From contig NC_045147.1 of the NCBI RefSeq assembly GCF_008831285.2, positions 18,702,854-18,766,853 on the forward strand: a DNA stretch of 64,000 bases, in the 5' to 3' direction. Below are positions 1 through 64,000 of this stretch, one piece after another. This DNA is from Nymphaea colorata. Its lineage: Eukaryota; Streptophyta; Magnoliopsida; Nymphaeales; Nymphaeaceae. Within the stretch, counting starts at the first letter, position 1; each line of letters starts with the position of its first letter. The notes under the pieces were generated by a model. The model saw only the letters and a program-made list of their open reading frames with translations, did not search any database and was not told where the DNA came from. Made by a program: the position numbers and the translations under genes.

Positions 1-171
1 CTTGCGATTCTGCATAGTGTAATATGTATTCATCCTGAAGAAAACCGAGTGAAACAGAGCTGTTCATATCAACGGACGCCAAAATCGCTCACGGTGGACA
101 CGAGTGAGCGCTTCTTCAATCAAAACTGAAAATAAAGAAAGTAAAAACAAAAAGGGAACTGAGAATCCAAC

Positions 172-420
172 CTCGGGAACTTGGAAATGGTGAACGACTC
201 CCCTCTTCGTGTCATGAACAGTCACCTTGTGCATCCGAACCTGGGGAGCGGCCACGGCCGACGATGCCCCATTCGTCTGGGCATCGACTCCGGTCCCGAC
301 CTGGGAGCTTCGGCAGATTACTCGACTAGCAATGTTCTCGTTCTTCTTCTTGTTCTTGTTGGCAGGGAAGGAAGTAGAGAGACTCCACAGAGAAGCTATG
401 GAAGCCGATGCTGCTGTCAT
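172..420 (-). CDS. FdC2: Ferredoxin C2-like protein, chloroplastic, first coding exon (partial gene)
   Basis: FdC2 proteins are plastid 2Fe-2S ferredoxins with a C-terminal extension; they affect photosynthetic electron transport and chlorophyll content. Only the first coding exon is in the window. It encodes 83 residues: a Ser/Ala/Lys-rich plastid transit-like leader beginning MTAASASIASLWSL, then HKVTVHDTKRGVVHHFQVPE, which matches the start of the FdC2 ferredoxin fold as I recall it. The exon ends in phase 0 at a GT donor (170-171 on the plus strand), and the iron-binding cysteines must lie in exons beyond the left edge. The ATG at 420 was chosen because the frame extends further upstream only from a TTG codon. 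The 5' leader probably lies at about 421-620. The family call rests on a short conserved stretch but is distinctive. Confidence 0.8.
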
Positions 421-1271
421 CGCTGGTGTTCCTGTGCAAGAAGGAGGGCAAGGTGGTACCAACGGACGGTCTCTTGGAGTCGGAGAAGGAGATGTTGCAA
501 GGCTGAGGAACCAAACGGTGAGATTGGGCAGCGAACACAGGATAAGATTTCACACGTGTCTCGGTTACAAAGGCTGGACGTTGATTTCGCCCACACCCTT
601 CTTGATTAAAAAACAAGAAAAGCTAACTCCTCTCCCAACTGCAGAGTTGATCGTGCTTTAGATTTCAACTTCGAAGTTTTGTTTCAAAACTCTGACAATA
701 AGACTGTTTTTCATAGTTCAAAGCTTAAAATTATGCTCAAGAATGGATTTGTTCCTGATCGTGTGGGTAGGATTTTAAAGGAACCTAAAATTTAATTTAT
801 CTGCCAAAGCTTTTGAAAATTCATAGCCAAGCCAATTTAGAAGTGGAATGTTAATATTTGGGCCGTGAAAATGTCATCAATTAGTTCATAGCAAAGACCA
901 ATTTCGCTTTTAGAATAAAACAGCTGCGTGAATCTTTGTACCGCTACATTGCACCTAACCCACGCTGTAGATTATTGCCTGCAATCGAAAGAATCCTTTT
1001 CCCGTTTCTTAGCCATCGAGATTCCTTCTCCTGTTGCTTCGGATTTCTAAACTCTTAGAGCGAATAACATAATTCGTAGTTGAAAATCGAAAAACTACTA
1101 GTCCTGCCTCTAAATGTTATAACAATTCATACAAGTGGAGTATTAGTCTTTTCATCTCTCAACACCAAATCTACGGAAATATTTCCTTAAGGTAAAAATT
1201 ACATTTATCTTTTCCGTCCCAGCATACCCATAATGTCCTTATGTATAGCTGCTTTTGCAGTTAAGAGTGCA

Positions 1272-1890
1272 AATGTACGTATTGCACGATACGGGGGCTG
1301 TATCGTACGATACATCCTCATACCCCCATATCGTACGATACATGATAAAATTATTTTTTGTAGTTTTTTACAAAAAAAAAATTTCTTTCTCTTTTTAAAC
1401 ATGTCAAAAGTTGTTAGAGGGAAAAGTTTTTACTAGTTTTTCTACAAAAATCACCTACTTATGTGATAAATCGTCGATTTAGAGGAAAACTTGCTTGTCC
1501 ATAAAAAGGTTTACTCATGGCCCGTGGGGATGATGGGAACTTGATTGATGATAATCATAATATATTATTTGTTGCAAACTTGTAATGTAATCTAAAACAC
1601 TTTAAAGTTCTGATGGATGTTTATTATGTTGTTAAGAATTTCTTATTTATCATTTCTAAATGTTTAGTGTTGTTAATATATTATGGCTTATGAATGATTG
1701 ATGAGTTTTTTTTAATATATATAAAACATGACTTTTTTAATTGATTTTTTGCCTTTCCTGATTTTACCGATTTTTTCTCTATTTTTTTAATTTTTAAATA
1801 TTTTTATGAATTTAAAAATTAATTTACGATACGTTACATTACGTTTACGATACAATGTATAGGTCTATCCGACTGATATGCTACGCCTTT
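1272..1890. repeat. Palindrome-rich AT-rich repeat, likely transposon relic
   Basis: The self-complementary 12-mer TATCGTACGATA occurs twice (1301-1312 and 1329-1340). The flanks GATACGGGGG and CCCCCATATC are roughly inverted around a short loop. Related ACGATAC words recur near 1826-1860. An AT-rich stretch lies between. This looks like the remains of a transposable element, but no target-site duplication or coding domain is visible, so the family is open. Confidence 0.35.
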
Positions 1891-2569
1891 TATAACATTG
1901 TTAGTATGAATTAACTGAATACAATCATACAACCCTGCTTATTGCCCAAGGAAGGGATTTGTGCACCTTAAAACTTTTGGGGTAATTCTCAGATAAAGAA
2001 AATATTCTCTGTTGGGTAGCTCTGGTCCATGGTTTTGCATTTCTTGGTGAATGCGGTGGATCTGTAGAGCGGGCGGTCACTTCAGTCCATAAGTGTAAAG
2101 ATCTTGGATCCGTGTGGTTCTCAAATCACCTTGGATGTTAGAACTAAGCTATCAAAGCAGTCGAATGCAATCCTATAGGAAGTTCAAGATCCATGCTGAT
2201 ATGAGCATGACGTAGTATGTTTTCCTTATAATGACAAAAGATCCATAGTAAAATCTATGGTTCATCATATCTCAGGCACCTAAGATCCATACTTGAAATC
2301 CTTATTTTTTATTTTTTTTGCATTGAAAAAAATGTGGGGTTTAAGATTAGAGGGAAAGTGTCTGAACTTAAGTTTATGGTTCTCAAATTTGAGGATATCA
2401 AATGCCCCCTTCGGGATTTTTGGATTAGAGGGTCTTGTGATTCATAAACTTACAAAGGCAAACTTAGGTTAAGGTGGATTGGCTATGGGTGCAAGATTTG
2501 AGTGAAAATGAACAATTCATGGTCACGGTCAGCACCTTTCAGGATTTGTCTGACCTGAATCAGTGACTT

Positions 2570-2900
2570 TCTTGAAAGGTGATAGACAGGACTTTCTGTA
2601 AAGATTAGGACTCATTATGGAAAAGTCAGAATCCAAAAAGTGAGGACTAATTGCAATTCAATGCTTTGAGTGTTCACCATACCAAAAAGGTCATGACTCA
2701 TTATTATTGAAAGGTCAGGACTAATTGTAATTGTATACCATTAATACTCACTTTACAAAAAAAATGCTATTAGTACTCATTGTACAACAAAATGTCATTA
2801 GTACTCACCATACTTAATGACAATTATATGCTATTAGTGCTGACCATACAAAAATTCATGGAAAGGTGATAGAAAGGTCAGGTCTTTCTTGAAAGGTCAA
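2570..2900. repeat. Degenerate local repeat cluster
   Basis: Related words recur several times: GAAAGGTGATAGA, AAAGGTCAGGACTAATTG, and AGTACTCA followed by TTGTACA or CCATAC, separated by tens of bases. The copies are diverged. This looks like an old, decayed tandem array; no gene is seen in it. Confidence 0.4.
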
Positions 2901-3006
2901 TTCAAGATCTGGCTAGTTTGTTTTCTTCCTTATTCAAGCTAATAAATGCTTTGAGTAATGTTGAATCAGCTCTAGCAACTTGGACATTCTGAGTAATGCT
3001 GAACCA

Positions 3007-3073
3007 AACTCTCTCTCTCTCTCCATTCCTATTTTATCAGCTCTCTCTCTCTCTCTCTTGTGCACACACACAC
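3007..3073. repeat. (CT)n and (CA)n microsatellites
   Basis: Two runs of CT repeats separated by about 20 bases are followed by a short CA run. They are simple repeats in intergenic DNA. Confidence 0.8.
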
Positions 3074-5805
3074 ATTCACCTCCAAAAATAACACTTATAG
3101 TGTAGTCTGGCTTCTCTGACAGTCTTAAATTGGTTTTTATCAATTCACATCCAAGTCACTAGAACTGAAAAAATATCCAAGGCTGACTGAGAATGGTAGG
3201 ATAAAAAACGACTCAGAATCTGGCTATAGGTTGAATAGTGTACTTGCATGCCTGAGAAAGGGCAGGAAAAGGATTGTCATACAAAAAGAAACAAACAAAC
3301 TAAAAGGGATAGCAGCATATCAGGTGTCAAAGAATCCTACTACATCTCCACTTAAAGCTTTCATTTTGGTGGCTCATGTAAGAAGTCTGGTTTTCTTGCC
3401 ATGAAAACTAGTTCAATAAACTTGTTTTGATCCTTCAATCAGGTTTCTGTCGTGGTTTGGGCATCAACTAAACTCCCTTAAAAGTTAAGCTTCTTCCGTG
3501 ATCGCGCCTTTCCTGTCAAACTTTTATCTGCTACTAAATCTGAATTCAGATCTTCACTAAATCAATAACGTTTGCTTGCAAGGTACCGACTAATCTACCT
3601 TATGTCGGCCGGATAATTATTCCAAATTCTAATCCCATTCATTCTTCTTGTTCCTCATTGTTTTTGCAGATCAAATAATCAATAGTCAAAGGTTGTCACG
3701 ACACTATTTGGCATGGCAAAAGATGTTAATGAAAAGGGCACGCAATTTATAAAGGTTTCAATGTCGTCATTATGTTCTGAACTTGTCCTCACATTTATTA
3801 CATCATCGGATGGAAGACTCTAAGTTGGGACAATGTGCTCATCTTTTCCTGGATTCTCGATAGTCTTCTTCTTCCCTTTATTGAGCTAAAACTAGGTGCA
3901 AGAACATGTGTGCAAAAATAAGCTTTCTTCCTTGATCTATTGGGAAGAAAAAAGAAAAAAATCTGCAGGCCTGGTCCCAGCTTAGATCTGCAGCTTGCTT
4001 TTAACCAGAAATGGTGTTAAAAGATGTTCCTGATCCACGAAAATAGAAACATTTTATAGTTTATACGTGTACTCAACTCTCCAACTCATGCAAAGAACTG
4101 CGCCACCCTAAACTTGTTGCTTGCTTTTAGCCAGATATTGTGTCAAGGATCTTTATGACTTGCAGAAAAGACGAAACCTTGTCGGGCTTAGTTCATGTTT
4201 TCTGCATTTAAAATTAATTAAAAACTAATTAAAATTTATATAAAATTTAAAAAGTAAGAAAAAATAACAAGTTTTAATACGATGCATGCTAGTTGGTACG
4301 GCCCTCAACAGGCCAATTGAAAAAATGAAGAACCTTACATGCGTGTACTCAATCGTCCAAGTCTTTCAGCCACGGCTGACGCAGCTGCACATTCTAGCCG
4401 GCCACGGACAGAAGCTCCTGCTCCCTCTCGTTGGCAGCCAGGGATTTGAACAGATCGAGGTCCGATCCGGCTTTTACCAACTTCATTTAATCGGATTAAG
4501 AGTATTTAAACTCGAATTCAGGCCCTATTATTTCAGAAACGAATTTGGTCTGACTGTAATAAGAGTAGTCATTTATATATTAGCGCCTCGGATTTTATTG
4601 GATCCTCCAATCAGAATCCATACTCGTCAAATTCAGCTATAGAACTGCGTACCAAATCTGAATCTGATTAGCAGCTGAATTTGTACTTCATAACGAGATC
4701 TGACTAAACAGGTCCGAAATCGATGTGTCTGATCCATGTAGATCCTCATTTGCAGCGATGATACTTCATTTTTCTAATGGTTAGTGTCTTTTACTATATA
4801 TTCTTAATAAATCGAAAAACTTCCTCACCAGACAGCAAGTGCAAATTTTGGATGACTCAACATAAAATCTTTTTTCTTTGGTAACATAAAGTTTGTAGAG
4901 TACTCGAAATTAAACATGATGGTACATAAGATTTCAATCAAATTTTGAGTGCAACGAACTTTTTTCTTATTGAATATTGCAGTTCTGCGAGAATTTTATG
5001 CAGATGCATGCTCAAATACATTTTGTGAATTTTTTTTTGCTGATTATGCTTTACATGACTCTCCTCTAGAATCACATGCCCCTCAGAATGAAGAAGATTT
5101 CTTTGCATCTAAACTGAAATTCTGAAACCGTTTGGGCCAATTTCAGTCACATAATTTAGGGGTTATGGTAGTACCCAGAAACGCCATGGATGTGAGCAGT
5201 AGATCAGCAAGAACAAAGTGCTGGGGAGCATCAAATATCAAAAGCTTACCAAGCTGGGTTGTAGCTTGGGTTCGGCTCATTCTGTCTCACAAATTTGGCA
5301 AGATAGCACATTTGCTTATTAAACAAAAACTTATTTGGAGGTATTATCTTCATGGTTCAAAAACGCAGAAATTAATTAATCTGATCTGAAAAGGGAGAAA
5401 GAGAACTTGAATCTAAAGAGACTACTAAAGCCTGCACTGTTAGCTTAGTGCCCACACAATCGAGGGTTTTAGCTCACCCGATGAACTCTGGTGTCTGGTA
5501 CTTCTTCCAAAGAAAATGAAAAGATTTTGGGCGTTCATCATTCAAAAATATTACTTAATTTTCCGCTAACTGAACTTTATTCATGTACATTTCCTTCATC
5601 GTTGAAATTTACTGATGTTTGCTTAAGATTAAAGTTTCCATTAAACTGGAACCTAGAAAAACTTCCAACACATCCAAGACTGCCACACTCGTTATCGTTA
5701 ATTTAATCTATATGACTAACGATACCCACATAAAATATCTAAAAAATTAGGCAATCTTCCCATCACAGCGCCACGCAAGTGCAATTTAAGATAAACTGAG
5801 GCCGT

Positions 5806-5842
5806 TGACCTCTCTTTCTTTCTTTCTCTCTCTCTCTCTTTA
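5806..5842. repeat. (CT)n microsatellite
   Basis: A CTTT/CT-rich tract followed by pure CT repeats. Confidence 0.7.
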
Positions 5843-6424
5843 TAACTACATATGCCATATCGCAATATATTATTGAAAGCAACATGACGCACTTCTACAG
5901 TAGTCTTTGGTGTACAATGAGAAAAGCGTAAAGTGTACAATATAAAGAAAAGAACAAAAGGCAAAGAAGCTATCAAATGGAAGACAATATACTTTTTGAT
6001 GATTGTCGATTTCCAAGGGATGCCCACGTTTAAAAACCGCGATTTCATGAGCGAAATACATTATAAAAATTGGTTGACTTCGACCTTAATCATGACGTAT
6101 AAGTTATGGGTGCTAAGAAAAGCAAAGTGTGGACGGAACGGTACTCTCTTTCGTACTAATCAGGCTACCTCATGCCATGCATCCAATTTCAGGTTTACTA
6201 AATGGAAACTACCCATGTGTTAATTTGGTGATGTCAACGAACATCCTTCTTCATGTTGAGAGAAAGCCCTAATATTAACTATTTTCTATCTTTTATATAA
6301 AGGGTGTGTTAGTCAATTTGTTATGAAAAACATTTATTTAGTAATGGTGGGTGTTTCTTGCCGGAATTTCCTGGCCGGTTCATGACTTGGGTATTAAAAA
6401 ATCTTCTTATTGCAGCCAGTTTGT

Positions 6425-6432
6425 GTATAAAT
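6425..6432 (+). promoter_or_regulatory. TATA box of the expansin gene
   Basis: TATAAATA lies 60 bp upstream of the expansin ATG, a normal distance for a short plant 5' leader. A second AT-rich TATATAAA word lies about 130 bp further upstream. Confidence 0.55.
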
Positions 6433-6491
6433 ATAGGTTGATGTTCACTAGCAGAATTCATACACAAGCAGAGTTTGATTAAAGGAGCAAA

Positions 6492-8511
6492 ATGAAGATG
6501 GGTGCAAGAGTCACAGCTGTTCTGTTGATGCTCTCATTTTTTGCCTCCATGGTTGGAGCACAGTGGTTGAAGGCATATGCTACTTTCTATGGAGGAAGTG
6601 ATGCCTCCGGAACAATGGGTAACTCTTATCAAAAGTTTCTGATTTGTCTCTTTCTTTTCTTTTGATAGGAAATCTCGGGTTCTTCACGTATATATTATCC
6701 AATAGAAAAGCGCCCTCAGTATGAACTCTTGATTTTCTTCAACTTAAAATTAAGGTCTTGAGTGCAACTGCCAGGCCAGGTGGTAGAGTCTTGCCATCTA
6801 AACTTTTCATTATTGTTTACAACCATATCATCATTGCATTGTAAATTTTGCATTCCTGATATCTTCATTCATGGTCGATCATCTGCCCTGCTCGACTACC
6901 TTGGGTGTACTCAGAGACTCAGGTGATCTCATGTAAAAGGAAGGCCTACCTTGTAAGGATGGCAATTAACTTTAATGAATTAGCAAGTTGGGGTTAAGAG
7001 ACATACTTTCAGGTGGTGAACTCTTGATCACCTCCTTCAACTTGAAGGTCCTGCAGCAATGGCTGACCTTGTTTCATGCTCCCCACCAGTTTGTTTCTGA
7101 TTCTTACTAAAATCAATCTCGTAATCCTAAAGCTTCCAAATATTTAGCGCTTGGCCGTTCATTGAGTGCGTGGATGATCTTCGAGACACAGACAGCATTG
7201 GTTAGATTGGAATACTGATCCCTGCAATCTGTTTAATGAGTAAACGAAAATGGATCTGCAGGGGGGGCTTGTGGCTATGGCAACCTGTACAGCACTGGCT
7301 ACGGCACAAATACTGCAGCTTTAAGCTCTGTTCTCTTCAACAACGGCAAGATATGTGGAGCATGCTTCCAAGTAACCTGTGACTCGACCCGGGTTCCACA
7401 GTGGTGCTTGAAGGGAAAGTACATCAAAGTTACAGCCACCAACTACTGTCCTCCAAATTATGCTTTGCCCAATGACAACGGAGGGTGGTGCAACCCTCCC
7501 CGTGAGCATTTCGATTTGTCACAGCCTGCCTTCGAAAGCATCGCCATTTACAGGGCAGGCATCGTCCCTATTTATTACAGGAGGTATGTGCATCTTAACG
7601 TTCTTCTTCTGTTCTGTTTACCTTCGACACATACAGCAGGGCAGGCATCATTTTCTTGACAACGATTGCAATATGAAGAACCATCTATATAATAAGACTA
7701 AATGTGATGGTAACAAGGAAAATGAATGCTTTATTACCTTTTCATCTGCAACTCAAGTTTCTGACAACTATTGCCAATATTTTGAAATTTCCTGATCTTC
7801 GTGTCATGTTTTCAAGCCCTTGTTATGAGTAAGAGATGATATTTTCTGTTTTAGATCAAATTTTCAGGATTACAATAATGATTATGAACACCTTTTTACC
7901 TATTTTGTCTGTTTTATGCTATTAAACGTCAGCTTTTCTCAAGGTTTCATATTTTTAGTGACTTTCAGACATGCAACAAATCATTGCCCATTTTCATGTG
8001 AACAAACCACATGGAAGACTTAGCAGCGATCTGGTCAATGTGATGAAATTTTCATCGCAAAAAGGAAGTGAATAATTAATCTCCTCTCAATTATAAATTA
8101 ACAAAGAGAAGACCTCACCTCAACTGTCAGAACCATCATGTGGACCTTGCTAGATTAGATTATTTATTTGTTTTTCTTATGGACCCTTGTGCTCTACTTC
8201 ACAGGGTTACATGTTTGAAGCAAGGAGGAATCCGGTTCACCATTAATGGAAACGATTACTTCGAGCTGGTGCTGATCAGCAACGTTGGTGGGATGGGAGA
8301 TGTGGTGGCAGCATGGATCAAGGGCTCTAAAACAGGATGGGAACCGATGACCAGGAACTGGGGTGCTAACTGGCAATCCAACTCTTATCTCAACGGTCAA
8401 TCTCTGTCGTTCAAGGTTCAGATCAGTGATGGACAGACACGAACCGCCTACGATGTGGCGCCTAGCAACTGGCGGTTTGGGCAGACCTTCTCAAGCTCGG
8501 TGCAGTTCTGA
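6492..8511 (+). CDS. Alpha-expansin (EXPA), 3 exons, complete
   Basis: Expansins are secreted wall-loosening proteins that disrupt cellulose-matrix contacts during acid growth. Coding exons 6492-6618, 7262-7583 and 8205-8511 join in frame to 251 residues, the usual EXPA length. All splice sites are GT-AG. Residues 1-23 form a signal peptide, followed by the [12 protein letters not shown] start of the GH45-like domain. [18 protein letters not shown] spans the first splice junction, the alpha-expansin HFD motif is at residues 125-127, and the cysteines of the first domain are present. The second, pollen-allergen-like domain includes [20 protein letters not shown] and ends at FSSSVQF. The intron positions, inside the GG of TMGG and inside YYRR, are placed as in the family. 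Nothing looks broken. The subfamily member cannot be assigned. Confidence 0.95.
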
Positions 8512-10230
8512 AGCCCCGGTCTGGTCTCATTCTAGCTACTTGTGGATGACTCTGCAATTTCATGTTATACTTTTTCCTTTTTCTGTTTGTACATGAAGTG
8601 CAACCGTGGAAAGGTCATGAGGGCTAGGTTCTTCTATTCAAACCCTCCCCGCTTTCAATTTTGGCCGTGGGAAGACCTAAGAATTCCATGAGTTGATGGG
8701 ACTTGTGTTTTTCTTTGTTTCATATATATGTTGTTGCTGTGTGGAAGAATATGTAATAATAACGAGTCTGTGATTGCAAGCCCAGGCTTCAGATAGAAAC
8801 TTGGCTGTATTATATTGGCAAAGCATGACTTTTTATTTATCAAAAATTGTAATGGAATCAGCTTTCGGTCTTCATGCAGCCTTGTTATTTGATTATATTT
8901 ACTAAAACATGCCAATATTTGAAAAAACATCATAACATTCTTCTGTCAAAAGCAACTGCATGCAACCTACTTCAAGATGGTCATGTTAAATATGGTCATT
9001 GTGGACGGAGTTGCATTTCTAACTCTATAAGCAATGCAATATTCAACTTCCGGAGACCTTTCGTTCTTGACAAGTTGGGTTTAAGTAGATTTTAATAAAT
9101 GAAACCGATAAAGGTGCTACGCGTACCAAACTTCTGACCTGCCTCGACTTGAAGAACTTAAGACAGACCATTGATCTATCGAATTCCATTCAATCCCATC
9201 GATCCCAACTCGTTCATGCATCTTATAAGCCAATCTTGCAAGTGGGGGGCGACTTGGAGGTTTGAGTGCGGATCAGGTCATGTTGTTAACCAAATTTTTT
9301 GTTACATGTAATTCTTGCATGTACATATGTGCAAGTCTTATTCACATGAAGTCGGAAACACAGTTTCAGAGCTATATGTGCATGGATTTTGAGTAGTTGT
9401 AATATTCCCTTGTCTACCTTTAAGAAGAAGGCCTGGACTTCCCCTTGATCATTCTCAAACCTTTCAAAAGAACAGAAACTTGCATACAGATATTGAACAA
9501 CTGTGATGGTGATTTCTATGACTTCGAGTTTCAATTCAGAGGATCTGTGTCAATATGGGTTCCCTAATATGACACCAAAACAATGCCCAATACGACATTC
9601 AAAGGTAGTTTGGATCTTCACCTAATAGGAATACTCAAAATCGGTACCTAACAGGAATCCTATGATCTTGAAACCAGGAAGTTTAACATCCTGGATGGAA
9701 GACCGTGAGATTAAGACAAGCTACCGGCTACGCATCTTCTACTCTGTACCTTTTGCCTAATAGGACAAATATCAATATTCAATATTTATATTCAAATTAC
9801 TATTCATTTAAAAACACAGCTTTTCCATAATCGCTCATGAATAGCTAACTTTGATGTTCAATGTTATGTACTTTTGTACCAACAACGGCAAAGATAGCAC
9901 ATTAAGAAAATACTAGGTTGCCTTTTTCAAGGACGATCACTCACCCTGACATCGCACCACATTGGCTACTTGCGCTCAAACGCCAGTTTCGATGTCATCT
10001 GAAGGTATGAATTTCCTGGAACTCAGCCGAGCTATCGTCCAACCATAAATGCATTGCGTATTAGTCTGAAAGTAACACGTCTCCGTTCCTCTTACGCAGC
10101 AGCACACATTTATATCAAGAATGAACAACAGAGATGAGGTCCAGTGACGGCTTGCATGACGAAACTTGGAAATAATAACAGTTAACGAGGAAGACGGGAA
10201 GGTGGAGGTGGGTGTGGCACAAGGGCGGCC
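8512..10230. other. Expansin 3' region and intergenic DNA
   Basis: The first few hundred bases should hold the expansin 3' UTR. The rest is AT-rich with short open frames that lack recognisable domains. Confidence 0.5.
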
Positions 10231-10232
10231 AT

Positions 10233-10640
10233 CCTCGTGCAAGATGGTTCGTTTATATTGAATTTCAGGGAAGACTTCCCTCCCTAGACAGAATTAAGAA
10301 GAGAGGAGTAAGTTTAGCTAACAGATGTTTTATCTGTATGAAAAAAGAAGAAACCAATCATCATCTGTTTTTTAGCTGTAAGTTGGCTACCTTATGTTGG
10401 AGATTTATTGGGAGAAGTTTTAGCAGAAAAGAATTCCATTTGGACAAGCCCAGAGAAATTTGTCTGTAGTTTGATCACGGTTTCAGCGTGTATGGGTTAA
10501 TAAGTGCTGGATAATTCTTACATGAGGTTATATGGAGCATTTGGAGCCTTAGGAATAAAAAATGACTAATGGGGAGAACCAAAAGCTCAAGGTCATATGG
10601 CCTCATTGCCTGGAATGTTTTCATTACCTACTCAGAGAGA
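10233..10640 (+). mobile_element. LINE (L1-type) relic with RT zinc-binding domain
   Basis: A reading frame carries GRLPSLDRIKKRGVSLANRC followed by FICMKKEETNHHLFFSCKLATLCW. This is the zinc-binding domain found after the reverse transcriptase in plant L1-like LINEs (Cys-x2-Cys, then His and Cys ligands). Downstream, WSIW and RN-like codons typical of the segment after this domain can be read, broken by stops. No endonuclease or RT core is seen nearby, so this is a 3'-end fragment. The element is old and inactive. Confidence 0.75.
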
Positions 10641-12139
10641 AGACTCAGGAATTGGCTGAAGTTTGGTTTCTTTCCAGGTAGACCCCCCAGATTTGAAGGA
10701 TGATGAAGTCTGCATTCAGATCGTTTCTTGGGAAAATGATGGAAGTTCCACAGGCTTTATAGTGTGAAGAGGGGATCCGAAGAGATGACCCTGTCGCCAG
10801 TCGCCTGCTTTCAAAGGAGAGATTTGATAGCAGATGCAGAAGCATTTAGAGAAAGCTCAGTTTGCTGGAAACGAATGTGTCCAGAATTTATGTAATCAGC
10901 AATCATAAAGGTTGGATGAGAACTGAGAAGATTACAAAAAGCTTGGGAGAGGCGTGGAAAAAAAAGTTTTACATTAGAAAAATAAAAAAAATTTAGTTGT
11001 TCAATGTATTTTTTTTTTACGACTCTATTCAAATTTGAAATTGAATTATTTGGTCCGTCCAAATCCTGGCTCAGATATTGCTGTAAGAGGCTCCTCTTCT
11101 CATCCCTTCAAGATTAGGATACAGAGGGTGAGGTTTGTTTATTGTTTGTTTATTTTTTGAAGTATTTTTTGCGATTTTGTATCGTTTTCTGGTTGTATAA
11201 AGGAAGAAGGCCAGACCTCCAGCACCACGTTTTTCGGATCGGAAAGAGGAAGACTGGAGTTCACGAGGCCCAAAACAGCATAAACCACAACCTGCTTCTT
11301 TTTTCCACGACATGAGAAAACCCAATTTTGGAAAACCATCATAAATATGAAGTCCTAAAGGTTTTCCACTTCTCCACCACACCCGGATGCCACGTTTCCT
11401 TATAACATCAATGCTGAAAAGTACAAACCAAGAAGAACGCCTTTAGTACCGTTTGGGCCGTGTCCCATCTTTGCACGAGAAATAGAAAAACGTCGGAGCA
11501 GTAACCGTATTCTTGTCAACAAGAAACCGTCCATGTGCGGTGAATTAGCTCTTTTCCTTTGTTCTTCAAGATAACATCAGAGGCAGAAACTATAATGAAA
11601 GACATCCTTATATGAAACTACTTCCATGCCGAGAAGATAGCTGCGCAGCTTACCTGCAAAAAACCCAAAGACCCATGTTGAATCTAGAATGCCAGATGCA
11701 GGTAGTACCCTCCAATACAAAGCTCCATGAACACTCAAATTGCTGGAGGGTCATTTATTATGCACCAGCACTGCATCTGCAGATCCCGCTTCTTCACGGT
11801 TCTCGAAATGAGCAAGGACCCATCTTATGGAATTTCAGAATATGTGGCTACTACATGCCGAAGACTAACAAAGTATTTAAAAACAGGACGCAGTTTAGGT
11901 GCCCCCACCCAAGACAGCCGAGTAACCAATGTCTGGAAAACGGATTGACAAAAAAGGCTTAAGAACAAAGATTGATCTGATTTTATCAATTTCAATATAA
12001 AGATTTATATTATGCATACATGGAATCGGGAACAACAGAGTAAACGTTGGTAGGCAACCATCTCCACAGAAACCAGCTAAATAACATATTGTGATGACGT
12101 GATCTAATGATAAGTTCCTCTGCAACTGACAGGCCTGAA
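10641..12139. other. Intergenic stretch
   Basis: No supported gene. The right part should include the 3' UTR of the minus-strand CSU2-like gene. A 60-bp A/T-rich run lies at 10960-11020. Confidence 0.45.
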
Positions 12140-15100
12140 CTATCTGCGCATGACACGGTGGCGTTCCCGCTTTCGGAACCTTTCTAGCATGAACTCATCA
12201 GTGGCTGCTTGTCTCCGACCTCCATCTACATTATTCTCTGAGGATTTAAATGCACGACCGCCTTCGTTTGCTCCCCGATCCTTGTATAATTCTGGATGGT
12301 CTACAAGCAACACAAATGAATGTCATGTTTATGAAGGTTGGACTAAGACGATGACTATGACAAAGGGGAAAAGAACACAAACCCCCATTTAAAAAAATTT
12401 GTCGCCCCACCATAAAATTGCAAAACTTATACCTAGTATGTGACAAGATACAAATAATCCAAATTTTCTGAACTAATTTTGGGGCTACCTTCCATGGTTC
12501 TAGCAAACTGCAGATTCGAGAACCATGGATTTAAGATCAAACAAGAGCCCTTTAAGAGTGCAATTTTCATATTTTTGACATCCATGGAATGAGAAAAGGA
12601 AAACTCAAATTTGAAGAACAAGAAAACTTGCCATCTCAATTACCAAAAATTGTTTGACGACAGCTCTCAGAATTATTCAGATGCAAAGGAAGCCAAAAGA
12701 CTAAGAAATAAACTTTCTAATTGTGTGAAGCTTAACTATAGCTTATTGTTGCACGGTTTTCAGCATAATAACCACATTCTCGTGTTTTCAGCATAATATG
12801 AAACAGGGACTAACGACAAGATAGCGCAAACCACCTGGCCACCTAACAGAACAACACTAACCTCTGCGAAGTTTTTCAGCATAATCACGACCTCGCTGGA
12901 AGTAATCTGCACTGAAACTCGAAGGTATGCTTGAATCTGACTTAGTCCGACCAGCAAGCTGCTTGTCTTGCAACAATTTCTTGGCTGCCTCAGTTTCTTC
13001 TATGTTTCTTAATTTGTATCTGCAACATTAATGCATTACAGAGCTTCAGAAAAACAAAATATACTAATCTGAAATTATCTCTCATGAATTGAGAAAAAGC
13101 AAACGCCTCCAACATTATAAAAGCCAAAAAGATGCATCAAACAAGAGAAGAATGGGAAAGTAAAAAAGCACGAACGGGAAGTGGAAAAGCATGCATCACC
13201 CAAATTGATGGTCATAGTAGATATATATCCCATTAACCACCCCAGCCTAACAAGAAAAGTTCATGTTAAACAACATAGACCAACCACGAAGAATGAACAA
13301 TATTAAACAGATCATGTATCACCATCTAAAACGAAAGCAACTCAAACCCCTAGGAAAGCATCTGTTAACATATAAAATACAAGATAAAAAATTATGAAAC
13401 ATGACGCATTAAGAGCTGCTCCAAATTCCACATACGCAACATGAAACAGCACCATTGACCAACACAAATCTCTCTGAACAAGAATTTGTTCAATGAAGAC
13501 TTTAATCTGTCTTCACAATTAACTACTTACTCAATAGGGAGCTGAACTTCGGCAATTCCTGTAGTCCACTGAGTAGAACTTTCTTCTGAATTTCTTCTCT
13601 TCACCTAAGAGACAAAGGGCAGATACAACAAGTAAGCCTTGTAAAGTGTTAGAAAAGAAAATAACAAGAATAACAAGAAAAAAATTATGTCCTGCATGTT
13701 CAACAACCATCTTTGTTGTAAAAAGCAAAAAATAGGTACCATCTATAAACATTATGATCATTATCCAAAATGAAATTTGAAATAATTTCAGGTATTGAAG
13801 ACCACTCATCTTCACCATACCTGTAGAAATACAACCCTACCTTGAGATGTTCTGGGATAATATAAAGCTGATCTTCTGCATGTTTTGCTTCCTTCTCAGC
13901 TTGATCTGTCGTACCAACATTCTTTCCTCTCTTCTTCGCTAACTCTTGCTCCACATACTTTAACCTACTCAAATAACAAGAGCAAGGAAGACAACCTTGA
14001 GAGAACGTGAAGATATTTGGCCAATTTGTGGGATTAGAATGGAATAACTTGTTCAGAGCCTCTTGGAAGACATTGAGTTCATGCTTCTTTTTCCAATCAA
14101 ATTTTTATGTTCAAGCCGTTTCCTTTGGTGATAGCACATATTACCATTTATTTTCAATGAAAAATAGAAAGAAGTCATGGTGGCAAACAGAGCCACTGTG
14201 AATTCGTGACCTATTTTCGTTTTGTTTCCTTGGTGATGTCACCAGTAAGCTTCAATGAACATGGAAAAAGTCATTTTGACAAGAAGTTTACCCTCAGCCA
14301 AGCTGAATCACAATTTAGACACAAAAAAATGCAGAAAGATAAATTCCTAATCAACGTGCTTGGAGGCAGAAAGATGAATTACCCTCACATACTAGCAATT
14401 ATAGCAACTTTTGTTTAAGATGAACCCTCATGGGATGAGATAACATTTTGGTCCTTTAAAGCACATAGACAATTCAAACTTATATCAAACACAGATTATC
14501 TCATGATAGATAGTCATCACTTTAAGTTCCCATTGCCATGACAAACATCACCAGTTTTCACATGAGACATCAAAATCCATTTCAAACAACTTTCTAAAGT
14601 TGGATGAAGCTCAAACAACTGTCATGATTAATTCTCCACCTCAGTTAATGGAATTTCTTCTCATCTTATTCAGATCACTAAAATTTTCCTTTCTTCTCAC
14701 AACCTGCAGTAGGAGGCACAACAAACACAAACTTTTTTTTTTGTGCCATTGCTAATAGAAATATCTAACAGAACATATTTATACATACACTTCCCCTTAT
14801 TCTCTTTTACTTTTTAACCAATAAAAATATCTATGCCATTTCTAACATAACCACAGTTGCTGTGAAAAGTTAACTCATTACATTGACACGTTGTTCATTA
14901 AATAGAACAAAGAATGATGAGGCTTTATCTATCAGATATTCTTTTTGCAGTGGTAGGTATGAGATCAATCTGTCATTCAGGCCGCATCACTTTCGACAAA
15001 GGAAGCATATCATATCTTATTGGGGATCCCTTAGAAAATATTTTGGTTAGACCAAAGGCATAACGAGAAGTAGAGTAAATGGGAGTTGGAGGGATAGACC

Positions 15101-16404
15101 AATAATCAGATTTCTGTAGGCGAGCATATCATCTTCTTATCCATGCATCCACCACAACTGCCCTAATAACGGTGGCCCAACAGGACAGGCTTTGCTCGCA
15201 GCATTAAACGAGTGCTATAGACCATTATTCACATCCATATAAAGGTATACAATCCATAGAAATGTTCAAAATCTTCGGTTGGTCCATTCAATGTGGGTCA
15301 AGAGCGTGGGTATCAAATCCAACCAACCTAACAAGGGACGTGGATGGGAGAAGGAATGGCTGATGAATAGACAGGTTCCGAGAAGACTTGTGGAGGTTCC
15401 GAGTAGACAAGAAAGAAATAAGAAAGAGGAGCCGTCTTAGGAACGTAAAAAGAAGCCATAGGTGATAGGGGGGAGGCAAGTGACCAATTTTGCAGGTCAT
15501 GTGTGGGAAGAAGCATATCATCGAAGTAGGCAGCAACAAAAAACTAAACGATGGAGCAATTCAAATTGTTAGGCGCATGTGATTACCCAAATCCCAAATC
15601 ACGCTATGAACCACTCTTCTAAGCCAGTTAATATTTAAATGCTATCCACTTATTTCATGCCTTAATATACATTGTTTTTCGGGGCACCAACGTCGCCTAT
15701 CTGTTTTCACGAACATATTGAGCATCCCATCATAAACAAGAAACAAGAATTACGCACATATATCTTATTCATGGCTCTAATCTCAACAGAAACTCATCTA
15801 CATGTTTTGCCTTAGAGTTGCAAGGAGGGAGAAAGACTTGCAGAACAGAGAAACAAGAAAGCTTTACGATTGAAACCCTAAATAAACGCCTACAGTAGAA
15901 GTGCATGACTAATGACAACAAAGGAAAACAATGAGCAAGATATGTATCTCTCACATGTTGGGGTCTTCCACGGTAACGGCAGTCTCCTGAGCGAAAGTGT
16001 CCTGCAATACCAACTCTTCCTTTTCGCCGTCCCCTTCATTCTTCTCGCTAGGTTTCGGAACAACCGCAGCAGGTTGTGCAATGGGGATCGCTGGGATGCC
16101 GGATTTCCTCTCTCTCTGCCTCTGCAGGAACTTGACCTCCTCTAGCGCCAACCTGAACGACAAGAAACATTTATCGAATTCTGGCCCGCCAACAAAAAGG
16201 AAGAAAAGACTAAAGCAAATAGCAAAGCCATCAACGAAGATAAAGCATAGACCTTGCCATTGAGGAAACCAAGAAGTAACTGGATTGAACTATCAGGAAG
16301 GAAAGGAAGGAGGAATCATCGTTTTCACATTACCTCCTTTCTTCTTCGTCTTCAGAAGCACGATCTTCTTCCTCCGCTCTTCTCTTCCTGAAATTCTTCT
16401 TCAT
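12140..16404 (-). CDS. CSU2: CSU2 / C9orf78 (Hep59/Tls1 family) protein, 6 exons, complete
   Basis: This family comprises coiled-coil, spliceosome-associated nuclear proteins. The Arabidopsis member, CSU2, was described as a suppressor of cop1 that affects COP1 function. Exons in transcript order are 16334-16404, 15955-16152, 13841-13964, 13531-13604, 12862-13019 and 12140-12300. They sum to 786 nt (261 residues) with every junction in frame and GT-AG. The product starts MKKNFRKRRAEEE, then has LALEEVKFLQRQRERKSGIP, EKEELVLQDTFAQETAV and VEDPNMLKYVEQELAKKRG. The central TQWTTGIAEVQLPIEYKLRN and the C-terminal FMLERFRKRERHRVMRR also match the family as I recall it. It is rich in Lys/Arg/Glu, and no truncation is seen. 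Intron 2 is about 2 kb and holds no other gene. Confidence 0.93.
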
Positions 16405-17928
16405 CTCATCATACGACGATGAACAGACAGAAAGATTTGATTTGAGCGAGCAACGAGAGAGAAAGAGAGAGAGACAAGGGGTGGAGCGTCTTTTTCCGGC
16501 GTGCCCTTTTCCTCCCTCTTCCTCTCCCGGAATATTGATCCACTTCCCGCTCTTCTACCAGGGCCTTTACTCTCTTTATTTTGCTGAAAACGGTTCATCT
16601 TATGACATATTTACCTTTAGCGGCACATTCCGACACTCTTTCCCTCGTCTTCTCCAGACAGATTTTAGTGTTTTCCTTCCACGGCTTTCCTTCCTCCTTT
16701 CTCTCATCATCTGAAGAAGAAAAGGCATTTCCAATTCAACTTTTCGACATAGAACGAGAAAGATGAAATGTATCATAAAATTTCATTGGAAAAATGAGAT
16801 TTGGTTACTTAAGAAAATGTGCTGATTTCTTTTAAGTGGCCAATTTTCAAAATAGACAAACGGAACACTATGTCCATGATGCCAATGGCTCTGCTTGAGA
16901 AATTTGTGAGGCCTGCGTCTCATTTTTCTTTGTGTTTGCTTCGTCTAAAATGGAGTAACAGAGCATTGTTCATGTGAAACGGGAACTGGTTCTTGTTATT
17001 TTAAGGTGAAAGGAATGCCCCTAAAAAGATAAATGGCCTTCGGATGAAGAGAGAAACGAACGTGACAGAAGATGAAAGAAAGAGGTGGTGAATACATCTT
17101 CAAAGGTCTTCCTTGATCTTTATGTCAACAAATCTAACAACCAGAGTAGGAAAGGAATTGAAATGTTAGCTAAGATTCGATGCAATTGGTTCCTCTATGA
17201 GAACTTGAAGGTTCTTTCTATCCACAGTTCTCTCACCAACATTTGAGAAGCGGTTGAATGAGGACCCTTTGTGTATAAGAGCGATATCCATATATTAGGG
17301 CTTCCATAAAAACCAGATTGATTGTGTTTGGTTGTGTCTACTTATTGTATCGTTTGCTATGCTAATGACCGTCGTGTAGATCATTTCTTCCTCCTTGGCT
17401 AAACGAGACATAAAATTTCCATTGCCATTCTCGTTTCTTCCTCTTCTGGTTTAAGATCTTGGTGAAATAAACATGAAAAGAATATCAAACGGAATTCTAG
17501 TAAGATCCCTTACTGTACCTATGAACTTATCTCATGAAGCTATTAATTCCAGAACACCACATTTCATACTCTTGGTAAGAGGAAAAACAGGAAGAAGCTT
17601 GGCTTCTTTCTTGCTCTGCCAATTGCAGGTAAAAACTACCCCTAAACTGGATGAATTGAAGTGCCATTCTAGGTTCTGCGCTCAAACCCATTCCCCCTAA
17701 CCTGAAAATTAGCAGGCTTTTATATGCTTAAGCTCCTGTCAACGTGCCATTCTGTCTTTCATTTCTTATTTTCCTTACAGTTGGTGGATGATGGCAGTGG
17801 CTAATTCTCAATGGGATGACACTAAATTCATCTGACTCTCTTGAGGAAATGAAACCATGGGGAAACCAATTTTAAAAGAATTCAACCACGTTACCCTGGT
17901 TCAGGAAGACCCACAGAAATCTGGGGAT
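16405..17928. other. CSU2 upstream region, no further gene seen
   Basis: The first 150 bases hold a GA-rich 5' leader. The rest has short open frames with no domain or coherent splice model. Confidence 0.45.
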
Positions 17929-19664
17929 CTACATTAATTCATCTGAGGCCGCAGTTACCAACAATAGGACTTGGATCGAGGGACAGATTCTTAAAAGCTG
18001 AAACCTGAGAGAAGTATTCAAAAACATTTAAAAACATCAATATAAGAGGAATCATGCGTGGAACGTGAACTACAAAATTATGATTTTGGCATGTGGAATT
18101 TAGGCAGTAATAAAAGCATGTCCAAAAAATTGTAAAAAAACTAAGTCGGAACAGAATTATCTGTTGTCAAATGAATCATCGAATTTCTGTTATTCAACAA
18201 GTCATAACACGAAGATCTTAAACTTGAATTGGGGAAGAAAAGGCATTCTAATAAACTTTTTTGTAACTATTAGCAATTTCGCCTTTTACCTGACAAATCC
18301 ATCTTTGTCTTTTACTTGTGTGTTTCGAATCAGTCCTCAATCTCAAGCTTGTCAACTAAAAGTTTCCTTCTATCAACAAATGAACACAAATGCCGTTGAG
18401 AAGATTTAGTAAACCAACGATGTACGAGCAATTTTTTGCAGATTAAGCTTACCCAGGGTGTTGCCCTTCGTACTTCAGGCTTGGCGCTCAGAGGTCGCAT
18501 CGGATTTTCCTTCTTGAAGAGTTCCTTACTATCACTGAAAACAAAAAGACATTAAATTCATTTTGTTGGGAACATGACTCTGCTAAATTGCACATCAAAA
18601 GATTGACTTTGTCTTTATAACACAGCAGGATGGTTCATCAGCCAAAAACCCCTAATGTTCTATAAGCCAGCGTTGTAATTGGCGGAAGACCTATGGTAAA
18701 ATCATCGATAACATCGATTAACATCCAAATTTCATTACGTAAGTGAATTGGGAATCATCATTAGGGATTACACTGGCGCTAGCTTTTAAACCAAGTTTTC
18801 TAGAATTCAAAATTAATGGCCATTTTCCAATGAACTTTTCTCATGTGAAATGAGAGCCAATCTTAGGGAAGAGTGAAAATCCTGGAATTAGAGTTCAAAG
18901 CCTAGTGCGTAGGGAACCCCAATGTAGTAGACAGCCTTTTGTATAAGTGGATTTAGCAATAAAAAATGTCGGAGCTAAGAATTTAGGTTGAGAGGCACTC
19001 ATTAAAAATACCCTGGCATCTTAAGGGGCACCAACTATATGACCAAATTTTTTAGAGCACCAATATGAAAATAAAAACTTTCTTGTGAGGCTGGTGTGGG
19101 CAACTGCCCACACCTACCTGTCTGTGGCTCCACCACTGGCCATGAAGAACAAAAGAGTTTCTAATCGATGCAATGGAGGTCGAAACCTTCCACCCTTAGC
19201 TTGCTTGGAGAACTGCATGATCTTCGCAAAGAAAACCACACCTTTCCTGCGCTTATTCCACTGCCTTTGTTTTATTCTACTTTCCTTGTTCATGGGGACT
19301 CTAAATATGACCCAACTTTGATACCTGGTACCCATTTCCAGGCTTTGTTTCAAGAACTTCATGATGCAGCAGGACATCAGAAAGACAGCTGGTTTAGCAG
19401 CTACTTTCAGGGCTCTCCTTTTCCTGATCCCCCTTCTCAATGAATCGTACTCCAGCAGGCACTTCGTTTGAGTTCATTTATCTTACACAAAACTCAATCA
19501 ATAGAGCAGAGTAACAACAATATAATATGGCATTAATCGATTCTAAAAAGACTTGGTACTTACCACCATTTGAATTTCTGTCCCACCAATGCCAGAGTTA
19601 GGGTCCCTGCTACAGCTTCAATCTCGCAAGGAAAAAGAAACGATTTCTTTCTACCTTTTTTCAT
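17929..19664 (-). CDS. Possible small spliced gene, unknown function (83-residue product)
   Basis: I do not recognise this gene. On the minus strand an ATG at 19664 opens a 101-nt exon (19564-19664) ending at a strong GTAAGT donor. A second exon (18453-18534) follows a clean pyrimidine-rich TTTTCAG acceptor and ends at GTAAGC. A third (17929-17997) follows CTCAGGTTTCAG and ends in a stop. The three pieces sum to 252 nt and stay in frame, giving a basic 83-residue product that starts MKKGRKKSFLFPCEIEAVAG and has DSKELFKKENPMRPLSAK in its middle. No domain, signal peptide or metal motif is evident. An upstream short frame (MEDSQASN...) lies in the same leader. It could equally be a spliced non-coding transcript or chance. 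Confidence 0.25.
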
Positions 19665-21830
19665 TACGGATCTCTATAGATTATTTTGTGGTGAATGTGA
19701 TTTGATGCCTGCGAATCTTCCATATTCCACGCGCGCGACCCGTTTAGAAATGGGGATCGAACACTTGAGATGAGAATCAAATGAAAGAGACCTACAGAAC
19801 CAGGCATTTGGCCCCTTATTTTGGCTTTCACACTCTTTGTGAGTAGGTATAGTATTTTTATTATAGCTTGGCGCCTCACATGGACGGTGGGAATGAAAAC
19901 CGAGCCTAGCAGCTCGTCAGTTTCGTGAGTTGGTAAAGTGAGCTACAAAAGGCATACCAACAAGAGGAAACTTGAATTATGAACATCCAGTCTGCACATT
20001 GGATTCTCATAATCTTTTATAATCTTATAGGTTTAGACATTTTAAGTATGTCTGTGCAGTCGAATTTATCAATGGCATATTCAAGTGATTGCAGAAGTAA
20101 TCCCAGCCTTTAATCTTTTCAAGATCGATGATTAATATTAAAACAAAGAAAAAAATGTGATTGAATGTTTTTGTCATCTACTATTAGTTCATTTTTTTTG
20201 TCTCTCAATTACCCATCTGAAAAAAAAAAAAAGGTTGTGATTGTTACTCGTCCATCACACATTTAAGTGTATAGCACTTACAAATTTTTATATGCATATA
20301 TATATATATATATAAAATACTCCCAAGTAGCATGAGTGGCTGCTTCACATGCATGACAAGCGACAAGGGGCGAATAGAAACTGGCCGGCAACTTGAAACA
20401 TATTACTAAAAAATGGGGCCAATGACGCTTCATCTCTATCTTATCAATGCATTGAATGCAAGTTTGTAGAGGAAAGAACAAGCAGGATGAACACCACAAC
20501 TTTTATACATGTCCCTTCTACAAGCTTCGCTGTACTATGCTACCAAATATCTAAGTTGCGGGTTGGGGCCCAGCAGCTTCAGACTTTTAGACCAGGCCAA
20601 CTATCGGATCTCCATCTTCTCTGACCCGATCCAAAACAATTTGAACAAATTGGTTAAGAAGCGCCAAGTATAAAGTTTTAAACTGGGACACCAACAAGTA
20701 AATGAAAAAATTACTCACCAATATCAATATAATGGAAAGTTTTTGGGATCCGTATTGACGATTGTTCTTCACCCTTGCTTAATCTAGGAGCCGGACTAAA
20801 TGGTAAAGAGGTAATCAAACCAAACCCGAATCCACATCCCCTACAGTGGGACCACGGTCCCGTTGGTATTATCCGAAAGGCAAGAAGCTCCAAATCTCGA
20901 ATTTCTCATATCTTCAAGTCGGCGGTCTGGTGGGTCCAGGCAGACTTAGCCCATGCCAACATCCACGCCCACACACATGGAGTCATCAGACCCATCACAC
21001 CGACCCGACCACAGTCTTAAGATCCAGGAAAATTAATCGGATCCGATCTCAAATACCCTAACGGATAGCTGGTTCTGGATCCATTTTGAAAGCAAAAGAT
21101 GGCAAACCGATCCAAACCCCAAAAAGATCCAAAACTGGACGCACTGGTGCAGCCTGTGAAACCCATGTCTCGGCGTGATGGACTCCATGCCTGCGCCGTC
21201 ACCCCTTCAAAACTGGTTAAATATCTGAACGAACGCATGCACTGTCTTCCTGCTTATGACAAGCAGACAAAGGCATGAAGATGCATGTGCCCCTGCTTGG
21301 CAAGTCATGGTAGGAGATCGAATCTGTGGTGGTTCAGAAATTGCGCCCGTTTTGTGTCTAGGCACAAAATATTAGCACGAAATCTCAAATGAATGAACAG
21401 ATGTGTTCAGATAGCTTCTGCACCAAGTATTTCTGGGGCACCTCCTATGTAAAATCAAGGATTTTTTAAGATCAAAAGGATGTCAAAGGTTCGCTTATCA
21501 GACGCCACCTGCGCCGGCTTGTTGATCCGAACGGAGGCCCTTGAAAACATATCCATCCATCTGTTTCTCTCTCGAAGGTGCTAAGATATTTCAATGACCG
21601 TCTCGAAACCTTTTTTGACTTGGAGAAGATCGGGTGGCAAGTGACGCTGAGTTGGATCATGCCGACATCCCCACCTTGCACAGTTGCATATACGAACAAA
21701 CGATGGAGAAAAAGGCACCGCCATATCATGTCACAGCAGTAGTTGCCGTAATTACAGGGCCAGAAGCAACGCCTTGTTGAAAGAAAGGGGAGCTAGAAAG
21801 TTTGAGATTTTTGGGGGATCAACTGGGTGG
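19665..21830. other. Intergenic stretch
   Basis: No supported gene. It holds an AT dinucleotide run near 20290-20315 and A-rich runs near 20220. Two short GATCC-rich patches lie near 20750-21120. Confidence 0.5.
20290..20316. repeat. (TA)n microsatellite
   Basis: An alternating TA run with one GC interruption. Confidence 0.75.
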
Positions 21831-21832
21831 CC

Positions 21833-21838
21833 ACGTGG
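21833..21838. promoter_or_regulatory. G-box CACGTG upstream of PHYA (distal)
   Basis: A perfect CACGTG in a GCCACGTGGG context, 1.2 kb upstream of the PHYA ATG. G-boxes bind bZIP (HY5) and bHLH (PIF) factors; use at this gene is inferred. Confidence 0.4.
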
Positions 21839-22099
21839 GTCTACCTACCGGATAGAAGGTGAACAGAGGGCCAACTTCAGCTGGGGTCCAAGCGTGTGCC
21901 TTTGAGTCCTCAAAGCTCAAACTCAGAGGGAGAGAGAGAGGGATGGAAAGACAGAGGGAAAGTAGTCGCGGCACACAGATTAGGTGGCCTGGGGAAGACC
22001 GTAACCGTGGTTTCCTCTGGTTAAGTCCCTCCTTTTCCTTTTAATGGTTAAGTCGGATTTTGAGAGCCTACAGGTCCCTGGTACGGTATCGATGGTGCC

Positions 22100-22105
22100 C
22101 ACGTG
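22100..22105. promoter_or_regulatory. G-box CACGTG upstream of PHYA (proximal)
   Basis: A second perfect CACGTG, CCCACGTGGA in context, 267 bp downstream of the first and close to the likely transcription start region. Confidence 0.4.
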
Positions 22106-22348
22106 GAGTGGTGCGTCGGAGAGGCGCAAACATGAAAGAAAACAAGCGGACATCGAACCAGTTTTTTGTACTATCTGTTAGGCAATCGAAGTCTCAAGAA
22201 TCCCCTCTTTCCTCGCTTTCTTTCTTCTCTCGTCTCTCCCGTTGCTATCATACTGTGGGGTGTTTGGCGACTGCAGCCGCAGGCAGAAGCGCTACCTGCT
22301 TGCTTAATGTTCTCATGGATTGAGGCATTCTACACATCATTCTCCAAG

Positions 22349-23015
22349 GTGGGTTGCTCCATCTTTTCTGAGAGTGAGTTTATGTGGGTCTATTGACATG
22401 GCTTGTTGCAGTTTTTTAAGCTTTTTTTGGTTGCTGTGGATATATGAAGCATAAATGATGTGAAAAAAGATTGTGAGGCTGGTGTTGGATAAGGGATGCT
22501 AGTTGAGTTCTGTTGTTAGAAGCCTGTTTGTGTTGAAGGGGAGAGGTGGGGCGTCACTCTGTTTTCTGATGAATATATAGTTTATGAGCTAAGTAAGAAA
22601 GAAGAAAGCCGGAAAGTTAAAAGGGTTTTGATCCCTTTTGAAGTTTTTTGGCCTGTTTCTCTTCTGGAAGTCAGAAGTGCGGTGAGTGGTCTAGAGAATG
22701 AAGGCTAAGTTGCTATCCTCAGCGAATTTTGTCTAATTTATAAAGTTCGTGGAGGTGAAGAAGGCGTAAAAGTGTTTTCCGTCTTTGTAAACTGTTGCTT
22801 TGGTGTCTTCTGACCTTGTTGTTCCAAACCTATCTTTGGAAATTAAGAAAAGGAGCACTTCAGCTTTTGTACTTGCAGGAGAGGATAGAGTGTGCAAGTT
22901 GACATATTGGTCAGTCTTCTTTGTGGTTTTAGAAGGCTTCTGGGGCATGGTTAGATCAGTACCTGTATGTTTTCCATTTCTGCGTCTTCTAACTAACCCT
23001 CTGATTTCAATTCAG
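22349..23015 (+). other. Probable 5' UTR intron of PHYA
   Basis: A CCAAG|GTGGGT donor at 22349 and a TTTCAATTCAG acceptor ending at 23015 lie 26 bp before the ATG. PHYA genes commonly have an intron in the leader. The exact donor is inferred; other GT sites nearby are possible. Confidence 0.45.
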
Positions 23016-23041
23016 GTGTTGTTTGCTTCTTTCGGTGAAAC

Positions 23042-26000
23042 ATGTCTTCTTCCAGGCCCAGCCAATCTTCCAGTAGTTCGAGTAGGACAAGGAGGTCTGC
23101 TAGAATAATTGCTCAGACCACTGTTGATGCCGATCTACATGCCGACTTTGAGGAGTCTGGTAGTTCCTTTGATTACTCCAGATCCGTTGCCGCCACTAGG
23201 ACTGTTTCCGTTGATCAAGCTAGGTCCGAGAAGGTAACAGCATACCTTCAGAACATACAGAAGGGAAAACTGATTCAGCCATTTGGGTGCTTGTTGGTTT
23301 TGGATGAGAAGAGCTTCCGGGTCATTGCGTATAGCGAGAATGCTGCTGAGATGTTAACAATGTCTAGCCATGCCGTCCCTAGTGTTGGCGATCTCCCTGT
23401 CCTGGGAATTGGCACAGATTTAAGATCGATTTTTACATCCACTAGCGTCGCATCACTGCAAAAGGCGGCAGGTTTTGCCGAAGTTTCCCTGTTAAACCCC
23501 ATTCTGGTTCACTGTAAATCCTCCGGTAAACCTTTCTACGCCATTGTGCACAGAGTCGTCTCTGGACTTGTTATGGATTTTGAGCCTGTCAAACCATCTG
23601 AGCTGCCTATCACTGCTGCTGGAGCTCTTCAGTCTTATAAGCTAGCAGCAAAGGCCATAGCTCGCTTGCAGTCATTGCCAGGTGGAAGTATCAGTAGACT
23701 TTGTGACACTGTGGTTGAGGAGGTTCATCAGCTCACTGGCTATGACCGTGTCATGACATATAAATTTCATGAAGATGATCATGGTGAGGTTGTGTCGGAG
23801 ATAAGGAAACCTGACTTAGAACCATACTTGGGCCTGCACTATCCTGCTACCGATATTCCGCAGGCTGCCAGGTTCTTGTTTATGAAGAACAAGGTCCGGA
23901 TGATATGTGATTGCCGTGCCAAACCAGTGAAGGTGTATCAAGATGAGAACCTGCAAACGGATCTGACACTATGTGGCTCGACCTTGAGGGCCCCCCACAG
24001 CTGTCATTTACAATATATGGAAAACATGAGTTCTATTGCATCGCTGGTCATGGCAGTGGTTATCAATGAAGGGGAAGATGAGGGGGAAGATGAAACTGAG
24101 CCTAACCAAAGGTCGCAGCAGCAGAAGAGAAAGAGGCTCTGGGGACTGGTGGTCTGCCACAATACTAGCCCAAGGTTTGTCCCTTTTCCTCTGAGATATG
24201 CTTGTGAGTTTCTGATGCAAGTTTTTGCTATTCATGTAAACAAGGAGGTTGAATTGGAAAACCAGATGCGTGAGAAGAACATCCTTCGGACACAGACATT
24301 GCTCTGTGATATGCTTCTCAGGGATGCTCCTTTGGGAATAGTGTCTCAGACCCCTAACGTGATGGATCTTGTAAAATGTGATGGTGCTGCGCTTTTGTAT
24401 GGCAGTAAACTTTATCTGCTTGGTCGGACACCTACTGAATCTCAGATACGCGATATTGCCGTTTGGCTTTCAGAATATCACAAGGATTCTACTGGTTTGA
24501 GTACAGATAGTCTTTATGAAGCAGGATATCCAGGTGCACTTGCAATTGGCAGCATTGTCTGTGGAATGGCTGCTGTTAGGATTACCGCCAATGACATGCT
24601 GTTCTGGTTCAGATCTCATACTGCCTCTGAAATCCGATGGGGTGGTGCAAAACATGATCCTGAGGAAAAGGATGATGGAAGGAGGATGCACCCCAGATCC
24701 TCGTTCAAAGCATTCCTCGAGGTTGTTAAAACTAGGAGTTTGCCATGGAAGGATTTTGAGATGGATGCCATCCATTCTCTTCAGCTGATCCTTCGCGGAT
24801 CCTTTAAGGAAGTACAAATTACTGGTACGGAGAACATTATTCATTCTCGAATGAATGATTTGAAGCTTGAGGGAATGAAGGAACTGAATGTGGTTACAAA
24901 TGAGATGGTGAGGCTGATTGAAACTGCTAGTGCCCCAATTTTTGCAGTTGACATAAATGGTCTGGTTAATGGCTGGAATACCAAAATTGCCGAATTGACT
25001 GGTTTGTCAGTCGAACAAGTCATGGGAAAGCACCTGCTCACTCTTATTGAGGATTGTTCTGTGGAACGTGTGAAAAGGATGCTTTATCTGGCTTTGAATG
25101 GTAACGTTTTATTGATTTGCTTATTCTAGTTAGTTCTTTTAGTTTTGTGGATGTTTGTAAAAGACACTCAATCTTTAGTCATTTTTATTATCTTCATTTG
25201 TTAAAGTTCAAAAATGGATTGTCCTGCTGATTTCTGTTCCAGGTGAAGAAGAGCAAGAAGTGCAATTCCAGATGAAAACACATGGCCCTCAATATGATAG
25301 CAACCCTGTAATCTTGGTTGTGAATGCTTGCTCTAGCAGGGATCTGCATGACAGTGTTGTTGGAGTGTGCTTCATTGCCCAGGATATGACTGAGCATAAG
25401 TTGGTGATGGACAAATTCACTCGTATCCAAGGAGATTATAGAGCAATAGTACAGAACCCTAGCCCATTGATACCCCCCATTTTTGGGACAGATGAGTTTG
25501 GCTGGTGTTCTGAATGGAATGCAGCAATGACCAAGCTGTCTGGATGGGATAGGGAGGATGTGGTTGAAAAAATGCTGCTGGGTGAGGTTTTTGGCACACA
25601 CATGGCATGTTGTCGGCTGAAAAATCATGACATGTTTGTAAACCTTGGCATTTTAATTAACAATGCAATGGTGGGCCAGGAAGCAGAGAAGTTCCCTTTT
25701 GGCTTTTTTGGACGTGATGGGAAGTATGTCAACTGTTTGCTTTCTGTGAGCAAGAAACTTGACGGAAAGGGATCAGTAACAGGAGTATTTTGTTTCTTGC
25801 AACTTGCTAGTCAAGAGCTTCAAAAGGCATTGCATGTGCAGAGGTTATCAGAAGAAACTGCTATGAAAAAATTGAAGGCATTGTCATACATAAGGCATGA
25901 AATTCAAAATCCTCTATCTGGGATCATTTTCTCAACAGGAATGCTAGAAGATGCTGACTTACCGGAAGAGAAAAAGCCATTTGTGGTTACGAGTATTGAT

Positions 26001-27577
26001 TGCCAGCGTCAGCTTAGCAAGATCCTAGATGATGTAGATCTGCAGCGCATGATAGACGGGTAACCTCAAACTGCCTATGTCTACGATCATTTATTTTTCA
26101 AACATGTATACAAGTCCTATGATTTGAGATTTACTACTTTTGTGTGTGTGTGTGTCTGCGCAGCTGCTTGGATTTGGAGATGGTTGAGTTCACCCTTGAA
26201 GCTGTTCTGACAGCTGCAATAAGCCAAGTTATGCTCAGAAGCCAGGAAAAGGGCATCCGGATGATTCATGATTATGTGGAGCAGCCAGGTCTGAAATGGT
26301 TGTATGGGGATAATCTGAGGCTTCAACAAGTCTTTGCTAATTTCTTGTCAAATGCTGTGAAATTCACCCCAAGGAAAGGCCTCATAACAATTTCAGTTAA
26401 TCTATTGAAAGATAGCCTGGGGAAAAGTGTTCATCTTGTACATTTGGAGCTCAGGTATTGTTTTCTCTTCCAGCCTTGTAGTTTGTTCAAAGTCAAGGAC
26501 AACGTTAATGCATGTGTGAGCCTGTATGATACTTGTGTTTCAGCGGAATATCTGGAATTAAACAGCTTGCTAGATATGCCCCACCCTTACGATCATGCTT
26601 TTAGTTGGTGAAGGCTTTAACTCTTTCTTGATTGTTCATCCCAACAAATAACTACTGTTCCAAATTTCAATCGTGGTTTCATAATTGACTTTTCTGTAAG
26701 ATGACATGGTCATGTTTTTCAATTCCATGATTGTACGAGGGCTTCAGCTGTGATCCCACACAATATCCTCCGTACCAAGACTAAATTTTACCAAAAGTTA
26801 TGTTGGTCTTAAACAGGTCTTACAATAATGTCTGATCTGGCTTTATAGCTTTTTTGGTGGGTTTATTCAATGGTATCATATCTTGCTTCATGCTTTTTCC
26901 AATATAAAAGCACAACTTGTTTAAACTCGTAAAGTCTTAGTAACTTTATTGGCCAAATACTCTTGAAATTCTTTTGTGATGTAAAGCACAATCATGGTCC
27001 TGCTTTCTGCTAAGTAAACATGTCTTTAGTATCCCGTTTTGAGGATAAATTTTTTTAGTGTTACTAGCAGGTTGTGTGTGTGTCTATTGGAGCACAACTG
27101 AGTTTTCAAATAAAAATTAAGCAGTTGAATTTTTTGGTGAGATATCTACGGTATTGTTTGAAGGAAAAGAGATCAGATACTGTAAGAGTTTTTATTCAAA
27201 GATCTAACTATTGGAGACCACATGTTGTGGCCCAATCTTTTGTGACTTTGTGATATATTGTTGCAGTGTGTGCGTAAAAATAGATTGTCTCCCACGTCCA
27301 AACTTGCCGAATCATGTGTACTGAACTGAAGATGATCTGATTAACTGCTCTATGATGTTGCAGAATCATACATTCTGGTCGTGGAATTCCTGAGGAATAT
27401 ATCAGGCAAATGTTTGGAACTGATCAGTGTGAGGTTGAGGACGCCATTGGCTTGTCAATATGTCATAAAATACTGAAGCTAATGAATGGGGATGTGCAGT
27501 ATCTTCGAGAAGCAGACAGGTGTTCTTTCATTATTTCCGCAGAACTTGCTCTTGTTCAGGAAGCTGTGAGGGCATAA
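23042..27577 (+). CDS. PHYA: Phytochrome A, 4 coding exons, complete
   Basis: PHYA is the red/far-red photoreceptor for very-low-fluence and far-red responses, cytosolic in the dark and nuclear in light. Exons 23042-25100, 25243-26059, 26164-26454 and 27364-27577 sum to 3381 nt (1126 residues), the normal PHYA length, with all junctions in frame and GT-AG. The Ser-rich N terminus ([20 protein letters not shown]) and [11 protein letters not shown] are PHYA-type. The order is PAS, then GAF with [12 protein letters not shown] and the bilin-binding Cys321 in [10 protein letters not shown]. The PHY domain follows, with tongue motifs WGGAKHDP and [11 protein letters not shown]. Two PAS repeats start near residues 620 and 746. 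A histidine-kinase-related module follows, with His905 in [11 protein letters not shown] and an ATPase-like end ([17 protein letters not shown]). The conserved exon layout supports an intact gene. Intron 3 is about 0.9 kb. Confidence 0.97.
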
Positions 27578-28320
27578 GGCACGGAGGGAAAGAGGAGACC
27601 TTTTTTTCTTTTTTTCCTTTTAGACTCGGGAGATGCCATGTAGATACTAATGTTAGCACTTTGATTAGATTTACGGGCTTCTCTTGACGACATAATCTCT
27701 TTGTTGTATATGAACCTGGTTAATTTGCTATTTCATGAGCATGCTTGCTCATGTTCGGGTCCACTTTACTAAGAACGCGGTTGGCATGAATGCCCTTCTA
27801 GTTCGTTGCACTTACGTGGGTAAATGTACTTGTCTCTGATATAACAAGTTTTTCAGGGCACAATCTTCTGTACGTGTCAAACCTTGGTGATTCTTCAGAC
27901 TGCAATAAGAATTAGCACCCCATTTTTTGCCCTTTTTTCCCTTAAATATTTTGGTGGTGCTTGTCACCTATCATGCTCGTTGTTCCAAATAAGATGCAGA
28001 AGTTCTACCCAACTAGTTTTAGTACCTTGTGTGGTCTCTTGTGTGGTCTCCTAGTAAATAGCATAATCTTGAACTTTTCTTCATTTTTTTTTTATATCAG
28101 GTTGAAACTTGAGTTCTTCCTGGCCCCTTTCTTGCTTCGTCTCTTGTTGTCGCTTCCCATTTAAATTTCAAAGTGGCCTTGGAAGAGGGGGGTTGGCTTG
28201 TTTAAAGTATCCTTCCTCTTTTACCAGGCTGCTTCGGCATGGCATGCGCAATATGGCTTTCTTGTGCGATGTGCATGCGCAATATGGCTTTCTTGTGCGA
28301 TGTGTGCCTTTATTACGACC
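27578..28320. other. PHYA 3' region and intergenic DNA
   Basis: This holds the likely PHYA 3' UTR, and the 31-bp tandem duplication described separately. No other gene is seen. Confidence 0.5.
28242..28303. repeat. 31-bp perfect tandem duplication
   Basis: The unit beginning GCATGCGCAATATGGCTTTC occurs twice head-to-tail with a 31-bp period and no visible differences, so it is recent. Confidence 0.85.
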
Positions 28321-28329
28321 AAGATTTGG

Positions 28330-28581
28330 TTGGTTGGAGGGGAAGGGAGAAGGTTGACTAATTAAAGAGGAGAGAAAGGGAGAAAGTTTGTTTGGTTGCG
28401 AAGGGATGAAAGTGAAAGGAAGGAAAAAAAAAAAAAGAGAGTTTAGTGCAAATTCAATCCCTCTAAAATTAGAGGGATTGAGAAAGAAATAAAAAGAAAG
28501 GAAGGGATTAAGCATTTTCATTCACTTCTCTTCCCTTTCATTTCTCTTTCTTTTCCTCTCCCTCCCTTTCTCTCCAACCAA
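28330..28581. mobile_element. Fold-back MITE, about 250 bp
   Basis: The ends are inverted: TTGGTTGGAGGGGAAGGGAG at 28330-28349, and the complement of TTGGTTGGAGAGAAAGGGAG at 28562-28581 (18 of 20 match). The centre holds a perfect 13-bp stem, TCAATCCCTCTAA at 28454-28466 against 28469-28481. It is purine-rich on one arm and pyrimidine-rich on the other, with no coding capacity. This is typical of a non-autonomous DNA element. The exact edges and the target-site duplication are not resolved. Confidence 0.6.
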
Positions 28582-28590
28582 ACAGGACTT

Positions 28591-29817
28591 AAAAGAAACA
28601 TACAACTTCAAATCACTCATTTTCTTTGTTTCCTGCTCCTTTCTTTATGCCTGTTCTCGATCTGGTTCCGCAAACAAGGAATGGGTTCACATTTTATATT
28701 TGGTTTATATATAATGAATCGAATGTGAGAAGCACGTTTACACTTTTAAGTTGAATAAAAAATGCTGGTGTAGATTAAGATTTGGAATGTAGAAGGAAAC
28801 ATGAGAAGAATGTGAAGACTGTGAGTTTTAATTTTATCACTTTCGAAGCGAAACTGAACTGTTATTGCATATAAAGCATGTTTTTGCGCCAGCAGTCACT
28901 GCCGCCATTGAACCAGAGACCACTGGAGATGAAGAATCTGTACACCAAGACGAAGGGTAAGGTGCACCCTTCCCCTTCACTGACTACTCATTCTTTTTCT
29001 GCTGCTTGTGGATGCTGTGTCAGTCCTGAAGGTGCTGCCGGCAGCCATCCGCGATGATGCCCTCTCGGGTTTCTCCCCGCCTCCCCCTCGACGACGCCAT
29101 TTTGGGTTCTCCCTACCTCCTGACTCTCGAGTTACGCCACCCCTCTGGCCGCCCGTAGGGGAGAGTATCAATAGGGTGCGAATCTGGGTCGCACCCCACC
29201 TGCATCAGCACCGGCGTCGTGTCGACGCGGGTGCGTCACCAGGGTTGCCGCACCCTGGTGACAGAGATTTCTTAAAAGCATGTTTTTGAGAGAAAAAAAT
29301 CTTAATTTAGGTGGGAACATGAAAAACATTGAAACATAAACGGATCTTCACACTGGTACAGGATAATTGTCAATAAATAAAAAGAATATGACCAAGTATC
29401 TCTGAATTAAAAGGGTGGAAGCCTATGTCTTGAAAAATATCGGCTTGGTACATGTAATGGAATTTTCTCAATATCATGTGCAGTAGAAGCGAGCAGGAGC
29501 GCGAATGGGAAGCGACTTTTTGGAAAGAGAAAGTGAGCTTCCAATTCGCTTCCCGGTCACCGTGGAGCGTGACGGTCGCCCGCGAGGCGTACCCGCCCCC
29601 AACACCAAAGAGCGGCTCGAGTTCGCGTCTTTCCGCCTCTGCCTTAACACCGAAGAAACGAAAATTTCTTAATGAGGGCCTGACAGCCATATGCTTTTCT
29701 TCTCGAAGTCTCCTGAATCTCCGCTGCACGTACTCGCGCTTTCAAGCTCAGGGAGGAAGGCACCGCCCTATCTTGGAAGCAAGAAGAAGGAGGAGGAGGA
29801 GAAGAGGCAGAAGAAGG
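28591..29817. other. Intergenic DNA and leader of the rhomboid gene
   Basis: No separate gene is supported. GC-rich hairpins lie at 29175-29261. The last 340 bases are open in frame with the rhomboid gene and probably hold its leader. Confidence 0.45.
29175..29261. repeat. Two adjacent GC-rich hairpins
   Basis: The first is GGGTGCGA, a 7-nt loop, then TCGCACCC (29175-29197). The second is TCACCAGGGT, a 6-nt loop, then ACCCTGGTGA (29236-29261), a perfect 10-bp stem. They stand out from AT-rich surroundings and may be part of a small element. Confidence 0.45.
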
Positions 29818-32800
29818 ATGGATGGTGTAGTGAGGAGGTCGTCCAGAGGGATGCTTCCGTTTCTGGCGCTAAACGTCGCAAACGAATTCTATCGCCTCGA
29901 GCGGAAGCCCCCAGTCACGGCGGGGCTGCTACTGGCCAATACCCTCATCTACCTGAGGCCCGGCGTACTCGATGCCCTACTCCCCACCATAGATGAGGTC
30001 TGGTTCAATCCCCACATCATTGTCAAGGTTCGTCCTCTCTTTTCCTCCGCAATACTTTTCTGGCTTGCCTTTCTTCCTTCCTTTGCTTTGGTTTATTTCC
30101 TTTCCCCTTTAGGACTTTAGTCTTTAGGGGAAGAGCTCGACGTATTATTTTGGCGTAGCGATTGTTGACGGAGTATGCTTTGTTTAGCCCCTACTGCCGG
30201 AGAAAATTAAGATACTGAAAAAGAATTCATCGAACTTGGGCATCCTCATTTTGTCGAGGCCGGTTGCTCGACATTTTCGTTCTTTGTTCTGGTGTTGAGT
30301 GAAGCTTGTTCGGATCGTTGTTGCTCTTTTTTTAGACTGGTTTCGTCTTCCGCAATCCGTCCTCATGTCTTTTCTTATCTCTTATTTTCTTATTTCTCTC
30401 TTCTTTTCGTTCGTCTCGGATAATTTTTTGTTGTTTTGTCGCGACGTTGCTTGAAAATTTCATTAAACTTGAGGATTCGAAAGAGCAGGAGAGGTATATT
30501 CTTCATTTGCAGGGGAGAGATTGTCTCTTTTTTTTGCTTTCATCATTCACAGATTGATTGATTTATATTCCAACATTGGTGGAAATTCTGCCCCATGAAT
30601 ATTTGGGAAAAGAATATTTATATAGGAGTAGAAGAAGGGTTTATGTGACCAGCTGAACAACAGGTGTGTAATGTATGTTGTTCTGAAGTCTATGTTCTCC
30701 TCTTTTCGTGCATTTCATTTTGAGTCATTTCAACTTAGAAGATTTTAACGTCATTCAACTATGAACAAATTTAGAATTGGGAACGGCTGCCAAGTACATC
30801 TCTTCTAGCATTAGTGACTGTCGTCCAAATATTGAAGGGCATGATATGCGTGCGGAGTTTTTCTTATATAGGATCTGCCCAGTTCATGCAGCATCGATTA
30901 ATCAGCTTGAGAGATTTAAAAGCCTAAACTACTGTCTGAAATGTTGTATTCGAGGAGAATATGAACAGGATCGTTGTGAGGGGGAAATGCTACTGATTCT
31001 CTAATTCACATCTCAAACGGATTTGTTAGTGGAGCAAATTTAAGTCATAGTTTTGTGCTGAGTCTGTTGACTGTCTACTACGCTTTGCAGTTCGTGCATG
31101 TCCCTTTGGGTAGTACACTATGTTGCAGAGCAATCACTGGTTTCCCTTGTGCTTTTCTGGCTTAAGATCTGCATTCATAAATTTTATGTTTCGTTTTGAA
31201 ATGTTACGCTTTATAGTTCTATTTGGGAAATATTAAACTATATAAAGTTCCATAGAGCATGTAGAGCTGTCACCACATCAGATAACAGGACCTAAAAGTA
31301 CTAAAAGAAGTTGATAATAGTAATCCTTTCAAGTCATTACCTTTCATCATGCAGCGAAAACTTCTCTTCATCAACTTCTATCCCCGCAAGCGCACTGCTC
31401 AGACTTTCCTTTGACGTGGGAAAAAAAGAACAAGGGTCGTTCCCAAAATCTTTTGAGAATATTGATTTCACATTTTATTGTCATTGACAACCTTTTCCCA
31501 TTCAGAACATATTTGCAATTTTGCAAAATTTTCGGTTTGATTATTTGTTTACACATTAATGAAGCGGTACAGAAAAAGACTTAGGGTATGCTTAAGATAA
31601 AAAGAAATCACCTTCTGCTTTCAAGTCAAGATGAAACAACGGTCTGATTGGCTTTCCATGTCCTGAGGGTACTCATCTTTGATCCAGCATAAGGAGTAAA
31701 AAATTGAGCTGAAATCTGCCAGGTGTGTTATATTGACTAGAAGATTATCTAGATTTGGTTCAGATGTTGTTACCATTGAACATTATGAGTTTGTTTGGTA
31801 GCATAGAACACAACATTTTGAGAAGCCTAGCATTCCAGGAGCACGTGCGGTTCATGCCCACGCAAACAAGGGAAGAGGAACATGGCGTTCAATCACCAAT
31901 TTGATGTTCTGCTATTGCTTGGTAGAAAGGTGTCCATCCCGCAGCATGCAAACACAAGCCAAGGCTGGTGTGCAGCATGCAGCACCATTCCTGCATTGCC
32001 ATGAACGGCTAACAAGATCTACATAGTTCTAAATTCTAATTGCTTATTTAGATTCCCAACTGGCTGGAGATCACATGCCAGTTCTAAATTTATGCTTTAT
32101 CCTGGCCCTACCTTTGGATGAACCAGAGCTCCTATAAAGACTAGCAGTTGAAATGGATGAAACCTAGCCCTTATACATATAACCTTTCTTAGCACAGATG
32201 GAGGGTATGGGACATCACGTATTTTCAAGGTCATCCCCCCAAATAGCTATTTCCGCCCAGCAGAGCGCCTCCGATCGATTGCCCGGTACACGTCGCACCT
32301 TAGGAAAGTCCGCTTGGGATAGGCATGATAGCGGAACCAAATGTTGAGGTTTGGTTTCAAAGGCGTCCGTTATAGATCTATGGCCTGTGTTAGATGCATA
32401 TCCAGTTCCTAGGCCTTTCTCACCCTTACGGCTTTTTTTTGTGTGGATTTTTTCCATGATCAACCACAATTTTAGTGGACAATTTAGGTTGAGATCTCCA
32501 ATGGAACATAGTGAACATGGATAAATGTGGTGTGAGGTGAATACGTGATGCTGTATCCAGGCCCTCTCTCAGTGAAATTGCAGCAAAAACTGGTGAAATC
32601 AGCTATGCACATTGACAGCTGAATTACCTGGTTTGATGAAAAATGACACGAAGACACTTGGTGTGAGAAAACCAGGCAATGGAAATTTGAATGCACGCAA
32701 GCACAGAAATAACCACTAATTGTTTCATGATCATCATCTGGACCAAACTATCATTGAGCAGATGAATGAGAATGATGATTTAACATATTGCAGATTTGCT

Positions 32801-33748
32801 TAGGATCAATACATTTTATCATTATACCTTTAATTTCTTGCATGTGGTCACATGTTCAGTGATCGTATGCATAGTTTTCTGTAAATCATTTACGTTTCCT
32901 TTTTGGATGTAGTTTAGTCATTACATGGAGATATGATCTTTAGAGAAATTTGCCATTATCTCCTTTATCTTTCTTAACTTATTTTTCTTGCAGAATCGGG
33001 ATCTGAAGCGTTTCTTCTTATCTGCTTTCTATCACATGGGCGAGTCCCACCTTGTCTACAATATGCTATCATTGCTGTGGAAGGGGGTTCAACTGGAAAT
33101 TTCAATGGGAAGTGTTGATTTTGCATCTATGGTAGCAGCTTTGCTCGCCATGTCTCAAGGCATCACGCTTGCCCTAGCAAAAATGTTGGTACTGTTTGAT
33201 TATGATAAAGCCTACTACCAGGAGTACGCTGTTGGTTTCTCGGGCGTGCTTTTCGCCATGAAGGTGGTACTCAATTCTCAGTCGGATGATTATACTTATG
33301 TCCATGGGCTGATTGTCCCATCACGCTATGCTGCATGGGCTGAACTTGTTCTCATCCAGATGTTTGTGCCAGGAGTTTCATTTCTTGGCCATCTGGGGGC
33401 ATACTTGCTGGTATGCTTTACCTGCATTTCAGAGGGGAACGTATCAGATCAGATCCTCTTACTATACTGCTTAGAAAGGTCGTTGGCGTTTTAAGTCGTC
33501 CTGTCCGGTACATCAAGGACTATTTGACAGGCCAACGCAGACGGACCTTTGGCAGGGGGAGTGTTGGAAGAACAAGGAGTGATGCTGTGTGGCGATGCCC
33601 AGTTTGTACATTTGATAACGCCGTTAGCTTGAGGAGGTGTGAAATGTGCGAGACACCAAGGGAAGGTGGTGCTTTTCCAACCAATCGGAATCGTGAGCTG
33701 TCAGCAGAGGAGCTCCGCAGGAGGAGACTGGAGAGGTTCTCCAGCTGA
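29818..33748 (+). CDS. RBL14: RHOMBOID-like protein 14 (RBL14) type with RanBP2 zinc finger; apparent frameshift
   Basis: Rhomboids are intramembrane serine proteases; the Arabidopsis relative RBL14 is annotated as mitochondrial. Exon 1 (29818-30027) encodes MDGVVRRSSRGMLPFLALNV and ERKPPVTAGLLLANTLIYLRP. Exon 2 starts at 32994 after a 2.97-kb intron and carries FFLSAFYHMGESHLVYNMLS. The catalytic Ser153 is in GFSGVLFAMK and the His203 in FLGHLGA. The family then continues GG-I-L-A-G. Here that reading (ILAGMLYLHFRGE) is one base out of frame, because the G run at 33395-33399 has five Gs where six are expected. The shifted frame ends at 33494 (236 residues). The family frame runs to 33748 and encodes a WxCx2Cx10Cx2C RanBP2-type finger (WRCPVCTF...CEMC) and the terminal RRRRLERFSS. 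Either the gene is mutated or the homopolymer is miscalled. An upstream in-frame ATG at 29476 exists but reads through leader sequence. Confidence 0.88.
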
Positions 33749-34442
33749 AGCATGCACAACAGGTTGGAATCAAGTTGACCTGGAGGCATCTTTTACCGGT
33801 TTCTTGTGAGGGGAATTTGGGTTTGCAGCTGACTTTGGTAAAGATTGGCTTCCATGGCAGGGGTTTTTGGGGGTCTTTTTTTGGTTTTAAATAAAAAAAT
33901 TTATTATTGCATATCTGCTGAAGTCTACATCTGTACAAGCTGTATAAAACATGGTTATATGACAATTATATGGGGGTTTGTTGACCCCATCAATATGGGA
34001 TATATGTTGTCCGTTTTGAGCTCTTGAATCGTAAAATGAAATCGATATTTTCAAGTTGAAACATATAAGGGTTCATCTCCAGAAACAAAATGCAAGTTTG
34101 GTACTTAAGGAGCAAGTTTGGTAGTTAGAAAATGAGCAAGGTTTTAACTCTTTATTGAGCAGTACTTAGATTACTAAATAGCACAAGCAAGCGGTTAAAC
34201 TTTTCCAGACATATATTATTGATGTCATTGACTTGTCATGAATAAAAACTATTTTCAGTCCGACCGCTCGCAGGATCAGGTCAAGGCTCTAGAGTTCGAT
34301 TGAGTATGACAATTGACAAGTTAGGAAGCGTGATCAGGTCTCTTGTCATAATTATTCATAAGAATGGTTTCAGTTCATGAGTGTCAGGCGAATAGCATTT
34401 AGTTGTGGCTTTTGGTTTCGCAGCAATGCTCAGTTTCACTTT
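33749..34442. other. Rhomboid 3' region
   Basis: Likely 3' UTR and short intergenic DNA. No gene is seen. Confidence 0.45.
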
Positions 34443-35122
34443 GGTAGTGTTTGATGGCTAGGGATTTTAGAATTGAAAATATATTTCTGAAAATATATTT
34501 TCTGGAATAAAGTAATGAGAAAAATCTTTCCAATTCCTATTTTGATGTGTGTGTGATGACTGAGAAATATATTTCTAGAAATGTATTTTTGTGTTTGATG
34601 ATAAAGAAATATATTTTCAAAATAATATTTCTCTGTTTGTTTGATAATAAGGAAACTGGCAACCTTATGAACATCAAACATCATGATTGAAGAATACATA
34701 TTGACTTCCAGCTTTCGAGTAAAAATCAGGAAAACATGCATAATTTCTGAATAACCAGGAGAGGAGACAAGACTTGACGAATTTGCCAGGTGTATTGCAT
34801 TAGTATAACATGTACTAGGAATTATATGACAAGAATACAAACGTGTAAGGAGTATGACAACAATATAATATACACCAGGAATTATAAGAGAATAAGACAA
34901 CAAGCACGTAAGGCTTATGCCAAAAGTTCACACTTCACAGGTTCACAAGATTGGTTGAACCTTTGTACAGCTTGAGACATCCATTCTGAAATATTATCTG
35001 AACCCCCAAATGGAAATATAGCAGAGAAAACAATCTGTTCTGAGGCCACTCGCTTCTTAACAAAATGGTTGGTTTCATCCAGAAGATATTAACTGCAAAT
35101 ATTATCCCTGCATACTCCTCAT

Positions 35123-35705
35123 CTAATTACCAACCTTTTTATCCTCTTCCTCCCCAGCAAACCTGTGCCAAAACCAATGCATCCTCCACACACGTGCCAC
35201 ACACGTGCCATCTGCTCAATAGGGATGTCCTTCGTCTCTGGTAGGAACAGATAAACAAAGCCAGTCATCACCACCACCCACACAGAAAAGAAGAAAAAAA
35301 TGCCAGACTTCATGTGACAAAGCATAGCCAAGAAGGTCTGCGCGATCAAGAAGGTGAAGGTGAAACTCACGGCAATAGTAATACTCTGACCTGCTGATCT
35401 GATCTCAAGTGGATAAATCCCACTACGCACCAGCCAACCCAGAGATCCCCATGATATTCCAAATCCGGAAACGTAAATACCAATCAACACCAACACCAAA
35501 TATGAATCAGCTTTGCTCAGAGCACCATGGTCACCAAGCTTTTCTGCCATGATTGCACCCACAGCTACCTGTGCACAAAGCATCAGCATGCCTCCGACTA
35601 TAAACAGAGCCCTCCGGCCAAATTTATCGACAATTAACATCGACAAGAAGGTGGTGACAAGCCCTGCTCCTCCTGTTACTACAGAGCTCATAAGAGAACC
35701 ACTTT
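35123..35705 (-). pseudogene. STP-type hexose/H+ symporter, 3'-terminal fragment
   Basis: The translation matches the C-terminal third of plant sugar transport proteins: LMSSVVTGGAGLVTTFLSML, VDKFGRRALFIVGG, then GIYPLEIRSAGQSI, FFFFSVWVVVMTGFVYLFLP and ETKDIPIEQMARVW. The first two-thirds of the transporter is absent. Near the end an 11-bp tandem duplication (CACGTGTGTGG twice) shifts the frame. The other frame then reads MHWFWHRFAGEEEDKKVGN and a stop, the expected C terminus. Several usually conserved loop residues are changed (GSLGWLVRSGIYPLE where the family has GPLGWLVPSEIFPLE). It is a decayed gene fragment with no sign of function, most likely captured by the surrounding element. Confidence 0.85.
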
Positions 35706-36116
35706 CTCTGATCAAACTTATGGAGGTGCAACTCCATGTTTCCAACATAGCTTTCTAAGTTTTACATTCAGGCATCTCTACACATTGGAATATCTCCCAG
35801 AATTATGTATTCGTCAAGGATAATGGCTTCAAAGCCAGAAGGCTCAATGGTGTTGCTCATGGCAGCAGAGAGACGAAGCCAGAAGGTTCAATGGTGTTGT
35901 CTAAGGATAAAAATTAACTGACTCAAAACAATAGATAGAAAACAAATAAAGAATGCATCATGTGAAGTATGCAAAATCAACTAAAAGTGCCCAAACGCTA
36001 CCTGGAAAAGTAGAGCAAATTAAGAGCAATTACATGGAAATGAATAGAAGCAAACTACCATCACAAGAACATAGATCATAACAAAGTCAACAAAAAAGCA
36101 TTTTCAACTCCATTAC

Positions 36117-36578
36117 CTGGCCATGATACAAAAATGGCCCAAACGCCACCAAAAACGAAGAGACCACCACCGCCCCCATAAGAATCAGCCTCCTCAAGAA
36201 CCCTCCAAAGCGCCATTTACCCAACCAACGGTAATGCCTCAACAAATACACGAAATAAACAGGGTCCGCAACCATGAAGAGATGCTTGAAACATATTAAC
36301 ACAGCAAAAAAAATCCCCCCAATAAATCCCGATTACCGTCCTCGAGGAACGACAGGGAAATCATCAGAATCCCCGAGAGGAACCCATTATACTGGAAATG
36401 CACATGGTCCACAATCAACAGAGCAGGCGACCACAACACGGCGACTAGGATCAAGGCACATATCGTTGAGGGGAAGACATTCCGGGCAATCCGTGAAATG
36501 CCCAAGAAGAGGATGAGATCGGCGATGATGACGGTAGGTCTTCGGAAGTACACGACGGAAGGGGTGGAATAGTTCAGG
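36117..36578 (-). pseudogene. ALG8-type glucosyltransferase fragment, copy 1
   Basis: ALG8 adds the second glucose to the dolichol-linked oligosaccharide in the ER. The fragment reads YFRRPTVIIADLILFLGISR, then ALLIVDHVHFQYNGFLSGIL and SFLEDGNRDLLGGFF. After a 1-nt shift in a T run it continues ICFKHLFMVADPVYFVYLLR and FGPFLYHGQ. It stops exactly at a CCAG|GTAATG donor and is followed by intron-like DNA, so it derives from genomic DNA rather than a spliced transcript. The N- and C-terminal parts of the enzyme are missing. It lies on the same strand as the STP fragment. Confidence 0.82.
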
Positions 36579-36692
36579 CCCAGCGTTTCTTCTTCCTCTG
36601 CTGGACGCTGTGCGTGAGGAGATGCCCAACGCTGGTGAGACGATGACGCTGTGCAGGAAGAAGACAACGCTGGGCGTGAGGAGAGGAAGACG
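36402..36692. repeat. 291-bp direct repeat, left copy
   Basis: It starts CACATGGTCCACAATCAA and ends GAGGAAGACG, immediately before the TRIM array. The right copy (37408-37698) is collinear, with about 8 differences by eye. It includes part of the ALG8 fragment and GC-rich minisatellite-like DNA. Confidence 0.8.
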
Positions 36693-37407
36693 ACCCGACC
36701 CACTCCCGGGCTCGGGCCCCTGGTTCGACGGATCCCAACCCGCCCCCTAGCAATTTCGGTTCCAATCCTAAAAAGGCTAGGAACCAGGACAATCATCTCA
36801 TTAAAGCCTTCCTTTATAAGCCCTTCAAGATCCCTCACAATCTTCGATACAGGACTAAACATCTGGGGTGTTACAATCCACCCCCCTTAAGGCACACGCG
36901 TCCGCGCGTGTGGGACCCTAGGTCCGAATGTTGAAACTGCTCTGATACCATTATAACAACCCGACCCACTCCCGGGCTCGGGCCCCTGGTTCGACGGATC
37001 CCAACCCGCCCCCTAGCAATTTCGGTTCCAATCCTAAAAAGGCTAGGAACCAGGACAATCATCTCATTAAAGCCTCCCTTTATAAGCCCTTGAAGATCCC
37101 TCACAATCTTCGATACGGGACTAAACATCTGGGGTGTTACAATCCACCCCCCTTAAGGCACACGCGTCCGCGCGTGTGGGACCCTAGGTCCGAGTGTTGA
37201 AACTGCTCTGATACCATTATAACAACCCGACCCACTCCCGGGCTCGGGCCCCTGGTTCGACGGATCCTAACCCGCCCCCTAGCAATTTCGGTTCCAATCC
37301 TAAAAAGGCTATGAACCAGGACAATCATCTCATTAAAGCCTCCCTTTATAAGCCCTTGAAGATCCCTCACAATCTTCGATACAGGACTAAACATCTGGGG
37401 TGTTACA
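36693..37407 (-). mobile_element. TRIM retrotransposon, tandem array (LTR-int-LTR-int-LTR)
   Basis: Three copies of a roughly 190-bp LTR (about 36693-36875, 36952-37141, 37218-37407) alternate with two 76-bp internal segments, giving a 266-bp period. On the minus strand the LTR starts TGTAACACCCC. The internal part starts with TGGTATCAGAGC, the binding site for initiator tRNA-Met, and ends in a purine tract (AAGGGGGGTGG) right before the next LTR. There is no coding capacity, as expected for terminal-repeat retrotransposons in miniature. The LTR copies differ at only a few positions, so the array is young. It looks nearly whole at both ends. Tandem arrays of this kind arise by recombination between LTRs. 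Confidence 0.85.
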
Positions 37408-37698
37408 CACATGGTCCACAATCAATAGAGCAGGCGACCACAACACGACGACTAGGATGAAGGCACATCTCGTTGAGGGGAAGACATTCCGGGCGATCCG
37501 TGAAATGTCCAAGAAGAGGATGAGATCGGCGATGATGACGGTAAGTCTTCGGAAGTACACGACGGAAGGGGTGGAATAGTTCAGGCCCAGCGTTTCTTCT
37601 TCCTCTGCTGGACGCTGTGCGTGAGGAGATGCCCAACGCTGGTGAGACGACGACGCTGTGCAGGAAGAAGACAACGCTGGGCGTGAGGAGAGGAAGAC
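37408..37698. repeat. 291-bp direct repeat, right copy (includes ALG8 copy 2)
   Basis: It begins exactly where the last LTR ends and repeats the left copy, including the ALG8 codons for PTVIIADLILFL-like and ALLIVDHV-like segments on the minus strand. It lacks the rest of the ALG8 fragment, because the array cuts in before HFQYNG. Confidence 0.8.
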
Positions 37699-37945
37699 GA
37701 CGACGGTTCTGGGCGTGAGGTGCTGGGCGACGGACGATGCCCATTCCCCTTTTTTCTTCCTCTTTCCCCTTTTCTTCCCTTCTTCCTCTTTCCCCTTCTT
37801 CTGCTGGACGTTGTGCGTGAGGAGATGCCCAACGCTGGTGAGACGACGATGCTTGCTGGACGTTGTGCGGGAGGAGATGCCCAACGCCGACAACGCTTGC
37901 TGGACGTTGTGCGTGAGGAGAGGAAGACGACGACGGACGACGCTG
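37604..37945. repeat. GC-rich minisatellite-like repeats
   Basis: Units starting TGCTGGACG(C/T)TGTGCG recur at 37606, 37802, 37854 and 37898, each followed by GAGGAGATGCCCAACGC or a variant. Spacing is uneven (52 and 44 bp for the last three), and a TTCC-rich insert separates the first two. Confidence 0.6.
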
Positions 37946-37971
37946 CTCCAACGGGCAGAAAAAAAAAACCA

Positions 37972-38011
37972 GGAAATATCTTTCCACCCCTCCGGGTGGA
38001 AATATATTTCC
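37972..38011. repeat. Subterminal hairpin of the composite element
   Basis: An 18-bp stem with one mismatch, GGAAATATCTTTCCACCC against GGGTGGAAATATATTTCC, with a 4-nt loop. Confidence 0.7.
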
Positions 38012-38141
38012 GGAAACATTATTCCGGAATCGACCTGAACGGTCGAAAAAATAATTCTGCGTTTGATACCGAGGAATTTTTTTAAAAATTTGAATAATAT
38101 TTCCTGAGCTACAGTAGAATTCTTACGTATCAAACACTACC

Positions 38142-38836
38142 TTTATGTCAACCTCGTAAGATCCTAGTTAAAGATCATGAATTTGAAATCCTTGGAATCT
38201 AAAATCTTACTGTAATATCTCAATCAAACACCAGAGGAAAAACTCTCACTATCTAAATGGTTTTTTACTTTTTGGTGCCACGAGAAGATCCTCTTCCACT
38301 AGGGCCCGTTTGATTGCAGAGATAAAACGAAAAGAGAGGGGGAAAACTGTACGGTGGATGAAATTTCACCCGCCCGTACTCACGGCTTATCAAACGGGGT
38401 GAACTTTCACCTGTTTCTCGTTAAAGCGGACGGGTGAAAGTTCACCTGCTCAAAAGTCCGACCTGTGAGGTCGGACTTTTGAGCGGGCGAAATTTCACCC
38501 GCTCAACGGCACGTCGCTTTTGGTTCTCCCGCGTCAAAGCCCCTGCCCCGAGGTTTGTGGTGCCAAAACTCTACCGCCGAGATATCGCCTGAGGAAACAA
38601 AGGAGTGAGCGCCGAAACTCACTACCGGATTTTGCAGACGACGTTTTCTTCACTGCCTGATTGTCGGTGCAGCCCTTCCCTGCCACAGAGAGGGCTAGAT
38701 GCAAGGATCAGTGATCGGACAAGCTGGACGGATGGCGAGCCATTGAAGCCCATCTTCCCCTTTGCCCTATGACGCTCCCCTCTGCCCTCCGACGCTCCCC
38801 TCTGCCCTCCAGTCATCCACACTCCCCTATGCTGTT
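38142..38836. other. Hairpin-rich intergenic DNA
   Basis: CCCGTTTGAT at 38305-38314 and its complement at 38389-38398 suggest a small fold-back element. A perfect 14-bp stem lies at 38451-38481, and GAAATTTCACCCGC words recur in both orientations. No gene is seen. Confidence 0.45.
38451..38481. repeat. Perfect 14-bp hairpin
   Basis: CAAAAGTCCGACCT, a 3-nt loop (GTG), then AGGTCGGACTTTTG. It sits among other palindromic GTGAAAGTTCAC-type words. Confidence 0.85.
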
Positions 38837-38996
38837 GCTGGTTTCCCCACCCGTTGAAGCCCATCTTCCCCTCTTTGCTGGTTTCCCCTTCTGTTGAAGC
38901 CCATCTTCCCCTCTTTGCTGGTTTCCCCAACCGTGGATGCCATCTTCCCCTTTATTGCTGCTTTCCCCTCTCGTCGACACCTTCTTCCCCTCTCTT
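38837..38996. repeat. 40-bp minisatellite, 4 units
   Basis: Units start at 38837, 38877, 38917 and 38957 with GCTGGTTTCCCC (GCTGCTTTCCCC in the last) and contain GAAGCCCATCTTCCCC. The period is exactly 40 bp, and divergence increases toward the right. Confidence 0.85.
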
Positions 38997-39164
38997 CTCC
39001 TCGGGTTCTCGTTCCTCTCCTCTCGCAGTTCTATCGCTCTCTCCATCCTATCCCGTTTTCTCTCGTCTTTTCCTTGTGCTGCCTCTTCCCCTTTCCTCTC
39101 TCGGTCTCTCGTTCCTCTCCTCTCTCACTCTCTCCATCTCAACGAACAATTCAAAGGCTCCCTG

Positions 39165-39411
39165 ATGTCTCTCAACTGAATGGCGGTGATCATTCCTCCC
39201 GGGTTGCCGCTGCTATGGCTGCATGTGAGCTGAAGAAGCGAGAGTCAAATGGTTCACTTCCTTCGCTACCACAGAGAAAAATTGCTAGAGGAAACTTGCC
39301 CCCACAAAGAATTCAACCAGACACTGTTGGTAGTCGTCTTCTTCCGCCTCTAAGTCTCCACGGTTTCTCGTTGATACCGCTTGCTGGACTGAGCAACGTG
39401 AATAGAAGGGT
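39165..39411 (+). other. Exon-like open stretch, unidentified
   Basis: The frame reads QLNGGDHSSRVAAAMAACEL, then KKRESNGSLPSLPQRKIARG and NLPPQRIQPD, with balanced coding-like composition and a possible AAG|GGTTTG edge near 39410. I do not recognise it. It follows CT-rich leader-like DNA, and it could be the first exon of a small gene or another captured fragment. No convincing second exon was found. Confidence 0.2.
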
Positions 39412-39601
39412 TTGTCTCTTTAATTGCATTATGCCTCTTTCTGGTTTTGTTTTCCACCGTTTTGTTCGTCATTCTAGTGCATTCTTGATTTCTTTCAGGA
39501 GGAAAAAAAATTTTGTCGTGGTCCTGTTGTTCATGTTTCTCTGTCCCTTTCAGAAACGCCCAAATGAAGACTCTTTCTTTGTTTTTTGGCTTCTCCAGTA
39601 G

Positions 39602-40348
39602 ATGCCCCCACATCTTCATATTGTTTTGATGCTGCATGTGCTGATTGTCTTTCTCATCAGAATTGCCTCTAGATTCCATAGTTGATTATTTTTGAATGCT
39701 ATGTTGGCTTGATTTAGGGTTCTCCTTTTGTTCTCAATTCTGTATCAGCATATTGTTTAATTGTAGAATGCTTACGGAGATCCGCGTAAAAGTTATGTTA
39801 GTTGAAGAGCCACTATTGTTTCTTCATACATACAATTTCTTTAAATTGATTTTAATCATTATCTAATATTTCTGTTGTTAGGTTCACATTATTTTGGGGC
39901 TTTGACATATAGAATGGGTTATATGTTGATTCACATATCCAACAAATTTGATTCTTAAATTCAGGTTTCCAAACTATAAGCACATATATATATTCTTACG
40001 GAAGCCAATTAGTTTTGAAAAAATTTTCTTCATTTTTCTACTTTGTACATCAAACATAGTTAAATTTATCACGTTAAATTATTCTTGTACATCAAATAAG
40101 AGATGAGGGAGAAATTCTCTAATTTTTTTTAAAAAAAAATGATAAATTTACCCCAGTTTTGAGAATTTCTCAAACAAAAAGAACGAGGAAGAAGGGACGG
40201 ATGCAGATGAGGTGCTGAACTTAGACGGCAACACGTGGACAGCAGATATCGCTCTGATGGCTTTGCTCCTTCGACATTCTGTGGAGGGAAATAAAGGCGT
40301 AGTACGTCGAGAAATTGTCAGGCCAGCGGGCTAGCTAGCTAGGCACCC
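39602..40348. other. Intergenic DNA upstream of NdhS
   Basis: AT-rich, with no gene seen. The last 150 bases should hold the NdhS promoter and leader; no clear TATA box was found. Confidence 0.45.
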
Positions 40349-41092
40349 ATGGCTTCCGCTCAGATGCTCCACACTCTCCAGTGCTTAATTGATCAGAAGA
40401 GCCTCATCCTCTCCAATGGATCTCTTAATTCGAGGTCCCATCTCCTCCCCTTCTCAAACACCGGCAGCCCCTGCCAGCGCAGGCGAATCGACAGGCTATC
40501 GCCGCCAAGGGCCTCCCTCAAATTCGACCTCTCGCAGCTAATGGGCGGCAGAGGCCTTTGCAACGGAGAGGCAGGACTCGAGCGAGAGCTCACTCAAGAG
40601 AGAAAAAGCGAGGAGGAGGATGCTACCACCCACGCTTTCGAACCAGAAAAGGAAGAAGCAGGGGACAAGAAAGAAACGCGCATTCTGTCTTCCTTTGGTC
40701 TTAAGGAAGACGCTTTCGAGAAGGAGCTGCTTGGATTCACCGGAGGTTTCCCAGGTGGGGAGAAGGGTTTGAAGCAGTTCATTGAGAAGAACCCGCCTCC
40801 ACGAAAGGAAGCCGGTTCTGGTAAGGGGATTCCCGGAGCGAGACCAAAGGCGCCGGAGTTGCCCATTTTGATGCCCGGAATGATCGTCATTGTGACGAAC
40901 AAGGATAACCCGTTTTACATGTATAGTGGGATAGTCCAGAGAATCACCGATGGGAAGGCAGGCGTGTTGTTTGAAGGCGGTAACTGGGATCGACTCATCA
41001 CTTTCGAGTTGGGAGAGCTCGAGCGTAGGGAGAAGGGCCCTCCAATGGTTAACCCCAAGTCCGCTGTTCTTGAAACAATGGCGGAACAATGA
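40349..41092 (+). CDS. ndhS: NAD(P)H-quinone oxidoreductase subunit S, chloroplastic
   Basis: NdhS (CRR31) is the nuclear-encoded, SH3-like ferredoxin-binding subunit of the chloroplast NDH complex. The complex carries cyclic electron flow around photosystem I. The single exon encodes 247 residues. Residues 1-55 or so are a Ser/Arg-rich plastid transit peptide. The conserved LMGGRGLCNGEAGLERELTQ follows, then a charged linker and LLGFTGGFPGGEKGLKQFIE KNPPP. The C-terminal SH3-like domain includes LPILMPGMIVIV, YMYSGIVQRITDGKAGVLFE and GGNWDRLITFELGELERREK, ending GPPMVNPKSAVLETMAEQ. All recognised blocks are present and in one frame. The ATG at 40349 is the first in frame and leads directly into the transit peptide. 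Confidence 0.96.
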   Translation: MASAQMLHTLQCLIDQKSLILSNGSLNSRSHLLPFSNTGSPCQRRRIDRLSPPRASLKFDLSQLMGGRGLCNGEAGLERELTQERKSEEEDATTHAFEPEKEEAGDKKETRILSSFGLKEDAFEKELLGFTGGFPGGEKGLKQFIEKNPPPRKEAGSGKGIPGARPKAPELPILMPGMIVIVTNKDNPFYMYSGIVQRITDGKAGVLFEGGNWDRLITFELGELERREKGPPMVNPKSAVLETMAEQ

Positions 41093-44000
41093 TCTGCGTT
41101 TTCGTGGTATGCCTTAGTTTTCGTTTTCTTGGTCCAGTGTTGCTTGCCATATGCGGCGATGCTCTTGTCTTGTTGGATATAGGTGAACTTGTTTCTTTTT
41201 ATGTTCAAACGGTTAGCAGAAGGATTGCAATCAAATTGTACATCTTGTGCTTTCTTCTATTGTATAATTATCTGTATTGGGTTGTAAAATTGAAGATTCG
41301 CCTGTTTCCTATCTTTGCCTGCAAATCCTTTTTCAGTGCACAAATGTTAAACCAGAGTAAAGCAATAATAGAAGGAAAAGACAAACTGATAGTAGTTGTC
41401 TCGTTTCTCCACGGAAGTGCATGTTGTCGCCGTTCATTTTCCAGGATTTCTGTATGAGACATTCTTTTCTTTCCCTTTTCTTTTTCTCTTTCAAAAATAG
41501 GTTCTAGCAATATTCATATTACACCGACGGGATGTTGTTGGCAATGAATATCTCCATTTCTGTTTCTTTTATTTTTTTTATGGATACTGTAGGCTGAAGG
41601 CTTTAATAATCTAGTTTAGCAGTGGGAAAGGTGGAGAGAAATGCTTCAGGATAGTGTAGAGCTGGTCTTTTCTGGGGACTTCTGCTTGCACCTTTCACAT
41701 GCAAATATGATGAAAATCAAATGTGGAGCGGAGAGTGTAATCACAGGGTTACAACATGGCATGGCTAAGTGGATCAGATATGGTTCTTTTTCACGTTTCT
41801 GATTCATTTACAGCTACGGCCATTTTTGCATTTCCGCAAACCAGAACGAGAGTGCCTCTACCGAATCATTTTATACATTGCGACCGTATACATGTCCTTT
41901 GACTTCTCAAAATGGCCTCGTGTGAGCAATTCTTGGCAAATATGAAGAACGATTCACGTTGTGCGCTAAGGACATGTCCTATGAGGTAATTGTAGCAATC
42001 TTTTGACCAAGATTGATGTTTTTGTTCCTTTGAGATGTATCTTTGCAAGCATGTTTTTGTTCCTTCGCACTTTACTACCCAAGGTCCGTTAGGAATTAAA
42101 TATGTGGTAAATAGAGAAATTATATGTGGCGGTTTCAGTCAGTGGTTGATGCCAATTTAATAAATTTGTGCTTCTGTGAGCGTAACTATTGTAATGCATG
42201 CTTTCAAGATCGAATTGCGTTTCTACCTTACTCTTTTAAAAACTTTTGAATTCTGACTTCTGAGGATTCTTCTTGAACGAGATTGCAAGCGGACGATCTA
42301 TTATCTCAACTGACTTTAGTAGTGTATCCCAGTAGGCATCGTAGGTTTCTACTGTGGACTTTGCTTAGGCATACTGGCGTAGCTGAAATATTGAATGATA
42401 CTATGTTTAGATTCTGTGAGGTAAGCTTTTACAGATAAGGAAAATTCTTCTTGATGCTGGTATATGCATAAAGGAAGCAATTTAAGGTGGAAAGGCCATG
42501 GTTTTTTAGTACGCTGACATTATAAAGACTAAGGTTTCATAAATACTTAGAAAGTTCTTGACGATTGATGACATTGATAAATGTTGGGCGGATAATTTGG
42601 AAGTGATGGTTATTGTGAGGGTGACGCCAATGTGTAAGAAGAAAGAAAAGGCAGGATCCTTGGTGGTTCTTTTAGCTCTATGTTAGTGACCAATGGAAGT
42701 TCCATTCTCACATTTTGTTGCAATTCTTTCTCTCTCTCTCACTCACTCAGTCTCTCTCTCTCCTAGTGAAAATACATTGCATAAATACTTGTTGCTGGGT
42801 ACAGCTTTTTTTTTTTTCCATGTTGTTTACTTGCAGGCCTCAGGTCCTTGTGCATGAAAGAATCAATAACAACATTTCTTCTGTTCGTTTTTAGGCGCAG
42901 GGACAGAGCCAAATAGGGGATAAGGGGCATAGTGTGCCTGGATTTTCAGAAAGTTAAGAAATTATTGCTTTTTCCAGAAAACCCATATACCCCCCTTAAA
43001 GTTTGCAGAATATTCGATTGGGCACCCTAAAGTTTACAACAAAAAGTATAATTCTGCGCCCTGCCCTGAAATATTTTTCTGGTTCTGCCACTGTTTTTAG
43101 GCGACCGTTTTGCAGAATTTCTCCCATAGATCTCAAAACAAATGCATATAGGACTTACAAATCATGAATATGAAAGCGTGTAAGCGTTTTAACTTCATCT
43201 TGTCCATACTATCTCAATGTTTGTGTTACCTCAGTAGCCATGCCCTCGTCTCTTTTAACTGTAACTGCTCTTTTCTAGGTCTAGTTTCCAGGACTTCCCT
43301 GGCTATCAGAAGGATGAATGGCTGTTTTATAACAAAGCTTCAATTTTTTGGTCAAGAAAAGAGTATACTGATCAGAGGCCATTCTTTATCAAATCAACCA
43401 CTTGAGATGTGGTTTTCATCAAAAAGTTTGTGAAATGGTCAACTTCAAAAAGGAGCAGAAACATAATCAGCTTCATAAACGAGCAGGAAAGAAAATACTG
43501 TTGTTTCTTCTTAATTGTTATTTATCCTCTTCGACACCTATATCTTTATGTCATCTAGTTTTCTCGTTTGTTCTTAGAAAAGAAAATGCTGTCAAAAACT
43601 GCAATGGCCCTGGGGCGATTCTTTGAGATAATCTAGATTCTCGGACTTCCATGTTTCTGGCCGATTTAACTTTTGGGTCTAGTACCATGAAATTATTTAG
43701 CTATCCCATGTTTCTCATTCTATTTAGTCAAAATTTGACGGTTTTGTTCTATTATTGTATCTTTCTAGTGCTCGCATCTTTCTTTCCCCTTCTCTTCCCG
43801 TTTTCTTTCGGACTTGGGGATGCCTGTCTTGATAATGTCTTGTATCATCACTTCAATCCTGTCCCTTCGTTTCTCCAAGTGGCGTTGCCATGAGGGTGAT
43901 GTGAGATGCATCTATCTGTGGGACAACTAGGTTTAAAATAATACAAATTAATTAGCAATCAATGATCTGCCGTGGACAAGTCAACTTTCAGAACTTCAAA

Positions 44001-46169
44001 CTGCCTGTTGAAGTTTATCTTATTATTTTGCTGTCATGGTTCCTGTAACTTGCACCTCCCATCAACTTCAATTCCTTTATAATTGTAGTATTAATCTCTA
44101 ATGGATCTTTATATGTCATAGGAGAAACGGCTCATTTTAGCTGAAAGACCTGTTTGCAATTATATAGCAACAAAGTCACAAACACCTCTTCTTCCGGAAC
44201 TGCTTGAAGTCGATAAGAGTCACCTCTTCTTCGACGACTGCGTTTTGCAGAGGGACAATACTCTTTCATTTCTGTTGGTATCAAAAAATTTGAAGTTACA
44301 ATGTGCTAGATACCTCTCCTTAACATTGTGGAAAGAAAGCCGCTTTAGCAGTTGTAGACCTCTGGTACTGATGAAGGATGGTCATGTCGACATGAGAGGC
44401 GGAAGTTGCAGGCTGCAGCGTGTCGAAGAGATGACTGACTCTTTCTTCCTCCGGCATTACTGCTACTCGTATATCCCAGCTGTGCAGAAAGCGACCTGGC
44501 AGAGACTAATGCGGAAGAAAGGACTTTTAACTATTCAAGTCTTCACAGATGCCAAAAGAAAAAAAAAACAAAAATCTATTAAATGTTAGAGCATTGGAAG
44601 AAACTTGAAGTCACGCCGTAAGAGATGGCTACTATATTACTTCTGTAGCCAACTGAAGTCATGCTTCAGGTTGGGGGGACCTGCTTTTCCTTTTTAAAAC
44701 TGCATGAGGCACGCCATTCCTCTATCTCCGTAAAGAGAGAATAAGTGGTTGACCAAAAACTGATAATATTCACGCTCATCTTTCACGCTTCATTACTTGC
44801 TTTTATATTATTTGTACGAAATCTGTCCCCTCGAAATATCAAGCGCAATTTAACGTACCCCTTACCTGCAGTGGCGCTGCACATGGTCATGCCCGATGGC
44901 ATGCTGCCATAAAACTGTCTCCTTTTCGCTTCATCCAGTGCCTCTCAAATTCTCCATCAAAGAAGTTCAAAAAAAATTTCCATCTCAAACGCAGAAGTAT
45001 GAAAACAAGAGCTGGTTGATCAAACCGGGTTTTCAGGTTATTGAAAAGAGTAGGTCGATTAATTTCCTTCGTCCTTGGAAAACTCCAAAGAAACTTGGTG
45101 TTTGCTAAAGTAAAGTGATATCCCAATCTCTTGGAGTTTTTGCCTTTTTAAAATCAAAAAATGGTTGGGAACTTATCCCCTCATCGAAAAGTAAAGTGCC
45201 CATCCCAGCAACTAAAAATATTCTATCGACTATCCATGATAACTATATTAATCATCACGAGCTTAGTTGTTAAGGACATTAATTCATTAGGAAAATACAT
45301 CAGACGTCAGATTTCTGGTAGCGTCTGTGCCCTCCTGCGAGTGTGTGCCCGTTTTACTTATAGCGATGCTAATAAAGTTAGTCTCTCAACCTATATATAG
45401 ATGAAGTCGAGCATATTTTATTTTCACTAGATAAGGTTTTTAAAATCCTGAAATTTTTTATGATAAGGCATGGTTCAGGCAGCAGTGAAAACAGTATAAT
45501 AAGACGTCCAAATTTCTAGGAGTGGAATATTGTGACAACTGATCACATCAAACGCACAAAAGAAACAATTTGTTCGTAGATGCTGCTTGTTGGGAACAAA
45601 ATTAATCTCCCGATGGAGTCACGAAGGCAACTTTTCAAGTTCTCATATTCAAAGGGTTGGCAACCTAACTAAATCTCTCGTTGCACACTCCTCACCTATA
45701 AAAACCAAGCAAATGATTCTTTGATGGGTGGTTTGAAAATAACTTCTGCAGGCGTATTTTTTGCACAATCTAGTGCATGCAATAAATAGGGAGACAAAAA
45801 CTAATTAGTTTCCTCGGTTGTAAATCATGAACAATGGAAGACGGGTGGAAGTTTTTATACTGGCCCGGGATGTGTTCATTCTTGCAACGCTTTGAGGGAA
45901 AGAAGGAGACCACATTACAGCAAAGCAATGATAGATAATGATGCTAATGAACGATGAGCTGTAGAAGGCAATGCAAGTAGTCACAGAGCCTCTTAAAGAT
46001 GACATCAAATGTGGCACACGCGTCTTTATTGATCAACTTATTGCTGTCTGACAATCACTCAAAAGACAGGGAACAGAGAGAGGAAGTTAGAACATTACAA
46101 TACCAAATAGAAAAGAAGAAAAATCCTTGGACCCATTCAGCAGAGATGCTAGGTCTAGCCATTGCCGTC
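41093..46169. other. Long intergenic stretch
   Basis: It holds the NdhS 3' UTR at the left and probably the germin-like 3' UTR at the right. A CT/CACT microsatellite lies at 42728-42763. A patch at 42895-43093 ending TTCTGGTTCTGCCACTG has the look of a decayed transposon end. Open frames near 43.2, 43.7 and 44.3 kb show no recognisable domain and some lack an ATG. Confidence 0.5.
42728..42763. repeat. (CT)n/(CACT)n microsatellite
   Basis: CT repeats interrupted by CACTCACTCAG. Confidence 0.7.
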
Positions 46170-46835
46170 TCAGCTTGGTGCAAATCTGCCCCTGATCTTC
46201 TCGACTTGCCCGGTTCCAATATGGAAGGCCTTAGCCAGGACTGAATCAGGAACCGGTGGTGAGGACGCGAAGAGGGTGGCAGCGATGGACTGCGTGCCCG
46301 GCAGCTGGCTGTTGAACGCAGCGATCACCGCGGCGGGAGAGTCGCCGGCGTTCTGCTGGTAGTGGACGAGACCCCTGGGGAAGACGAACACCTCTCCCTT
46401 GGTGATGGTCTTGCTGATCACAACGTTGGCGGTCGTAATGAAGCCGACGTTGAGCGTGCCCTCCAGCACGAAGACCATCTCTGTGGCGCGGGGGTGCGTG
46501 TGCGGAGGGTTGATGCCGCCTGGGGCGTAGTCGATGCGGGATAGGGAGACGCCCAGCGTGTTGAGACCGGGGACCTTCTGAACGTTGGCCGCCGTCACGA
46601 GCGAGCCCATGCTGTTGTTGGTGGCACCGGCGGTGGCCAGACCGGCGAAGAAGAAGTCGGAGGCGTTCACTTTGGACGACTCCTTGCAGGCGTACCCGTT
46701 AAGCTTGACAGGGGAGGCGAGGTCGGCGACGCAGATGTCTTGCAGCATGTCCGGGTCCGCTGCCCAGCTGCCGGATATGTGCAGTATCAGCAGGGAAAGA
46801 AGGGTGGCGAATATGCATGCACCGGTGGCCGCCAT
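46170..46835 (-). CDS. Germin-like protein, intronless
   Basis: Germin-like proteins are secreted cupins of the cell wall, usually hexamers binding manganese; some act as oxalate oxidase or superoxide dismutase. The 221-residue product has a signal peptide (residues 1-25) and Cys35 and Cys50 for the N-terminal disulphide. Germin box 1, GGINPPHTHPRATEMVFVLE, carries His112, His114 and Glu119. Box 2, GEVFVFPRGLVHYQQN, carries His158. These are the four metal ligands. N-glycosylation sequons lie at Asn57 (NAS) and Asn73 (NNS). No KGD motif is seen. The gene has no intron, and its coding DNA is GC-rich compared with the surroundings. The leader just upstream is a long GA repeat. Subfamily and enzymatic activity cannot be assigned. 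Confidence 0.95.
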   Translation of the reverse strand: MAATGACIFATLLSLLILHISGSWAADPDMLQDICVADLASPVKLNGYACKESSKVNASDFFFAGLATAGATNNSMGSLVTAANVQKVPGLNTLGVSLSRIDYAPGGINPPHTHPRATEMVFVLEGTLNVGFITTANVVISKTITKGEVFVFPRGLVHYQQNAGDSPAAVIAAFNSQLPGTQSIAATLFASSPPVPDSVLAKAFHIGTGQVEKIRGRFAPS

Positions 46836-46844
46836 GGCTTGAAC

Positions 46845-46845
<1 letters not shown>

Positions 46846-46884
<39 letters not shown>
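46846..46884. repeat. (GA)n repeat in the germin-like leader
   Basis: About 18 GA units begin 11 bp upstream of the ATG (CT on the coding strand). Such tracts are common in plant leaders and bind BBR/BPC factors; use here is inferred. Confidence 0.75.
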
Positions 46885-46889
<5 letters not shown>

Positions 46890-47029
46890 GCAGTGGGAGG
46901 AGGCAAGATCTGTTGAAGCTTATATAATAATAAACGCTGGAAGAGAGAGAAAGACCTCTTTCGACACATTAAAAAATTCATTCAAGACAATTCAAGTAAA
47001 AAGTAATGACAAAAGGTTTACCAAACAAC

Positions 47030-47061
<32 letters not shown>

Positions 47062-47196
47062 TGGTTGTGATGATCGTGTAAAAGAAAAGTAAACGGGGTT
47101 GGCTTTTCTTTGAGTTCTGCCTACCCCAGCCAGTCGCTGTGGTTGTTGATGGCAATTCTTTCATCATGAAAGTTTTCTCGTATTTTGTGTGATTAT

Positions 47197-47217
47197 AATC
47201 TCCTTCTCTCTCTCATA

Positions 47218-47258
<41 letters not shown>

Positions 47259-47278
47259 AAGAGAAAGAGAGAGAGAGG
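47197..47278. repeat. (CT)n(AT)n(GA)n compound palindrome
   Basis: CT repeats run into AT repeats and then GA repeats, so the two arms are complementary over roughly 35 bp each. This can form a long hairpin or cruciform about 370 bp upstream of the germin-like ATG. Confidence 0.8.
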
Positions 47279-49081
47279 TAGCTAGCTCCTGTTGCTTGCC
47301 ATATTAATATTGTGCCATTTCTTGATCTTTAAGGCTGTCAACCAGTAAATAAAAAGCTACCCTTGTATGTATGTTTGGAAACAGAAATGGTAATGAAGTT
47401 TTCTCTGCAAATAAGGAAATCCACCCACCGCCTGTCACTGCAGAGATTTCTTCTGCTCCTTCACCATGTCGATGAGATGGAATGTAGGTTTTACCAGTGA
47501 TGGGGAGCGGCTGATCATCTGCAACGATCCGTTCTCTCATTGTTCATGTTCCTTTTATTGCAAGTTAATTGCCGATCGAATCTTGACGTCAATTCATGGT
47601 CACGTCCTCGTCGCCGTCCGGCGAACCCATTTTCATGCCATTTCGCGGGAGCGTTGCTGTCAGCCTTATCGCCACGCCTCAGTTCCGTTGATCACAAGAA
47701 TGAATGGTGGACATGAAATCATCGTCTTAGATTGCAAGATCAGGAGCTCCAATCTCGGGGAACCATCTGTTGTTGTCGTGGAATGGACGAAGCTGCATTA
47801 AATTGTAGATATGAGCTGATCATCTGCAATTCCAAGCCGGTTTAATGTACTTCTTCTCAAGATTGGATATGGGGAGTAAACAAGGACTGAGTCAAACCGG
47901 ACTCATCTGCAACTGTGTGGCCTTTGTTTCGGATTATATCAGTCCAAACATATTGTACTGATATGACCTATATGAGTGACTTTGCATACATTTTTTTATC
48001 TGAAAAAATAAATTTAAATTAGTTTCATTTACTTTAAAAATTAAAAAAATCGAAAATGGGGTGCCTATAATATATGTATATATTTATATATAGCAAAAGA
48101 TATATATATATATTAGATCCGAGTCAAAGGTTTATCCTTCTTCATTACTTTCCCCTTGTGCACGCCAAGACACGGAAGGTTTCAGGAGGTTGATTGACTT
48201 TGGCAGCTCAGCTCCTTGATAATTGTTTGTGGACGATATAGTTGCGTGGCCAAGCGTCATCTTTATCTTTTTATTGTTCGAGAAATTTTTAAAAAACATG
48301 TTTAAAGATTTCTTAATAATAAATAATGTGCTTAACATGTCACTATGGTTACCAACACACTTGAGTTCTCTTCATGGTTAAGGAAAAAATTTCATAAATC
48401 CATATGTTTATGTTTTACAAGTCAACCGTTAAATCAGAGCCTTAAAAAAGAATTATGACAAATGTGCCTATCCTTTGTGAATATACTTAAGTTTTTCAAC
48501 TTTGTTCATTAACAAGAACAACGTGTATTTAGCTAACTAGTTTACATTAATATATTAACAAAAAAATCAACCAATTACATGGATATGGTTAAAAATGAAT
48601 CCATGTTATTAAGTATAATTGAAGAGGATGGTATAAACTAATGCATCGGGGTATTTTTTTCTCATTAACTCAAGTTAAGCCTGTAATAACCTATGTTTAA
48701 CTGGCAAAAATTAGGGACAACATTAGCAATGTAGAAAAATTATGTGTACTTTTGTCATTGTCAAATCTTTAGGTTTCCCTTATTACATTTTTATTTGTTA
48801 ATGGAAATGATATAGCCATTATTTCTTGTGCAAGGATTAAATGCTTCTACCTTCTCTTTTCTTCGTAGATGATAATATTGGTCATTTTACTGATGCAAAA
48901 TGTCAATCAAATTGGCAGTTTCCTCTCAACCCTGTTACAGCTAATTAAAGGTGAACTTATTGCACCATTCTGGAAATTAAAAAACTTAAGACGCTGTTTG
49001 CTGAAACTATGAAAATGTTGTGCCCCTGAAAGAAATTTTTTTAGCCTCCTTAAGAATCAAGATGTTGGCCTATAAGCAAAT

Positions 49082-49154
49082 GGGGATGTAGCTCATATGG
49101 TAGAGCGCTCGCTTCGCATGCGAGAGGCACGGGGTTCGATTCCCCGCATCTCCA
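49082..49154 (+). tRNA. tRNA-Ala (anticodon CGC)
   Basis: A 73-nt cloverleaf. The acceptor arms GGGGATG and CATCTCC leave a G3-U70 wobble pair, the identity element for alanine tRNA. The D stem is GCTC/GAGC, and the anticodon stem CTCGC/GCGAG encloses loop TTCGCAT (anticodon CGC). The T arm is CGGGG-TTCGATT-CCCCG and the discriminator is A73. There is no intron and no encoded CCA. A CAA word lies 3 bases upstream (49077-49079), as at many plant tRNA start sites, and a T6 run at 49165-49170 serves as a pol III terminator. Confidence 0.97.
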
Positions 49155-49164
49155 GTTCCGTTTA

Positions 49165-49170
49165 TTTTTT
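49165..49170 (+). terminator. Pol III T-run terminator of tRNA-Ala
   Basis: TTTTTT begins 11 nt after the discriminator base. Confidence 0.75.
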
Positions 49171-49271
49171 CCATTCCATACTTTTTCTTTCCTCTCTCCT
49201 CGCCGAAAAGGTCATTGCTTTTTCAAATTTGCACCTAAAAGCAGCTTTATACATTCATTCTGTCCCTAGCA

Positions 49272-49337
49272 GCTAGCTGCATGGTAACTTAAGAAGAAGA
49301 CACTGCTAGCTGCATGGTAACTTAAGAAGAAGACACT
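49272..49337. repeat. 33-bp perfect tandem duplication
   Basis: The unit GCTAGCTGCATGGTAACTTA... occurs twice without a difference, followed by the start of a third. It is recent. Confidence 0.9.
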
Positions 49338-49596
49338 GCTACCTAGCAAGACGATCGACGATGAATCATGGACGAACTACCAGAAGACATAAATGGCTTT
49401 GTTGGAATATATAAAGGCTACAAAGTGGTGGTGGCCGCCATTAATTTGAGGGGCATCGTGCTCTCTGTCTTGTATGGCCTCCATTAATTTGTAGGCCCAC
49501 CAGCCTTTCGATGCATGAAATTCTCCCTCCGTCTCCCTCTCATGGACACTGTAACACTACTGTATACAGAAAAAGGAACAAACTTAAAATTGCAGG

Positions 49597-49805
49597 GACA
49601 GTAATTAAGCTTGCATACACAGCTACAGGCAGATTCTTAATTTTCGATTGTAAACCAGCCTTCACTGCAACTCTCCTTGATGAAGAGGAAGACAGTAATT
49701 AAGCTTGCATACGTAGCTGCAGGCAGATTCTTAGTTTTCGACTGGCTGGCGTGGTTTGGTTGTAAACCAGCCTTCACTGCAAGTCTCCTTGATGAAGCGG
49801 AAGAC
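49597..49805. repeat. Direct duplication of about 94 bp with internal insertion
   Basis: GACAGTAATTAAGCTTGCAT... at 49597 and again at 49691 both run through CAGATTCTTA and TGTAAACCAGCCTTCACTGC to CTCCTTGATGAAG. The second copy holds about 20 extra bases (GGCTGGCGTGG region) and several substitutions. Confidence 0.8.
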
Positions 49806-52800
49806 AGGACAGAAGAAGACGAACAGAAAGACGTAACGTGAACGAGAGAGAGGAAGTGAGAGAGAGAGGGACGTTTAATGCACCTCCCCAACTCCAAGAT
49901 TTCTTATATGTCATCAATTGACGAATCATACAAAATTTAGACTGATCTGCTGACATGCGAATCGAGATAATGCATCTAACGTGATCTTTGTCAAGGCAAG
50001 ATTGTAAGCAAAACAAAGCTTGATCAAGGTTAAATGGCTGAGTTATATACGGTTTTGAAAATTGCAGTCCACTTAAAAAGATCTCTGTTTACCTTACACG
50101 ATGACGAGGGGAAGGAGGGGAGTGAGGAAGAAGACCAACGGTAGAGAAGGCGAAGAGGTGTCCAATCTCAGGATCAAGATCCATCGTGCTCCGCTCTGCA
50201 CGGCAAGGTAGAACGTGTGGCCCAGAGAGGAAGCCTCCCCTCCTCGCCTAACTCACCCCGGAGGGCCCCCCTTTTTTGGCGTTTTAACGTGAACAAAAAT
50301 TTTATTGGGTTCTTCTTTCTTTAGGTTTTTTTCTTTTTTCATTGAGTTCTGATAAGAACAAGGTAGCTGATCGGATTCATAAACCTTCAATTTGATTCTC
50401 ATGAATGTTATGAATGTTATTTAATGACACTTTAGTTGACTGATATCCCACACTTCACTTAAAACTCAAAGGAGCTTTGAGGTAGAGGAAAAAGAGGTTG
50501 AAGGCATTTGGCCCTCTGGGTGCCAATACAAACACTAATATTTAGCTTCTTATTAGCAACCATTCATTTCAGCCCAACTAAGCTTGGCTTGACTCAGAAT
50601 CCGCACCTCCGTTTCAACCTTAAGTTCAGTTAGCAAGAGGGTTATGACCCACCACCAAAGAAAAGAAAAAAACATGAAGTTTTCCTCCGATCTGTTTTTC
50701 CTTTGCATCCGCAGTTCAAGGTAGATAAGTACTATGCTCTACCTTCATAAGGCATAAAAGGGTGCCGCCTACCACTACAAGCACAGTAGAGTAATACCCA
50801 CAAAAATTGAACTGAGTGACCTCCACCAACTCTACCATCTACAGCTCTAAATACTTTGAAGCATAACCCTAGGAAGTGATATGTAAGGGGTTTCACTACT
50901 GCTCCCAAAGAAGTTAATTTTCTTGGGAAGTTACTTGAAAAACAAACTACCTAGTTCATGCCAAGAAAACTTTATTGAACTAATTACTGCGTGCGAGTCA
51001 AACACAAGCAAAGCCAGTAGCGTTCTGCTTGCGCCGGTCACCACCCCTACTGGATCCGATAGGTTTTAGGTTTGGTACATAAGAGAGAGGTGGTTGTTAA
51101 TTATACGATCAGACCTATAGAGCTCAGTATTTAATTATTTTGTTTCGATAATAGTTTAAGATGTCATACCTGATCCGGATTCAATTTAAGTACTTCTAGC
51201 AAGGTCGGCAGTTTTGGAGCCCGAATGGGACATGGACCAGGTGTTTTTCATACCCACCAAACCGGAACCAGGCACCAGGCTACATTTGGACCACCAAATT
51301 TAATATAGCGCGATCCAATCCATGAAACTGGTGGCATGAGTAAGGTTGGCTCCTATGCACCTACTTGAGCGACCGTGGCGGAGATACATAGAAGCTGGTG
51401 TGGGTCACTGCTCATACCACCCGTGAAAGACTTCATTGGAAGCGCTCGTAATCATACTGTGATGACTCAAAAATTACATAATACGGCCACATCAAAAGTA
51501 GACTTGTGACTCAAGTGCCCTTCAATCAAAAAATCATATCTCCGCCACTCCGCCGCTGCTGAGCCGCCACCAACTATGTAGTTTTATACCGGGCACTCTG
51601 TGGATCCAGACTGTTTTGATTCTTTCGACAACTTGGACCCCACAATGTAGCTATCCGATCCAGACTTGGTGGGTGGTGTGCTGCTCTCAAGTCTGAACTC
51701 ATATCCGAAGGGAAGGATGGATGATCCCCAATTAATTATAAAGGGACAAAAAGATTATTAATCTTTTAGGAGCAGCAGGAGTCTTGTGCAAGAAACAGAC
51801 GTCTTCCTCCGTCTTCTCTGTCAGCTAATGGGATCATGAGATCCAACTGTGCGTTAAGAAAGAAACGTGAGCATCAAGTCGATAGTTTTTAACTTTTCTG
51901 AGAAGCGATGCCCAACCCTAAGGCCTTTCCTAAATCCTACAATCTCACATCAACGTGTATTTCCATCTATTTTTCTTTTTTCCTCAACCGAAAACAAAAG
52001 AAAAAAAATTAAGTAGGCGCCATTTCGTTAAGATAATTTTCTGAAAATGTTTCATTCAGGTTCCATATCTATGCATTAAATAAAGACGTGGAACTTCGAC
52101 ATGCATCGTTATGGTTGGTTTCTTGATGATTTCCAGACCGATGGCGAGACCTGTCTCCGACAACATTTTCCGACTCGCCGCTTGCGCTTCAGTTTTCATC
52201 CCAAAAAGGAGCATGATACGATGCTTAGTTTGCATCCTCGTTTGAAGAAGCAGCACAAACTGTACAGGTTTTTTCACGTTGAAGATCGACTTTTGGTCAG
52301 GATTTGACACGGATCTTGTGCAGGTCATGTCAGTGATGGGATTCAAAGAAGCACGGAATGGGACGGAGGCGATCGTCGCCGCCGAACAAGGTTGTCCACT
52401 TTGCTATTTAATATTGCGACTGTGATTGTTGCTCGAGGGCGTTTCAAAGCTGGTCTCCAGACAAGCTCTCAATTTAAGTTTTATGGAAGCGTGGGTGACA
52501 TGGTTCACCGACGACTTGATCATATTTGGAGAAGAAACCAGAAAGTTTCTTTCCTCGATCTCATAACTCCCCATTAATGAACGGAGATCTGCCGGTAATA
52601 TGGACAATCAAATCAATGAAATCAAATTATGTAACATCTTAAGCTTTATCAAGAGAGAGATGATCTGTCCAAACGATTGCTTTTCAATTGGAAGATTTAA
52701 GAACGCACGTCCTTTGTGGCATTGAGCAGATGGTTGATCTGTGCTGGAACTCAGCTGGCCGGTGAGCAGGACTACCGGACCCACCCGGCTCCGGCAGCTT

Positions 52801-53800
52801 GGGTCCGTGAGGTCGGCCGCCAGTCATGGTCGGGTTTTAGGCCCCGCTCTCATGCAACATTGCCCACAATCCCTGCACTCGAAATGCAGCTGGCCATAGA
52901 CTTGTTCCCGGAGTTGGTGCGTGCCAACCGAGCTGCCTGAGACTACGATGAAATAGTTTCAGTTGTTGGATCCATACTGGCATCGAATCACTCTTGAGTG
53001 TTTGGAGTTCTCATGCTTTATGAGAAAAGTTGGACAAATGGACCTTCTAGAGAGACTTCAGTGGGAGCGAAACACCCAACAGTTATAGAATGTCGTCTAT
53101 CTACTGTTTGTAGTTTAAAGAAATAGTAATCGACAGCGAATTTTCATTAGTTAATCCGACCAGCTATGTTGCACCAAGAATTTTGTATTTTGTAGTGGAC
53201 TAGGAACTGATTGAGATCGATCCGCCAAGTCGAGAGTGTTCGAGTCTACTGAGAGTTCGCGAGTTTCGAATCGGATTTGTATTAGTAGAAACGTGGTTGA
53301 TTGCCATGGTCCAGACCGTATCTTGCGGTTTAAAATCCAAGGACCTGGCTAACTCACGCACGCCGTGGACTTAATATCTACTTATTGACTGTTCCAACAT
53401 GGTCATCATCAGGCATGCATGTCCAATCGGTCTGGATTTAGACCTACACGTAGGGTCCAGAACCGATCTTGTTCTTGGAATTGAAGTTTTGAAGCATGAA
53501 AAGTTATCTTTGCACATATTTGGATCCGATTTAAACCGCTATTCCCTGTTCCAGATCAAATCTGAATTTTTGTCATTTTTTTCGTATGTTCAACTTGTTT
53601 TATGGTACAATTGGAAGATTGATGATTCCTTCTCGTTTTGTCTAAATTAAACTTCGGTGGATTCAGATAAAAGAAAAGGGGGTTGAGCTTGGATTTGGAC
53701 CTCTCGTGCTTCGATCCAAAACACTTGATTCCCATGTTCAGACGGCAGATGCAAAAAAGTGGAACTCGTCTAGAAGGAGGAGTGAGAAAGTGAAGAGAGA
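49806..53800. other. Intergenic stretch
   Basis: No supported gene. Short open frames near 52.1-52.6 and 52.7-52.9 kb show no domain. It holds the small inverted-repeat element at 51375-51548 and GATCC/GATCTG-rich patches at 51.1-51.3 and 53.4-53.6 kb. Confidence 0.5.
51375..51548. mobile_element. Possible 174-bp MITE
   Basis: GTGGCGGAGATA at 51375-51386 has its exact complement at 51537-51548, enclosing non-coding DNA. The GGCGGAG end resembles the TGGCTCCGCCACTG-type ends seen near 19125 and 43090. No target-site duplication could be fixed. Confidence 0.4.
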
Positions 53801-53860
53801 GAAAGTGGAGAGAGAGAGTGTGTGTGGGGGAAGAAGAGCCGCCTCTTCGCAGCCAGGATT

Positions 53861-53883
53861 GGTCAAAAGCGAGAAGTTTGACT
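53861..53883. promoter_or_regulatory. Inverted pair of W-boxes upstream of the WRKY gene
   Basis: GGTCAA at 53861-53866 (TTGACC on the minus strand) and TTGACT at 53878-53883 are two W-box cores in opposite orientation, 11 bp apart and about 200 bp upstream of the ATG. WRKY33-type genes are known to be bound by WRKY factors, so self- or cross-regulation is plausible. Confidence 0.5.
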
Positions 53884-54019
53884 GATTTTGGTGGCGATAA
53901 AATTACCGCGCTTCCGAGAAGATGCTCGCGACGACTACTCCTCTCCCTCTCTTCCTTCCTTATATCGCCATCTCTCCTCCACGATCCTCTAGTTGTTCAC
54001 CTTGAATTCTTCTTCTGCG

Positions 54020-54020
<1 letters not shown>

Positions 54021-54062
<42 letters not shown>
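54021..54062. repeat. (CT)n tract in the WRKY leader
   Basis: About 20 CT units end 23 bp upstream of the ATG. Confidence 0.8.
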
Positions 54063-54066
<4 letters not shown>

Positions 54067-54084
54067 GACATCCTGGAACTTCTC

Positions 54085-57000
54085 ATGACGACCACGAGTA
54101 GCGGTGGCACCACCTCCTTCTCCGACCTACTTGCCGGAATCGACTCGCCGGAGCGCATACTCGGGCTGCCGGAGAACAGATTCGGTCCCACTAGTATGAC
54201 GGCCGCCAGGCCTCCCTCTGATCGCAACTCGGGCGTCGGCGTCCCCAGATTCAAGTCCCTTCCACCACCATCGATCCCCATCTCCCCTCCCGCTTTCTCT
54301 CCTTCCTCCTACCTCTCCATCCCTGCGGGTCTGAGCCCCGCCGAGCTCCTCGACTCGCCCGTGTTGCTTTCTTCTTCCAACGTAAGTCACCTCTTCTCTT
54401 CTTGTCCCTAGTTCTGCTCCGCCCATGTGTGAACTGTTAATTTGCGTTCGCATGCTTTTATTACCCTTGATGAGGCTATGATTCGTCTACGTGCTCTCCC
54501 TCTCCCTCTCTTTCTCTCAATATTTTTCTTATGGTTGTGTTAATCAATTCATGTGTATTAATTGCCCTCTAAACGTTGATAGGCAAATATTGACCGAAAA
54601 TTTAGCTTTTTTTGAAAGTTTTAGACTCTTATTGAGATGAAAATTCTGCAGTTTATGATGAAATGATTTGCTAAGTGTGTTGTTGTTTGATTGGAAACAG
54701 ATTTTGCCGTCCCCGACGACCGGGACCTTCCCGGCGCAGTGGTATAAATGGAGCAACCATTCTTCCGCTCCATCCTCGGCTGAAGGTGGTAGTTACCAGC
54801 AGCAAGGTGTGAAGGTGGAAGGGAAGAGCCTTCCGGATTTCTCTTTCATTCCCAACACTGCCGCGAGGACGTCCGGATCCATTTTCTCGTCGACCATTTC
54901 CGCGGTATGTTCTTGTTCCAGAATTTCTCGTCCCTTCCCCTATTCTTGTGATTTCAGCCGCGTCTCAGACGTTTGTATTTTCTAATGGGAAGATTCTTAG
55001 TAATCCTTTCCCCCTTTTTTTTCTCTCTCTCTTTCATGAAGAGTGAATTTAGGAATTGTTGTACTAATTGGTTGTTGGTACCATTCCCATCAACAGAAGG
55101 AACCAGTACCGAGTCAGCAGCAATCATGGAATTCTCAACTACCAAACAGGTCCTCAGAGTTGTCAGCAAACGCCTTCCATGCGGCAAACAATAGAGCAGA
55201 TACGAAGTATAATCCACCTATTCAGACCATTCCTTCAGAAATTCCGACTCTACAGTCCAACTCAAGCAATTTCCAGTCAAATCCTGGATTTCAGCAGAAC
55301 TCAAACCAGAATTCCCAGCCGATTGAGACTCTGAAGGAGCAGAAAAGGTCTGATGATGGCTACAACTGGAGGAAATACGGGCAGAAGCAGGTGAAAGGCA
55401 GTGAAAATCCGCGTAGTTACTATAAATGCACGCACCCCAATTGCCCAACAAAGAAAAAGGTTGAAAGGTCCCTGGATGGCCATGTGACCCAAATCGTTTA
55501 CAAGGGCACTCATAATCATCCTAAGCCACAATCAAGAAGATCATCGTCTGCGAACCCGATGCAGCCTCACAGAGATGCTTTCAAGGCCGATACACCTGAA
55601 AATTCATTGGCAGAAACATCTGATCTTTCTTTCATGAACCATCTTGCTCAAGGAGATCCTGCCGGAACTCCTGACAATTCCTCTTTGTCGTTCGGAGACG
55701 AGGAAGTTGACCAGAGCAGATCCGGTGGCGATGATTTGGACGACGACGAACCTGAAGCAAAACGCTGGTGAGTATCAATTTTCCTGTTTCTCCCGTCACG
55801 AACTTCAGGTTGGTTTTTTAGTTGTCTAGGCAATAGAATTGAAAACTTTTCTGTCTCCATTTCAGGAAAGCAGAGAACGATATCGAGGGTGTTTCTGCAT
55901 CTGCTAGTAAGACTGTTAGGGAGCCCAGAGTCGTGGTACAGACAACCAGCGATATCGATATCCTGGACGACGGCTACAGATGGAGAAAGTATGGACAAAA
56001 AGTAGTGAAGGGGAACCCAAATCCAAGGTGATCTTCAGATTTCTTGTGGTTCAGATTCTTTGGCATCTACTGTTCTATTTCAGGAATTGTTGGATGCGCA
56101 TGCCACTATACCCCCTGTTGGCTCTTTCTTCTTTACTTTTTGGCAGTTCTGAATGATTTTTCCAGACTGCCGGGAAGAAGAAAAGGGAGCTATTTGCAAA
56201 GTGCATCCACCAAAGTGCATCTGTGGCATGTGCAAGTGATGATTTGTTATGGCTTTAAGCGATACTATTATAGCTAGTAGATGAAAATTTTGTTGTTTTT
56301 CTATTTCAAATCCAATTTCCCTGATTCTGAACTCTGTGCAGTTTTCTTATTTAGGAGGAGGGCACCTGTAACTTATTCTTTATTATTAAATATATGCATG
56401 TTCTAGGTAAACTTTTGATGAGTAAAAGCTTTAACACTTTTCTTTGTTTACACTTTGTTCCCTGTTTGTTCCCCTTTTCAGTCAAAGCCTTTCTCTGTTT
56501 CGCACAATATTTCTGGAAATATTTATGCGTCTTCAATCACTGAAAATGCATTGAGCACTCCTTTTACGCTTCTCATGTCATCTCTTGCATCCATTCCTTG
56601 CTTTCATGGCTATATGGATAGTTATCAGCTTGCATGTTGTTGCTTTAGAGTTTGAAAGCTGGCTTCTCTCTAACTCCTAGTTTCTTGAAACATGCAGGAG
56701 CTACTACAAATGTACAAGCGTAGGCTGTCCAGTAAGGAAGCATGTAGAGAGGGCGTCACATGATCTGAGGTCAGTGATCACAACATATGAAGGAAAGCAC
56801 AACCACGACGTCCCCGCCGCGCGTGGTAGCGGGGCTTCTGCGTCAGCTGCTGCTGCTTCTGTTTCCCATGGAGCAGCCACTGGTCTGCTAATGAACGACT
56901 CCAGCAGCACAGGCAATGGCATATACAGGCCTTCGCCCATCGTCAAGCATGCCAACCATATGACAAACAATTCCATGATGGGAAGGAAACTGGAGGCTGA

Positions 57001-57181
57001 ACAAGCTCCATACACACTGCAGATGTTGCAGCCACACGAACACAATTACGCCCCACCGGGCTTCGGAAGGTCTGTAACTTCTTTCATGAACCAGATGAAT
57101 CACCACAGGGATGGTGGATTCCCAAAGGCTAAAGAGGAGCCCAGGGATGAGTTGCTGATAGAGGATTCACTGTTGTGTTGA
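54085..57181 (+). CDS. Group I WRKY transcription factor, WRKY33-like, 5 exons, complete
   Basis: Group I WRKYs bind W-boxes. WRKY33-type members are MAPK targets acting in defence against necrotrophs. Exons 54085-54381, 54701-54904, 55097-55767, 55866-56027 and 56698-57181 sum to 1818 nt (605 residues), all in frame with GT-AG sites. The N-terminal region has clustered Ser-Pro sites ([32 protein letters not shown]), the MAPK-docking type of the WRKY33 clade. WRKY1 starts at Trp258 ([11 protein letters not shown]) with zinc ligands C278, C283, H306 and H308. WRKY2 starts at Trp430 ([11 protein letters not shown]) with C450, C455, H479 and H481. The intron inside [10 protein letters not shown] of WRKY2 is the conserved WRKY intron. 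The start is the first ATG; the upstream open frame begins only at GTG and is the CT-rich leader. Confidence 0.96.
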
Positions 57182-60100
57182 TATGTGAACAGATTCTTCA
57201 CTACAGGCAGCGGCCATGTCTGCATCCCCTACTTGGGGCAAGCAGATTGATGATTGGCAAGTGTAGATGTTCAGATTTGTGTTGTAGTTTAGAAGCCAGA
57301 GCATTGGGTCCCCAATTTGTTCATTTGTTCAGGGGCCTCATACAGGGAGGCCCCTCTTTATGTATTCAAAGAACAGATAAAGGAGGTCATCAGGAAATGT
57401 ATTTAGGACAGTAACATACATAGCTTTTGATTGTTTTGAAAAGAAAATTTGTAAAAATCCATCAGAATAAATGATAAAAAGCTGCTTTTGATTTTTTATT
57501 TTGATGATCACAGAGACACGGCTCTAATTAAAGTTTGACTGGGTCCCCAACAGAGACACGGCTCTAATTAAGAGACTCCACGTCTAAATCTTTCCTATAT
57601 ATTATTGTGGACCCACGAACTCTGGGAAATCTAGTGGTGGTGTACAAACGCCGAAAGAGAAAAAAGAGTGAGATTTTCCTGCATTCCAATTTTGACTGCT
57701 GACTTGGTCAGAAACTTGTAGCTGGGGGCGTTCACATGCAGACGTATGATTGATGGGGAACTCCAGGAAAGTTCCAAACGGGGGAGTAGAAAAGGGCTTC
57801 GCTTTGAGGAATTTAATTGGCTACCGAGGTCTTCTTTGGTGTTCTTTGACCAGACTGCCACACCTAACATCGCATTAAAGAAGCTCTAATCTTTAGCGTG
57901 GTTCCTTGTTTATTGATAAAGGACCACAGCTCACACGTCATGGTGATTATACAGATGAGAAATTGCAGCCCCTGGGGCTTGGGAGTTGGGCGGAGATGAG
58001 AGCAGTTAATTAAGTTGGTAGGATGTTTGCCATTTAGTGCTGAAGAGACCCTCTCCCAACTCTTCATTCATTTGCATATTGGACTCTGCGATTCTGTCTT
58101 TTCCTCTTTATTCTCGTCTCAAAACCTTCTTTTGGGGCCAGGACTCTCACCTTTGAACTCAACACCCACAACCGAATAGGATGTACGCTCTAAAACCATA
58201 TTCACTTTTTTAAATGTTCATACATTTGGCTTCATATTCGAATATAGAAAAGTCTCATACTGTTTTTGAATCCGATCAGAATCTAATTTTTAAATTAACA
58301 TCCCAATCTACATCCGAGTTTTAAACTCAACCCAAACTGCATTATAAAATTTTGAGAATGACTTTCAATACGTATGGCCATAACATATAGAATATTTATT
58401 TAAAACTGAATCAGATATAAAGATGAGTCTGAATTCAATCGGATATTTATTTAAATATGAATCTGATTGGATGTAATTTCTTAAGTTTGAAGTTGTTCGG
58501 ATTTCTTAATCAGATGTTAAAATTCTTCCATACCCAATTTCTTTTAGATATCAGATCCGATTCAGCTTAAGGTTTTCGTTTGGGATTTTCCCTTTTTCTT
58601 CTTTGTGTGCCATTGTGTAATTTGTGTTACGTAGCCACTTGATCCAAATCAGGGGTAAAAATAATTTGAACATTTTACTCTGGGTTTAACTAGCCAACAT
58701 TAACTTTCTAGAAGACATGCCCAGCCAGGTTGGGGATACTCAATTTCATTAATGAATCACAGTCACGGATTTTGTTTTTTCCGGTGCAACCCATTACGGC
58801 CGGCGGCCGGAAAAGAAGGTCTTCTTAAGGGGGCTGTTTCTCCGGTACCCCTCGGTGGTAACCAATTTGTTATGTAGTCTTCCTTGACTCTGTAAGAATA
58901 TGTCTGAAGATTTTCATTCTTTGGGAGGAATTCCAAATCGGACGGAATGAAAGAGACTTGCATGGTTTATAAAGGAAGAATAAGGTCAAATGCCACCACT
59001 GATTGTTATTTGTTTGCTGGGATGTTATGACCATTTGACTGATAAGTGTGTGAGAACTCACACACGATACACGATTCAGTGAACCTCGTCGGGGAAAAAC
59101 TTGCTCCATGTATTGGCTTCTCCTGGAAGGCAATGACAATGAACAGTTTCTAGCAAGGCTGTCAGTCTTAGCACCTGCAGTCAACCGGCTCAGATAAAGA
59201 ACAGAGAATCGGCCTTTTCCAAACTGTGATCGATCTTTTTAAAATACATTTTTAACGTATAAATAAATAAATAAGAGAGAGAGAGAGTATATATATATAT
59301 ATAATATATAGTCTTCAAAATCACAGGATTTGGACGGTAGAATTGTTTCTGTCCAAACATATAATTGAGTTGAGAATGCTTCAGCCACCTACCTTCAATG
59401 TTGACTATTAGGTCGGCCTTCATGCTAGTCCTGTCATTTGTTTGACAAGAAGAATATTTCAGAAGAACATGGTCCAGAAAAAAAATAATTATTATATTCT
59501 ATAAAACATGGTGTGCTTATATTAAACTTTGTTTTTTTTTTTTATTACTGAATTCAAAAACATCTAAAATTATACTATATTTTGTAGAACAAAAACATCA
59601 GACGCTCTTCTTATCAAATTCTCACTTCATAGCTTCAAGAGGTCTTTGACTTGACGTGTCCTGATCTTGTTCCTTTGACCCAGCATAGTTGGTGAGAATG
59701 AAAGTTCAGTCGTTAATTTGATCTTGGTGGATGCTATTTCTCTGCACTACAAATTGTATATGCAAAATACTTTAATTGCTAGGTGTATCATTTGCCATCT
59801 TTTGAACAGGGAATGACTCTTACATACCCTAGCTTGCCTAGAGAGCTGAGACTGACACCAACTTGCTTGTGCATCCTCATCCACTTATTGATATTGATGA
59901 ACATTCAATAGTATAAGTTCTTGCCCTGAACTATCAGAAATAGTTCGCAGATTCTTTGATATTACAAAAAATGGTCCAAGCCTTCTATGCTCTGTAATTT
60001 TTTCCATTTTTAGTACAGGAAGGAGAAAGTTCAGTTCTGAACCCGAGCCAGGGAGGAGCCGCGGTGAAAATCTACAATCCTTAAAACCCCATGCAGTAAC

Positions 60101-60990
60101 AGTCTTTTACCTTATCCAAGGGTTACTGGTATAATTCATGGAGAATATCTAGAAAATGGAGAATTTAGCGTATCTAGATAGGATTGACTGCAAAACAAAT
60201 AGAACTTTAGGAGTCGATATAAGGTCGAGATTCACAAGCTTATAAAATTATGTTCATACACGCAACAGAGATTACGTGAACAATGGGTTTTTAGATTTGG
60301 ACTGCATTCAAAGCCAAATGGCTATAACTTGCTAAAAGGGAATTTAATCTACTATAGGTAGTAATTGCAGAAAGTTTGTTCAATCAGTACATTGTGCTGA
60401 AACACATTAGGAATAACGGTGTAGCTGTCTTTAGTAAAGTTTCGGTTATTTGGCTACGAGCTCTAACTTAAGACATTCTCAAGGAGGTGAAAAAGTTTAG
60501 TACGAAATAGAGAAAAGAAAATTTTTCCGAAACACACTTAGTAACTTTCTTTGGTGTAATTATAACTTGCTTAAGTTGAAATTTGTTCCGTTTAATTCTC
60601 TTTTTTGTATGTAGTTCAGGCGATTAATGCAACATATCTAAAATTTTCAGCATGTTAACGTTATCTTTTTCCATAAGAAAACAAAAACCAAAATTTATCT
60701 CCACAATTTGCCTGAGGAGTTTACCTTTTGGCTTCCTTCTCTTTCTCCTCTTACACGTGTCTTGAGTCAACGACCTCTTGAGTACTTCTCCTTGGAAAAG
60801 AAAAAACAGAGAGAAAGCGAGAGGCCAGATAACTTTCGAGTTTCAAGCTTTGTCATCAAGAAAAGTGAGTTTTGAACGTGACTGTGGGGAAAAGCACCGC
60901 CCTTTGTGCATCAGGCTGTACAGCAACTCTTACCTTGTCCAGAAAGTTCAGTAGTGCTCTTCTTCACCCTTGCCTAAGTAAAGAATCTCT
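57182..60990. other. WRKY 3' region and intergenic DNA
   Basis: Repeated ACAGAGACACGGCTCTAATTA at about 57511 and 57551 marks a 40-bp local duplication. A patch at 58.2-58.6 kb is rich in GAATCTGATT/GATCCGATT words. GA and TA runs lie at 59275-59311. No gene is seen. Confidence 0.5.
59275..59311. repeat. (GA)n(TA)n microsatellite
   Basis: GA repeats followed by TA repeats and a degenerate TAATATATA end. Confidence 0.75.
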
Positions 60991-60999
60991 CTCTCCCAT

Positions 61000-61006
61000 T
61001 ATATAA
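61000..61006 (+). promoter_or_regulatory. TATA box of the HMA gene
   Basis: TATATAA in CCATTATATAAGCAGG lies 101 bp upstream of the ATG, after a CT-rich stretch, as in many plant core promoters. Confidence 0.65.
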
Positions 61007-61106
61007 GCAGGCCTCTTGATACTCAATACGTACCCCCACCTCCCCATCCTTTCCCTCTCTCAAATTTCTCCTTTGGTAGCGAGCAACGCTCGTCTTTTGG
61101 TGAAAG

Positions 61107-61591
61107 ATGGCTGTAAGTTCTCTCCCCCTTGTTCTCATCAAGTTCGTTCATGCTCATAATTGGGCTACAGAAATTTCTGCATCGCATCGCCATGATTTCT
61201 ATGCGCAGATTGAGAACTCATTCGCTTGTCAACTCTTCCAGGTAGTGGAATTGAAAGTGGGAGTACATTGCGACAGGTGCACTAAAGCCATCAAGAAGGC
61301 TATCAAGAAGATCGAAGGTTAGTTTGCGCGCTTCTCATTTTCAATCAAGAGGATGACAATAATTGCTTCAAGGTCTGCACCTCCTTTCAAATGAAGGCTT
61401 CTTTGAGAGCTTTATGCTGACTGAACTTTATCATACATTCGTCCATCCATGACTTCGCAGATATAGAGACATACAGGGTGGATGCAGAGCTGAACAAGGT
61501 AACCGTGACGGGAAATGTGACAGCAGAGGAAGTAGTTAGAGTGCTCAATAAAATCGGGAAGAACGCTACTTACTGGAGCTGTGAGGATTAG
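61107..61591 (+). CDS. Heavy-metal-associated domain protein (HPP type), 3 exons, 70 residues
   Basis: These small plant proteins carry one HMA (ferredoxin-like) domain that binds soft metals through CxxC. They act in metal handling and stress or pathogen responses. Exon 1 contributes only ATGGCT (61107-61112) before a GTAAGT donor. Exon 2 (61242-61317) and exon 3 (61461-61591) complete 70 residues: MAVVELKVGVHCDRCTKAIK, KAIKKIEDIETYRVDAELNK, then VTVTGNVTAEEVVRVLNKIG and KNATYWSCED. The metal motif is C-D-R-C. The C terminus lacks a CaaX box, so it is an HPP rather than an isoprenylated HIPP. The first intron is 129 nt, a multiple of three, with no stop, so retention would give a 113-codon frame up to exon 2. 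Splicing is preferred because it restores the family N terminus. Confidence 0.9.
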
Positions 61592-62778
61592 AAGCAGCTC
61601 TGCTCGATGATGAAGATGAGGAAGAGTGCGGTGATTTTGTTAACAACCGCGGATGACCCTTGAACGCTGTACCATCTGATGCTATCACCCTTGGAATGTA
61701 TGCCATTGATATATGTATTTTTAACAACCATTTTTCATGATGTTGGCATCAAAGACTTCATATTATTATCATTATAAAGCAAGGAGAAGAATTCTTACAA
61801 GTGCCCTGTTGAGGGAATGAGGAGTAAGGTTAATGCGAGGGAAATAGGAGTAAGAACGTGCACCTCTGCTTTCTGGAGATGGGTCCCAGTGAAAAGCCAT
61901 GGAGGCCGAAAGATACACACTCGATTATTTGCTTTATAGGGCGGTGCGCTCGATTAAGCAACAACTTCAGGAAGGAGAAAAAGAAGAATGATGGAAGACC
62001 ATTAATGCGTACAAACTTGAACCATGGAGTCTGGGCTCGTACGTGTATCCTGTAATGCTAAACTAAGCTTTGGATCAATTTGTTTGGACGAAAGCAAAAG
62101 TATGACAAAAGCATGACCACACCCACATCGATACACTGCAGACGTAGATACATGGTTACAAACGTAAAGTAAGTGCATACTGCACAACTTTTTATAGCAC
62201 AGATCCAATCTGGTCTCTTTTCATTTCTAAATTTTCAGAATTTGTTTGCCCTTTCCTAGTTTTCGATTTCCAGGGAAAAACCAGACATTCATCGTAACCA
62301 CTTTGTTGTCAGGACGGAAATAAATCCAGTTTCCATGAGACAAACCATACCAGGAAAACTCAAAGGCCATAACATTGGTGAAGAATGCTCTACATTACTG
62401 AAAAATTGCCACTGCATCGCACTCGCAATCTCTTCGTTGTAGCATTCACTGCTAAACTTTGTTACAGTACAAGAAAGATGAAAGCAGTGAACCGTGAGTG
62501 TGAACCGTGAACTCAGTAGTCAAGTGCATCATATAGGTTTCCGGGTACCTTGGAAAAGTTGAAGCAACATTATAATTTTCACCAAACCAGGGCAAAGATC
62601 TCTACCTGAAAGATGACAGAGATTTCCAGATATTGAAATACAATTTTCGATTCTTCTGTAGGCCACAGATTGAGTACCTGTAGCATAATTCAGGACTATA
62701 CAGGTAACAGCAGCTAACAGACTTTTGAGGCCACAAAGAACATGGTCCTAGTAGATGATTAATAAATTTCAGTTGTCG
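61592..62778. other. Intergenic DNA between the convergent HMA and F-box/LRR genes
   Basis: This should hold the 3' UTRs of both genes. No gene is seen. Confidence 0.5.
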
Positions 62779-64000
62779 TCACAACATGAAGGGTTTGTCC
62801 CTCCACTGGAATGTGCAACCGCGAACCTCCATATGCTCAAGAACTTGCGGAGATAGTATGCTTCTGAAATGTGCGTTGAGTTTAACATTTCTAAGACATG
62901 CACATGACAGAAGAGAAATTTCAAGGCCTTGTGCAGAAACACCTCCCACGTGCAAGAGGATGAGATTCTGCAGGCACCCCATGCTTGGCAATGCTAGCAA
63001 GCCAACATCACTGACGGAACAGTATGATAAATTTATCTGCAAGTGAAACAACAGCAAATGCATGTTAGGAAACATTGAACTACTATTTGTAGGGTTGAAA
63101 TACTGGAGAAAGACACTTGCCTGTTTGAGATTCTGGGAAAAAAGACCTAGTTGCAGAACGCCCTTGTCACCAATTTTGTTGCACTTCTTAATATCCAGCT
63201 TGGATATAAGCCTGCAACCAACAGCCAAGGCGGCAAGACCAGCTGATGACACAAGAGGGCAACCTCGATGTTCTAGTTCGGACAACCGCTGACATGTGGA
63301 TAAAAATTTCAATGAATCATCTGTTATCCTCGTGCAATAGGACATATTCACTTTCTGCAACATGGGGCAATTGTGAGCTATAGCTCCAATTCCAGTATCA
63401 TCTACTGCTGCAACCCTGAACAATGGGGAAGTAAAGATTCAGCTGAACTAGCAAAAAAGAGACCAACTCCGCTCAGCAAGTCAAAACATAAAACTCAGAC
63501 CAACCTGTACAAATCCAGCTCTATAAGTTTCCGACAACTGCCTGAGATATGTATAAGCCCACTATTTGTGATGTTTGAGCATATACCGACTTTCAAACTT
63601 GTAAGTTCAGAACATCTTGTGAAAGACCTCAAACCTGAAAATCAAAACAAAAGTCATGTCCAGGCCCCACGGTATCTCAAAGGAAAACATCAAACTTATG
63701 TTTATTTAGCATGTAAGAATAGAGAGCCGCCGGCACCTTCATCATCAATCTCATTGTCTGTAAAGTCAAGTTCTTCCAAGAGATGCAACTGTTCTCCAAT
63801 TAATTTGAAGGATTCCTTCGAGACTGAGCTACAAGACTCCATCTTAAGGGAAAAAACTTGCTTGCAATTTGCAATAGCAACAACAGAAAGGCAAGTAATC
63901 TTTCGACAGCAAGTGATATCAAGTTTTCTTAGCTCCTTGCGTTTTGCTAGAAGAGAACAAAGGCCATCATCCATAACTCCCTTGCACTTGCACAAGCTCA
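62779..64000 (-). CDS. F-box/LRR-repeat protein, FBL3/RAE1-like, 3' part (partial)
   Basis: The closest family known to me is Arabidopsis F-box/LRR-repeat 3 (At5g01720, RAE1), the SCF subunit that targets the STOP1 transcription factor of aluminium response. Exons in transcript order are 63737-64000 (continues past the right edge), 63505-63634, 63120-63415 and 62779-63036, all joining in frame. They encode successive leucine-rich repeats, including ELRKLDITCCRKI, FSLKMESCSSVSKESFKLIG, LLEELDFTDNEIDDEGLRS, CRKLIELDLYR, VNMSYCTRITDDSLKFLS, CPLVSSAGLAALAVGCR, FSQNLKQINLSYCSVSDVGL and a last RGCTFQWRDKPFML. The F-box lies outside the window. The last intron uses a GC donor. The C terminus ends about 15-20 residues earlier than I recall for relatives, which continue with a xELDPKxWKxQLE-like tail. 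Confidence 0.9.
63037..63119 (-). other. GC-AG intron of the F-box/LRR gene
   Basis: On the minus strand the exon ends CTCAAACAG and the intron opens GCAAGTGTC, then ends TTTCACTTGCAG. The join gives SQNLKQ|INLSYC exactly as in the family, and no GT donor would do so. It is 83 nt long. Confidence 0.9.

Follow-up and report, generated by a model that had tools for sequence, protein, structure and literature searches.

Features of the locus

The 64-kb stretch of DNA analysed here (the window) carries, in the interval that separates a rhomboid gene from an NdhS gene, a 3.7-kb segment that begins and ends with the same short sequence in inverted orientation and holds fragments of two host genes together with a tandem retrotransposon. 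The features are listed from left to right in Table 1.

Table 1. Features of the 3.7-kb segment, in window coordinates
Feature	Position	Strand	Remarks
Left TIR, GGTAGTGTTTGAT	34443-34455	+	TTT outside at 34440-34442
Left terminal region, AT-rich	34443-34682	.	26.3% G+C (window, 41.4%); repeated GTTTGAT, palindromic AAATATATTT
STP-type hexose transporter, C-terminal fragment	35122-35754	-	Homology ~35197-35700
Non-coding DNA between STP and ALG pieces	35755-36116	.	Includes intron-like DNA past the putative ALG8 donor
Alg6/Alg8-family fragment	36111-36577	-	Pfam Alg6_Alg8; frameshift put at homopolymer 36306-36313
Copy B of 294-bp duplication	36401-36694	-	TRIM-free; continuous with rest of ALG8 piece
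Tandem TRIM retrotransposon, L3I2	36695-37407	-	3 LTRs, 2 internal regions; unit, 266 bp
Copy A of 294-bp duplication	37408-37701	-	ALG8 homology 37408-37584; ends at TRIM 5' LTR
G+C-rich imperfect repeats, right of ALG8 piece	37567-37966	.	58.3% G+C
Right terminal region	37967-38141	.	36.6% G+C; motifs in common with left end
Right TIR, GGTAGTGTTTGAT	38129-38141	-	TTT outside at 38142-38144

Gene fragments

The open reading frame of the transporter fragment matches Pfam Sugar_tr (E = 9.1e-35, profile positions 288-452 of 452) and, in PDB, Sugar transport protein 10 (E = 1.6e-50); an 11-bp tandem duplication (35187-35208) shifts the frame near the end of this homology. The second fragment matches Pfam Alg6_Alg8 in two frames (E = 2.3e-22, profile 77-169, and E = 1.3e-15, profile 165-236). 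Its sole PDB relative is 6snh, a Man9GlcNAc2 alpha-1,3-glucosyltransferase that we take to be yeast ALG6; by its motifs, the fragment itself is presumably ALG8 rather than ALG6. Both pieces are frameshifted and are thus broken and pseudogenic. No protein product is expected, and any effect would be exerted via RNA or chromatin.

Directly past the ALG homology, the minus strand reads CAG/GTAATG, with the exon ending at 36117 and a putative donor GT at 36116-36115. A retrocopy origin of the gene pieces is not favoured, because this donor-like GT and non-coding DNA adjoin the exon. The spacer between the pieces contains a 24-bp imperfect repeat (35832, 35876), and a 33-aa stretch in it (35771-35887, minus strand), considered as a third gene fragment, matched no Pfam family. 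None of the 37 ORFs of at least 50 aa showed a convincing transposase domain in Pfam; the matches other than the two gene families were sub-cut-off noise. A sequence-only reading of this DNA had described two unrelated host gene pieces in the same orientation and no transposase, and both statements hold, the Sugar_tr and Alg6_Alg8 matches being on the minus strand. It had also described an ALG8 splice donor followed by intron DNA; the donor-like sequence is present, and the DNA beyond it is intron-like and only putatively an intron.

Terminal repeats and superfamily placement

The two GGTAGTGTTTGAT ends were found again as first read, identical over 13 bp with no mismatches and with TTT directly outside each. 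The inverted match can be extended to 14 bp with one mismatch and to 27 bp at 78%. The window holds 619 exact 13-bp inverted pairs at a spacing of 100-10000 bp. Matching 3-bp flanks occur in 3 of them, and a complexity filter leaves only the GGTAGTGTTTGAT pair among these 3. First-order Markov simulations gave 7-18 exact 13-bp inverted pairs in each of 15 windows and, without the complexity filter, one flank-matched pair apiece in 4 of the 15. A second detector (14-mers with at most one mismatch, 50-5000 bp apart, with a TSD that is TA or measures 3 or 8-10 bp, and a complexity filter) returned the GGTAGTGTTTGAT pair as its sole match in the 64-kb window; against a third-order Markov null it found at least one pair in 52 of 100 windows, with a mean of 0.72 per window, and in none of the 100 did a pair enclose both gene fragments. 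An inverted repeat with flanks, taken alone, is not improbable in 64 kb. It is the position around the fragments, along with the motif, that makes the pair convincing, and the rarity of such repeats is no argument.

That motif is G(N)5GTT, which GGTAGTGTTTGAT fits and which served to mine Medicago PIF/Harbinger elements, whose TIRs had to hold it and be at least 14 bp long; GGTAGTGTTTGAT also resembles GGCTWTGTTTGG and others in table 3 of the same paper (PMC2213677). Start sites of G(N)5GTT number 486 among the ~128,000 positions of the window, counted on both strands. The TSD of PIF/Harbinger elements is TWA, i.e., TTA or TAA (PMC4482050, PMC2213677), and the flank here is TTT, with which no word in PMC4482050 begins. 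Because TTT differs from the canonical TTA and TAA, we do not file the element as PIF/Harbinger. MULE target-site duplications measure 9-11 bp, and Mutator was rejected against that length, the 3-bp flanks or the ends being unsuited. By features given in PMC10741241, CACTA elements must start with CACTA or CACTG, and these ends start with GGTAGTG; hAT elements require an 8-bp TSD, and the flanks are TTCACTTT and TTTATGTC; and the flanks or ends do not fit Tc1/Mariner.

Beyond the 13-bp TIR, the likeness of the two ends is modest. Their local alignment scores 25; among 1000 shuffles that value is the 99th percentile, and the highest score is 31. The level of 8-mers common to both ends was matched by 58 of 2000 shuffles (11/1196 and 10/1198 for other places), and that of 7-mers by 187 of 2000. 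Two motifs picked after inspection are concentrated there to different degrees: all five window occurrences of AAATATATTT fall within the two ends, as do 6 of the 25 of GTTTGAT, 2 of these 6 being the TIRs themselves.

Four comparisons of the ends with the rest of the 64-kb window revealed no second copy. The sole marginal excess, that of the right end against 44970-45000 (score 34; maximum of 25 shuffles, 33), reflects an A-run plus CAAACGCAGAA, and this stretch was rejected as a sister end, no transposon end being recognised around it. At 33188, a sequence closely resembling the left TIR falls within a rhomboid coding ORF and was taken as chance. The left end was also scanned for bacterial promoters, a result set aside as irrelevant to a plant. 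An unpaired PIF-like end, GGGCCCGTTTGATTG, stands at 38302, 160 bp beyond the right end, so PIF-like ends may cluster at this locus.

Origin of the element

TIRs with TSD-like flanks, host gene sequence and no convincing transposase are the features of Pack-TYPE elements, and the segment is probably a 3.7-kb non-autonomous TIR DNA transposon of that kind, with PIF/Harbinger-like ends. The sequence-only reading had arrived at a Pack-type element, which remains the best fit to the anatomy; the novelty that it attached to this is weak in view of published precedents. The tandem TRIM and the 294-bp duplication, which split the ALG8 piece, and the pseudogenic damage had escaped it. A transposase recognising the GGTAGTGTTTGAT ends and supplied from elsewhere would have mobilised the element, and the gene pieces would be genomic DNA copied from two loci, through either patch repair or the fusion of insertions that lay next to each other.

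Fusion, in which an older STP-bearing and an older ALG8-bearing element merged and only the outermost ends were left, would be a route to the transposon just described and no denial of it; we regard it as possible but doubtful. It follows a published model of Pack-TYPE acquisition, that of Pack-CACTA (PMC8903248, section 9), and would suit both the shared orientation of the STP and ALG8 pieces and the unpaired GGGCCCGTTTGATTG end. Against it, no remnant of an internal end appears between the pieces, where scores of 19-22 compare with shuffle medians of 20-22.

It is unlikely that no transposon is involved at all and that illegitimate repair or segmental duplication joined the fragments as filler DNA, with the 13-bp inverted repeat and 3-bp flank match arising by chance. 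Such an account could draw on the simulated frequency of chance pairs, the lack of a sister copy within the window, the non-canonical TTT, and the small internal repeats and tandem duplication, which point to repair activity. It is countered by the simulations, in which no pair enclosed both fragments, by the fit of GGTAGTGTTTGAT to a published transposon TIR motif, and by the AT-rich ends with common motifs that bracket the G+C-richer gene pieces.

Nested TRIM and duplicated target

The retrotransposon has the features of a TRIM, i.e., direct LTRs, a PBS, a purine tract, a length of <1.5 kb and no retrotransposon proteins. The LTR start TGTAACACCCC occurs three times, and the PBS-like TGGTATCAGAGC and the purine tract AAGGGGGGTGGAT occur twice each. 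The outer LTR is without about its last 7-8 bp and is joined to a 294-bp copy, with ~2 bp in common at the joint as judged by eye; in copy B the sequence is uninterrupted at the very position where copy A gives way to the LTR. The two copies differ at 8 of 294 positions (97.3% identity) and the outer LTRs at 5 of 186 aligned positions, 1 of the 5 at the joint, and by these counts the duplication and the outer LTRs are of similar age.

A 5-bp TSD on both sides of the TRIM is absent, and we propose that this is because later repair removed the outer LTR edge. The TRIM would have inserted into the ALG8 piece, after ..GACCATGTG, at a later time; its outer LTR may then have broken at the edge and undergone error-prone repair, in which ~294 bp was copied from the opposite flank of the TRIM and joined end to end at the ~2 bp of common sequence. 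Break repair copies nearby sequence at microhomologies, and the 5-bp target duplication of the TRIM, predicted to be ATGTG, could have primed the copying, which would account for the TRIM-free copy B without a second allele. That the TRIM and the duplication, the inner part only, are instead an assembly artefact joining TRIM-bearing and TRIM-free haplotypes is quite improbable: copy B is indeed allele-like in its identity to copy A, but ~2 bp at the joint is far below the need of an overlap join, and L3I2 TRIMs are known, the tandem TRIMs of maize Zma-SMART having been checked by PCR and sequencing (PMC4717578).

The tandemly arrayed L3I2 TRIMs of that paper are alike in having three LTRs, two internal regions, a short length and no protein domain, and TGGTATCAGAGC is also printed there; the present array differs in that its outer LTR end is lost and it lies across a 294-bp target duplication. 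TGTAACACCCC occurs within a primer for the Cassandra TRIM LTR in a Linum marker paper (PMC4163409). Cassandra, whose LTRs contain 5S rRNA sequence, was rejected on that ground: Rfam, at gathering thresholds, found no 5S rRNA anywhere in the window, its single match being to a tRNA. The letters of TGTAACACCCC also occur in two chicken papers among the matches listed.

Comparison with known elements

We offer as speculation that the element records a growth route of Pack-TYPE elements, through a broken retrotransposon edge, TSD-primed copying of captured sequence and end-joining, with nested LTR elements driving the amplification of captured gene pieces within the element. If sister elements exist, they would add a family of gene-capturing elements in a plant, and the nested TRIM with its duplicated target would be a datable repair scar showing how captured fragments are reshaped after capture; if the sisters carry TTT flanks too, the ends would mark off a PIF-like group that has a target of its own. 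The element alone alters no general view, since three-LTR tandem TRIMs and Pack-TYPE elements with several loci are already known.

Literature searches for STP and ALG8 together in a transposon gave a single match, an unrelated yeast paper; those joining Pack-MULE, PIF and ALG8 gave none holding ALG8, and those with the TIR letters gave no title on transposon ends among the matches listed. The Medicago MtPH families share the G(N)5GTT TIR, with a GG...TGTTTG core in several families, and also have nested insertions and internal repeats; in contrast to the present element, a TAA or TTA TSD is demanded of them, and the available text describes 67 non-autonomous elements without coding capacity and no host genes within them (PMC2213677).

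Genic DNA of several loci has been described in Pack-MULE, Pack-CACTA and other Pack-TYPE elements (Gisby and Catoni 2022, PMC8903248). Pack-MULE in rice and Pack-CACTA in Arabidopsis are treated there and in a 2026 review (PMC13317346). The present ends, unlike those of Pack-CACTA, do not start with CACTA or CACTG, and the flanks are 3 bp, in contrast to the 9-11 bp of MULEs. Pack-PIF elements likewise have short TIRs, are flanked by 3 bp, carry fragments of host genes and lack a transposase (PMC8903248). Their TSD differs from the TTT seen here: TTA or TAA is present in 52.4% of PIF elements in rice and in 81.2% in maize. The packFinder program discards singletons, membership of a multi-copy cluster with common ends being a criterion for Pack-TYPE elements, and compared with a Pack-PIF cluster the present element is known from one copy within the window. 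A precedent for its contents is subgroup B1 of maize Zm-Pack-PIF cluster 18, which has pieces of two different genes (PMC8903248, section 9); average lengths in that cluster are 402 and 535 bp, compared to 3.7 kb here. The earlier claim that the combination is new is therefore weak: what is new is the pair of donor genes, in an element of a kind already known.

Terminal repeats and chromosomal setting

The element lies in the intergenic gap between the rhomboid and NdhS genes, within plant DNA that also includes phytochrome, expansin-like and cupin ORFs. The exact 13-bp inverted ends with TTT flanks described in the sequence-only reading are present, and the features discussed here are listed below.

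Features of the element and its flanking genes (window positions)
Feature	Position	Strand	Remarks
Rhomboid gene stop codon	33746-33748		
Left TIR, GGTAGTGTTTGAT	34443-34455	+	Exact match to right TIR; outer flank TTT
Sugar transporter C-terminal part, ORF	35122-35754	-	Pfam Sugar_tr 288-452 of 452, E 9.1e-35
Alg6_Alg8 fragment, two frames	36111-36577	-	Pfam E 2.3e-22 and 1.3e-15
294-bp segment, copy B	36401-36694		Adjoins TRIM array
Tandem TRIM, three LTRs separated by two short internals	36695-37407	-	Unit 266 bp
294-bp segment, copy A	37408-37701		Adjoins TRIM array, opposite side
Right TIR, GGTAGTGTTTGAT inverted	38129-38141	-	0 mismatches; outer flank TTT
NdhS ORF	40343-41089		

The window contains 619 inverted exact 13-mer pairs spaced 100 to 10,000 bp apart; three have equal 3-bp flanks, and one of these survives a complexity filter. 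First-order Markov windows (n=15) held 7 to 18 inverted 13-mer pairs each, with a flank-matched pair in 4 of the 15. A second TIR+TSD detector returned the element's pair as its sole match; applied to 100 third-order Markov windows, it gave a mean of 0.72 pairs, with at least one pair in 52 windows, and in 0/100 did a simulated pair bracket both gene pieces. The TIR satisfies G(N)5GTT, a motif used by others for mining Medicago PIF/Harbinger elements, whose consensus ends it resembles (PMC2213677). The motif starts at 486 (250 + 236) of ~128,000 window positions, so a chance inverted repeat would seldom carry it. A one-mismatch version of the TIR, GGTACTGTTTGAT at 33188-33200, sits in the rhomboid coding ORF and was judged a chance match.

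The terminal regions have G+C contents of 26.3% and 36.6%, compared to 41.4% for the window. All five window occurrences of AAATATATTT and 6 of the 25 of GTTTGAT (two of the six being the TIRs) fall in the element's ends, both motifs having been picked after inspection. End-similarity tests without motif selection gave less support: aligning the two ends past the TIR gave a score of 25, which matches the 99th percentile in 1000 shuffles (maximum 31), and the observed sharing of 8-mers and 7-mers was attained in 58 and 187 of 2000 shuffles, respectively, with the 8-mer level also attained at 11/1196 and 10/1198 other placements. G+C-rich imperfect repeats at 37567-37966 (e.g., TGCTGGACGTTGTGCGTGAGGAGATGCCCAACGC) separate the ALG8 piece from the right end, and a window self-comparison (E 1e-8) revealed no counterpart beyond the element. 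Elsewhere in the window, a ~100-bp segment occurs in two adjoining copies at 49597-49807 (79.5% identity), ~440 bp from a tRNA-Ala gene (49081-49155).

Captured gene pieces

The STP hexose transporter fragment is confirmed by its Pfam match and by its nearest PDB relative, Sugar transport protein 10 (E 1.6e-50). Close to the end of the fragment the frame is shifted by a tandem duplication of 11 bp (35187-35208); the other frame past the shift presumably reaches the natural STP C-terminus, judging from the tails of STP proteins. Where STP10 has WLVPSEI, the fragment has WLVRSGI.

The second piece, called ALG8 in the sequence-only reading, does have an Alg6_Alg8 match on the same strand as STP, and its motifs mark it as a putative ALG8. 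Its sole PDB relative is 6snh, a Man9GlcNAc2 alpha-1,3-glucosyltransferase (E 6.1e-10 with the pieces joined, 0.0002 with one piece), and its frameshift was placed at the homopolymer 36306-36313. The homology ends at CAG|GTAATG, by eye a good putative splice donor, followed by non-coding DNA, so that the genomic capture proposed earlier is likely, rather than an mRNA source.

The reported lack of a transposase holds, in that none of the 37 element ORFs of at least 50 aa has a convincing transposase domain in Pfam. Six weak Pfam matches (E 0.0091 to 0.28), all under curated cut-offs, were dismissed as noise.

A nested TRIM and a duplicated segment

The sequence-only reading overlooked a TRIM array, a small nested LTR retrotransposon, and the 294-bp duplication that brackets it. 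The array carries TGTAACACCCC three times and TGGTATCAGAGC and the purine tract AAGGGGGGTGGAT twice each; by the usual rules for LTR elements we take these to be the LTR start, an iMet-type primer-binding site and the PPT. Copy A ends precisely at the 5' LTR start, after GACCATGTG, and copy B continues across the corresponding point into the remaining ALG8 piece. At the other edge an LTR without its last ~7-8 bp is joined to copy B, with ~2 bases common to both sides by eye. The two copies have 8 differences, 6 of them transitions, and the outer LTRs differ at 5/186 aligned positions (one at the joint), so that TRIM insertion and the repair proposed below would be about equally old.

From the nesting, we infer the order capture, TRIM, duplication. 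Most likely, a PIF-like transposase from elsewhere moved a shell holding both gene pieces, a TRIM then inserted in the ALG8 piece, and a break at its outer edge was mended by copying the 294 bp next to it, followed by end-joining. TRIM insertion usually makes a 5-bp target duplication; if made here, ATGTG could prime copying from the TRIM's other side, so that the new copy would lack the TRIM with no need for another allele. Part of this series may have occurred first at a donor pseudogene. The TRIM and its duplication form an informative repair scar.

Classification and comparison with known elements

The element has three features of Pack-TYPE elements: TIRs with flanks, host gene DNA and no convincing transposase. 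CACTA and hAT do not match it in ends or flanks. The TIR motif is that of PIF/Harbinger, but the flank is TTT rather than the TTA/TAA of that superfamily (PMC2213677, PMC4482050), and so we do not assign the element to it; TTA or TAA accompanies only 52.4% (rice) and 81.2% (maize) of PIF-annotated elements (Gisby and Catoni, PMC8903248). Capture by fusion of neighbouring elements (PMC8903248 section 9) might leave inner-end remnants, and none were found between the two gene pieces. A PIF/Tourist-like end, GGGCCCGTTTGATTG, stands alone 160 bp beyond the right TIR, with dense palindromes after it (38302-38525; hairpin arms of 34 nt at 38431-38501); no partner was found for it, the best inverted match in 33000-46000 having 4/15 mismatches.

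Among the open-access literature matches listed for the STP and ALG8 donor pair, the end strings and the LTR strings, no such element appears. The element had been thought new; as a type it is not, since multi-locus genic DNA within a single Pack-TYPE element is already published, including a maize Pack-PIF subgroup holding pieces of two genes (PMC8903248 section 9). Tandem TRIMs are likewise published, and in maize the form with three LTRs and two internals, L3I2, is the most frequent (63/93; PMC4717578). The primer-site string of our array is also printed for a TRIM-related rice element (PMC4717578), and a Cassandra TRIM primer contains the array's LTR-start string (PMC4163409).
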